The notes under the pieces are model-generated. The model was not told the origin of the DNA, made no database searches, and saw only the letters and a program-made list of their open reading frames with translations. 43,143 bases of DNA from Saprospiraceae bacterium (GTDB taxonomy: Bacteria > Bacteroidota > Bacteroidia > Chitinophagales > Saprospiraceae): contig JAHDCQ010000008.1 in NCBI GenBank assembly GCA_020629845.1, positions 1 through 43,143 on the forward strand. Direction: 5' to 3'. Every line of letters starts with the position of its first letter. Position 1 is the first letter of the stretch. The position numbers were made by a program, and so were the translations under genes. This document shows positions 1-43,143 of the stretch, one piece after another.

Positions 1-2
1 TC

Positions 3-68
3 GAACAAGGCTTTATCGAAGTGCTGAATAATGAGGCTTCTTTGCTGGTGCAAGGGGTGGCAGAGTAA
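3..68 (+). CDS. 3' end of an unidentified gene (partial)
   Basis: An open frame enters from the left edge and closes with TAA, giving 21 residues ending in LLVQGVAE. It is too short to identify. A strong hairpin 26 bp after the stop supports a genuine gene end. The product is unknown. Confidence 0.5.
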   Translation, partial: EQGFIEVLNNEASLLVQGVAE

Positions 69-94
69 GTAGTTCGGACTTTTTTGTTCTTTCT

Positions 95-130
95 AACAAG
101 CGTCAAAGGCTAGCGTCTTTGACGCTTGTT
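95..130 (+). terminator. Perfect 14-bp inverted repeat, probable terminator
   Basis: The arms AACAAGCGTCAAAG (95-108) and CTTTGACGCTTGTT (117-130) are perfect complements around an 8-nt loop, followed by GTGTTTTTG. The hairpin sits just after the partial gene's stop. The T-run is short, so it may be an imperfect intrinsic terminator. Confidence 0.65.
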
Positions 131-206
131 GTGTTTTTGTAAACACCAAAATAACAAGCATAATGGTTCAAATTATTTAGTTCTTTTCACTTAGCCTTTT
201 TAAAAC

Positions 207-400
207 GTAACTATTTAGCAGAGGAGAGAAAAGAGACCACTTCATTGAGAGAAGAGAGATGAACAGATACAAATGCGTTTCACGCTGAGTTGAAAACACA
301 AACTTTGGCAAAAGTATTGGAAAAAGGAAAGTTATAGCATTGTAATCTCTTTTCTCTCAGTCCAAAAGGACGGTCTCTCTTCTCTCTTCTAAATAGTTAC
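207..400. mobile_element. 194-bp miniature inverted-repeat element with 8-bp target duplication (family A, copy 1)
   Basis: The ends GTAACTATTTAG (207-218) and CTAAATAGTTAC (389-400) are perfect inverted repeats. They continue inward as an imperfect, purine-rich repeat of about 30 bp (AGAG/AGAGACC). The element is flanked on both sides by TTTAAAAC (199-206 and 401-408), an exact 8-bp target site duplication. It has no coding capacity. An inner GTCCAAAAGGAC hairpin lies near the right end. A second copy of the family occurs at 5578-5910. The right end is 19 bp from the FTCD start codon, so the element probably contains or displaced that promoter. The transposase family is not assigned. Confidence 0.85.
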
Positions 401-419
401 TTTAAAACATGCTAATGCG

Positions 420-1433
420 ATGTCTAAACTAATAGAGTGTGTACCGAACTTTAGCGAAGGGCGTAATATTACTACTATCCGAGCGATAGCGGAGGCGGTG
501 CAAGCCGTGCCACAAGTGCAACTCTTGCATATTGATAGAGGCGAGGCAGCCAATCGCACCGTTTTTACTTTTGCAGGCGCACCCGAAGCAGTAGTAGAAG
601 CGGCATTTCAAGCCATTCAAGTAGCAAGTGAGTGTATAGATATGCGCGTACAGCAAGGCGAACACCCTCGCATTGGTGCTACTGATGTCTGCCCTCTGAT
701 TCCCATATCAGGTATTTCTCTTACGGAAACCACCGCTTATGCCCAACAGCTCGCGCAGCGTGTCAATCGTGCGCTAGACATTCCTATATATCTATACGAA
801 GCTGCTGCTACTAGTGCCGCTCGTCGCAATTTAGCGCGTATTCGCAAAGGAGAATATGAAGGACTCGCCGAAAAAATGCAGCAAGCTGACTGGAAGCCCG
901 ACTATGGCACACACTTCAATGCCAAAACAGGAGCAACGGTTATCGGTGCGCGCAATTTTTTGATTGCTTATAATGTCAATTTAAATACGAAGGATGTAAA
1001 ACTGGCGAAAGCAATAGCGGCTGCTATACGTGAAAGTGGACGAAAAGTACGGGTAGGCGATGCTTGGCAGCGTATTCCTGGACACTGTAAGTCGCTAAAA
1101 GCTATTGGCTGGTATATTGAGGAATATAAGCAAGCACAAGTCTCCATGAATCTCACTGATTTCTCCATTACGGGCATGCATACCGCTTTTGAAGCTTGCA
1201 AAAAGGAAGCCATAGCGCGCGGCGTGCAGGTGACGGGTTCGGAATTGATAGGGCTAGTTCCGCTAGAAGCTTTATTGGACGCAGGCAAGTATTATGCACC
1301 AACTGCCGATACGGAAAAGATTTTCGTGAATGCTGCTATTGAGGGCTTAGGGCTGTCCGATTTGCAGCTTTTTCAGGCAAATGAGCGTGTAATTGAGTAT
1401 TGTATGAAGCAGCCAACAAAAACGTTTTTCTAA
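420..1433 (+). CDS. Glutamate formimidoyltransferase (FTCD-type)
   Basis: The protein transfers the formimidoyl group between N-formimidoyl-L-glutamate and tetrahydrofolate, the last step of one histidine degradation route, in the cytoplasm. The opening IECVPNFSEGRN and the segment HPRIGATDVCPL are diagnostic. His82 aligns with the catalytic histidine of the mammalian enzyme. The N- and C-subdomains of the transferase occupy about 1-180 and 181-325. At 337 aa it is a stand-alone transferase without the cyclodeaminase half. No other hut gene is visible, although the gene to the left is cut off. The ATG lies 19 bp after a miniature element, so its promoter is probably in or across that element. 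Confidence 0.93.
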   Translation: MSKLIECVPNFSEGRNITTIRAIAEAVQAVPQVQLLHIDRGEAANRTVFTFAGAPEAVVEAAFQAIQVASECIDMRVQQGEHPRIGATDVCPLIPISGISLTETTAYAQQLAQRVNRALDIPIYLYEAAATSAARRNLARIRKGEYEGLAEKMQQADWKPDYGTHFNAKTGATVIGARNFLIAYNVNLNTKDVKLAKAIAAAIRESGRKVRVGDAWQRIPGHCKSLKAIGWYIEEYKQAQVSMNLTDFSITGMHTAFEACKKEAIARGVQVTGSELIGLVPLEALLDAGKYYAPTADTEKIFVNAAIEGLGLSDLQLFQANERVIEYCMKQPTKTFF

Positions 1434-1943
1434 CTATTTTTTGGATGTTTTAGGCTTGTAAACGGATAAAAAAAGCTTAGAAACGGTATTTATATAGTGA
1501 TATTTTTTAAAAGTATAACAATTTGATTATTAAATATTTAAATCGGCATAAATTACTTTTTTACCTCTTGTGAATATACCCATTTTCAGGTAGTAGCTTG
1601 GAAATCAAAATGATATTTAACTAATATTTATCCTAATCCAAAAGTTCCGTTTATCCCCACAATTCGACCAATAGCTAAGGTGAAACTACCAAGACAACTT
1701 TTGCCCAACTCATCCTATGAAATTCTGACCTAATTTTGCCGTAAGAAATATTTGAAAAGGAATATACTCACATACAAAGAAGTGAAATAGTAAGTCTTAG
1801 AATAAACAAATACAAAAATCTGAAATCTTAATATCTCACATCTAGACAAAGAGGCTATTCCATAAACCGATTCATAGGCTGTGCTGGACGAACGTGTACA
1901 TCAAATGAAGTACCCGTTCAGCCTAAAAACTGATTACAACGAC
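1434..1943. other. Gene-free stretch of about 510 bp
   Basis: This is AT-rich spacer between the formimidoyltransferase and the DUF4397 gene. TAATTTTG at 1731-1738 matches the Bacteroidota -7 box TAnnTTTG. The nearest upstream TTG (1701-1703) is 27 bp away, longer than usual, so the promoter call is weak. I saw no inverted-repeat element, RNA gene or convincing small gene. Confidence 0.5.
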
Positions 1944-3572
1944 ATGAGATTTTTATTTACTACCTTCCTATTATGTTTGCTGCAAATCTCTTTTGCACAA
2001 TACGCTAGAGTGCAATTTATCCAGAATGCCACACCTGAAAATGTGGATATATATGTGGATGGCGAATTGTATGTTAATAACTTTGTTTTTCGCAATGCGA
2101 CTCCTTATTTAGAGATTCCTGCGGGTAATGTAGAAATTCAAGTAGCCCCTGCCAACAGTACTTCGGTAGCTGATGCTACCAAATTAATGCCAACAAAATT
2201 AGAAGCAGGCCTCGCCTATGTAGTGATGGTAGGTATTGTGGAAAAAGGCCGCCCTGACTACGACTTATTTATCACCGACGAAGTGAATGACAAAGCAGAT
2301 TCTGGCAGTACGGTTGGCATTGCATTTGCCAATGGTTCCTTAGAAACTGGGGATTTAGACTTCTTTTGGAAGGAATTTTCCTTCTCTTTATACGACAATG
2401 TACGCTATGGAGAGTTTGGCCCAATGATTAGCCTGCCGATAGGCCCATACGATATTGACATCACGATGGCAGAGGATAATGAGGAAGTATTTCTTTCGCA
2501 TACCTTCGATTTTACGTGGTGGCGCGGACAGAGTCTGGTGCTATTTACATCAGGCTATGAGGATATTAACCCTAAGCTTAAAACCTATGTTGCGCTTTCC
2601 AACGGTGGCACGTTTCCCCTTTCTAACTTGCCTGTAGGCGGAGGGAACACAACTGCTTATGCACAACTTATCCACAATGCAATGGCAGAAAATGTGGATA
2701 TTTATGTGGACAATAAATTAGTAAAGGACAACTTTGTATTTCGGACAGCTACCCCCTTTTTAGAATTAGCTGCCAAGCAAGAAATCACAATTGGCATCGC
2801 TCCAAAAAATAGTACTTCAGTGCAAGATGTTTATAAAAAGTTTCCAATGCGTTTGGAAGCCGATGCCAACCACGTGATGATGCTTCAAGGTGATACGCCT
2901 GACAATATTTCGCTGTCTACTTATGACAGAGGCATGCAAGAGTCAGGTAACAACACCAAAGTATCCCTACTTTTTGCAAATGGTACGGAAGATACACCTA
3001 CTTTAGACTTTTTGGTAGATGGTGCTATACTACATACTGATGTAGCCTATGGGCAGTATACGTCCTACTTCAACTTTGCACCTACTACCTATAGCTTTGA
3101 TGTAGCGGATGCAACGGGTGTGTTTAAGTCTTATGAAGCACCCTTCAGCTTCTGGAAAGGCGGTTCAGCTGTCATTTATACTTCAGGCAAGCGCGATGGT
3201 TCGCGCCCTACTTTCAAGCTTTATGTAGCCTTACCGAATGGCGGTACTTATCCACTAAAGGAAATAGAAGTGGATAGCGGTATCGGAGAGCGTGGCGGTA
3301 GCTTTTTACCGAATGAAGTATACGTGCAAACACAAGGCAATGTGGTGGATGACCGCCTAGAAACACAGTTGTATATACCACGTGTAGCGAATGTACGTGC
3401 AGATGTAATGGACGCAGCGGGGCGACCTGTAAGAAACTACAAATTTGGACTCCTAGAAGGAATACATAGTATCGAAATGAATACACACGAATTATCCAAT
3501 GGAATGTATGTCATTCATTGGAAGGTAGGAAGAGAAGTACGGGTGCAGCGAATAGTCGTTGCGCGCTACTAA
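1944..3572 (+). CDS. Secreted protein with two DUF4397 domains and a type IX sorting domain
   Basis: The protein has 542 aa. The ATG at 1944 is chosen because it starts a clean signal peptide ending near SFAQ; the upstream in-frame extension from 1881 is hydrophilic. Two homologous blocks follow, each with a 'NVDIYVD...NFVFR.ATP.LE' pattern (about 20-125 and 235-340), which identifies DUF4397. Each is followed by a related half-repeat ending TLDFLVDG / DLDFFWK. The last 70 residues (DVMDAAGRPV ... GMYVIHWK ... RIVVARY) match the Por secretion C-terminal sorting domain. It is therefore probably exported through the inner membrane and then handled by the type IX system. The ligand or function of DUF4397 is unknown. 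Confidence 0.85.
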   Translation: MRFLFTTFLLCLLQISFAQYARVQFIQNATPENVDIYVDGELYVNNFVFRNATPYLEIPAGNVEIQVAPANSTSVADATKLMPTKLEAGLAYVVMVGIVEKGRPDYDLFITDEVNDKADSGSTVGIAFANGSLETGDLDFFWKEFSFSLYDNVRYGEFGPMISLPIGPYDIDITMAEDNEEVFLSHTFDFTWWRGQSLVLFTSGYEDINPKLKTYVALSNGGTFPLSNLPVGGGNTTAYAQLIHNAMAENVDIYVDNKLVKDNFVFRTATPFLELAAKQEITIGIAPKNSTSVQDVYKKFPMRLEADANHVMMLQGDTPDNISLSTYDRGMQESGNNTKVSLLFANGTEDTPTLDFLVDGAILHTDVAYGQYTSYFNFAPTTYSFDVADATGVFKSYEAPFSFWKGGSAVIYTSGKRDGSRPTFKLYVALPNGGTYPLKEIEVDSGIGERGGSFLPNEVYVQTQGNVVDDRLETQLYIPRVANVRADVMDAAGRPVRNYKFGLLEGIHSIEMNTHELSNGMYVIHWKVGREVRVQRIVVARY

Positions 3573-3603
3573 ACTCTTTAAAGTTTATATCCAGCTAGTG
3601 TCT

Positions 3604-3632
3604 GCCACCGAGTGTGTTTCGGTGGCTTTTTT
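3604..3632 (+). terminator. Rho-independent terminator
   Basis: The stem GCCACCGA (3604-3611) / TCGGTGGC (3619-3626) has a 7-nt loop and is followed directly by TTTTTT. It lies 32 bp after the DUF4397 gene stop. Confidence 0.85.
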
Positions 3633-3834
3633 CGTTGACGGATTCCTTAGCTTCCTTTTTTGAAAAATCCTTTTTGCCTGTAACACTTAAATTTCGTACT
3701 TTCCCGTTTCAAGTAAAAAATTAACCGCTCATACCCACAATGAGGTAAAACGTAGCATAGGTTACTGACCTGTGTGCCCTTAATGTATATAGTTAGCAGA
3801 CCAGCATGCTGCTTTATTTCACCCTAGATTGGAG

Positions 3835-4308
3835 ATGAGCAAATCAAACTCAAAAACAATGCTTGATTTTTTAAAGGAACAACTTGCCAACATAGAAGAA
3901 CAAATAAAAGAACTCTACAGAAGACGTGCTAATGCGGGTATAGAGGCTGTTGGCTCTTATGACAATATGATTAAAAGCAAAACTGCTGAATATGAGCGAT
4001 TGCAAAAAGAAATAGCTCGCTTTTCCACTCCAACTACCGAATCCTCTACTACAAGCACACCGCCGCCTACTCCAGCTCCTGCCGCCGACCCGAAACAACA
4101 TGTAATTAACCTAGTAAGTAGTGGAAAGCTGCAAGAAGCTATTAAATTCATGCAAGAAAAATGGACTGACAATTCCATTATTTTGCTCTCTGCTAGGATA
4201 CAATCTGCCGAAAAGCAACGCGATGATGGCGTTATTTCGCAAGCAGACTATGGACTAGCACGAAATCGGATTACGAATGCTATCTTGAATACGCTAAAAG
4301 ATTTATAA
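3835..4308 (+). CDS. Small effector-associated-domain (EAD11-like) adaptor protein
   Basis: The protein has 157 aa, with no signal peptide or membrane segment. Residues 9-62 form a charged helical hairpin (DFLKEQLANIEEQIKELYRR), residues 63-87 a Thr/Pro-rich linker. Residues 88-157 show 'INLVSSGKLQEAI...SIILLSARIQSAEKQRDDGVISQADYGLARNRI', the pattern I associate with EAD11 of the bacterial effector-associated domains. EADs are small adaptor domains thought to bring effectors (proteases, TIRs, nucleases) to immune NTPases by like-with-like contacts. This gene carries no effector and none lies nearby. The ATG at 3835 (TTGGAGATG context) is preferred over the TTG 6 bp upstream. The family assignment is from memory and needs a profile search. 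Confidence 0.6.
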   Translation: MSKSNSKTMLDFLKEQLANIEEQIKELYRRRANAGIEAVGSYDNMIKSKTAEYERLQKEIARFSTPTTESSTTSTPPPTPAPAADPKQHVINLVSSGKLQEAIKFMQEKWTDNSIILLSARIQSAEKQRDDGVISQADYGLARNRITNAILNTLKDL

Positions 4309-4310
4309 AA

Positions 4311-4469
4311 ATGTTATTGCCAATTCTCGAAAAACAATTAAGTAATAAGCAAGAGGAACTTACTTCGCTCTACGAGCAAAGGGGCAATACCTCTATAGGG
4401 ACGGTTGGGGATTATGAGAATGAGATAAAAAAATCCCTCTGTAAATTTCTAGCTGATAGTTTGGGCTGA
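4311..4469 (+). pseudogene. Truncated paralogue of the upstream EAD-like gene (N-terminal part only)
   Basis: An ATG 2 bp after the previous stop opens a 52-codon frame. Its first 40 residues (LEKQLSNKQEELTSLYEQR, then GNTSIGTVGDYENEIKKS) align with residues 10-50 of the upstream protein (LKEQLANIEEQIKELYRRR). The similarity stops abruptly after IKKS. The frame then runs about ten residues into the hairpin GGGCTGAA...TTCAGCCC and ends. The linker and EAD11-like half are missing. It looks like a tandem duplicate cut off by repeat DNA. A short functional peptide cannot be excluded. Confidence 0.6.
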
Positions 4470-4485
4470 ATTTATATTCAGCCCG
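4464..4485. repeat. Short hairpin at the breakpoint of the truncated gene
   Basis: GGGCTGAAT (4464-4472) pairs with ATTCAGCCC (4476-4484). It overlaps the stop codon of the truncated EAD-like frame and lies directly beside the larger inverted repeat at 4486-4566. Confidence 0.6.
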
Positions 4486-4566
4486 TAATGTATTATCGAA
4501 ACTCTGTTTCGTCCCGCAGGTTTATAGCAAAAGCGACACTCGAAACGGAGTTTCGATAACACATTA
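4486..4566. repeat. 81-bp inverted-repeat element
   Basis: Arms of 26 bp (4486-4511 and 4541-4566; outer ends TAATGTATTATCG / CGATAACACATTA) match at 24 of 26 positions around a 29-nt centre. The arms contain TCGAAACTC. No target duplication is obvious. It lies between the truncated EAD-like gene and the 3' end of nadC and could end transcripts from both sides. Confidence 0.65.
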
Positions 4567-4645
4567 TGACTTGAATAGCCCTGTATAGTTATCGGGGCAA
4601 GCCAAGCATCAGCTAACTTTTTATAGAGGTATAAATTTTGTATTG

Positions 4646-5512
4646 CTAATCAATAATCTTCAAACTCAAATCCAGACTCACCGCAGAATGCGTAAGCGCG
4701 CCTACCGAAATGAAATTCACGCCTGTTTGCGCTACTTTCCGAACGGTGTTCAAATTGATACCGCCCGATGCTTCTACTTCATAGCGACCATTCACAATAG
4801 CTACGGCTTCTTCCATCAAGGCTAATTCAAAATTATCGAGCATGATACGCGTCACTTGCCCCGTTTCTAGTACTTCATACAGTTCTACTAGGTTTCGTAC
4901 TTCTATGGTCACATTGAGGTCGAGTCCTGATTCTTTTTGGTAAGCAGCGACTTGTTCTATTGCTTGTTTGATACTTCCGCAAGCTTCAATATGATTGTCT
5001 TTTACCATAATCCAATCATACAAACCATAGCGATAGTTCGCACAGCCACCTAGATGCACCGCCCATTTTTCCAAGAAGCGAATCAAAGGAGTCGTTTTGC
5101 GAGTATCCAATATCGTTACGGGCAAATCTTCTACTTCAAATTTATAGCGATTGCTCAAGCTGGCAATGCCACTCATGCGCTGCATGGTATTCAGGATAAG
5201 GCGTTCTACTTTGAGTAGGTTGCGGGTATTGGCTTCTACATAAAAAGCAATATCACCACGAAATACATCCTCGCCGTCTTTTTTCAAAAACTCAAATTCT
5301 ACACTATCATCTACAGCCTCGAAGACGTGTTTTGCCATTTCAATGCCTGCAATGATACCAGGTTCTTTCACCAACAATTTAGCCTTGCTTCTACTATCAG
5401 GCGGAATACAAGCTTTAGAGGTATGATCGCCTTCGCCTACGTCCTCCCGTAGCGCGCTTGCTACAAATTCTTTAATCCAATGCTTTTTGTTATCTAGATA
5501 TGCTGGCTTCAT
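4646..5512 (-). CDS. nadC: Nicotinate-nucleotide pyrophosphorylase, carboxylating (quinolinate phosphoribosyltransferase)
   Basis: The enzyme converts quinolinate and PRPP to nicotinate mononucleotide, CO2 and pyrophosphate in de novo NAD synthesis. At 288 aa it is normal length. Visible features are the N-terminal 'ALREDVGEGDHTS', the substrate-binding DTRKTTP, the 'YRYGLYDWIMVKDNHI' segment, and the C-terminal barrel end 'LDNF...VEASGGINLNTV...GVNFISVGALTHS'. A -7-like box lies 32-39 bp upstream, and a nested pair of miniature elements starts 65 bp upstream. nadA and nadB are not in the window. Confidence 0.95.
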   Translation of the reverse strand: MKPAYLDNKKHWIKEFVASALREDVGEGDHTSKACIPPDSRSKAKLLVKEPGIIAGIEMAKHVFEAVDDSVEFEFLKKDGEDVFRGDIAFYVEANTRNLLKVERLILNTMQRMSGIASLSNRYKFEVEDLPVTILDTRKTTPLIRFLEKWAVHLGGCANYRYGLYDWIMVKDNHIEACGSIKQAIEQVAAYQKESGLDLNVTIEVRNLVELYEVLETGQVTRIMLDNFELALMEEAVAIVNGRYEVEASGGINLNTVRKVAQTGVNFISVGALTHSAVSLDLSLKIID

Positions 5513-5543
5513 TGTGCAGAAAATATGTGTTTTATAAACGTTT

Positions 5544-5551
5544 CAAATTTA
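5544..5551 (-). promoter_or_regulatory. Probable -7 box of nadC
   Basis: On the minus strand this reads TAAATTTG, a full match to the Bacteroidota -7 consensus TAnnTTTG, 31 bp before the nadC ATG. No clear TTG is present at the -33 distance. The miniature element begins at 5578, about where the -33 region should end. Confidence 0.45.
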
Positions 5552-5577
5552 GGGATGCAATAATACGAAAATTGTTT

Positions 5578-5910
5578 GTAACTATTTAGTAGAGCAGAGA
5601 GGAGGTGTGTATAACAAATTGCACAATTGTATGATTTACTTCCCCACCAATGAATTGGTGGGCTAAAACTATTTCGTGATAAAATTCAGCCCACCAATTC
5701 ATTGGTGGGACGTATGTAAAAACGTAAATTTTTCAGGCGAAAAAGTGCAATTTGTTATACGCACAGAGAGGAGAGACCATTCGATTTGCTCATTGAGAAA
5801 AGAGCGACAGGATATTCCAAATACTACTAAAGAGACAGGAAAAAAATGCTTGTAACGCTCTGTTCTCTCAGTCCAAAGGACGGTCTCTGCTCTCTACTCT
5901 AAATAGTTAC
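5578..5910. mobile_element. Family A miniature element, copy 2, interrupted by a second element
   Basis: The ends GTAACTATTTAG (5578-5589) and CTAAATAGTTAC (5899-5910) are identical to those of the copy at 207-400. The right end also carries the same 'CTCAGTCCAAAGGACGGTCT' block. Removing the insert at 5605-5764 and one 9-bp duplicate restores a 164-bp element whose left arm reads AGAGAGGAGAGACCA, colinear with copy 1. The flanks AATTGTTT and AATTTGTTT are a near-match that could be a decayed target duplication. The element lies between the nadC 5' end and the uvrC 3' end. Confidence 0.8.
5605..5764. mobile_element. 160-bp miniature element nested in family A copy 2, with 9-bp target duplication
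   Basis: The terminal repeats GTGTGTATAACAAATTGCAC (5605-5624) and GTGCAATTTGTTATACGCAC (5745-5764) match at 19 of 20 positions. AGAGAGGAG flanks both sides exactly (5596-5604 and 5765-5773). Inside are two mutually inverted 20-bp copies of a near-palindrome, CCCACCAATGAATTGGTGGG at 5643-5662 and its reverse complement at 5690-5709. The transcript could therefore form either two hairpins or one long stem. There is no coding capacity. Confidence 0.85.
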
Positions 5911-5932
5911 AATTTGTTTGTTCTTTGCAGCA

Positions 5933-7741
5933 TCACATCGCTTCCTCCGAAAACCACTTTTGTATTTTCTTCGCTAAGGCTTGTCCTACTACGCTGCTAA
6001 GGCTTGCTTCGTCGGCAGCTTTCACTTTTTTTACCGAGCCAAAGGTTTGCAGTAGTTTTTCGGCAGATTTCTGTCCTACACCAGGTATATTCGTCAGCTC
6101 CGTGCCTAAAAAATTACGCGAACGCTGGTCGCGGTGAAAGGTAATAGCAAAGCGGTGCGCTTCATTGCGTGCTTGCTGAATAACTTTGAGCGATTCCGAT
6201 TTTTTATTGATGTAGAGCGGAATAGGGTCGTCGGGGAAAAAGATTTCTTCTAAGCGTTTTGCAATGCCTATCATTGTTACGCGTTCTTCTATACCGAGGA
6301 CTTTTAGACTTTTCAAAGCAGCACTCAATTGTCCTTTGCCACCATCAATGATAATGAGCTGCGGCAAAGAACGCCCTTCGCTCAAGAGGCGTTTATAGCG
6401 ACGATAAACCACCTCTTCCATAGATGCAAAATCGTTTGGGCCTTCCACGCTTTTGATATTGTAGTGCCGATAATCTTTATTGGAAGGCTTCGCATTTTTG
6501 AAGACCACACAGCTCGAAACGGGATTTGAGCCTTGCAAATTGGAGTTATCGAAACACTCGATATGGATAGGCAATTCCGACATTTGCAAATCCTCCTTCA
6601 TAGTGCGAAGAATACGCTCGGTAGAGGTTTGTTTTTTGACTTTGTTGATTTCCTGTTTTTGTTTTTGGCGCAAAAAATACTGTACATTTTTATCTGATAA
6701 TTTTATCAACTTGGCTTTTTCGCCGCGCTGTGGTACAAATACGGTGGCTTCTACCGTAGGCAATTGCAACTCAAATGGCACGATGATTTCGGTAGCGGTA
6801 CTGCCAAATTTTTCTCGGATTTGCGGAATCACAAACTCCAATAATTCTTGTTCGTCCTCATCTAAGTTTTTGACCACTTCTTGGGTGTAGGCGTTTATAA
6901 TCGCGCCTTCCATCACTTGTAGGTAGTTGATGTAAGCGTTCTTTTCATCGCTGGCAATAGTGAATACATCCACTTCATCTACCGACATCGCCACTACTTG
7001 CGATTTGCTTTGATAGCCCTCAAAAGCAGCCAGTTTTTCCTTCAGTTGTTGCGCAGCTTCAAACTCCATGTTTTCGGCATGTTGGCGCATTTTTTCTTTA
7101 AAATGCCGTACCACCAAACCATATCTGCCTTTTAGGATATTTCGGATTTGTTCTATTTTTTCATTGTAGGCTTCCTCGCTTTCTAAGCCTTCGCACGCGC
7201 CTTTGCAGTTTTTAATATGATACTCTAGGCACACTTTGAACTTTCCTGCTTTAATATTAGTTTCGGATAGATTATGAATACAATTGCGTAGTGGAAATAG
7301 GGTTTTTATCAGGTCTAAAATTTGTGATAATCGTTTTTTGGAGGTGTAGGGGCCAAAGTAAATTGAGTCATCTTTCACATAACGACGAGTGATGAAGACA
7401 CGCGGAAACCGCTCTTTCTTAATACAGATATAACTATACGATTTATCATCGCGCAGCATGACATTATAGCGCGGCATGAATTGCTTAATCAGCGTGTTTT
7501 CGAGCAGCAATGCGTCTTGTTCCGTTTCTACTATCGTGTATTCGATATGGTCGGCATTCCGTACCAAGCTTCGCACTTTGTTGCGCTTATCTTTTTGACT
7601 CCCAAAATAACTCGACAAGCGATTTTTTAGACTTTTTGCTTTGCCCACATACAAGACCGTCCCCTCCGCATTGATGAAGCGATAAACGCCTGGCTGCTTG
7701 GGTAAGCTTGGCGCGAGTTGTTTATAATCGTCGTTTGTCAT
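5933..7741 (-). CDS. uvrC: UvrABC excinuclease subunit C
   Basis: The protein makes both incisions around bulky lesions in nucleotide excision repair. The frame gives 602 aa from the ATG at 7741 (MTNDDYKQL); the TTG 21 bp upstream would overlap the neighbouring gene. Domains in order: GIY-YIG nuclease (about 10-95, 'GVYRF...YVGKAKSLKNRLSSYF'), a Cys-containing middle region, UVR motif (about 195-235), the RNase H-like UvrC domain with 'HIECFDNSNLQGSNPV' and 'IIDGGKGQL', and a C-terminal helix-hairpin-helix pair ('LTNIPGVGQKSAEKLL'). It starts 14 bp after the M15 peptidase stop, so the two are probably co-transcribed. Confidence 0.97.
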   Translation of the reverse strand: MTNDDYKQLAPSLPKQPGVYRFINAEGTVLYVGKAKSLKNRLSSYFGSQKDKRNKVRSLVRNADHIEYTIVETEQDALLLENTLIKQFMPRYNVMLRDDKSYSYICIKKERFPRVFITRRYVKDDSIYFGPYTSKKRLSQILDLIKTLFPLRNCIHNLSETNIKAGKFKVCLEYHIKNCKGACEGLESEEAYNEKIEQIRNILKGRYGLVVRHFKEKMRQHAENMEFEAAQQLKEKLAAFEGYQSKSQVVAMSVDEVDVFTIASDEKNAYINYLQVMEGAIINAYTQEVVKNLDEDEQELLEFVIPQIREKFGSTATEIIVPFELQLPTVEATVFVPQRGEKAKLIKLSDKNVQYFLRQKQKQEINKVKKQTSTERILRTMKEDLQMSELPIHIECFDNSNLQGSNPVSSCVVFKNAKPSNKDYRHYNIKSVEGPNDFASMEEVVYRRYKRLLSEGRSLPQLIIIDGGKGQLSAALKSLKVLGIEERVTMIGIAKRLEEIFFPDDPIPLYINKKSESLKVIQQARNEAHRFAITFHRDQRSRNFLGTELTNIPGVGQKSAEKLLQTFGSVKKVKAADEASLSSVVGQALAKKIQKWFSEEAM

Positions 7742-7755
7742 ATTCACTATATAAA

Positions 7756-8193
7756 TCACCAATCGGCATTCCTGCCCCGCGTATCGAGATGCACATAAGA
7801 ACTATACACACCGATACCTCCTCTAAAACGCCCTTCAGCGCGCATAGTTTTCAGAATGGCTGCCCAATCGGAAGGTGCGCTATGGTTGCGTACTACAAAA
7901 TCAACGGCATTGAAAAGCACGTGCTTACTTTTGGTTTTGCCCCCCACAATGCGATTGTAAGTTGGCGAACGATAGACACTCGTTAGAATAATTGGCGCAC
8001 CCAAGTTGTGACGCAGTTCATCCAACACGCGAATAGTTGGGATAATATTTTCCCAGATTTCCTCAGGTGGGTTCGTATTTTTACCATAAGCTCTGCTATG
8101 CCGATTATTGTGCATGTCGCCTTTGAACAAGAGTTCATGCGGTTTGAAATAGCGAAAGCCTTGTGCCTCTATGAGGCGGTAGAATCGTTCCAT
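7756..8193 (-). CDS. Peptidase M15-family D-Ala-D-Ala carboxypeptidase-like protein
   Basis: The protein has 145 aa. The zinc-site pattern 'SKHVLFNAVDF' (SxH...D) and the later 'VHLDTRG' fit the M15 fold used for peptidoglycan cross-link hydrolysis, as in VanY, phage endolysins and M15A proteins. No signal peptide is visible, so it may act inside the cell, be released by lysis, or be misassigned to an envelope role. A perfect -7 box lies only 5 bp upstream of the ATG, suggesting a leaderless or near-leaderless mRNA. It precedes uvrC in the same direction. Confidence 0.8.
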   Translation of the reverse strand: MERFYRLIEAQGFRYFKPHELLFKGDMHNNRHSRAYGKNTNPPEEIWENIIPTIRVLDELRHNLGAPIILTSVYRSPTYNRIVGGKTKSKHVLFNAVDFVVRNHSAPSDWAAILKTMRAEGRFRGGIGVYSSYVHLDTRGRNADW

Positions 8194-8198
8194 AAATG

Positions 8199-8206
8199 CA
8201 AAGATA
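8199..8206 (-). promoter_or_regulatory. -7 box for the M15-uvrC transcript
   Basis: On the minus strand this reads TATCTTTG, a full match to TAnnTTTG, with the ATG 5 bp downstream. Transcription would start at or next to the ATG. No clear -33 TTG is seen. Confidence 0.5.
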
Positions 8207-8230
8207 GGGAACGCCTAAAAGGATAGAAAG

Positions 8231-8266
8231 CAGTACCGAATATTCCAATGAGAACATTCGGTACTG
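8231..8266. repeat. 15-bp hairpin in an intergenic region
   Basis: CAGTACCGAATATTC (8231-8245) pairs with GAACATTCGGTACTG (8252-8266) with one mismatch and a 6-nt loop. It lies 25-60 bp upstream of the M15 -7 box and beyond the LRR gene terminator, and could serve either neighbour. Confidence 0.6.
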
Positions 8267-8275
8267 AAGGGGTTA

Positions 8276-8330
8276 GGGAGCAAGTAAAAAATAATCTACC
8301 AATTTGTCTTGTTCTTTTTTACTTGCTCCC
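8276..8330 (-). terminator. Terminator hairpin directly after the LRR gene
   Basis: GGGAGCAAGTAAAAAA (8276-8291) and TTTTTTACTTGCTCCC (8315-8330) are perfect 16-bp arms. The hairpin abuts the stop codon of the LRR gene. On the minus strand the stem ends in TTTTTTACTT, consistent with an intrinsic terminator. Confidence 0.75.
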
Positions 8331-11300
8331 TTAATTTACAGTTATCATTGTTTCCACCATAGCACCGAGGTGATTGCGGTGGCGTATGGATACATAATAA
8401 TTGCCCGTGGAGAGTCCATCAAAAATCAAAAATGGACTTCCTTTTTCGTCCACAATATCGCCATCGCGCTGTATAAGGCATGGGCGAGTAGCACTAATAG
8501 TATTCGGTGGGTTTGCATCGCGGATTTCTACTAGTACCCAATCCACTATGGCATCATTGCCAGTAATGCTCAATAAATTGGGGTCAGCAATAACTATTCC
8601 TCCAGAAGCATCAGGTATTAAGCCTGCTTGTCGCAGATCATCATTCATTAAGCCTGTGCCTGTATCGTAGGGACCGCCTAGCATTGCTTTGAGACAGAGT
8701 TCTAAAGAGCAAGCACCAGTACCACTACAAATGTCGTAGTAACCGTTATTAGGCAAATCTGCATTACTCCTAAATGAATAATTAATACCACAAAGGTTCG
8801 CTAAACTACTAGGGTAACAGCCTGATAATTGGTTATTATTTAAATTAAGTATATTTAAATTATTCAAGTTACCGATTTCATAAGGAATACTACCCCATAA
8901 TAGGTTGTTTGCTAAATTGAGTGTCTCTAGATTAGCCAAGTTCGCTATAGCAGGGGATATATTACCTATCAAATTATTGCGTTGTAAGCTAAGTGTTTTT
9001 AAGTTGGATAAAGCATATAATTCTGCAGGTATAGTACCATATAACTCATTAGAGTTTAGAAGGAGATACTCTAAATTACTAAGATTTCCTAATTCGGGAG
9101 GTATACTGCCTGTTATTTGAGTGCCTTGAATAGACAATAATCTTAAATTATTAAGATTTCCAAATTCAGGAGGTATGCTACCTGATACTTGAGTAGCAGA
9201 AATAGTTAATGATTCTAAATTGCTAAGATTGGCTAATTCGATTGGAATTGTTCCAGTAATTTCTGGACTAACAATAAATAGCTCTTTCAATAAGCTAAGA
9301 TTTCCTAATTCGGGCGGAATAATACCACCTAGGGTAATTCCATAAAGGCGAAGTATAGTTAATTGACTTAAATTTCCAAGTTCCGATGGAATACTCCCTG
9401 AAAGATTATCGAAAGTCAAATCAAGTTCTTCTAATGCTGTTAGTTCTTCTAATCGGGGCGGAATTGATCCATTAAGATTATTACTCGATAAATAAAGTTT
9501 CGATACTCGTCCAGCGGCATTACAGGTAATACCAAACCAATTACATACATCGCAGTCCGTGCCTGCTGCGCCATCCACCCAGCCTGTATTATCGTTCCAG
9601 TTTTGCCCATTAGTAACATAATAGAGTTCTAGCAACGCATCATAGTCAGGGTGGCAGCCTGCTAGAGGGTACATACAAACGCCTGTGCTATTATCTATAC
9701 AAAAAGCATCAAAGTCGGGTAGACTAGGATTATTAGACAAATCAAACTCAGGTATCACCCCTCCACAGATATTGGAAAGATTGGAATGAAAACAACCATC
9801 AAGCTGATTATCATTTAGCCGAAGCGTATCTAAGCTTGTGAAATTGCCAAAAGAAGCTGGTATTGCTCCTGTCAATTGATTTTCGGCAAGCGAAAGGGTT
9901 TTCAAGGATGTTAATCCACTCAATGAAGGCGGAATAGTGCCGCTTAATTGATTGTTATTTAGTCGGATTTCTTCTAAGTCGCGTAAATCTCCTAATTCTG
10001 TAGGAATAGTGCCTGTGAGTAAGTTATTATTGAGGTGAAGCCGATATAAACGCGTATTTGCTAGGTTTGGAGGGATAAGCCCACTCAATTGATTGTTATC
10101 TAACCATAGAAGAGATAGGTTTCCTAAATTGCCTAATTCAGAAGGAATATCACCGCTTAATTGGTTTTGCGATAAAAATAAGAAAGTAAGATTAGTTAGG
10201 CTAGATAGTTCAATAGGAATGTTTCCGCTTAGTTGATTATTAGAAAGAAAAAGGGCATTTAAATAGGTAAGATTACCTATCTCAGAAGGAATATACCCAT
10301 TTAATTGGTTATTTGCAAGCGAAAGAAAAGTAACCCTGCCAATACTATTGCACAGTATTCCTTGCCAATTACACACATCACAATCGGTGCTTGCTGCGCC
10401 ATCTACCCAGCCTGTATTATTGTTCCAATTTGGGCCATCTGTAGCGTTATAGAGTGCCATGAGGGCATCATAATCAGGGTGGCAAGTAGCTGTGCAAGAG
10501 CCTAAGTTTAAGCTACAAAAACTGTCAAAATCTCCTCCATTGGGCAGACTTGGATTATTAGAAATATCTACTATTACATCGTTCGCCCTACATAAACTCA
10601 ACAGCTCATTAGGCAAGCAACCAGATAGCTGATTATTAGATAAATCTATATCATAAGGATTAGTAAGATTACCTAATTCACCAGGAATGCTGCCTGTGAG
10701 TTGATTATTGGATAAATTTAAAGCATTTAAATTAACTAAATTACCTAGTTCAACGGGTATACTGCCACTCAATTGGTTGTGAGATAAATCCAGATAGCCT
10801 AAGCTACTCGTATTGCCTAATGCTACTGGTATATTTCCTGTGAGTTGGTTATCAAATAACGAAATTGTAACTATATTTGGTAAATTCGCTAATCCAACGG
10901 GAATTTCACCGCTCAATTGATTATGAAAAAGATAGAGGTATTGTAAGTTAGATAAATTTTCTAAAGCACTAGGAATTGTACCTGATAGTTGATTCTGGTA
11001 TAAGCTTAGGGTGGTCAAGTTTGTTAAATTTCCGAAGCTAGAAGGAATATTGCCACTTAATTGATTCCCGCTTAAGACTAAGGTCTTTAAATTGGATAAA
11101 TTACTTATTTCAGTAGGAATAGAACTATTTAGTTGATTACCAAAAAAATTTAGTTCTTCCAATAAGGTCAAATCTCCTATTTCCTGAGGTATTGTACCTG
11201 TCATTTGTCGAGAAGACAGAATTAATTTTGTTATTCGCCCTGAAGCATTACAACTCACTCCAATCCAATTACACACATCACAATCGGTGCCTGCTGCGCC

Positions 11301-11447
11301 ATCTATCCAGCCTGTATTATTGTTCCAATTTGGGCCATCTGTAGCATTATAAAGTGCCATGAGGGCATCGTAATCAGGGTGGCAGGGCGTTTGGGTAAAG
11401 CCCGTATAGGGCAAAAGTGAAAGGATTACAAAAAGCAAATGTTTCAT
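8331..11447 (-). CDS. Secreted three-module leucine-rich repeat protein
   Basis: The protein has 1038 aa; the ATG at 11447 opens a signal peptide (MKHLLFVILSLLPYTGFTQ). Three modules each begin with a plant-type LRR cap (CHPDYDAL...GPNWNNNTGW...DCDVCNW, starting near residues 22, 322 and 600). They continue with 23-24-residue repeats of the 'L.G.IP.ELGNL..L..L.L..N.L' type, and modules 1 and 2 close with a Cys-containing LRR end. The last 125 residues form a different module (MNDDLRQAGLIP, GNDAIVDWVLVEIRD, QRDGDIVD, HRNHLGAM) also found in two other proteins here. There is no canonical type IX sorting domain. It is probably an extracellular binding or adhesion protein; the ligand is unknown. 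Confidence 0.88.
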   Translation of the reverse strand: MKHLLFVILSLLPYTGFTQTPCHPDYDALMALYNATDGPNWNNNTGWIDGAAGTDCDVCNWIGVSCNASGRITKLILSSRQMTGTIPQEIGDLTLLEELNFFGNQLNSSIPTEISNLSNLKTLVLSGNQLSGNIPSSFGNLTNLTTLSLYQNQLSGTIPSALENLSNLQYLYLFHNQLSGEIPVGLANLPNIVTISLFDNQLTGNIPVALGNTSSLGYLDLSHNQLSGSIPVELGNLVNLNALNLSNNQLTGSIPGELGNLTNPYDIDLSNNQLSGCLPNELLSLCRANDVIVDISNNPSLPNGGDFDSFCSLNLGSCTATCHPDYDALMALYNATDGPNWNNNTGWVDGAASTDCDVCNWQGILCNSIGRVTFLSLANNQLNGYIPSEIGNLTYLNALFLSNNQLSGNIPIELSSLTNLTFLFLSQNQLSGDIPSELGNLGNLSLLWLDNNQLSGLIPPNLANTRLYRLHLNNNLLTGTIPTELGDLRDLEEIRLNNNQLSGTIPPSLSGLTSLKTLSLAENQLTGAIPASFGNFTSLDTLRLNDNQLDGCFHSNLSNICGGVIPEFDLSNNPSLPDFDAFCIDNSTGVCMYPLAGCHPDYDALLELYYVTNGQNWNDNTGWVDGAAGTDCDVCNWFGITCNAAGRVSKLYLSSNNLNGSIPPRLEELTALEELDLTFDNLSGSIPSELGNLSQLTILRLYGITLGGIIPPELGNLSLLKELFIVSPEITGTIPIELANLSNLESLTISATQVSGSIPPEFGNLNNLRLLSIQGTQITGSIPPELGNLSNLEYLLLNSNELYGTIPAELYALSNLKTLSLQRNNLIGNISPAIANLANLETLNLANNLLWGSIPYEIGNLNNLNILNLNNNQLSGCYPSSLANLCGINYSFRSNADLPNNGYYDICSGTGACSLELCLKAMLGGPYDTGTGLMNDDLRQAGLIPDASGGIVIADPNLLSITGNDAIVDWVLVEIRDANPPNTISATRPCLIQRDGDIVDEKGSPFLIFDGLSTGNYYVSIRHRNHLGAMVETMITVN

Positions 11448-11699
11448 GATAGTGGTAGTGTTGCAATGGTTTACAAAAAAGTGGATGTACAAGCTAGAAT
11501 AAAAGATGTAAATTAATACAATATCTTCTCTTTATTAAGCTTAAATAGGAAGAAACGTGACGAAAATAATGGTACTTTTTGCTTCGATATACATGTCTTA
11601 CTGAGTACTTAAGAATGCGTAAACTTAAGCCAATTCTTAGACATGGACAATTTTTAGGTGTTAAAACGCATGAACGGCTGAGTTGAAGCGACAAACGGC

Positions 11700-11740
11700 T
11701 AAGAAGTTGTTTTAGGATTGATAATCCCGACAACTTCTTA
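11700..11740 (-). terminator. Hairpin overlapping the thrA stop
   Basis: TAAGAAGTTGT (11700-11710) and ACAACTTCTTA (11730-11740) are perfect 11-bp arms, with an inner GGATT/AATCC stem. On the minus strand the stem begins with the TAA stop of thrA. There is no T-run, so it may stabilise the 3' end rather than terminate by itself. Confidence 0.55.
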
Positions 11741-14194
11741 ACTCAAATAACTCCCAATGGTAATAATTTCTGCAAATACCCCTGCTGCTGTTACTTCCGC
11801 ACCCGCACCAGGGCCTTGCACCACGAGTGGGCGTGTCTGATAACGCTTCGTTGTGAAAACAATCATGTTATCACTACCACTTAGATTGTAGAATGGATGA
11901 TTACTATCGAAACGTTCCAGCCCAATAGTTGCTTTACCATTATCGAGCTTCGCTACCATACGGAGTACTTTATCTTCTTCGGCTGCTTGGGCACGAAGTG
12001 TCTCGAAATGTTCATTCGATTGTTCCAACACTTGGAAAAAATCATCTACGCTCGCGGCTTGTACTGCCGCTTCAGGCAGAATGGAATTTATAGTCACATC
12101 ATTCTCCTCTAATGGAAAACCCGCTTCACGCGCTAGAATGATAATCTTGCGGCGCATATCGTGTCCGCTGAGGTCGTCCCTAGGGTCGGGTTCGGTATAG
12201 CCTTGTTTCTGCGCTGCTTTTACGATGTCACTAAACTTAGTATCGGCTTGGAAGGAATTGAAAATAAACGAAAGGGAGCCTGAAATCACTCCTTCTATTT
12301 TCAGGATTTCATCACCGCTATTCATCAAGTCATTTAGTGTAGAAATGACGGGTAATCCCGCACCTACATTCGTTTCATAGAGGAACTGAATGCCGCGCTT
12401 TTGAGCAATCGTCTTGAGGCGTTGATATTGTAAATAGGCAGAAGAAGCAGCAATTTTATTTGGTGTAGAAATAGAAATGCTACTATCCAAAATGGTTTCG
12501 TAATAGTTCGGAATCGAGCTACTAGCCGTATTATCTACAAAGATAGAATTTGGCAAATTCATCTCTTTCATACGCCCAATAAAAATGGGCAAATCCGCCG
12601 TGTCTTTTGCCACAATGAGTTCTTCTTTCCAGCCATCTAAGTCAATGCCATCTGCATTAAAAATCATGCGCTTGGAATTGGAAAGTCCCACTACTTTTAT
12701 CTCCAATCCTTTATGTTTCTTAAGGTAAGCCGCTTGTTGCTTGATTTGGGAGAGTAAAGTCCCACCAATCAAACCTACGCCTACAATAAATAGATGCAAT
12801 TCTCTAGTATCGGACAGGAAGTAAGCTTCGTGCAGCGCATTCAATGCTTTCGTTTCATCATCGCGTGGAATCACTACCGAAATATTCAATTCGGAAGACC
12901 CTTGTGCAATTGCTACGGCATTGATACCATTTTGTCCCAATGCGCCAAACATACGCGCTGCAATGCCTGGTTGATAGCGCATGTTTTGCCCGATGATAGC
13001 GACTACAGAGAGCTTATCTTCTACTTTTATAGGGTTCACTACACCCATTTGTAGCTCATACTCAAAAGCTTTTTCTACGGCTTTTTTAGCATTTCTGGCT
13101 ACTTCTGGCTTTACTGCAAAACTGATAGAATTCTCCGAAGAACCCTGTGTAATCAAAATAATATTAATACCCGCCTGTGCTAAGGTATTAAATAAGCGTC
13201 CTGCAATGCCAGGTACACCAAACAGTCCACTACCTGAAAGCGTAAGTAAGGCAATTTTTCCAATAGAAGAAATGCCTTTTACAGCGCGCTCACTAGGGTC
13301 ATGCTTATCGGATATAAAGGTGCCTTCAAAACTCGGATTAAAGGTGTTTTTTATATAAATCGGAATACGCTTTTTTAGTGCAGGCTGTAGGGTAGGTGGG
13401 TAGATAACCTTTGCACCAAAATGCGACATCTCCATCGCCTCAGCATAGGTCATAGTAGGTATCGTGAAGGCACGTTTTACTTTCCGTGGGTCACAAGTGA
13501 GTACGCCATCTACATCCGTCCATATTTCGACATGTTGAGCATCTAAACCAGCAGCTAGGAGCGAGGCGGTATAGTCCGAACCACCGCGTCCGAGTGTGGT
13601 AGTGAGTCCGCCTTTAGCTGTTGCAATAAAGCCTGTAGCTACTTGTATTTCAGGATGTGCGTTGTAGTATTCGCGTATGTTGCGGTAGGTTGTTTCGATA
13701 TCTACATTCGCAGCACCAAATTTTTTGTCGGTTGTAATCACGTCTCTTGCATCGAGATAGTTGGCTTTGATGCCCCTTGATTCCATAGCATGCGCGATGA
13801 TGAAGGCCGAATTTCGCTCTCCAAAACTTAGCACATAATCCATTGTACGCGGCGAGGCTTCACGCAAGAGAAAGATGCCATAAAGGAGGTTGCGCAGTAC
13901 TTCGTGGTTTTCCTCTAGTAGGGGTAAAATGCGGTCTATCGTTGGTGCAGCAATGAGGGCTTTGGCTGCATCGGTATGTCGCTTTTTGAAGACTTCCAAG
14001 AGTTCCAAATAGTCTTCTTTGCCTTTTGCAGCGATTTTACTCATCTCAATAAGGGAGTCTGTCACTCCACCAAATGCCGAGAATACTACCGTAAATTTTT
14101 CACCTTTGGTATAATACTCTTTTAGGATTTCAATAAGTCCTTCAATGCGTTCGGGAGTAGCCACCGACGAGCCGCCAAATTTTAAAACCTTCAT
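11738..14194 (-). CDS. thrA: Bifunctional aspartokinase / homoserine dehydrogenase I
   Basis: The protein catalyses the first and third steps from aspartate to homoserine (threonine, methionine and isoleucine supply). It has 818 aa, like the E. coli ThrA family. The N-terminal kinase (about 1-290) shows KFGGSSV and LGRGGSDYTA. Two ACT regulatory domains follow (about 310-460, 'LSGSGLFGVPGIAGRLF' and 'VVAIIGQNMRYQPGIAARMF'). The C-terminal dehydrogenase (about 465-818) shows IVGVGLIGG and 'EGVISGSLSFIFN'. thrB and thrC are not adjacent. A miniature element starts 17 bp upstream of the ATG, so its promoter lies in or beyond that element. Confidence 0.97.
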   Translation of the reverse strand: MKVLKFGGSSVATPERIEGLIEILKEYYTKGEKFTVVFSAFGGVTDSLIEMSKIAAKGKEDYLELLEVFKKRHTDAAKALIAAPTIDRILPLLEENHEVLRNLLYGIFLLREASPRTMDYVLSFGERNSAFIIAHAMESRGIKANYLDARDVITTDKKFGAANVDIETTYRNIREYYNAHPEIQVATGFIATAKGGLTTTLGRGGSDYTASLLAAGLDAQHVEIWTDVDGVLTCDPRKVKRAFTIPTMTYAEAMEMSHFGAKVIYPPTLQPALKKRIPIYIKNTFNPSFEGTFISDKHDPSERAVKGISSIGKIALLTLSGSGLFGVPGIAGRLFNTLAQAGINIILITQGSSENSISFAVKPEVARNAKKAVEKAFEYELQMGVVNPIKVEDKLSVVAIIGQNMRYQPGIAARMFGALGQNGINAVAIAQGSSELNISVVIPRDDETKALNALHEAYFLSDTRELHLFIVGVGLIGGTLLSQIKQQAAYLKKHKGLEIKVVGLSNSKRMIFNADGIDLDGWKEELIVAKDTADLPIFIGRMKEMNLPNSIFVDNTASSSIPNYYETILDSSISISTPNKIAASSAYLQYQRLKTIAQKRGIQFLYETNVGAGLPVISTLNDLMNSGDEILKIEGVISGSLSFIFNSFQADTKFSDIVKAAQKQGYTEPDPRDDLSGHDMRRKIIILAREAGFPLEENDVTINSILPEAAVQAASVDDFFQVLEQSNEHFETLRAQAAEEDKVLRMVAKLDNGKATIGLERFDSNHPFYNLSGSDNMIVFTTKRYQTRPLVVQGPGAGAEVTAAGVFAEIITIGSYLS

Positions 14195-14211
14195 GCCGTA
14201 TCAAGTTGTTA

Positions 14212-14368
14212 TACCAATCCATGTTCAAAAGTTGTATTAAGCTGGATAGTGATTTTTTTCTTAGACAAGGCATTTTTTCTAGACATCCTTTTGGCTGACT
14301 ATGAAAAATAACGAAGTCTAAGGAAAAAAGCACCCCAGAATAATGCAACTTTTGGATATGGATTGGTA
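14212..14368. mobile_element. 157-bp miniature inverted-repeat element with TTA flanks (family B)
   Basis: Imperfect terminal repeats of about 28 bp (outer ends TACCAATCCATGTTCAAAAG and CTTTTGGATATGGATTGGTA) differ at three positions. Inner complementary stretches (TTTTTTTCTTAGAC / GTCTAAGGAAAAAAG) continue the pairing. TTA occurs immediately outside both ends (14209-14211 and 14369-14371), a possible 3-bp target duplication. It has no coding capacity and lies directly upstream of thrA. Confidence 0.75.
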
Positions 14369-14461
14369 TTATAGATTGGCGGCAAAGGTAGCTAAAATCT
14401 CCCTGAAAAGTTGAGACAGCAAGCTATTCTAAAAGGATGCTTGAAAGTCGTAATATGTTAC

Positions 14462-15097
14462 TTATTTCTCGCTCAAGGGTGGCTCTATTTCGGGATGACT
14501 GAATTCTATATCTTCAAAGCTTAAGTCTTGGGCCGTATTTCGTGCAAAAATACCGATATAAATCGCAGCTTCATCGTCCATCTGCTGGATTGCTATAGGG
14601 CGTATTTTGTCCTCTCCTATGGTGTAATAAGCTGCTGCTTGGCCGTTGATGTATTCCATACGAATATAGTCCGCCTGTACCTCTAGCACATTGCTGCTAT
14701 TGGCACGGGTACTCGGCGCGAAAACGAGTTTGCCATCGACTACTTGGAGTGCAGCTATAGGGTATTCGCCTGCAGCATCGGTAGCCAATAGGATACCAAA
14801 AGTACTGCCTACTAATGACTGTTTTGGCAGTTGTACATCCATAATAAAGTCTTGTTCGCTTCGACGGGATACAAAGCGTAGCGCGTCATCATTGCTGCGG
14901 GCTAGATGGAAGGCTTGTGTGAGCGTATCATATTGAAAAGGCGCGACATGGCTATTTTGCTGTTCAAAAATGCCTAAATCAATAGGTGCAGGCGCGGCAG
15001 CGGTGACGGTATTGCTAGGGGCGGGCGTATTCGTGCAAGCTACCCACATATACAGCGATAGCCCTAGCACGCCTACTGCTAGTGTAAGTTGTTTCAT
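14462..15097 (-). CDS. Predicted lipoprotein, possible lectin-like fold
   Basis: The protein has 211 aa. A lipoprotein signal with lipobox VAC places the lipidated cysteine at residue 21, followed by a Thr/Pro/Ala-rich spacer to about 40. The rest is a beta-rich domain with 'DFIMDVQL', 'GILLATDAAGEY', 'DYIRMEYINGQ' and 'IYIGIFARN...FEDIEF'. This resembles the concanavalin-A-like glucanase/DUF1349 pattern of small extracellular proteins. I cannot assign a function. It is in the same direction as thrA and aspS but separated from each by more than 250 bp. Confidence 0.7.
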   Translation of the reverse strand: MKQLTLAVGVLGLSLYMWVACTNTPAPSNTVTAAAPAPIDLGIFEQQNSHVAPFQYDTLTQAFHLARSNDDALRFVSRRSEQDFIMDVQLPKQSLVGSTFGILLATDAAGEYPIAALQVVDGKLVFAPSTRANSSNVLEVQADYIRMEYINGQAAAYYTIGEDKIRPIAIQQMDDEAAIYIGIFARNTAQDLSFEDIEFSHPEIEPPLSEK

Positions 15098-15304
15098 TGT
15101 GATGATTTAAGTATCTGTAAAAAATATTCAAAAGATGCAGCTATCATCTCTGAACCGAGGGTGTCGTGTTATTATTTATGTAAGCAATGGGATATGCAAA
15201 AAAATATGTAAGCGTTGGAAATTTATGGGCATATAACGTCGGTTTCAGAAGGCTAAGTATACATAAAGCAAAATTTATTTCATACACAATTCTTAGAAAG
15301 AGGA

Positions 15305-15340
15305 CTGTCTCAAAAGAGCTTCACGCTTCCTTTGAGACAG
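15305..15340 (-). terminator. Hairpin downstream of aspS
   Basis: CTGTCTCAAA (15305-15314) and TTTGAGACAG (15331-15340) are perfect 10-bp arms, extended by AGGA/TCCT outside with a bulge. It begins 12 bp beyond the aspS stop. No long T-run follows on the minus strand. Confidence 0.6.
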
Positions 15341-15352
15341 CCTCCTATGTTC

Positions 15353-17131
15353 TTATATTTCCTCTTTTGTCGGTACTGTGCTCTTTAAGAACAATTCGCT
15401 CATTTGTTCATCAGCAATTGGACTTGGCGAATCAATCATCATATCGCGGCCTTGATTATTTTTTGGAAAGGCAATGAAATCGCGGATAGAGTTGATGCCA
15501 TTCATTACAGCACAAAGGCGATCAAAACCGAAAGCAATACCACCATGCGGTGGCGCGCCATATTCAAATGCACCTAGTAGGAAACCAAATTGTGCTTCCG
15601 CTTCTTCAGGCGTGAAACCAAGCAGTTTAAAATTCTTCGATTGCAATTCGCGGTCGTGGATACGAATGGAACCACCACCTATTTCTACGCCATTTATCAC
15701 CAAATCATAGGCATCAGCACGTAGGGCTTTCATGGTCTCGTGGTCGCCATTGAGCATGCGTTCTATATCGTGCTTCTTCGGCGAAGTGAACGGGTGGTGC
15801 ATTGCATGGAAACGTTCTGAATCTTCATCCCATTCCAGTAGCGGGAAGTCTACTACCCAAAGTGGCTTAAATACGGCAGGGTCGCGTAGTCCCATGCGAC
15901 TGCCCATTTCTAGACGCAATTCGTTGAGTTGCTTACGTGTTTTTTCATCTTCCCCCGAAAGAATCAAGAGCATATCGCCTGGCTTAGCACCGAATTTATC
16001 GAGCCATACTTTGAGGTCGTCTTCCGTATAAAATTTTCCTACCGATGATTTTATGCTACCGTCCGTATTATATTTTACATACACCAAACCTTTCGCCCCT
16101 ATTTGCGGACGCTGCATCCACTCGGTCAGTTTTTTGATATCCTTATTAGAATAATTATCTGCTTGCCCTTCCGCATTGATACCGACTACAAGTTCTGCAT
16201 CATTGAACACGGCAAAATCTTTGCCTTTTGCTACTTTATTCAAATTCACAAACTCCATCCCGAAGCGCACATCTGGCTTATCGGAGCCATAGCGTTCCAT
16301 CGCTTCGTCGTAGCTCATGCGTGGAAAATCAGGCAGCTCGATGCCGCGCATTTCTTTGAAAAGGTATTTGGTCAAGCCCTCAAAGGTTTGCAGAATATCC
16401 TCTTGTGTTACGAAGGACATTTCGCAGTCTATCTGTGTAAATTCAGGTTGGCGGTCGGCGCGCAGGTCTTCATCGCGGAAACATTTCACAATTTGGAAAT
16501 ATCTATCCAAACCCGAAACCATTAGTATTTGCTTAAAGGTTTGTGGCGACTGTGGTAGTGCGTAAAATTGCCCAGGATTCATGCGGCTTGGTACTACGAA
16601 ATCGCGCGCACCTTCGGGCGTACTTTTGATAAGTACAGGCGTTTCCACCTCCACAAAATTCATAGATGCTAGGAACTTACGCGTTTCTATAGCAAGCTTA
16701 CTTCTGAAAATAATATTTTGCTGTACTGGCGTACGGCGCAAGTCTAGGTAGCGGTACTTCATTCGAAGGTCATCGCCCCCGTCCGTTTCATCTTCTATAG
16801 TAAATGGTGGTACTTTAGAGGCATTCAAAATTTCTAAACTCTTTACCTCTATCTCCACATCACCTGTTGCCCGATTGGGGTTTTTATTGCTGCGCTCGCG
16901 TACGAGTCCGATAGCAGAAATAACGAATTCACGTCCGAGCTTACGGGCACGTTCGCATAAGGCTTCATCGTCTTCTGCATTAAATACCAATTGAGTAATT
17001 CCGAAACGGTCGCGCAAATCTACAAAGGTAAGCGCACCGAAATCGCGCGAAATTTGTACCCAACCACTCAGTTTTACTGATTCTCCAACATCTCCTATTC
17101 GGAGTTCTCCGCAATTATGTGAACGTAGCAT
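15353..17131 (-). CDS. aspS: Aspartyl-tRNA synthetase
   Basis: The enzyme charges tRNA-Asp with aspartate (class II synthetase). It has 592 aa, normal for the bacterial type. In order: an OB-fold anticodon domain (about 1-105, '[20 protein letters not shown]'), motif 2 region '[20 protein letters not shown]', the bacterial GAD insertion (about 290-420), and motif 3 '[15 protein letters not shown]'. A full -7 box is about 120 bp upstream and a small hairpin lies in the leader, so the 5' untranslated region is fairly long. Confidence 0.97.
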
Positions 17132-17157
17132 TGTTTGTCTAGATTTTAAGATTTCAG

Positions 17158-17175
17158 TCCCGATGGTTATCGGGA
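17158..17175. repeat. Hairpin in the aspS leader
   Basis: TCCCGAT (17158-17164) and ATCGGGA (17169-17175) are perfect arms around GGTT, 27 bp upstream of the aspS ATG. The same TCCCGAT/ATCGGGA arms occur upstream of thrS at 39405-39423. Confidence 0.6.
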
Positions 17176-17249
17176 TAGATAGGAGATTTAACTTGCACAG
17201 ATTTGTCTAAAATCTAACATCTTTTAATCTCATATCTAATTTTGACGCG

Positions 17250-17257
17250 CAAAGATA
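17250..17257 (-). promoter_or_regulatory. -7 box for aspS
   Basis: On the minus strand this reads TATCTTTG, a full match to the Bacteroidota -7 consensus and followed by CGCG. The implied leader is about 110 nt and includes the TCCCGAT hairpin. No TTG is evident at -33. Confidence 0.5.
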
Positions 17258-17384
17258 AAAGAATGAGGGAAAATTTGCATTAGTCACCTCCCAATACTAA
17301 GGGTTTTACTATAAAAATGAACGGAATGCTTAGATTAGCGGTTATTAGATGAAATGCGTTGAATCATTTTCCTAAAATAGAGCA

Positions 17385-17864
17385 ATGTCTACACCAGCAA
17401 AGAAGAAGAAAAAGAACATCGAAATTATCAATCGGAAAGCAGCCTTTGGGTATTTCTTTAGAGATACCTTTGAGGCAGGTATTGTATTGAGAGGTACAGA
17501 AATCAAGTCCATTCGAGCAGGTTTAGTGAATTTGAATGACTCCTTCTGTTATTTCAGTAAAGGCGAATTATTAGTACGCAACCTCTACATTAAAGAGTAT
17601 GACTTTGGTAATCAATTCAACCACGAACCACGACGTGCGCGCAAGCTATTACTCAAGAAAGCAGAACTTAAAAAACTGGAAAAGAAAGTGAAAGAAAGAG
17701 GTTTTACTATTATTCCTTATCGGCTATATATGTCGGAGCGGGGCTTTGCAAAAGTAGAAATCATGTTGGCAGAAGGGAAAAAATCATTCAATAAGCGACA
17801 AACTATTAAGGACAAAGACCTAAAACGCGAAACGGCTAGACAGATGAAGAATGCACGCTTTTAA
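17385..17864 (+). CDS. smpB: SsrA-binding protein
   Basis: SmpB binds tmRNA and works with it to rescue stalled ribosomes. It has 159 aa, standard length. 'NRKAAFGYFFRDTFEAGIVL', 'GTEIKSIRAG' and 'HEPRRARKLLL' are family signatures, and the basic tail (KKSFNKRQTIKDKDLKRE) enters the decoding site. Its last 29 bp overlap, tail to tail, the end of the TPR kinase gene on the other strand. No tmRNA gene was seen in the window. Confidence 0.97.
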   Translation: MSTPAKKKKKNIEIINRKAAFGYFFRDTFEAGIVLRGTEIKSIRAGLVNLNDSFCYFSKGELLVRNLYIKEYDFGNQFNHEPRRARKLLLKKAELKKLEKKVKERGFTIIPYRLYMSERGFAKVEIMLAEGKKSFNKRQTIKDKDLKRETARQMKNARF

Positions 17865-20172
17865 TACCCCGTACTGGAGCTTCCACCATCGGTAAGGTAA
17901 AGAAAAAACTACTGCCTTCATCAGGCGTACTTTCAACCCAAATTTTACCCCCGTTTTTAGTAACCATTTCTTTGCATAGGGTAAGCCCCAGTCCTACTCC
18001 TTTTTCACCTGCGGTTCCCCAACGTGGTGTAGTGGAGCTTTCTTGAAAGAGTTGAAGTATTTGCATTTCGGTCATTCCTACGCCCGTATCACTTACACAA
18101 ATAGTGGCTACGTCAGCAGTTTGCTTTGAGCTTATTATTATCTTACCATCATAATCGGTAAATTTAATGGCATTACTAAGTAGATTGCGAAGAATTAAGT
18201 TGAAGTGGTCATAATCAGCTTTCACCAACAAGTCTTTATCTACTTTATTCACTACTACTAATGATTTTTCTTTTGCCAACTCATCCAAAAAACCAACCAC
18301 ATTTTCTGCTTGTTTGTAGGCATTCACTGTAGTAGTAATCGTACTGATACTTCCATTCATTTGACGATATGACCATTGCAAAAGATTATCCAACATTTGA
18401 TGAATATTAGCCGTGTTTTGCTTCAGGTCGCTTGCCATATCCAAAAACTCCGTCTTACTTAATTCTTTTGATAAGAGCATAGCTAGTACGCTCTCCAGAC
18501 TGCCAATAGGGCCGCGCAAATCGTGGCTAATAATGGCAAATAGTTTATCTTTGGTAGCATTCAATCGGGTTAGTTTTTCGGTTTGGGCTTCTAAAGCAGC
18601 ATGCTGCTCCGAAATTTCCTCTTTTTGTTGCTCTATTAATTTATTCTTCTTACGAAGGATGAGATAACGATTAGATACCATACCTATAATTGTAAGTAGA
18701 ATAGCCAATAGCACAAATGCTCCAATTCTTTGATTTCGCCTTTCAATTGCAGCAGCTCTTTTTTGCTCAGCCTCTTCCTTGCGTTTTGCCTGTTCCTCTT
18801 CTTCATAGTCTTGCTGAAGCTGTTGTACTGCCATCGCTTGAATAATTGCCCTATCTTGCAGCTTATCACTAGCTATTTTATACTGCTGATGATAGGCATA
18901 TGCTTTTTGATAATTATTCGCTCGTTCATATAGTTTTGAAAGTACCTCGGCAGCCTCTCTTATCACAATACGTTCGGTATCGTCTTGGGCATTTGCCCAA
19001 TCGTACGCTTCTTTAGCAAATGCCATGGCCTTAGCATCTTCTCCTATTGCTTTATAGCTTTCCGCTAAAGCAACTTTCGCATATGCTAATTCTTTTATTT
19101 GCCCTGCCTCCTCGTGGATAGTAATGCCTTTTTGAAGAAACCGTATAGATGTGTCATAATCCTTTAAAAATCGCTTTACCTTTCCAATATTACTATAACA
19201 AAGCCCTTTGAGTGGAGTATCATTTATGCGTTCCGCCATATCTAAAGCCTGATTGTAATATTTTTCTGCTGTCTGATACTTCTTTTCTTTTAAAGCAACA
19301 TTTCCAAAATTATCATAACAAGCAAGTAGATAGCGGTTATTTTTACTCTCTTCCCCTATTTTTAATAAGATATTATAGTTTTTCTTAGCTCGTTCATAGT
19401 CACCCAGTTTTTCATAAACTACACCCATATTATTGTAGCGTACAGCAGCAGCAGAACGGTCATTCAGCTGATTCGCTATATCTAAAGAGGATTGAAAATA
19501 AGCTAAAGCTTTTACATAGCGTTGCTCATTATCATGGATGATAGCAATATTGTTGTAAGCATTGGAGATGTAATGAGCATTGTTGAGGATTTTGCTTTTT
19601 GCTAGAAATTCTTCGTAAGCATCTAGCGCACGCTCATATTGGCGTATATCCGCATAAATACGCCCTATTCCATTATAGATAAGGCATTGCCCTTCCAAAT
19701 CTTTAGTTTCTTGATAAAAAGGTAATGCATTACTAAGCTTTTCGAGGCACTTCTCATATTCTCCTGTACCATAATAGGCAAATGAATGCGCGTATAAGTT
19801 ATCTCCTAAGCCTTTTGGGAAATCAACGGTATCTAATAGTTTTTTGGCTTTGTCGATAAGCCGATTACCTTCTGGTATGTCCCCACTATCAAAAGCTGCA
19901 ATAGCTTGTATGTTATAGGCAGTAATTTTGCCTTTTATGTAATTTACTTGTCTTGAAACTTCTAGTGCTTGCTTAGTATAGTAATGCATACTATCAGTAT
20001 GCTTTCGGACATAGTGCTTCCCCATAGCATTGAGCAGATCAGCCCTTTGCCTCTCTTCCTCTGCAAGATTCAGAAGCCTACTCAGACTATCAATAGGATG
20101 ATGTGGATGAGTAGCCTTCAATATGCAGAATAACAATAAAAAGAAAACTGCTAAGTAATGTTTTTTGTGCAT
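17836..20172 (-). CDS. TPR-containing sensor histidine kinase
   Basis: The protein has 778 aa. A signal peptide (about 1-21) is followed by roughly nine tetratricopeptide repeats (about 45-440, e.g. 'AYNNIAIIHDNEQRYVKALAYFQSSL'), a charged coiled coil, a transmembrane helix (about 478-500) and a second coiled coil. The kinase core has the phospho-acceptor His550 in 'ISHDLRGPIG', N-box 'NLLSNAIKF', G1 'VSDTGVGM' and G2 'GEKGVGLGL'. The TPR region is expected to be periplasmic, a Bacteroidota sensor layout. No receiver domain or adjacent response regulator is present, so its partner is unknown. Its 3' end overlaps smpB by 29 bp. Confidence 0.9.
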   Translation of the reverse strand: MHKKHYLAVFFLLLFCILKATHPHHPIDSLSRLLNLAEEERQRADLLNAMGKHYVRKHTDSMHYYTKQALEVSRQVNYIKGKITAYNIQAIAAFDSGDIPEGNRLIDKAKKLLDTVDFPKGLGDNLYAHSFAYYGTGEYEKCLEKLSNALPFYQETKDLEGQCLIYNGIGRIYADIRQYERALDAYEEFLAKSKILNNAHYISNAYNNIAIIHDNEQRYVKALAYFQSSLDIANQLNDRSAAAVRYNNMGVVYEKLGDYERAKKNYNILLKIGEESKNNRYLLACYDNFGNVALKEKKYQTAEKYYNQALDMAERINDTPLKGLCYSNIGKVKRFLKDYDTSIRFLQKGITIHEEAGQIKELAYAKVALAESYKAIGEDAKAMAFAKEAYDWANAQDDTERIVIREAAEVLSKLYERANNYQKAYAYHQQYKIASDKLQDRAIIQAMAVQQLQQDYEEEEQAKRKEEAEQKRAAAIERRNQRIGAFVLLAILLTIIGMVSNRYLILRKKNKLIEQQKEEISEQHAALEAQTEKLTRLNATKDKLFAIISHDLRGPIGSLESVLAMLLSKELSKTEFLDMASDLKQNTANIHQMLDNLLQWSYRQMNGSISTITTTVNAYKQAENVVGFLDELAKEKSLVVVNKVDKDLLVKADYDHFNLILRNLLSNAIKFTDYDGKIIISSKQTADVATICVSDTGVGMTEMQILQLFQESSTTPRWGTAGEKGVGLGLTLCKEMVTKNGGKIWVESTPDEGSSFFFTLPMVEAPVRGIKSVHSSSV

Positions 20173-21168
20173 TGTTTGATAATTGATTCTAGTGAATCAT
20201 ATATCTATGTATTGCAATACAAAAGATGTCACGTAGAATACGAAATTGCTTAATTTTTTAGGTGTTCAAAATGTTTAGTTACGCACTTTTGTCTCATTAT
20301 GAGAATAAACTCGAATAAAGTTACGCGTTTTTTTTTATTAAAAAGTTAAAAAAAAGTTAATAATTTTATTTCAATAGACGAATGTCACTAAAATTAGGGC
20401 AATAATATAATTCACAAAAAACAACATGCTTAATTAAAAGAAATTAGAGTCTGATAATCATGTAATAAAATAGATGTATTTATTATATTGTTAAAATATT
20501 ATATGTATTTGTATACTTGAGCAAAGCAAAAAAATTTGCCTTCTTAAAATTAATGTATAGCACATAATACTTAACTTTAAGCTTGCCATATTGATAAAGC
20601 AAGGATAAGTGTGAAAAATGGCATAGCATTTATAATGCCAATAATCTACAGGGTTAGACTGTCACGTTTTTATAAAAAATAAAAATGTAAACAAAAAGAG
20701 GTTGTTTATTAAAATGACATCTTTTTGGGTATTAATAGGTGACTTTTTTTAACACTTTTTCGTCTAAATAATGTGTAAACTCCTAAAAAAACAATCAATT
20801 TTAACATTTTTTGTATTAATTTATAGAATCAAACAACTATTTGGTGACACTTGTTGTTGCTAACATAAGATGACTTTTAAAAATCATATTCAATATTAAG
20901 TTGTAATCAAGAAAGAATAATTATTGCCCAAAAAGGCAAAACGAAATGTATGATATATCGGTGCTGCTATGTGCATAGATGTAGTTGGACAGTCTTTTAG
21001 CTATATGATATCCACTATCAACCACTAGAGGCAAGCGAGATCGCTAAGAGCCACTAAATAAGTGGCTACTAAAACTTTTTTTTTACTAACTGATGTTAGT
21101 CTTTGGTACTTGGCTGCAAGCTAAAATGCCAAATGATCTAACCTTCAGTACATTAAATTCCACGAGAG
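20173..21168. other. AT-rich gene-free stretch of about 1 kb
   Basis: The region lies between the divergently oriented TPR kinase and glucosaminidase genes. It is very AT-rich with many T and A runs. It contains a perfect 14-bp palindrome TGTATTGCAATACA (20208-20221) and a TGATTC/GAATCA pair (20184-20199), both just upstream of the kinase start and possible operator sites. The 16-mer TTTTAACATTTTTTGT (20799-20814) recurs inverted at 41069-41084. AGCCACT-AAATA-AGTGGCT (21049-21067) is followed 8 nt later by nine T. I see no RNA gene or convincing ORF. Confidence 0.5.
21049..21083 (+). terminator. Possible terminator or attenuator hairpin
   Basis: AGCCACT (21049-21055) and AGTGGCT (21061-21067) form a stem with a 5-nt loop. 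The following T-run starts only after ACTAAAAC, which is non-standard. It lies about 100 bp before the glucosaminidase gene and has no visible upstream gene on its strand, so it could end a small RNA or attenuate the downstream gene. Confidence 0.35.
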
Positions 21169-22008
21169 ATGAAAAACAAATTTCTACCAACACGATGGGA
21201 GGTAGGTAACGGCTTCGTGCGGCCTCGCATCATCGACATTTTCCCTAAAAAAAACCGTTTAAAATTCCAGCTTTTACTGCTCGGGCTAGTGGCTTGGATA
21301 GTATTGAGTAAAGATATTAGTATGCAGTTCAATCTGAGTACAGATAGCAGAACGCTAATTGACTTTGCATTGGAGCATCAGGCATTGCCAACGGCAAACG
21401 ACAAACCAACAGCAACACCAGCAACGGTGGATGTACCTATGCCTGTGAATGTTTCCTTACTCGCTACTGAAGATACGCCACAGCCTACAGCAGTAGATGA
21501 GGACATTGGTAATGCGTTTACCAACACGACGTACACAGGGAATCTTGACCGCGAACGAAAGCGACGCAAACAGATGGATTACGTGAAACGCTTTGCTAAA
21601 GTAGCGCGTGCAGAAATGAAGCAATACGGTATTCCTGCTAGTATCACGATGGCACAGGCACTTATTGAGAGCGATTGTGGCGAAAGTCGTTTGGCACGTG
21701 AAAATCATAACCATTTTGGTATCAAGTGCTTTTCTAAAAAGTGTAAAAAAGGCCATTGCTCTAACTTCACGGATGATTCACACAAGGATTTTTTCCGCAA
21801 GTACCAAAGTGCGTGGGAGAGCTACAGAGCGCATAGCCAACTGCTTCAAAAAGGACGCTACAAAGGCTTGTACAAGCTCTCTAAGTCGGACTACAAAGGC
21901 TGGGCGCGTGGTCTGAAAAAAGCAGGCTATGCTACCGATAAGCGATATGCAGATAAACTTATCGCACTTATCGAAAACTTACAGCTTTATCGTTTGGATA
22001 ATGTGTAA
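21169..22008 (+). CDS. Membrane-anchored glucosaminidase (GH73-like)
   Basis: The protein has 279 aa. A basic N-terminus is followed by one membrane segment (about 40-58, 'FQLLLLGLVAWIVL'), a low-complexity Thr/Pro/Ala linker (about 80-125), and a lysozyme-like glucosaminidase domain (about 138-275). The domain carries 'GIPASITMAQALIESDCGES', in which the Glu of ALIES is the expected catalytic acid, and 'NHFGIKC'. Its role is probably cleavage of peptidoglycan glycan strands during growth or division, from the periplasmic side of the inner membrane. It is monocistronic between opposite-strand neighbours. Confidence 0.85.
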   Translation: MKNKFLPTRWEVGNGFVRPRIIDIFPKKNRLKFQLLLLGLVAWIVLSKDISMQFNLSTDSRTLIDFALEHQALPTANDKPTATPATVDVPMPVNVSLLATEDTPQPTAVDEDIGNAFTNTTYTGNLDRERKRRKQMDYVKRFAKVARAEMKQYGIPASITMAQALIESDCGESRLARENHNHFGIKCFSKKCKKGHCSNFTDDSHKDFFRKYQSAWESYRAHSQLLQKGRYKGLYKLSKSDYKGWARGLKKAGYATDKRYADKLIALIENLQLYRLDNV

Positions 22009-22029
22009 TATCAATCCTAAGAAACAAAC

Positions 22030-22077
22030 AATGCGGCGGGTGTTAGCTACTTTTGGGTGGCTGAGGTTCGTCGCATT
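22030..22077. terminator. Imperfect hairpin between convergent genes
   Basis: AATGCGGCG (22030-22038) and CGTCGCATT (22069-22077) pair with one mismatch, with weaker inner pairing (TAGCTAC / GTGGCTG). A plus-strand T-run follows about 16 nt later. It is probably the transcription end of the glucosaminidase gene, facing the kinase gene that ends at 22123. Confidence 0.4.
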
Positions 22078-22122
22078 TATTGTTAGGGAGCTTAATTTTT
22101 TTTGATTGATTCCTTATGACGA

Positions 22123-23685
22123 CTATTCTTCTACATTATCTTTTGCTAAGGTTCTATTGATGAGCTCATAAAGTTCATTGGGTTTAAAGGGTTTAATAAG
22201 TAAGGCATTGATGCCAAGTTTTTGCATATTAGAGTGTACTTGTTCAGGAGAAGATGATGTAACTACTATAATTGGAATATGTGCCATTGTACTGGCTAAT
22301 GCACGAATCTTTTGGGTAGCTTCTAAGCCATCCATTACAGGCATGTTTAAGTCCATCAACACCATATCAAAATTGGTTTTTTTGATAATTTCTAGTGCGA
22401 ATGCGCCATTATCTGCGGTAGTCACTTCTACTCCTTTTTGTTCTAGTGCTTTTTGTGCTAATTTCTGATTAAGCAAATTGTCCTCTACTAATAGAATACG
22501 AACCCCCTTTAGTTCTTGTTCAAAGAAGGTCTCTAGGGCATTGCCTATAGGAAATTGTAATTTGAAATGGAATGCACTGCCTTTACCCAATACACTATCT
22601 ACTTGTAGTTGCGCTCCATGCAATGCTATTAGATGCTGCGCTATAGATAAACCAAGCCCGCTACCTGCAAATTGTTGCTCTTTCACCTCTGCTATTTCTG
22701 AAAAGCTTTCAAAAATCATCGTCCGCTTTTCTGTGGCAATACCCTTACCTGTATCCACCACACTAAATTTTACGGTGGCATGTGTAGCGTTTTCGGTCAT
22801 CTCTTCTACTTCTGCTATTACTTTTACATAGCCTGCTTCTGTATATTTGAGTCCATTATCAATCAGGTAGCTTAATGCTTGTTCCAAGCGACGTAGATCG
22901 CCTATCAGATAATGCTTCGGGGGCCTGCCTTGTATCGTAAGCTGTAGACTCACTTGTGGGTTTTTGTGAGTTTTTCGATACTTATGCAATAGGTTTTGTA
23001 AACTAGATTCCAGCTCAAATGCTTCTTGTGCTAATACGACTTGTCCTTGTTTTAATTGGGCTAAATCAATGATGTCTCGAAGTATCTTCATTAAGTTTTC
23101 ACCCGCAAATTGGAGGTCTTTAAGGGCTTCCTGAAATTGACTCGGTGCGCTTTCGAGTAGCAATTCTGTCAGGCCGATAATGGCATTCATGGGGGTACGA
23201 ATTTGATGGTTCATGGAGGCGATAAATTCTTCTTTTATCCGGTTGGTGGCTGCTGCGGCTTGGCGTTGTGCCGCTGTTTGGGCAGCGTTGCGTATTTGTG
23301 CTACTAGTGGTAATTCTACTGCTTGACGCAGTTGAATTTGAGACATGTTTTTATTTAGAAAACTAAAAGGATTGGTGGATTGAACGGACTCATACACTTT
23401 TTCATCGTAGACGGCAGTCATAAATACAATGGGTAAATCCATATTATCTATTCGAATATCTTTAGCAATATCAACACCCGATTTTTCTTCATTTAAATGA
23501 ATATCTAGTAGTACTAAGTCTATTTTTTTTTGTTGGAGTATTTGTTTGGCTTCATCATAGGATTGAGCAGTTTCGATATTCTTGAATCCCATGTTATCCA
23601 GCATCAAGCGCACAATTTCCAAAAAGAAGGTATCATCATCTACTACTAGTATTATCTTTTTTCTTATTTGATCTAACTCATTCAT
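22123..23685 (-). CDS. Receiver-histidine kinase-receiver hybrid protein
   Basis: The protein has 520 aa and is soluble. The N-terminal receiver (about 10-130) has phospho-acceptor Asp61 in 'LVLLDIHL'. A short helix leads to HisKA with His160 in 'MNHQIRTPMNAI'. The ATPase domain follows, with G1 'VVDTGKGI' and G2 'GSGLGLSIA', and then a C-terminal receiver (about 395-515) with Asp445 in 'MVLMDLNMPVMDG'. There is no sensory input domain, so its signal probably arrives by phosphotransfer to the first receiver. It lies 143 bp downstream of another hybrid kinase in the same direction, which carries the only Hpt domain nearby. Confidence 0.92.
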   Translation of the reverse strand: MNELDQIRKKIILVVDDDTFFLEIVRLMLDNMGFKNIETAQSYDEAKQILQQKKIDLVLLDIHLNEEKSGVDIAKDIRIDNMDLPIVFMTAVYDEKVYESVQSTNPFSFLNKNMSQIQLRQAVELPLVAQIRNAAQTAAQRQAAAATNRIKEEFIASMNHQIRTPMNAIIGLTELLLESAPSQFQEALKDLQFAGENLMKILRDIIDLAQLKQGQVVLAQEAFELESSLQNLLHKYRKTHKNPQVSLQLTIQGRPPKHYLIGDLRRLEQALSYLIDNGLKYTEAGYVKVIAEVEEMTENATHATVKFSVVDTGKGIATEKRTMIFESFSEIAEVKEQQFAGSGLGLSIAQHLIALHGAQLQVDSVLGKGSAFHFKLQFPIGNALETFFEQELKGVRILLVEDNLLNQKLAQKALEQKGVEVTTADNGAFALEIIKKTNFDMVLMDLNMPVMDGLEATQKIRALASTMAHIPIIVVTSSSPEQVHSNMQKLGINALLIKPFKPNELYELINRTLAKDNVEE

Positions 23686-23828
23686 AGTAGCACGGCTTTA
23701 GTGTGGGTTCAATTAATTATGATTCTCTGATCATTAGGCTTGACCACCAAGATTATCAAAGAACCATAATTATTTCACCGTTCCAGTAAGTTTCAAGTAA
23801 ATAATTTTGCCTACAAGAGCTGCTCAAG

Positions 23829-26243
23829 CTATGTAAGGCTTTTCAATTTTTCTATTAAAGCAAGCGTCTTTATATTGAATTTTTCTACCTTGATAGGCAG
23901 TTCCTTTACATTTTGTTCTTTCACATGTTTTTCGATGGCCTGGACTAAGTTTTGTAAGTCAGTAGCTCCTAAAATACCGAGTGAAGGTTTCATTTTATGG
24001 GCCAAAGAGCGCACTTTATCCCAATTTTTTGTTTCTGTTGCAGCTAGCATCTCCTGCAAAGATTCGGGGGTTTTGTCTATAAATGCTTTTAAGAGACGTT
24101 GCATAGTTGCTTTATTCCCGCGCGTAGTACGCTCTAGGGTACTCATGTCGAACTGGACATTTATTTTATCTTGATACTGCGCTACAGAAGGTGTTTTTTC
24201 TTTTATAGGGGGAGTTCCAAACAGCAAAGCATGTAACTTACTAACCAAAATAGCACTCTCAAAAGGCTTTGCGATGTAGTCGTTCATGCCTGCTGCTAGG
24301 CATCTGCGCTTATGTTCCTGTGTAGCATTGGCCGTTAAAGCAACAATAGGAATATAATTTTTCATTTCCTCTCGAATAATTTTGGTGGCTTCTAAACCAT
24401 CCATCACAGGCATTTGCATATCCATGAGTACAAGGTCAAAACTCTGATCTGCTTGAAGCATATCTACGGCTTCTTTTCCATGTTCAGCGAGGCTTGCCTT
24501 CATCCCCAACTCTTCCAAAATAGCAATCGCTAACATTTGGTTTAAATCATGGTCTTCTACTAGAAGAATATGCTTATTTTTTAATGCTTTTACTTTGTCT
24601 TGATCTATTGTAAGATTAGGCAAGTCTTCTGTAGTCCCAATGCCTAAATTTAGAATAAAGGAAAAGGTAGAGCCTTCACCTACTTTGCTTTCTACTGACA
24701 TGTGTCCATCAAGTAGGCTTACTAATTTTTTAGAAATGGCTAAACCCAAGCCCGTGCCTCCAAATCGGCGCGTAATGCTTGCATCTGCTTGCGTAAATTC
24801 ATCGAAAATCGCTTCTATCTTATTTTCTTCTATACCAATGCCCGTATCCTTTACTAAGAATCGTATAGCATTGATAGTTGGCGTATTATACAGCAATTCT
24901 ACTTTCAGTAAAATATGCCCTTCAGTAGTGAATTTTAGGGCATTATTGATGAGGTTCAGTAATACCTGATTGATGCGCACAGGATCACTTATCAAAATAG
25001 GTGCAATGCGCTCATCATATTCAAAGTGGAAGTCAATTCCCTTTTTAAAGGCTCTAGTTTTTTCGGAATGATACAAAACCTCTGCCATGTGCTTCAAGTC
25101 GAAGCCAATTTTTTCGATATCTACTTTGCCCGACTCTATTTTGGAAAAGTCTAAAATATCATTGACAATGACCAATAAATTTTTTGTGGAACGTTCTATG
25201 GCATCTACATAAGATGCTTGTGTTTTATCCAATTTAGAATAGCCCAGCAGTTCGCCCATGCCTTTTATGGCATTTAAAGGGGTGCGGATTTCATGACTCA
25301 TATTCGCGAGAAATTCCTCCTTTGCTTTTACCGATGCCTCTGCCTTTTCACGCGCCTCTATGAGTGCCTGTTTTGCCGCTTTTTCATCGGTTATATCTCG
25401 AATAAAACCTGAAAAAGCTGTGGTTTGATCATCGCGCAATTTGATGGGAATAACTGTAAGTTCCACATCAAACTCATACCCTGATTTGTTAATAGCAGTT
25501 ACCTCAATGCGTTTATTAATTACTGGCCCTTCGCCCGTTGCATGATAGTGTTTCATGCCTGCATTATGGGCTCCGCGATGTCGGTGTGGAATAAATAACT
25601 TTGCCATATCTGAGCCGATAGCTTCTTCGGCTGTCCAACCAAACATGATGCTAGCTTGCTTGTTCCAATGGGTTACGAAACCTTCTCCATTTATTAATAC
25701 TACCGCATCCAGAGCTGAATCTATAATTTTTGTAATGCGGGTTTCATTATTGGTAGCTTTAAGGTGTGCTAAACTTGCTTCTACTGATACGGCAAAACGA
25801 GCAATGGCTTTTTTTAGTTCTTCTAGGTATGCTACTTCTGTTTGACTGGTGTAGCATTTGATAAAGCCAAACTCCTTTAAATTACACAAAAAATAGGCTC
25901 CTATTTCGCTATGTTCTTTTGTACGCAGGCTTTGAAATTCAGCTTGAGAAGCAGCAATAAAAACGGAAGGTTCGTCGGCTAGTAATGCCATTTCTCTTGG
26001 TGCTGAAGAAAGCGGTTTGGGGACGCTCTTACTTTTGGGTAACATACTTATACATGAAAAACCAGTCGTAATACTATCTATATGATCGTTATCAATCCAA
26101 ACTGAAATGGATTCAAAGGCAGTATATTCTAAAAAAGCAATGGAGAATTGTTGTGCATTATGGTGTAAATCAAGCGTATTACCTGTTGCTAAAGAGAGTT
26201 CGTATAGAGATTTTAGCATTGTAGTAGCAGAAGAGCTTTTCAT
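23829..26243 (-). CDS. GAF-like/PAS hybrid histidine kinase with receiver and Hpt domains
   Basis: The protein has 804 aa and no membrane segment. A GAF-like region (about 10-160) is followed by PAS (about 170-290, 'LINGEGFVTHWNKQASIMFGW'). The HisKA domain carries His317 in 'NMSHEIRTPLNAIKG'. The ATPase core has 'VKDTGIGI' and 'GGTGLGLAISK'. The receiver has Asp608 in 'LVLMDMQMPVMDG', and the C-terminal Hpt has His749 in 'SLAHKMKPSLGILG'. All four relay positions (H-D-H plus PAS input) are in one chain; the final acceptor is missing. The neighbouring receiver-kinase-receiver protein is the obvious candidate. The signal is unknown and probably cytoplasmic. Confidence 0.92.
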   Translation of the reverse strand: MKSSSATTMLKSLYELSLATGNTLDLHHNAQQFSIAFLEYTAFESISVWIDNDHIDSITTGFSCISMLPKSKSVPKPLSSAPREMALLADEPSVFIAASQAEFQSLRTKEHSEIGAYFLCNLKEFGFIKCYTSQTEVAYLEELKKAIARFAVSVEASLAHLKATNNETRITKIIDSALDAVVLINGEGFVTHWNKQASIMFGWTAEEAIGSDMAKLFIPHRHRGAHNAGMKHYHATGEGPVINKRIEVTAINKSGYEFDVELTVIPIKLRDDQTTAFSGFIRDITDEKAAKQALIEAREKAEASVKAKEEFLANMSHEIRTPLNAIKGMGELLGYSKLDKTQASYVDAIERSTKNLLVIVNDILDFSKIESGKVDIEKIGFDLKHMAEVLYHSEKTRAFKKGIDFHFEYDERIAPILISDPVRINQVLLNLINNALKFTTEGHILLKVELLYNTPTINAIRFLVKDTGIGIEENKIEAIFDEFTQADASITRRFGGTGLGLAISKKLVSLLDGHMSVESKVGEGSTFSFILNLGIGTTEDLPNLTIDQDKVKALKNKHILLVEDHDLNQMLAIAILEELGMKASLAEHGKEAVDMLQADQSFDLVLMDMQMPVMDGLEATKIIREEMKNYIPIVALTANATQEHKRRCLAAGMNDYIAKPFESAILVSKLHALLFGTPPIKEKTPSVAQYQDKINVQFDMSTLERTTRGNKATMQRLLKAFIDKTPESLQEMLAATETKNWDKVRSLAHKMKPSLGILGATDLQNLVQAIEKHVKEQNVKELPIKVEKFNIKTLALIEKLKSLT

Positions 26244-26417
26244 AAAAATAACTTTAGTATTGCATATATGAAAAATACAAATAAAATTTGGTTTGCAAAG
26301 CTAATGAAATAGATTCTTTTATAACCAAAACTTCTTTGAAAAAGAAACTTACGTCAAATATTGAGGCAACCAAAAAAGAACAAACGCTCCATTATCGGTC
26401 TAGTTCGTTCTTGTCCA

Positions 26418-27200
26418 TTAACGGATTTCCAAAATCAACTGCTTCAAATAATCTAAACTTTTCCATAAGCGGCTACCATACCAAGAAAACGCTTCTCCAT
26501 CTACTAAATGAATAGGTGTATCAGGCAGCACCGCTTGAATTTCTTGCACATGCTTCTTTTGGAACGGATAGGGTTCGGAAGATAAGAACACCACATCAGG
26601 CGCAGCGACTTGGAGTTCCTTTAAAGTAATTTCAGGATAGCGCGTACGTGCTTCAAAACAATTTTGGAAACCACAAGCTTCCAGCATCTCCTGTATAAAG
26701 GTATCTTTTGCCGCTACCATATAGGGCTTGCGCCAAATGAAATAAGCGACACGCAGTCCGTGGGCAGTAGGCAAGTGTGCTAGTCCTTGTTTAGTTTGTG
26801 TAGCAAGTGTTTGCGCTGTTTTCTTTTTTTGTACCAACTCTCCTACTTGTACTATCATTTGTAGGGTATCTTCAATACTATAAATGTCGCTCATCCACAC
26901 AGGGTATTGCTGCATGAGTTGTTCAATTTGGACTTGTTCATTTTCTTCTTTATTCCCAATAATCAAATCGGGCTGCAAAGCTGCAATGCGGTCAAAATGA
27001 TACTGCTTAGTGCCACCTACGCGGGTTTTGGTCTGAAACCAGGTTTCAGGATGAATACAAAACTTGGTGATACCCACCACTTCCTCGCGCAAGCCTAAGT
27101 CATACAATAGCTCTGTTTGTGATGGCACTAGCGAAATAATGCGCTTAGGCGGTGCGTGGAGTTGAATAGTGCGTTGTAATTGGTCGGTGAATGTTAGCAT
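26418..27200 (-). CDS. Helical-backbone metal/cobalamin-binding protein (BtuF-like), no signal peptide
   Basis: The protein has 260 aa. 'PPKRIISLVPSQTELLYDLGL' and 'ALQPDLIIGNKEEN' are typical of the periplasmic binding protein class that includes BtuF, HmuT and related metal-chelate receptors. The long central helix and the C-terminal lobe ('APDVVFLSSEPYPF') are present. The start shows no hydrophobic leader, and no permease or ATPase gene is adjacent. It may therefore act in the cytoplasm or bind a chelate outside an ABC uptake role. The ligand is not determined. It is divergent from the HEAT-cyclophilin gene with 118 bp between starts. Confidence 0.75.
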   Translation of the reverse strand: MLTFTDQLQRTIQLHAPPKRIISLVPSQTELLYDLGLREEVVGITKFCIHPETWFQTKTRVGGTKQYHFDRIAALQPDLIIGNKEENEQVQIEQLMQQYPVWMSDIYSIEDTLQMIVQVGELVQKKKTAQTLATQTKQGLAHLPTAHGLRVAYFIWRKPYMVAAKDTFIQEMLEACGFQNCFEARTRYPEITLKELQVAAPDVVFLSSEPYPFQKKHVQEIQAVLPDTPIHLVDGEAFSWYGSRLWKSLDYLKQLILEIR

Positions 27201-27237
27201 AGGTCAGTAAAATACAAAAGAAAGTAGCTTTTTCGCT

Positions 27238-27245
27238 TATCTTTG
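27238..27245 (+). promoter_or_regulatory. -7 box for the four-gene operon
   Basis: TATCTTTG fully matches the Bacteroidota -7 consensus, 73 bp before the ATG of the HEAT-cyclophilin gene. No clear -33 TTG is present. Confidence 0.45.
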
Positions 27246-27318
27246 CGTTTTTGTAGGGCGATTGTAAATGCTCCATGCGTGAATGCCCTAGCTTTGACAA
27301 TTTTATATTTCAATTTTC

Positions 27319-29322
27319 ATGAAGCATTTGCTCATATATACGTGTCTTGTACTAGCGGTGATAAGCTGCCTTCCCCCCGAAGAAGTAGAAGACACGACTA
27401 CCATCAATTATGACCTTACCTCCAAAGAGGTAAAAGCCATTTATGAATTGCAAGATAAGCAAGAAGTAGATAGCTTGTTATTATTGCTCCAAAATAAGTA
27501 TGCCACGCAACGCTATTGGGCGGCTAGTGCATTTGGATCTATCAAGGAAAAAAAAGCGGTAGATTCGTTGGAGGTGCTGCTACGAGATGAATCGGAGGCG
27601 GTGCGTATTGCTGCAGCTTATGCCTTAGGGCAAATCGGAGAAGCTACCTCCGAAAATGCCTTGATTGCCGCCTTTGTGCAAGAAGATAGTACAGGCGCAT
27701 ATAATGCTTTAAACAAAACGATTCTGGAAGCCGTTGGGAAATTAGCGAGTCCGAGTTTCTTAACTTATATGAGTAATGTACAAACCTATCAAAAAAGCGA
27801 TACCGCACTACTCAAAGGGCAGGCACTAGGTATTTATCGCTATATGCTACGCGATATTACCAATTTAGCAGCTACGCGCCGTATGTTAGCTATCGTGACA
27901 GATGAGGAATATCCTGAATCGATTCGTTTTATAGCATCTAACTATTTGCAACGCGGCAAAAATTTAAGTTTAGATACCCTTCGTGTGGATACTACGCTGG
28001 CTGCTGCCTTCCGCGATGCTACTGATAAACGCATTCGTATGGCATTGGCAATTGCATTAGGAAAAACGAAATCGGAACATGCCTTACGAAACCTCATGGA
28101 ACAATTCAATGAAGAGCAAGATTACCGCATACGCTGCAATATTTTGCGGGCTTTTGGCAATTTTGACTATGCCAAAGTGCGCGATTTAGTCTTCACTTCA
28201 CTACGTGATAAAAATGTGCATGTGGCGCGAAGTGCAGCAGATTTTCTAATCAAAAATGGTATTTCACGCGATGCGAATGGTTATCGTCAGATAGCGCGCG
28301 ACACTACGCTAATCCCCAAAGTACGTGTGGGCTTATTGACGGCTGCTAATAAACATTTGCCTAATTACTTCGTGGACTATAAAGGCCGCACCAATTTTGC
28401 ATTGCGGCAAATATTCGAGCAGCCTGGCGATGTGTACAATCGTGCAGACGCGCTCCGTGCCATGGCCTACTATCCGCGTATGTACAACTACATCGGGCAA
28501 ATAAGTCAAACCACCGAAAATCCTATTATACAGACTGCCAGCATGGAAGCTCTAGGTATTATTGCTCGTTCGGATCAGTTCAAACCTGCTCTAGGACTAG
28601 GTGCAAAAAAGGCAACTCAAGAAATAGGAAATTACCTACTACAAGGTATTCAGAGTAAAGAACCTGGCACCATAGCTGTTGCGTCTTCCGTATTGCGGGT
28701 GCCTGCTAGGGATTTTAAAACTGTATTGGCAGATAGTCTTTCCATTTTAGAAAAAGCACTAGCCCAACTCAGTCTGCCTAAAGAAATAGAGAGTTACAAC
28801 GCTTTGAAGAAAACCATCGATTATTTTCAAGGAAAAGAAAGCGAAGAGCCACCTACCGTAGCGCACAATCGCCCAATTGATTGGGCACTACTAGAAGGCG
28901 CAGCAAGTGCCACTATCAAAAGCGTACGAGGCGATATTACGATTGATTTCTTGCCCAGTAGTGCGCCTGCTTCGGTGGCCAACTTTATACAATTAGCTAA
29001 TGAAGGCTTCTATGATGGTAAAAATTTCCATCGGGTAGTCCCCAACTTTGTGATACAAGGCGGCTGTCCTATTGGTAGTGGCTATGGTGCATTGGACTAT
29101 ACGATTCGCTCGGAATTGCCACCTATTTATTATCACGAAGAAGGCTATGTAGGTATGGCTTCCGCAGGACGACACACCGAAGGTACTCAATTCTTTATTA
29201 CGCATTCTGCTACACCACATCTAGATGGCGAATACACTATTTTCGCAAAAGTGCGTGATGGTATGGATGTGGTACATAAAATTGAAGTAGGGGATAAGAT
29301 TGAACAGGTAAAAGTAAACTAA
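27319..29322 (+). CDS. HEAT-repeat lipoprotein fused to a cyclophilin-type peptidyl-prolyl isomerase
   Basis: The protein has 667 aa. A lipoprotein signal (lipobox VISC, Cys17) is followed by alpha-helical HEAT-like repeats over about 30-480 (e.g. 'RYWAASAFGSIKEKKAVDSL', 'VRIAAAYALGQIG'). A cyclophilin domain occupies about 525-667, with 'GFYDGKNFHRVVPNFVIQGG', 'GTQFFIT' and 'PHLDGEYTIFAKV'. The active-site Arg of FHRV, the Phe and the Gln are present, so catalysis is plausible. It is expected to face the periplasm or outer membrane and assist folding of envelope proteins, with the repeats as a client-binding scaffold (inference). The next gene starts at TAATG, overlapping by one base, so the two are translationally coupled. 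Confidence 0.9.
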   Translation: MKHLLIYTCLVLAVISCLPPEEVEDTTTINYDLTSKEVKAIYELQDKQEVDSLLLLLQNKYATQRYWAASAFGSIKEKKAVDSLEVLLRDESEAVRIAAAYALGQIGEATSENALIAAFVQEDSTGAYNALNKTILEAVGKLASPSFLTYMSNVQTYQKSDTALLKGQALGIYRYMLRDITNLAATRRMLAIVTDEEYPESIRFIASNYLQRGKNLSLDTLRVDTTLAAAFRDATDKRIRMALAIALGKTKSEHALRNLMEQFNEEQDYRIRCNILRAFGNFDYAKVRDLVFTSLRDKNVHVARSAADFLIKNGISRDANGYRQIARDTTLIPKVRVGLLTAANKHLPNYFVDYKGRTNFALRQIFEQPGDVYNRADALRAMAYYPRMYNYIGQISQTTENPIIQTASMEALGIIARSDQFKPALGLGAKKATQEIGNYLLQGIQSKEPGTIAVASSVLRVPARDFKTVLADSLSILEKALAQLSLPKEIESYNALKKTIDYFQGKESEEPPTVAHNRPIDWALLEGAASATIKSVRGDITIDFLPSSAPASVANFIQLANEGFYDGKNFHRVVPNFVIQGGCPIGSGYGALDYTIRSELPPIYYHEEGYVGMASAGRHTEGTQFFITHSATPHLDGEYTIFAKVRDGMDVVHKIEVGDKIEQVKVN

Positions 29323-29852
29323 TGCAACTATCTGTCCGAGCAATGGAAGCCACCGACATCGCGCTGATGGTAGATTATTTCCTTAATGCTTCCGAAGCCT
29401 TCTTAAAGGTCATGGGAGCGGATAAATCGAAATTGCCAAATCGTAGTGATTGGATAGCTTTGCTAGAACAGGATATAGAAAAGCCACATGCAGAAAAAGA
29501 CTTTTTCTATATGATTTGGGAAGTCGACGGACAAGCCATTGGGCATAATAATATCAATAAAATTACTTATGGCAAGGAAGCTTCCATGCACTTGCATGTG
29601 TGGCAACCGCTTAAGCGACAAAAAGGCTTAGGTTTGCAATTTTTACGACTATCTATTCCACATTTTTTTAAAGAATTCGAGTTGGAATATTTACTTTGCG
29701 AGCCGTATGCACTAAATATTGCACCAAACAAAACCTTACGAAAGCTTGGTTTTGAGTTTATAAAAAGCTACGAAACAAAACCAGGTTGGATTAATTTTTA
29801 TCAAGCAGTCAATCAATATAAATTGACCAAAGCACAATTGAAATACCTCTAA
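29322..29852 (+). CDS. GNAT-family acetyltransferase
   Basis: The protein has 176 aa. The acetyl-CoA pyrophosphate-binding motif RQKGLG (R/QxxGxG) sits in 'LKRQKGLGLQFL', followed by the typical 'NIAPNKTLRKLGFEF' segment. This places it in the ribosomal-protein/amino-acid acetyltransferase-like group. The substrate is unknown. Its start overlaps the upstream stop by one base (TAATG), so it is translated with the HEAT-cyclophilin gene. Confidence 0.82.
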   Translation: MQLSVRAMEATDIALMVDYFLNASEAFLKVMGADKSKLPNRSDWIALLEQDIEKPHAEKDFFYMIWEVDGQAIGHNNINKITYGKEASMHLHVWQPLKRQKGLGLQFLRLSIPHFFKEFELEYLLCEPYALNIAPNKTLRKLGFEFIKSYETKPGWINFYQAVNQYKLTKAQLKYL

Positions 29853-29855
29853 GGG

Positions 29856-29893
29856 TTTGTGGATTTGATAATTCAAATTATGAAATCCACAAA
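29856..29893. repeat. Near-palindrome in the operon spacer
   Basis: TTTGTGGATTT (29856-29866) and AAATCCACAAA (29883-29893) are perfect arms, with ATAATT/AATTAT pairing inside. It fills most of the 62-bp gap between the acetyltransferase and LOG-family genes and may separate or stabilise segments of the operon mRNA. Confidence 0.6.
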
Positions 29894-29914
29894 TTCTCCA
29901 TTTTGATATAAACT

Positions 29915-30478
29915 ATGCAAACAATAGCAGTATACTGTGGCTCTAAAAAAGGCCGTAATCCCATCTACGCAGCAATGGCGAAAGAAGTCGGTGAAACCTT
30001 TGTACAACGCGGATTAAATCTCGTGTATGGAGGGGGCGATGTCGGCTTAATGGGGATTGTCGCAAAAACAGCCCTCACAGGTGGCGCACATGTCACGGGA
30101 GTCATCACAGAATTTCTGAAAGCAAGAGAAGGGCATTATGACCTTTCTGAATCTATAGTAGTAGATACCATGCACGAGCGCAAAACGATTATGGCAGATC
30201 GTGCGGATGGTTTTCTGATTCTACCAGGCGGTTATGGTACGATGGATGAATTTATGGAAATCATTACATGGCGACAATTAGGCTTGCACGATAAACCCAT
30301 TGCCGTACTGAACACCAATGGTTACTATACGCATCTAGCGCAACAACTAGACTATATGGTGGAAGAAGGTTTTCTATTCAAAAAACATCGGAAATTAGCA
30401 AAATTTTCAGATGATTTAAATGAATTGCTGGATTGGATGTTGAGAGCAATAGAGCAGTCCAAAGGGATAGAAAAATAA
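29915..30478 (+). CDS. LOG-family (TIGR00730) nucleotide phosphoribohydrolase
   Basis: The protein has 187 aa. The family signature PGGYGTMDEF, the preceding 'DTMHERKTIMADRADGFL', and an N-terminal 'AVYCGSKKG..P.Y' with 'LVYGGGDVGLMGIVA' match the LOG/YgdH-like Rossmann proteins. Members cleave the N-glycosidic bond of (cytokinin or ordinary) nucleoside 5'-monophosphates to a base and ribose 5-phosphate. The natural bacterial substrate is not settled; AMP or other purine monophosphates are likely. It is third in the operon. Confidence 0.88.
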   Translation: MQTIAVYCGSKKGRNPIYAAMAKEVGETFVQRGLNLVYGGGDVGLMGIVAKTALTGGAHVTGVITEFLKAREGHYDLSESIVVDTMHERKTIMADRADGFLILPGGYGTMDEFMEIITWRQLGLHDKPIAVLNTNGYYTHLAQQLDYMVEEGFLFKKHRKLAKFSDDLNELLDWMLRAIEQSKGIEK

Positions 30479-30488
30479 GGATTAAGGA

Positions 30489-31283
30489 ATGTTGCAAAAC
30501 AAAAATGAAGACCTAAAAAGTTTCCTTGATCGTTGTGTAGATACCTACAATCAAGTAGATTTTATTGAAAATGACCCGATTCAAATTCCACATCAATTCT
30601 CGAAATTGCAAGATGTGGAAATAATGGCTTTTTGGGTGAGTATGTTGGCTTGGGGGCAACGCAAAACCATCATCAATAAGGCACAAGAACTCATAAGCCT
30701 GATGGATGGCGCACCTCACGATTTCATACTACATCATCAAGAACACGACCGCAAACGCTTCCTAAACTTCAAACATCGCACATTCCAACCGACAGATACA
30801 CTTTATTTCTTAGAGTTTTTTCAGCACTACTATCGGGCTAATGAAAGTTTAGAAACCGCCTTTTCCGATGCCCTCAGTACCGATGCCGAAACGGTAGAAC
30901 CAGCACTAATTCAATTTCATAATACCTTCTTTGCTCTACCCGATGCACCACAACGCACCCGCAAACATGTGGCAACTCCAGTCCGAAAATCCACTTGCAA
31001 ACGACTCAATATGTTTCTGCGTTGGATGGTGCGAAAGGATGACAAAGGGGTAGATTTAGGGCTTTGGAATCGTATTCAAGCCCGCCAACTGCTGATGCCT
31101 CTTGATGTACACGTAGACCGCGTCGCGCGTCGCCTCGGACTCATACAACGCAAACAAACCGATTGGCAAACCGTCCTCGAACTCACTCAACAGCTTCGCA
31201 ATTTCGCACCGCATGATCCTGTACAATACGACTTTGCGCTATTTGGGCTAGGAGTAGCGGATAAGGGAAAAACTCCAACTTGA
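30489..31283 (+). CDS. TIGR02757/DUF2400 family protein
   Basis: The protein has 264 aa. 'IEIMAFWVSMLAWGQRK'-like sequence (here VEIMAFWVSMLAWGQRKTI), 'CKRLNMFLRWMVRKDDKGVD' and the C-terminal 'DFALFGLGV' identify TIGR02757. The family resembles HhH-GPD-type base-excision folds, but no biochemical role is established that I can name. It starts 10 bp after the LOG gene stop and is the last gene of the operon. Confidence 0.88.
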   Translation: MLQNKNEDLKSFLDRCVDTYNQVDFIENDPIQIPHQFSKLQDVEIMAFWVSMLAWGQRKTIINKAQELISLMDGAPHDFILHHQEHDRKRFLNFKHRTFQPTDTLYFLEFFQHYYRANESLETAFSDALSTDAETVEPALIQFHNTFFALPDAPQRTRKHVATPVRKSTCKRLNMFLRWMVRKDDKGVDLGLWNRIQARQLLMPLDVHVDRVARRLGLIQRKQTDWQTVLELTQQLRNFAPHDPVQYDFALFGLGVADKGKTPT

Positions 31284-31307
31284 TTGACAATTCAGCTATT
31301 CAAAATT

Positions 31308-31449
31308 GGCTCTACGGTGAAAAGTGTGGGTACGCTCAACTTGATTCAATCAATTTAGAGCAAATCTTCTGTTTTGTGCGTATTCACTCCAATGGAACGC
31401 GTTCCATTGGGAGGAAAAAAGAATGACCCACACTTTTCACCGTAGAGCC
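31308..31449. mobile_element. 142-bp miniature element with perfect 24-bp ends and 8-bp target duplication (family C)
   Basis: The terminal repeats (31308-31331 and 31426-31449, starting GGCTCTACGGTGAAAAGTGT) are identical inverted copies of 24 bp. TCAAAATT flanks both ends exactly (31300-31307 and 31450-31457). The interior holds a perfect 22-bp palindrome at 31389-31410, centred on ACGCGT with CCAATGG / CCATTGG shoulders. There is no ORF. It lies between convergent genes, so it should not disrupt a promoter. The 8-bp duplication with GG ends recalls IS1595-like transposases, but this is not proven. Confidence 0.88.
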
Positions 31450-31471
31450 TCAAAATTGTTCTCTCCAATAA

Positions 31472-31999
31472 TTAATACAAGTCTGACTTTTTAAACGGAA
31501 TGAGCGCCAAAACTACCGCAGGCACGTAGAAGCGCAGGCGTGTCATTACATTATCCGTCAGTAAGCCCGATGAACCATTATGTTGCTTCGAATTAGACAC
31601 CCCAAATACGATGTCATCTGCCTCGCCCAGTTCATACCCTTGCCGTACAAGTTCGATGATGCGTGGTGGGAGAAAAAAGCCTGCCGTACGTGCTTTTCCA
31701 GCCTGTGTAGTACTTTGAATAAGCACCCAAGCCATCACTTCCATACTGTCGTCCGTAGCAATATTTCCACCTTCGATGCCTACCCAATAATCAGCATTAG
31801 CTTGTATTTTCCGAGCCGCTTGTAGTCGGTTGCTTGCACCTTGTAAAGTTTCGGCATTGCCCATTGGTTGCGCTGAAACCCCTGAAGCCACATGAACGCC
31901 CATTGCTTCAAAATTTTCTGATGGAAACATTTCTTGAAACCCCTGAAGCGCAGCTTGTATTTTTACGGGATTTTTAGAAGCGACTATTATTTTTTTCAT
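31472..31999 (-). CDS. Inosine/xanthosine triphosphatase (YjjX/DUF84)
   Basis: The protein has 175 aa. 'IVASKNPVKIQAALQGF', 'MGNAETLQGASNRLQAA' and 'YWVGIEGGN' are characteristic of the DUF84 NTPases that hydrolyse non-canonical purine triphosphates (ITP, XTP) to limit their use in nucleic acids. Length and the C-terminal 'GLLTDNVMTR' are normal. It is transcribed away from the CYTH gene; the divergent region upstream holds a large imperfect hairpin. Confidence 0.9.
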   Translation of the reverse strand: MKKIIVASKNPVKIQAALQGFQEMFPSENFEAMGVHVASGVSAQPMGNAETLQGASNRLQAARKIQANADYWVGIEGGNIATDDSMEVMAWVLIQSTTQAGKARTAGFFLPPRIIELVRQGYELGEADDIVFGVSNSKQHNGSSGLLTDNVMTRLRFYVPAVVLALIPFKKSDLY

Positions 32000-32393
32000 T
32001 TGTTTTGTGTATTAAGCGATTGGGGTAAACGATGCCTTAAATTCGGTACTTTTTCAAGCGTTTTTGTTGAAATTGATGATATTGTTGAAAATGTTGAGTG
32101 TAAAAATCAACAATTTCAACGCTTTCAACATCTTCAACAAGTATTTCCTGTTTTACAGGAAAACCCTTATGCCTTAAAAGCTTCTTACAACGTAACTATA
32201 TTAAACATTTTATATGGCTTTTTCATAAAAATCGAAAGGAGTAAAAGTTAGTACTTTTTTACTCATTTTTGATTATCTGGTTATGGAGCGTTTTATAACC
32301 AGATAACCACATAAACAAATAAACAGCTTGCTAATAAAGCACTGATTGTAGGCGACTTGATTTTTTATGAAAAAGCCATGAAACATTTTACCT
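32000..32393. other. Divergent gene-free stretch with several hairpins
   Basis: The stretch separates the starts of the YjjX-like and CYTH genes. It contains: a 32-bp imperfect inverted repeat (32066-32097 with 32107-32138, 25 of 32 paired) built of reiterated GTTGAA/TTCAAC; TTTCCTGT-TTT-ACAGGAAA (32144-32162); and TTATCTGGTTAT / ATAACCAGATAA (32273-32284 and 32295-32306). These may be transcript ends, operators or degraded small elements. No ORF or RNA gene is recognised. Confidence 0.55.
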
Positions 32394-32906
32394 ATGCACG
32401 TAAATATCGAAATAAAAGCTCGTTGCACGCAACCAGCGCGCGTAAAAGCTATTTTAGAGCAGCAACAAGCAGATTTCAAGGGCATTGACCACCAAATAGA
32501 TACCTACTTTAAGGCATCAAATGGGCGACTAAAGTTGCGCGAAGGCAATATCGAAAATTCCCTGATTTTTTATCAACGAAGTAATCAAGCAGGGCCAAAA
32601 CAATCCGATGTGATACTCTATAAATCCGCTGCGAATACCAATTTGAAGGCAGCTCTAGCCGCTGCGATGGGAGTGAAAGTAGTAGTAGATAAGAAGCGAG
32701 CGATTTATTTTATTGAAAATGTAAAATTCCATGTAGATGAAGTACAACAATTAGGCAATTTTGTAGAAATAGAAGCGATTGATTCGGATGGAAGCATTGG
32801 CATAGAGCGTTTGCGCGAACAATGCGATGCGTATATGAATTTGCTTGGCATTCAGACGGAAGATTTGGTCGAATGTTCGTACAGCGATCTGTTACTGGAA
32901 CAATGA
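32394..32906 (+). CDS. CYTH-domain protein, class IV adenylate cyclase-like (CyaB/thiamine triphosphatase fold)
   Basis: The protein has 170 aa. The N-terminal 'NIEIKARC' is the ExExK signature of CYTH proteins. 'QIDTYFKASNGRLKLREG' and the paired basic/acidic strands through 'NVKFHVDEVQQLGNFVEIEA' complete the tunnel fold that binds triphosphates with metal. Members are adenylate cyclases, thiamine triphosphatases or tripolyphosphatases. The substrate here cannot be told from sequence, although the layout resembles CyaB-type class IV cyclases. Confidence 0.82.
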   Translation: MHVNIEIKARCTQPARVKAILEQQQADFKGIDHQIDTYFKASNGRLKLREGNIENSLIFYQRSNQAGPKQSDVILYKSAANTNLKAALAAAMGVKVVVDKKRAIYFIENVKFHVDEVQQLGNFVEIEAIDSDGSIGIERLREQCDAYMNLLGIQTEDLVECSYSDLLLEQ

Positions 32907-32926
32907 AAAAATATGATTTCTACTGA

Positions 32927-32945
32927 GGGGGAACAACTTTCCCCT
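32927..32945 (+). terminator. Short GC-rich hairpin after the CYTH gene
   Basis: GGGGAA and TTCCCC pair around CAACT about 20 bp after the stop. There is no T-run, so it is a weak terminator candidate. Confidence 0.35.
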
Positions 32946-33146
32946 TCGATAAATGTGGAATTAGCTCTGTTTTTATTATAATTGCTTATAAAGCGTTGAG
33001 GAAGTGTTGTTTAGGAATTTCGTAAATTAAGAAGCTCTAGTGTGTCAACGTTATTCGATGAACGTACACGTTTATCCTTCTACTCTCTACCAAATACCCT
33101 CTACCCGAATAGTAACGTTGATGCACTAGCGTCAATTATAAAAATC

Positions 33147-33713
33147 ATGAAAAGAAGAACTGCTGTAAAAAGTATCGTCCTGTTCTCCCTGGGAGGCAGT
33201 ATGTTTTATGCTTGCAAAGATAAATACGAAGCAATCAAATCCTTGAACCTAGCCCATCTACAGCCCATAGATGCAGAATTGGATATACTCTCCGATTTGG
33301 CAGAACGCATCGTCCCACTAAGAGGCATTCCTGCACTACAAGAGCATAGCAGTTTACCCTTTATTTTAAAAATAGTGAATGATTGCTACCCTGCAAAGTT
33401 ACGTGATAAATTTAGGCAAGGCTATCAGCAATTTGTAAGCTATGCAGCAGAAAAATTGGGAAAACCCTATGCAGATAGTTCAGATGAAGAAAAAATGGGT
33501 TTGCTGCATACGCTCAATGTGGATGAAACCAAAGAAGAAACCCAAGTTTCAGATGCTTTAGCTCTTTTCCGCATCCTAAAATCAGAAGGCATCAACTATC
33601 TAGTCAACACCGAATACCTGCAACGCAATGTGCGCTACTACCAAATGGCACCAGGCGGCTTTGAGGGTTGCGTTGTGCTTGCAGACATCCAAAATCCGAA
33701 TGATAAAAAATAG
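33147..33713 (+). CDS. Gluconate 2-dehydrogenase subunit 3-like protein with Tat/lipoprotein leader
   Basis: The protein has 188 aa. The ATG at 33147 is chosen because MKRRTAVKSIVLFSLGGSMF is a twin-arginine-type leader ending in a YAC lipobox-like site; the longer frame from the GTG at 33042 adds 35 residues without such logic. The body ('LSDLAERIVPLRGIPALQE', 'MAPGGFEGC') fits the small third subunit of membrane gluconate dehydrogenases and related GMC oxidoreductase pairs. It precedes the GMC flavoprotein gene by 72 bp. No cytochrome c subunit is adjacent. It is probably the escort that carries its folded partner through the Tat system. Confidence 0.78.
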   Translation: MKRRTAVKSIVLFSLGGSMFYACKDKYEAIKSLNLAHLQPIDAELDILSDLAERIVPLRGIPALQEHSSLPFILKIVNDCYPAKLRDKFRQGYQQFVSYAAEKLGKPYADSSDEEKMGLLHTLNVDETKEETQVSDALALFRILKSEGINYLVNTEYLQRNVRYYQMAPGGFEGCVVLADIQNPNDKK

Positions 33714-33772
33714 TATTAAGTACAAGGTATCAGGTGTTTAGTACCTAATACATAATACCTTGTACTTAATAC
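33713..33772. repeat. Perfect 18-bp inverted repeat between the two dehydrogenase subunit genes
   Basis: GTATTAAGTACAAGGTAT (33713-33730) and its exact reverse complement (33755-33772) enclose 24 nt. The left arm overlaps the end of the small-subunit gene and the right arm ends 13 bp before the GMC ATG. It may tune the relative expression of the subunits or be a small mobile repeat. Confidence 0.7.
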
Positions 33773-33785
33773 CAAAAAAGTAGCA

Positions 33786-35477
33786 ATGAGCGATTTTCAA
33801 GCAATAATTATAGGCGGTGGCATGAGTGGTAGCTGGGTGGCAAAGGTATTGTGCGATGCAGGCGTACAAACCCTGATGTTGGAACGCGGCCCAGAGGTAG
33901 AGCATCGGAATGATTACCCGACCATGTTTAAGCATCCCTGGGATTTGGAGCATCGCGGACGTGTGCCTGCTGAGGTGCAAGCAGCCAACCCCGTCATCAG
34001 CAGATGCTATGCTTTCGGAGAAGCGACGGAGCATTTTTTTGTGAAGGACACCGAACATCCTTATGTGCAAGAAAAGCCCTTCGATTGGATTCGGGGCTAT
34101 CAAGTAGGAGGCAAATCCTTGATGTGGGCGCGGCAAGTGCAACGTTGGAGTGATTTTGACTTCAACGGCCCACGCCGAGATAATTTTGCGGTAGATTGGC
34201 CCATTCGCTATGCCGATATTAAGGAGTGGTACAATCAAGTAGAGGAATTTATAGGCGTGACAGGACGACAGAATGGCTTGGAAGAGCTACCCGATGGTAT
34301 TTTTCTACGCGCTACAGGTATGAGCTGCGTAGATGATTATTTGCAGCAAATCGTTAAAGAAAATTACACCGACCGTCATTATATTCACAGCCGCGCCGCC
34401 CACCTTACGGAGGTGAAAGACATCCATCGCAAACAAGGGCGCGGGCAGTGCCAACATCGCTTACTCTGCGAACGTGGTTGTCCTTTTGGAGGCTATTTTA
34501 GTGCCAATGCAAGTACTATTCCCTGGGCGAAGCGCACGGGTAATCTCACCCTAAAGCCACATTCGGTAGTGCATTCCATTATTTACGACGATAAACTCGG
34601 CAAAGCCACGGGCGTACGTGTAATAGATGCCAATACAAAGGAAGAACAAATCTATAGCGCACCTTATATCTTCGTGAATGCAGCGACTTTGAACACGAAC
34701 CATGTGCTATTGAATTCCAAATCGGAGCGTTTCCCGAATGGCTTGGGCAATGATAATGGACTGCTTGGGAAATATGTAGCCTTCCATAATTATAGTGCGC
34801 GCGTGTCAGCAGATTGCCCAAAGTTTCAGGATAAGGCTATGGTAGGAAAATCTTTAGCGAATGGCTATATGCCCCGCTTTAGAAACCTGCGCGCAGCCGA
34901 CCAGACCTTTAAGCGAGGCTATGCGGTAGCGATGTATTGTTCGCGCTACTTCGATGTGGATAGTGAAGACATTGGAGAAGCTTTAGTAGCGGAATACTTA
35001 AAACCTAAAAATTATAGCGGCTGGAAAGTATCCGCCCTGATGATGGGCGAGACCATTCCTAAAGCGAGCAATCAAGTGAACTTGCACCCTACCGAAGTGG
35101 ATGCTTGGGGCATTCCTCAATTGAATGTATCCATTGATTATGATGAAAATGACCGCTTGATGATGGAAGACTTCTATGAGCAAATGGAAGATTTATTCAG
35201 CAAGGCGGGCTTTACTAATGTCAATAGAATAGATACAGAGCAAGCACCAGGACTAGACATCCACGAAATGGGAGGTGTACGTATGGGACACGACCCTGCC
35301 ACTTCCCTACTGGATAAGTGGAATAAAATGCACCTTTGCCAAAATGTAATAGTGAGCGATGGTGCCTGCATGACTTCGATGTCTACTCAAAATCCTTCTT
35401 TGACTTTTATGGCATTGTCCGCACGCGCAGCCAATCATATTGTAGAAGAAATGAAGGCAAATGGAGAATTAGGTTAA
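33786..35477 (+). CDS. GMC-family flavoprotein oxidoreductase (gluconate dehydrogenase large subunit-like)
   Basis: The protein has 563 aa. The FAD dinucleotide-binding motif 'IIIGGGMSGSWVAK' starts at residue 7. The C-terminal GMC domain has 'VIVSDGACMTSMSTQNPSLT' and 'IHEMGGVRMGHDP', with the expected His and Asn active-site positions. It has no signal peptide of its own, consistent with Tat export in complex with the preceding small subunit. It oxidises a sugar, sugar acid or alcohol in the periplasm; the substrate and electron acceptor are unknown. Confidence 0.88.
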   Translation: MSDFQAIIIGGGMSGSWVAKVLCDAGVQTLMLERGPEVEHRNDYPTMFKHPWDLEHRGRVPAEVQAANPVISRCYAFGEATEHFFVKDTEHPYVQEKPFDWIRGYQVGGKSLMWARQVQRWSDFDFNGPRRDNFAVDWPIRYADIKEWYNQVEEFIGVTGRQNGLEELPDGIFLRATGMSCVDDYLQQIVKENYTDRHYIHSRAAHLTEVKDIHRKQGRGQCQHRLLCERGCPFGGYFSANASTIPWAKRTGNLTLKPHSVVHSIIYDDKLGKATGVRVIDANTKEEQIYSAPYIFVNAATLNTNHVLLNSKSERFPNGLGNDNGLLGKYVAFHNYSARVSADCPKFQDKAMVGKSLANGYMPRFRNLRAADQTFKRGYAVAMYCSRYFDVDSEDIGEALVAEYLKPKNYSGWKVSALMMGETIPKASNQVNLHPTEVDAWGIPQLNVSIDYDENDRLMMEDFYEQMEDLFSKAGFTNVNRIDTEQAPGLDIHEMGGVRMGHDPATSLLDKWNKMHLCQNVIVSDGACMTSMSTQNPSLTFMALSARAANHIVEEMKANGELG

Positions 35478-35566
35478 TCTTTATGCTTTCATTAAGTTAC
35501 AATTAACGCTTTTTAAGGGTCTAAACGGATAAATTCGCACAATTAAACGGTCTAAAGAGCAGTTTA

Positions 35567-35724
35567 GGAATGAAAAACTAATTAACTAAACAGTTATGCT
35601 TGATTTTTTGCCTTGTAATTTCGTTAAAAATACTCGCCGTAGCTAAGGCTATGCCTGTGTTTTTTGCCTCATTACAAAACAAAAATTCTACGCTTAACTG
35701 CTCATTTAATTAATTCTTCATTCC
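35567..35724. mobile_element. 158-bp miniature inverted-repeat element with TTA flanks (family D)
   Basis: Terminal repeats of about 33 bp (35567-35599 and 35692-35724; outer ends GGAATGAAAAACTAATTAAC and TTAATTAATTCTTCATTCC) are imperfect, and pairing continues toward the centre (TTTTTGCC... / ...GGCAAAAA). TTA lies just outside both ends (35564-35566 and 35725-35727), a possible 3-bp target duplication. No ORF is present. A 19-bp solo end identical to its right end lies at the thrS stop (37398-37416). The element lies 66 bp upstream of the next start codon. Confidence 0.75.
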
Positions 35725-35752
35725 TTAGAAGAGCGATGTAAGTAAAGCTTAC

Positions 35753-35760
35753 TATTTTCG
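35753..35760 (+). promoter_or_regulatory. Probable -7 box of the LTXXQ-like gene
   Basis: TATTTTCG differs from TAnnTTTG at one position and lies 30 bp before the ATG. The family D element ends 28 bp upstream, close to where the -33 region would be. Confidence 0.35.
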
Positions 35761-35790
35761 CAGACATTTTAAAATCTTAATATAAGAACT

Positions 35791-36387
35791 ATGAAATTGG
35801 ATTTTTTGAAGCCAGTAATGGCATTGATGCTTTGTTTGGTATTTGCGTTTAGCGCACAAGCACAGCGTGGTAAAATGACTCCAGAGAAATTTGACCAACA
35901 TATCCAAAAACTAACAGAACGCTTAGAACTGAACAAAAAGCAAGTACGTAAAGTCACTAAAATAGAGGAAGAATATTTTGCACAGTTAGACGCAGTTCGT
36001 AGCGAGTACCGTCAGATGCGCCCACAGCGCGCGAAGCCTGCTAAAGGAGGAGCTGCTAAAACTGACGATGTGCGCGAAAAGCCTGCACGTTCAAATAATC
36101 CGCAGCAAGCAGAGCAAAGAGAGCAACGCAGACAAAAAATGACTATGCTGAATAATAAGCATAATAATGATTTGAAGGCGGTACTTACACCTGAGCAATT
36201 TGAAAAATATAGTGCAGCAAAGGCAGAGCGCAATGAGCGCATGCGTAATAAAGTACGCAATGCAAAGGGAAAACGCCCACAAACGGGCAAAGAAGGTAAA
36301 ATGAAAACGAAGCAAAAAGCAAAGGTGAGTACAAAAGAATCAAAGAGTGAACTTAAGGTGAACGAAGGCTTGAAGAAAAACTTCTAA
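35791..36387 (+). CDS. Periplasmic Spy/LTXXQ-like basic protein
   Basis: The protein has 198 aa. A signal peptide (ending FSAQAQ, about residue 25) is followed by 'QRGKMTPEKFDQHIQKLTERLELNKKQVRKV' and later 'LTPEQFEKYSAAKAERNERM', the paired LTxxQ-type helices of Spy/CpxP-like proteins. The tail (about 150-198) is strongly Lys/Arg/Ser-rich and low in complexity. Family members act as periplasmic chaperone-like or stress-sensing proteins. The basic tail could bind RNA, DNA or acidic polymers, but that is inference. A strong terminator follows. Confidence 0.78.
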   Translation: MKLDFLKPVMALMLCLVFAFSAQAQRGKMTPEKFDQHIQKLTERLELNKKQVRKVTKIEEEYFAQLDAVRSEYRQMRPQRAKPAKGGAAKTDDVREKPARSNNPQQAEQREQRRQKMTMLNNKHNNDLKAVLTPEQFEKYSAAKAERNERMRNKVRNAKGKRPQTGKEGKMKTKQKAKVSTKESKSELKVNEGLKKNF

Positions 36388-36411
36388 AGTAATCTATATA
36401 TAATGTAATAC

Positions 36412-36449
36412 AGAGTCATTTCTAGCGATGGAAATGGCTCTTTTTTTTT
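36412..36449 (+). terminator. Rho-independent terminator
   Basis: AGAGTCATTTC (36412-36422) and GAAATGGCTCT (36431-36441) pair with one G-T/wobble position around an 8-nt loop, followed by nine T. It lies 24 bp after the LTXXQ-like gene stop. Confidence 0.85.
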
Positions 36450-36471
36450 CCAAAGTTCCTATTATTGCGCC

Positions 36472-37344
36472 ATGAAAACGACAGCAACTAAAAATACCGC
36501 TATCCTATTGGCGCAATGTCCTGACCAACAAGGAATTATTGCAGGAGTAACGGATTTTCTGCATAGTAATAAAGGCAATATCATCAAGCTTGACCAACAT
36601 GTAGATAAGGAGTTAAATCATTTTTTTATGCGCGTGGAGTGGGAGCTAGATGGTTTTCTGATACCGCAAGAAAAAATAGAAGACTTTTTCAAAACCCTCA
36701 TCGCTGATCGCTACGAGATGCAATGGAAGCTACATTTTTCGGATCAGCCTGCCCGCATGGCTATTTTCGTATCCAAAATGTCGCATTGTCTCTATGATAT
36801 TTTGCAACGTTGGGCATCCAAAGAATGGGAAACCGAAATGCCTATCATCGTCAGCAATCATACCAATTTAGAATACATCGCCAAGCGGTTTGATATTCCC
36901 TTTTATCATTTTCCCATCACAAAGGAAAATAAAGTAGAGCAAGAAGAAAAAATGCTGGAATTGTTAGCCCAAGAAGGCATTGACCTCATTGTGCTGGCGC
37001 GCTATATGCAGATTGTGACCGAAACACTTATTGGCACTTATCGCAATCGTATTATTAATATTCACCACTCCTTTTTACCCGCCTTTATAGGTGCAAAACC
37101 CTATCATAAAGCCTACAAGCGCGGTGTGAAAGTAATTGGAGCGACCAGTCATTTTGTCACAGAAGAACTCGATGCTGGCCCAATTATTGAACAAGATGTC
37201 GTCAAAATATCGCATCGAGAAACTGTAAAAGATTTGATTCGTAAAGGTAAGGATGTGGAGAAATTAGTGCTTTCTAGAGCAATTTGGCTCATGCTCAACC
37301 ACCGTATTTTAGCTTTCCAGAACAGGACAGTTATTTTTGATTGA
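36472..37344 (+). CDS. purU: Formyltetrahydrofolate deformylase
   Basis: The enzyme hydrolyses 10-formyl-THF to formate and THF, supplying formate for purine synthesis and balancing one-carbon units. It has 290 aa, full length. An N-terminal ACT domain (about 10-90, 'LLAQCPDQQGIIAGVTDFL') is followed by the formyltransferase-like catalytic domain (about 95-285). The latter has 'NIHHSFLPAF' (catalytic Asn and His) and 'ATSHFVTEELDAGPIIEQD' (catalytic Asp). It sits between a terminator and a bidirectional hairpin, so it is probably monocistronic. Confidence 0.95.
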   Translation: MKTTATKNTAILLAQCPDQQGIIAGVTDFLHSNKGNIIKLDQHVDKELNHFFMRVEWELDGFLIPQEKIEDFFKTLIADRYEMQWKLHFSDQPARMAIFVSKMSHCLYDILQRWASKEWETEMPIIVSNHTNLEYIAKRFDIPFYHFPITKENKVEQEEKMLELLAQEGIDLIVLARYMQIVTETLIGTYRNRIINIHHSFLPAFIGAKPYHKAYKRGVKVIGATSHFVTEELDAGPIIEQDVVKISHRETVKDLIRKGKDVEKLVLSRAIWLMLNHRILAFQNRTVIFD

Positions 37345-37354
37345 TAGGTTCAAG

Positions 37355-37387
37355 AGGTAGAAGATTTCTATTAGAAATCTTCTACCT
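37355..37387. terminator. Near-perfect 33-bp palindrome between purU and thrS
   Basis: AGGTAGAAGATTTCTA (37355-37370) and TAGAAATCTTCTACCT (37372-37387) are perfect 16-bp arms with a single central base. The position between convergent genes suggests a bidirectional terminator. No T-run follows on either strand. Confidence 0.7.
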
Positions 37388-37397
37388 AATAGAATTA

Positions 37398-37416
37398 TTA
37401 ATTAATTCTTCATTCC
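37398..37416. repeat. Solo end of a family D element at the thrS stop codon
   Basis: TTAATTAATTCTTCATTCC is identical over 19 bp to the right end of the element at 35567-35724 (35706-35724), but no partner end is found nearby. It runs into the last base of the thrS TAG stop, so it is either a relic or a chance capture of the 3' end. Confidence 0.6.
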
Positions 37417-39347
37417 TAATCCAGTAAATTCTTAAAATATTCCGCAAATTCTTCCACACTCATTGTACCAATGTCCCCTTCACCTTGTCGGCGTACAGCG
37501 ACTTGTCCATTCTCTACTTCTTGCTCTCCTACGATAAGCATAAATGGAATTTTTGCGACTTCGTTATCCCGAATTTTACGCCCAATTTTCTCCGACCGCT
37601 CATCCACGATACCACGTATATCATAGCGCGCCAATAGCTGCTCTACTTTACGCGCATAATCATTGAATCTATCTGAAATTGGTAAAATAGCAAACTGCTC
37701 CGGTGTAAGCCAAAGCGGGAATTTGCCCGCTGTGTGTTCAATCAAGATACTCATAAATCGCTCCATAGAACCGAAAGGCGCACGGTGAATCATCACAGGG
37801 CGATGCGGTGCATTATCCGCGCCGATGTATTCCAATTCAAAGCGATCGGGTAAGTTATAATCTACCTGAATTGTCCCCAATTGCCAACTTCTACCGAGTG
37901 CGTCGCGCACCATGAAGTCGAGCTTTGGCCCGTAGAAAGCCGCTTCGCCAAGTTCTGTTACCGTTTTCAAACCCACACTTGCCACCGCTTCGATAATCGC
38001 ATTTTCGGCAGCCGTCCAGTTTTCATCTGAACCGATGTACTTCTCGGGTGTTTCTGGATCGCGTAGCGAGATTTGTGCCGTTACATCATCGAAGCCCATT
38101 TTGTTAAGTACGGTTTGCGTCAAGTCCAACACATTCAAAAACTCATCCTTCACCTGTTCAGGCGTACAGAAAATGTGTGCGTCATCTTGTGTGAAACCAC
38201 GTACCCGCGAAAGTCCGTGCAACTCCCCACTTTGCTCATAGCGATATACCGTCCCAAACTCCGCGATACGCAACGGTAAATCGCGATACGAGTGCGGACG
38301 ATGTGCGTAAATTTCGCAATGATGCGGGCAGTTCATCGGCTTCAATAGAAATTCCTCGCCCTCGCGTGGCGTATTGATGGGTTGGAAACTATCCTCGCCA
38401 TACTTCGCATAATGCCCAGATGTTTCATACAAATCCTTCTTCCCGATGTGCGGTGTCGTTACCATTTGGTAGCCGCGCTTTTCTTGTTCTTCTTTTAGGA
38501 AGTTCATCAAGCGTTCGCGCACTGCATTTCCTTTGGGCAACCAAATCGGCAAGCCCGCCCCCACACGATCGGAGAACATAAACAAGCCCAATTCTGCACC
38601 CAATTTGCGGTGATCGCGCTTCTTCGCTTCTTCCAAAAGGGTTAAATACTCCTTCAACTCCTTTTGCTTCGGGAAGGTGATGCCATAGACGCGGGTCATC
38701 ATCTGATTGTTCTCGTCGCCGCGCCAATATGCCCCTGCCACATTCATCAACTTCACCGCTTTGATTGGGGCGGTGCTAGGTATGTGCGGGCCGCGACACA
38801 AATCTGTGAATCCTCCTTGCGTGTAGAAGGTAATCGTACCATCTTCTAGCTCCTCTAGTAGGTCGAGTTTGTACTCATCGCCTTTTTCTTTGAAGTAGGC
38901 GATTGCCTCGGCTTTTGGTACTTCTCTACGCACATACTCGCTTTTGGTACGTGCCAATTCGAGTATTTTTTGTTCAATTTTCGGAAAGTCGTTGGTCGAA
39001 AGCTGCTTGCCCTCGCCCAAGTCCACATCGTAGTAGAAGCCATTTTCTAGAGCTGGCCCGATACCGAATTTCACGCCTGGATAGAGTGCTTCCAATGCCT
39101 CTGCCATTAAGTGCGCTGAAGAGTGCCAAAAGGTGGCTTTGCCCTTCGCATCTCTCCAAGTGTGGAGTTCAATGCTTACATCTTCCTCAATTGGGCGCGA
39201 TGCGTCGCGCATTTCGCCATTGATACTTGCTGCCAGCACATTGCGCGCCAAGCCTTCACTAATTGATTTTGCGACTTCCATCGCGCTCACCCCTTGTTCG
39301 TAGGTGCGTACATTTCCATCAGGAAATGTGATGTTAATTTTAGCCAT
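37416..39347 (-). CDS. thrS: Threonyl-tRNA synthetase
   Basis: The enzyme charges tRNA-Thr with threonine and edits mischarged serine. It has 643 aa, normal length. In order: TGS domain (about 1-62), the editing domain (about 65-225, '[12 protein letters not shown]', 'GFYYDVDL', 'CRGPHI'), the class II catalytic core (about 240-535) with '[10 protein letters not shown]' and '[11 protein letters not shown]' carrying zinc ligands, and the anticodon-binding domain (about 540-643). The stop TAG is contiguous with a 19-bp mobile-element end. The leader upstream has two small hairpins. Confidence 0.97.
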
Positions 39348-39706
39348 TCCGCTAAGATTGTACTGCCCTCCTTACGATTGGCGGCAGTCGGTTCTGTAAT
39401 TTTGTCCCGATATAAAATCGGGATGAATGCATTTGAAGGAGCTATTATTCAAAATTCGTAATGCTCACATTCAAAATTAGACCGCGAATGTAGGGGTTTT
39501 TCCAACTAACAGGAAAAAGGGTGGGGAGAGTTTCCGAGGGATGGAGTATTTTGTTTTGCATAGTTTGCAATTTCCATTGGCTACGACCATGATGTAAAAT
39601 TACCGATATACGCCGCTGCTGGCATCCCCGAAGTTTCTTTAGGGTAAAAAATATATGGGATACAAATTGTAACAAAGATTTTACATTACAGCCATTTCAT
39701 GATTGT
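39348..39706. other. Gene-free stretch upstream of thrS
   Basis: Two hairpins lie close to thrS: ACTGCC / GGCAGT (39362-39367 and 39383-39388) and TCCCGAT / ATCGGGA (39405-39411 and 39417-39423). The second shares its arms with the aspS leader. The remainder to 39706 contains short ATTCAAAATT direct repeats (from about 39448 and 39471) but no recognised gene or RNA. Confidence 0.5.
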
Positions 39707-40672
39707 TTAATAAGCAGTAACCGTCAAATTGGACATAATACCTAAGTGGTTGCGATGTTTTACGACAATATGATAATCACCAGCAGGCAAGTTTTCAAAA
39801 ATGAGATGCTTTTTTCCATCTACATCTACTACATCACCATCTCTTTGGAGTAGTGCTGCACGGGTAGTAGTTATATCAGATAGATTACTTCTAGGGTGTA
39901 GTTCTACACTTACCCAATCTACTATCGCATCATTACCTGTGACATCAAATACATTTAGGTCTGTAATATTACTACCACTAAAACTAGAAGGCAATAAGCC
40001 AACTCGCCGCAAATGATCATCCATTAAACCTGTATTAGTATCATAGGCACCTTGTAGGAAGTTTTTGATTTTAAGTTCTATAGCACGAAGATTAGTACAA
40101 GATACTGAAATAGTTGCTCCGTTAGTTAAACCATTAAAAGCTTTTCCAGTAATAAGGTTAGTTGCAGTAGTTTCACTCAATATAGCTGTATGATGTAGTC
40201 CGGCATCGTGTAGCCCCTGATCTATTGCCGTTGCGGGATTTCCTAGATCTTCTAATTGATCCAGGGTAAGTTGCAATCGAACCTGTTCACTCGCGATAGC
40301 ACATTCTCCATCTGGGATATCAATAGTGAAACAAAAAAGAGTAAAAGGAACTCCTTCCACATAATTAAAATTAGTAATATGATTATTTGAATGAGCTTGA
40401 TTTACATTCACTCCCATAAATGGGCTGTTATTGACAAAGAGAGTCCAACTGCCTGTTGTATTGGTAATGTCGGCAGATTCAATACTAACATCAGCAGGGC
40501 TAATAATAACGACATTACCACCATCCCAACTGCCAGTATTTGTAAAGTCAGGGGTGGCTTCTACACAAATAGTGTTTTCTACAGAAGAAATAGAATAAGT
40601 AAGACTTTGTGCATGGATGTGAGTTGATACTAAAAGTAAAGCAAGTATAAATAATGGAAATACAGATTTCAT
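39707..40672 (-). CDS. Secreted protein ending in the shared 'GNDAIVDW' module
   Basis: The protein has 321 aa. A signal peptide (ending IHAQ, about residue 22) is followed by a beta-rich domain of about 175 residues (e.g. 'NTTGSWTLFVNNSPFMGVNV', 'DIPDGECAI') of unknown family. The C-terminal 125 residues match the module at the end of the LRR protein: 'LMDDHLRRVGLLP', 'VTGNDAIVDWVSVELH', 'LLQRDGDVVDVDGK', 'VKHRNHLGIM'. There is no type IX sorting domain after it. It is divergent from another protein with the same module. The function is unknown; an extracellular role is inferred. Confidence 0.78.
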   Translation of the reverse strand: MKSVFPLFILALLLVSTHIHAQSLTYSISSVENTICVEATPDFTNTGSWDGGNVVIISPADVSIESADITNTTGSWTLFVNNSPFMGVNVNQAHSNNHITNFNYVEGVPFTLFCFTIDIPDGECAIASEQVRLQLTLDQLEDLGNPATAIDQGLHDAGLHHTAILSETTATNLITGKAFNGLTNGATISVSCTNLRAIELKIKNFLQGAYDTNTGLMDDHLRRVGLLPSSFSGSNITDLNVFDVTGNDAIVDWVSVELHPRSNLSDITTTRAALLQRDGDVVDVDGKKHLIFENLPAGDYHIVVKHRNHLGIMSNLTVTAY

Positions 40673-41290
40673 GTTTTATAACTTTAATGAGTGAGGAAAT
40701 TTTTTATAAAAAGTAATTATTGATTTCTGGTCGTTATGGTAATTGCTCCTGAAAAGTATAAACTAGCCTAAAGTGCAAAATACCTGATGAGACTTCTTTT
40801 GAACATGCGTTTGGGAATTATTTATGCTAGTGAAGTCAAATAAAGTTTATTTAGCACAGTAGCACAAGTGGTTTTGTATTTTTCTTTTTTGATGTAAAAG
40901 ATTATGTTTTAAGAGGTTTTGTCATCAATAAGTCGGATAAAACAGTCTAGGATTTTTTTAGTTTAAATAAGTACATAAAGTGTAGTCAAATACACATTAT
41001 TAATGTTTTAAATTTTAAGCAAAAAAGATATTTTATTTTAAAAAATCAACTTATATTAAAACTTTAACACAAAAAATGTTAAAATTTAAAAATATATTTT
41101 TTTTTTATTCAAAGTTTTCTAATTTTGCTTCTGTGACAAGAAAACTAAAATATAGATAGGTATAGTACCTTAAAAATCACTTATTTATTCCCCATTTGTC
41201 ACTTCACTAAAAACATTTTAGACTATCCAGAAAAATTGTATCACTACCTGAATAGTTCTACTTCTCTAATTTTTTTAAACAGAAAAGGAT
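40673..41290. other. AT-rich divergent gene-free stretch of about 620 bp
   Basis: The stretch lies between the divergent starts of two module-bearing secreted proteins. It is extremely AT-rich. It contains TTAACA...TGTTAA around 41065-41082 and the 16-mer ACAAAAAATGTTAAAA (41069-41084), which recurs inverted at 20799-20814. TAATTTTG (41120-41127) matches the -7 consensus for the rightward gene. No ORF or RNA gene is recognised. Confidence 0.5.
41120..41127 (+). promoter_or_regulatory. Possible -7 box for the dockerin-like gene
   Basis: TAATTTTG fits TAnnTTTG. The start codon is 163 bp downstream, a long leader, and the -33 region is a run of T and A without TTG. Confidence 0.3.
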
Positions 41291-42184
41291 ATGAAATTAC
41301 TGACTTCAATTAGTGTACTCCTATTATGTACTATCTGGCTTTTTGCTGATACATCCCATAATTCTACCATTTATTTACACATTAAAGTTTTTCTATACGG
41401 ACCTTATAATACTACTACAAGTTTAATGAACGATGACTTGCGTCAATGTGGAATAATACCAAACACTGATCCCTACTTTGGTATATATGTCGCCGGAGCA
41501 GGAGTCTTCAACACAACAGGGAATAATGCTATTGTAGATTGGGTGAAAGTTGAAATTCGTAGTCCAATTTTTCCTCATATGATTCTCGCATCACGTGCTG
41601 CTTTACTTCAAAGAGATGGTGATGCAGTAGATGTCGATGGGGTTTCTTCATTATCTTTTCCAGGTGTACCCTCTGGTTCATATTATGTAGCAGTTAGTCA
41701 TCGTAATCATTTGGGGGTGATGACAAACTTCGCTGTTCTTATCAATAACTCTCCTTCTGCCACTGTAATTGATTTTACGACTATGCCTGATGCTAGTACT
41801 TATGGTACTTACTCCCAACAAGATATGGGAGGGGGGCTTCATGCATTATGGGCAGGAGACGCAAATGGAGATGGTTGTATTTCTTATAATGGTACAACTT
41901 GCCCGTGTTCTTCTTTAAATACGGATAACGCTGACTTAAAAGCAGAAGTAATCAATCATGGAAGTACAGCTCCAAATCCTCTTACTTATGTGTTTAAAGA
42001 GTATAGCTCATTTGATATAGATATGGATGGTTGTATTTCTTATGATGGTACTGCTTACTATGATCCAATATTTGGAATTAAAATAACACAACAGGGCAAT
42101 GCTTACCTATTAAATCAGATTATGATTCATCCTGATAATTCTTCGCCTACTCCAACCTTTGTCTTCAAAGAACAAATTCCATGA
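41291..42184 (+). CDS. Secreted protein with the shared module and two calcium-loop (dockerin-like) repeats
   Basis: The protein has 297 aa. A signal peptide (about 1-20) is followed by the shared module at about 28-155 ('LMNDDLRQCGIIP', 'TTGNNAIVDWVKVEIRS', 'LLQRDGDAVDVDG', 'VSHRNHLGVM'). Two EF-hand-like loops follow, 'WAGDANGDGCISYNG' (about 194-208) and 'DIDMDGCISYDG' (about 245-256), with Asp/Asn/Gly at the calcium-ligand positions as in dockerins and thrombospondin type 3 repeats. It resembles the module-plus-calcium-loop arrangement common in Bacteroidota surface proteins. A calcium-dependent cell-surface or matrix role is inferred. Confidence 0.78.
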   Translation: MKLLTSISVLLLCTIWLFADTSHNSTIYLHIKVFLYGPYNTTTSLMNDDLRQCGIIPNTDPYFGIYVAGAGVFNTTGNNAIVDWVKVEIRSPIFPHMILASRAALLQRDGDAVDVDGVSSLSFPGVPSGSYYVAVSHRNHLGVMTNFAVLINNSPSATVIDFTTMPDASTYGTYSQQDMGGGLHALWAGDANGDGCISYNGTTCPCSSLNTDNADLKAEVINHGSTAPNPLTYVFKEYSSFDIDMDGCISYDGTAYYDPIFGIKITQQGNAYLLNQIMIHPDNSSPTPTFVFKEQIP

Positions 42185-42230
42185 TGTAAGTCATCCTAAC
42201 ACACAAGGGCATTGGAGGAAATAAAAAGGT

Positions 42231-42941
42231 CTATTTATCCATTTTTTCCTTCTCCTTAAGCTTAATTTCAAATAGAAAGCCTTCCTTTTGGAGGGCTTTG
42301 TATTTTGTGGGATTGAAGCGATACAGACGCGCAGGGCGACCACTACCAATGCTTCGGAATTCGTCGGTTTCTTCCAGAATATCGAAGCTTAGAATTTTCT
42401 TACGGAAATTGCGCCGATCCAACTTTTTGCCTAGAATGGTTTGGTAAAGATGCTCTAAATCGGAGAAGGGAAATTCGGGCTTTAATAAATCAAAACCGAT
42501 GGGTTGATAGTGTAATTTAGCTTGTAAGCGTTCGATGGCTTTCTGTACAATGGCAGCGTGGTCATAGGCAAGTACTGGCAAGCTATGGAAAGGAAACCAC
42601 TGTGCATCCTGAGCATCGGTATCGGCTTGTAGGCTTAGTGTTTCAGGATTGACAAGTCCAAAATAAGCCACCGAAATCACGCGGGCTCTTGGGTCGCGCT
42701 GCACATCATCCCCGAAGGTGTAGAGTTGCTCTAAGTAGTTTACGCTAACGCCTGCTTCCTCCCGCAGTTCGCGCTGCACAGCGATGGTAAGCGACTCTTC
42801 ATCCTTCACAAAACCACCTGGTAGACACCAACTGTCTTTGAATACGCCATACTTCTGCTTAATGAGCAGCACGTACAATTCTGACTTTTCATAGCCAAAT
42901 ACAATGGCATCTACCGCGATTTTTATGTTTTGAAAGTCCAT
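42231..42941 (-). CDS. Nudix protein with C-terminal winged-helix-like region (NrtR-like)
   Basis: The protein has 236 aa from the ATG at 42941; the GTG 15 bp upstream is less likely. A Nudix domain (about 8-135) has a complete box, GFVKDEESLTIAVQRELREE then AGV, which fits Gx5Ex7REUxEExGU, so hydrolysis is possible. The C-terminal 80 residues ('LLKPEFPFSDLEHLYQTILG...RRNFRKKI...SGRPARLYRF') match the winged-helix half of NrtR-type regulators. Relatives sense ADP-ribose or sugar metabolites and repress NAD or sugar genes. It may regulate nadC or other targets, but no operator was identified. A hairpin element lies 38 bp upstream. Confidence 0.82.
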   Translation of the reverse strand: MDFQNIKIAVDAIVFGYEKSELYVLLIKQKYGVFKDSWCLPGGFVKDEESLTIAVQRELREEAGVSVNYLEQLYTFGDDVQRDPRARVISVAYFGLVNPETLSLQADTDAQDAQWFPFHSLPVLAYDHAAIVQKAIERLQAKLHYQPIGFDLLKPEFPFSDLEHLYQTILGKKLDRRNFRKKILSFDILEETDEFRSIGSGRPARLYRFNPTKYKALQKEGFLFEIKLKEKEKMDK

Positions 42942-42979
42942 ATTGCTAAGTAACACTAAGTAACACTAAGTATGAGTTC

Positions 42980-43082
42980 AATAATAAATATTCAAATTTT
43001 CCTCTAGCGAAGCTAAACAAAACGATATAACTTTTTGGTCATTTCGCTTTGTTCAGCTTCGCAAATTTGAATACTTATTATT
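42980..43082. repeat. 103-bp inverted-repeat element upstream of the Nudix gene
   Basis: The outer arms AATAATAAATATTCAAATTT (42980-42999) and AAATTTGAATACTTATTATT (43063-43082) pair at 19 of 20 positions. Inner arms GCGAAGCTAAACAAA / TTTGTTCAGCTTCGC continue the pairing after a 7-nt bulge on the left side only. No target duplication is clear. TAACACTAAG is tandemly duplicated just before it (42951-42970). Confidence 0.65.
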
Positions 43083-43143
43083 TCACATTTTCTAAAACTC
43101 AAAACATTGCAATTTTCCTGCATTATTCCCTACTAAAATCAAT

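What the first reader, a model, noticed from the sequence alone, without database searches (positions are those of the whole stretch)
5578..5910. Nested insertion: a 160-bp element inside a second family A element, with 9-bp duplication
Both sets of ends and the AGAGAGGAG duplication around the inner element can be read directly. Excising the insert restores a family A element colinear with copy 1. This gives a relative order of two transposition events and proves that the inner element moved by transposition. Different duplication lengths (8 and 9 bp) imply two different transposases acting in trans.
Basis: seen in the sequence. Interest (0 to 1): 0.68.

Follow-up and report, generated by a model that had tools for sequence, protein, structure and literature searches.

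The report
One mini-transposon nested inside another
A short gene-less mobile element jumped into an older gene-less mobile element of a different family in this Saprospiraceae-type bacterium; both families occur in dozens of separate copies, and their likely helper enzymes are of known kinds (ISKra4-like and IS66-like), so the nest is real but of an ordinary kind.

Summary
Inner element B (5605-5764, 160 bp) has 20-bp inverted ends (19/20) and a perfect 9-bp duplication AGAGAGGAG. It splits outer element A (5578-5910). Without B and one duplication, A is a 164-bp element 93% identical to an un-nested genomic copy.

Both are multicopy, gene-less mini-transposons (MITEs). The genome has about 40 B and 65-70 A copies. 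I found 32 distinct perfect 9-bp duplications for B (own genome plus relatives) and 21 distinct perfect 8-bp ones for A. Only two B-in-A nests were found here, plus one in another Saprospiraceae genome, so the pair is not a fixed unit.

B's helper is found in relatives: 1.3-1.5 kb insertion sequences with identical 20-bp ends, encoding an ISKra4-like (Mutator-type) transposase, apparently split by a frameshift. A's helper is inferred: GTAA ends, 8-bp duplications and end similarity to ISBst12-group IS66 elements. Neither transposase was found in this draft assembly.

Two corrections: A here belongs to a different subfamily from copy 1, and its own duplication is imperfect. Verdict: new members of known kinds; low-to-moderate interest.

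The parts
5578..5910 (.). Outer element A (333 bp with insert, 164 bp without): MITE with IS66/ISBst12-type ends
   Evidence: un-nested copies
5578..5589 (+). Left terminal repeat of A, GTAACTATTTAG
5899..5910 (-). Right terminal repeat of A, CTAAATAGTTAC
5570..5577 (.). Left flank duplication of A, AATTGTTT
   Evidence: sister species G002 reads AATTTGTTA at this site and lacks A
5911..5919 (.). Right flank duplication of A, AATTTGTTT (one T more, or one substitution)
5605..5764 (.). Inner element B (160 bp, subfamily B1; 10 bp shorter than the 170-bp genomic form)
5605..5624 (+). Left terminal repeat of B, GTGTGTATAACAAATTGCAC
5745..5764 (-). Right terminal repeat of B, GTGCGTATAACAAATTGCAC inverted
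5596..5604 (.). Left 9-bp target duplication AGAGAGGAG (belongs to A)
5765..5773 (.). Right 9-bp target duplication AGAGAGGAG
5643..5662 (.). Hairpin CCCACCAATGAATTGGTGGG inside B, first of an inverted pair
   Evidence: stand-alone copies
5690..5709 (.). Hairpin CCCACCAATTCATTGGTGGG inside B, second of the pair; terminator-like on the - strand
207..400 (.). Copy 1 of A (194-bp subfamily) with perfect 8-bp duplication TTTAAAAC at 199-206 and 401-408

Best explanation
Two unrelated gene-less mini-transposons, one inside the other, lie between uvrC and nadC. First, a copy of family A inserted in AT-rich intergenic DNA; A is most likely a non-autonomous derivative of an IS66-family, ISBst12-group element (8-bp duplications). 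Later a copy of family B inserted into A, 27 bp from A's left end, duplicating 9 bp; B is a non-autonomous relative of ISKra4-like (Mutator-superfamily, 'p-MULT 4') insertion sequences. Shown: both sets of ends, duplication lengths in many copies, un-nested copies of each, the order of the two events, and autonomous elements in relatives with B's exact ends and duplication length. Inferred: that these transposases act in trans on A and B. For A, the helper family is inferred from end sequence and duplication length only.
For: Un-nested A 92.7% identical to the emptied outer element. In the search with the whole nest, solo A copies such as G000:C164 match both sides of the insertion, overlapping by about the length of the duplication. 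About 40 solo B copies with 9-bp duplications and about 65-70 A copies with 8-bp duplications. Autonomous partner of B: L124 (1282 bp, 9-bp duplication), L142/L197 (1530 bp, 9-bp duplication) and L123 (1309 bp), identical 20-bp ends, ORF2 hits ISKra4 family at E 1e-48 to 1e-54. A -1 shift at A8G or A9G joins ORF1 and ORF2 in L124 and L123 and extends the match towards the model's N-terminus, from position 46 or 62. Group features from PMC3942029: 18-39 bp ends with a terminal C, 8-9 bp duplications, a two-ORF -1 frameshift in the ISMich2 group. A: an IS66-family gene with GTAACTGGTTAGCC ends and 8-bp duplication AAAAAAAT, 1554 bp (L235); ISDge4 of the ISBst12 group has GTAACTGCTCAGCA ends and an 8-bp repeat (PMC12898284). 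Sister species G002 lacks A at the nadC flank.
Against: No ISKra4-like or IS66 transposase was found in this assembly, which is a draft of 594 contigs. Fused ISKra4-like proteins score 178-191 bits, just under the curated 205-bit cut-off. L142/L197 would need a different frame shift from L124 and L123. A's end differs from L235's at 2 of 12 bases, and no IS66 element with exactly A's end was found. The outer duplication is imperfect.
Confidence: 0.87

Rival explanations
1. A and B form one composite mobile unit that moves together, and the apparent nest is its normal structure.
For: B lies inside A in two places of this genome and in one other species.
Against: About 40 B and 65-70 A copies occur apart. 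The three nests differ in B subfamily, A subfamily and insertion point. No second composite copy was found with the whole nest as query.
Confidence: 0.02
2. B has a real preference for inserting into A, for example for its purine-rich, palindromic interior, rather than landing there by chance.
For: Two nests among about 40 B copies against 0.08 expected if insertion were random over the genome (P = 0.003). Two targets are purine-rich (AGAGAGGAG, TGAGAGAAA).
Against: If B only survives in intergenic DNA (assumed to be about 12% of the genome), 0.64 nests are expected and P = 0.13. The 32 distinct B duplications show no shared motif. The third nest is in A's terminal repeat, not its purine-rich part.
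Confidence: 0.12
3. A is not IS66-derived but is moved by a second Mutator-type transposase (IS256, ISLre2 or similar), which also make 8-9 bp duplications and have ends with a terminal C.
For: 8-bp duplications and ends starting with G also fit the Mutator group (PMC3942029). No IS66 gene was found in this genome or its three congeners.
Against: The ends match ISBst12-group elements at most positions, including the GTAA terminus.
Confidence: 0.25

Closest known systems
ISKra4-like insertion sequences (p-MULT 4; two-ORF ISMich2 group), PMC3942029
   Same: Ends within the 18-39 bp range with a terminal C, 9-bp duplications; relatives with B's exact 20-bp ends encode an ISKra4-like DDE transposase, with ORF1 and ORF2 joined by a -1 shift in L124 and L123.
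   Different: B carries no gene. The partner's fused protein is slightly below the curated ISKra4 cut-off, so it is a divergent branch. Assignment to the ISMich2 group was not tested by phylogeny.
IS66 family, ISBst12 group (e.g. ISDge4, PMC12898284; L235 in G004)
   Same: GTAA termini, similar first 12-14 bases, 8-bp duplications.
   Different: A carries no gene and differs from the known ends at 2-3 of 12-14 positions. An autonomous copy with exactly A's ends was not found.
Bacterial MITEs in general (e.g. Nezha, NEMIS, RUP, listed in PMC3733652)
   Same: Short, multicopy, gene-less, inverted ends, target duplications, strong hairpins, intergenic position.
   Different: No similarity by sequence was tested. 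The interiors here carry REP-like hairpin modules that also occur alone.

Membership tests
MITE (element B) | Short (<~500 bp), no transposase ORF, inverted ends, multicopy, target duplications | tested here: met
   160 bp, 20-bp ends, about 40 copies, 9-bp duplications
MITE (element A) | Short, no transposase ORF, inverted ends, multicopy, target duplications | tested here: met
   127-208 bp typical, 12-bp or longer ends, about 65-70 copies, 8-bp duplications
ISKra4-like derivative (element B) | Ends shared with an autonomous element of that family | tested here: met
   Identical GTGTGTATAACAAATTGCAC ends on L124, L142, L123
ISKra4-like derivative (element B) | Terminal repeats of 18-39 bp with a terminal C and 8-9 bp duplications (PMC3942029) | tested here: met
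   20 bp, ends ...CAC; 32 distinct perfect 9-bp duplications
ISKra4-like derivative (element B) | Partner transposase passes the NCBIfam ISKra4 cut-off (205 bits) | tested here: not met
   Best of its hits, but 166-185 bits for ORF2 and 178-191 bits fused
ISKra4-like derivative (element B) | Membership of the ISMich2 group by transposase phylogeny | not tested
   Only the two-ORF, -1 shift feature was seen, in two of three elements
ISKra4-like derivative (element B) | Helper transposase present in the same genome | tested here: not met
   None in the 594-contig draft
IS66/ISBst12 derivative (element A) | GTAA termini and 8-bp duplications | tested here: met
IS66/ISBst12 derivative (element A) | Ends identical to those of an autonomous IS66 element | tested here: inconclusive
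   L235 ends GTAACTGGTTAG match A at 10 of 12 bases; no exact match found
IS66/ISBst12 derivative (element A) | Helper transposase present in the same genome | tested here: not met
   No PF03050 match in G000 or its three congeners

The most novel reading that the evidence does not exclude
The interiors of both MITE families are built from exchangeable REP-like hairpin modules that also live alone in this or related genomes (CCCACC..GGTGGG pairs in B1; purine-rich GAGACC-hairpin-TGAGAG units in A). MITEs would then be vehicles that pick up and spread palindromes belonging to a third system, possibly an IS200-like tyrosine transposase, giving three layers of parasites on parasites.
Probability: 0.2. 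Interest if true: 0.45.

Novelty: new member of a known kind. Interest (0 to 1): 0.26.

Why it matters
It gives two MITE families in Saprospiraceae-type genomes that, as far as the papers searched show, are undescribed, with a clear relative order of activity. For B it links MITEs to a divergent ISKra4-like insertion sequence with the same 20-bp ends across several genera, a usable handle for finding the active helper. It does not change how transposition is understood; nested mini-transposons are expected wherever two families have both been active.

Tried and rejected
Solo B ends in this genome were checked for an adjacent transposase gene; by eye none was recognisable. IS66 was sought in this genus: none in G000 and three congeners. 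A's exact 17-base end in 398 family genomes: 38 hits here, one elsewhere, and that one is itself a 144-bp A element. A variant of A's end (GTAACTATTTAGGTCT) marks more gene-less elements in other genera but no recognisable transposase gene. PDB search with the ISKra4-like protein: nothing meaningful. Rfam: no match in 4400-6000. Triplex-repeat and GTAG/CGTC-repeat papers were checked for matching repeats; no link found. Paper search for Saprospiraceae MITEs gave one paper, not on this subject by its title and abstract (not read).

Full report
What is there. The window contains the nested structure exactly as described. B spans 5605-5764 and is flanked by AGAGAGGAG at 5596-5604 and 5765-5773; A's ends lie at 5578-5589 and 5899-5910. 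The structure folds strongly as a single strand, z = -12 against shuffles. It lies in the spacer between uvrC (5933-7762, - strand) and nadC (4646-5512, - strand), so no gene is broken (gene names recognised from the translated sequences, not searched).

Both are multicopy families. In the window's own genome (G000, 5.88 Mb, 594 contigs, 91% complete) B's 20-base end occurs 76 times with up to 3 mismatches and the reversed control 0 times. A's 17-base end occurs 139 times with up to 2 mismatches against 8 for the control. That is about 40 B and 65-70 A copies. B has two subfamilies. B1 is about 170 bp with a pair of CCCACC..GGTGGG hairpins; B2 is about 132 bp with a different interior. They share their ends and little else. 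The window copy is a B1 that has lost 10 bp.

Duplications. B makes 9-bp duplications: 32 distinct perfect examples in all loci held (own genome plus relatives), with no shared motif. A makes 8-bp duplications: 21 distinct perfect examples. The window's outer element is an exception: AATTGTTT against AATTTGTTT. The sister species G002 has the nadC flank conserved up to the insertion point, reads AATTTGTTA there, and has no A element. This fits an insertion after the split, with one later base change or one inserted T, but the far side of the site differs in G002, so it is not a clean empty site.

Order of events. Removing B and one duplication leaves a 164-bp A element 92.7% identical, end to end, to an un-nested 163-bp copy with perfect 8-bp duplications at C352:23601-23763. 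Window copy 1 (207-400) is a 194-bp member of another A subfamily, about 65% alike. A second independent nest lies across contigs C97 and C333, which overlap by 55 bases: a B2 copy inside another A, duplication TGAGAGAAA/TAAGAGAAA. A third is in another Saprospiraceae genome (L166): a 57-bp A-like element with 8-bp duplications AAATTATT and a B copy inserted in its right end. Nests are therefore repeated chance events or a mild preference. The expected number is 0.08 if insertion is random over the genome (P = 0.003 for two or more) but 0.64 (P = 0.13) if only an assumed 12% intergenic part is available. These figures rest on rounded copy numbers.

Helper of B. A scan of public genomes for B's end gave 82 stretches, nearly all labelled Saprospiraceae or related Bacteroidota. 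Three of these carry the ends 1.3-1.5 kb apart around a transposase gene: L124 (Phaeodactylibacter xiamenensis, 1282 bp, perfect 9-bp duplication), L142 (1530 bp, perfect 9-bp duplication; the same element as G004/L197) and L123 (1309 bp, no duplication). ORF2 (331 aa in L124 and L142) is 58-59% identical between L124 and the other two and is ISKra4-family by its best hit, E 1e-48 to 1e-54. A small ORF1 (67-75 aa) lies upstream in another frame. In L124 and L123 a -1 shift on A8G or A9G joins them, and the fused protein matches the ISKra4 model from position 46 (L124) or 62 (L123) instead of 114 or 121, at 178-191 bits, just under the 205-bit cut-off. L142 would need another shift, so it may be decayed or may use slippage. 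A two-ORF, -1 frameshift transposase is reported for the ISMich2 group of the same superfamily, with 18-39 bp ends and 8-9 bp duplications (PMC3942029). A tree was not built, so the group is not settled.

Helper of A. No IS66 gene was found in G000 or three congeners. In G004 an IS66-family gene (NF033517, E 4e-54, 184 bits over a cut-off of 180) sits in a 1554-bp element with GTAACTGGTTAGCC ends and an 8-bp duplication AAAAAAAT. ISDge4, an active ISBst12-group IS66 element, has ends GTGACTACTCAGCA and GTAACTGCTCAGCA and an 8-bp direct repeat (PMC12898284). A's ends, GTAACTATTTAG here and GTAACTATTCAG in G002, fit this pattern. The link is by end sequence and duplication length only. A-type ends also bound gene-less elements in other genera (L258, L260, L262).

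What is not shown. Neither helper gene is in this assembly; multicopy insertion sequences are often lost from short-read drafts (general knowledge), so absence here is weak evidence. No transposition was observed. Trans-mobilisation is the standard reading for MITEs, not a result.

Verdict. It is a textbook nested pair of MITEs with partners of known or near-known kinds. The less ordinary part is that both interiors carry hairpin modules that also occur alone, those of B with stem changes that keep the pairing. That was followed only part of the way.

Noticed in passing
5643-5662 and 5690-5709; L025, L026, L027, L029; L242:1379-1444: The CCCACC..GGTGGG hairpin pair inside B also stands alone in the genome, with paired stem changes (CCCACCGATAAATCGGTGGG, CCCACCGTTTCAACGGTGGG). 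One pair lies just upstream of an IS200-like tyrosine transposase ORF (NF033573, 83 bits).
   Followed up: partly
230-400 and 5774-5900; L183-L196: A's interior consists of purine-rich GAGACC-hairpin-TGAGAG units that occur alone in intergenic DNA of G002 and G006, with very different hairpins inside the same frame.
   Followed up: partly
4475-4577: An inverted pair of short hairpins (CGAAACTCTGTTTCG / CGAAACGGAGTTTCG) with shared flanks, another REP-like unit.
   Followed up: no
8331-11492: A 1053-aa secreted-type protein with many leucine-rich repeats coded by 72-base units.
   Followed up: no
L142:2045-3574: The 1530-bp ISKra4-like element carries roughly 250 bp more ahead of ORF1 than its relatives, GC-rich, and its two ORFs are in a different relative frame.
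   Followed up: no
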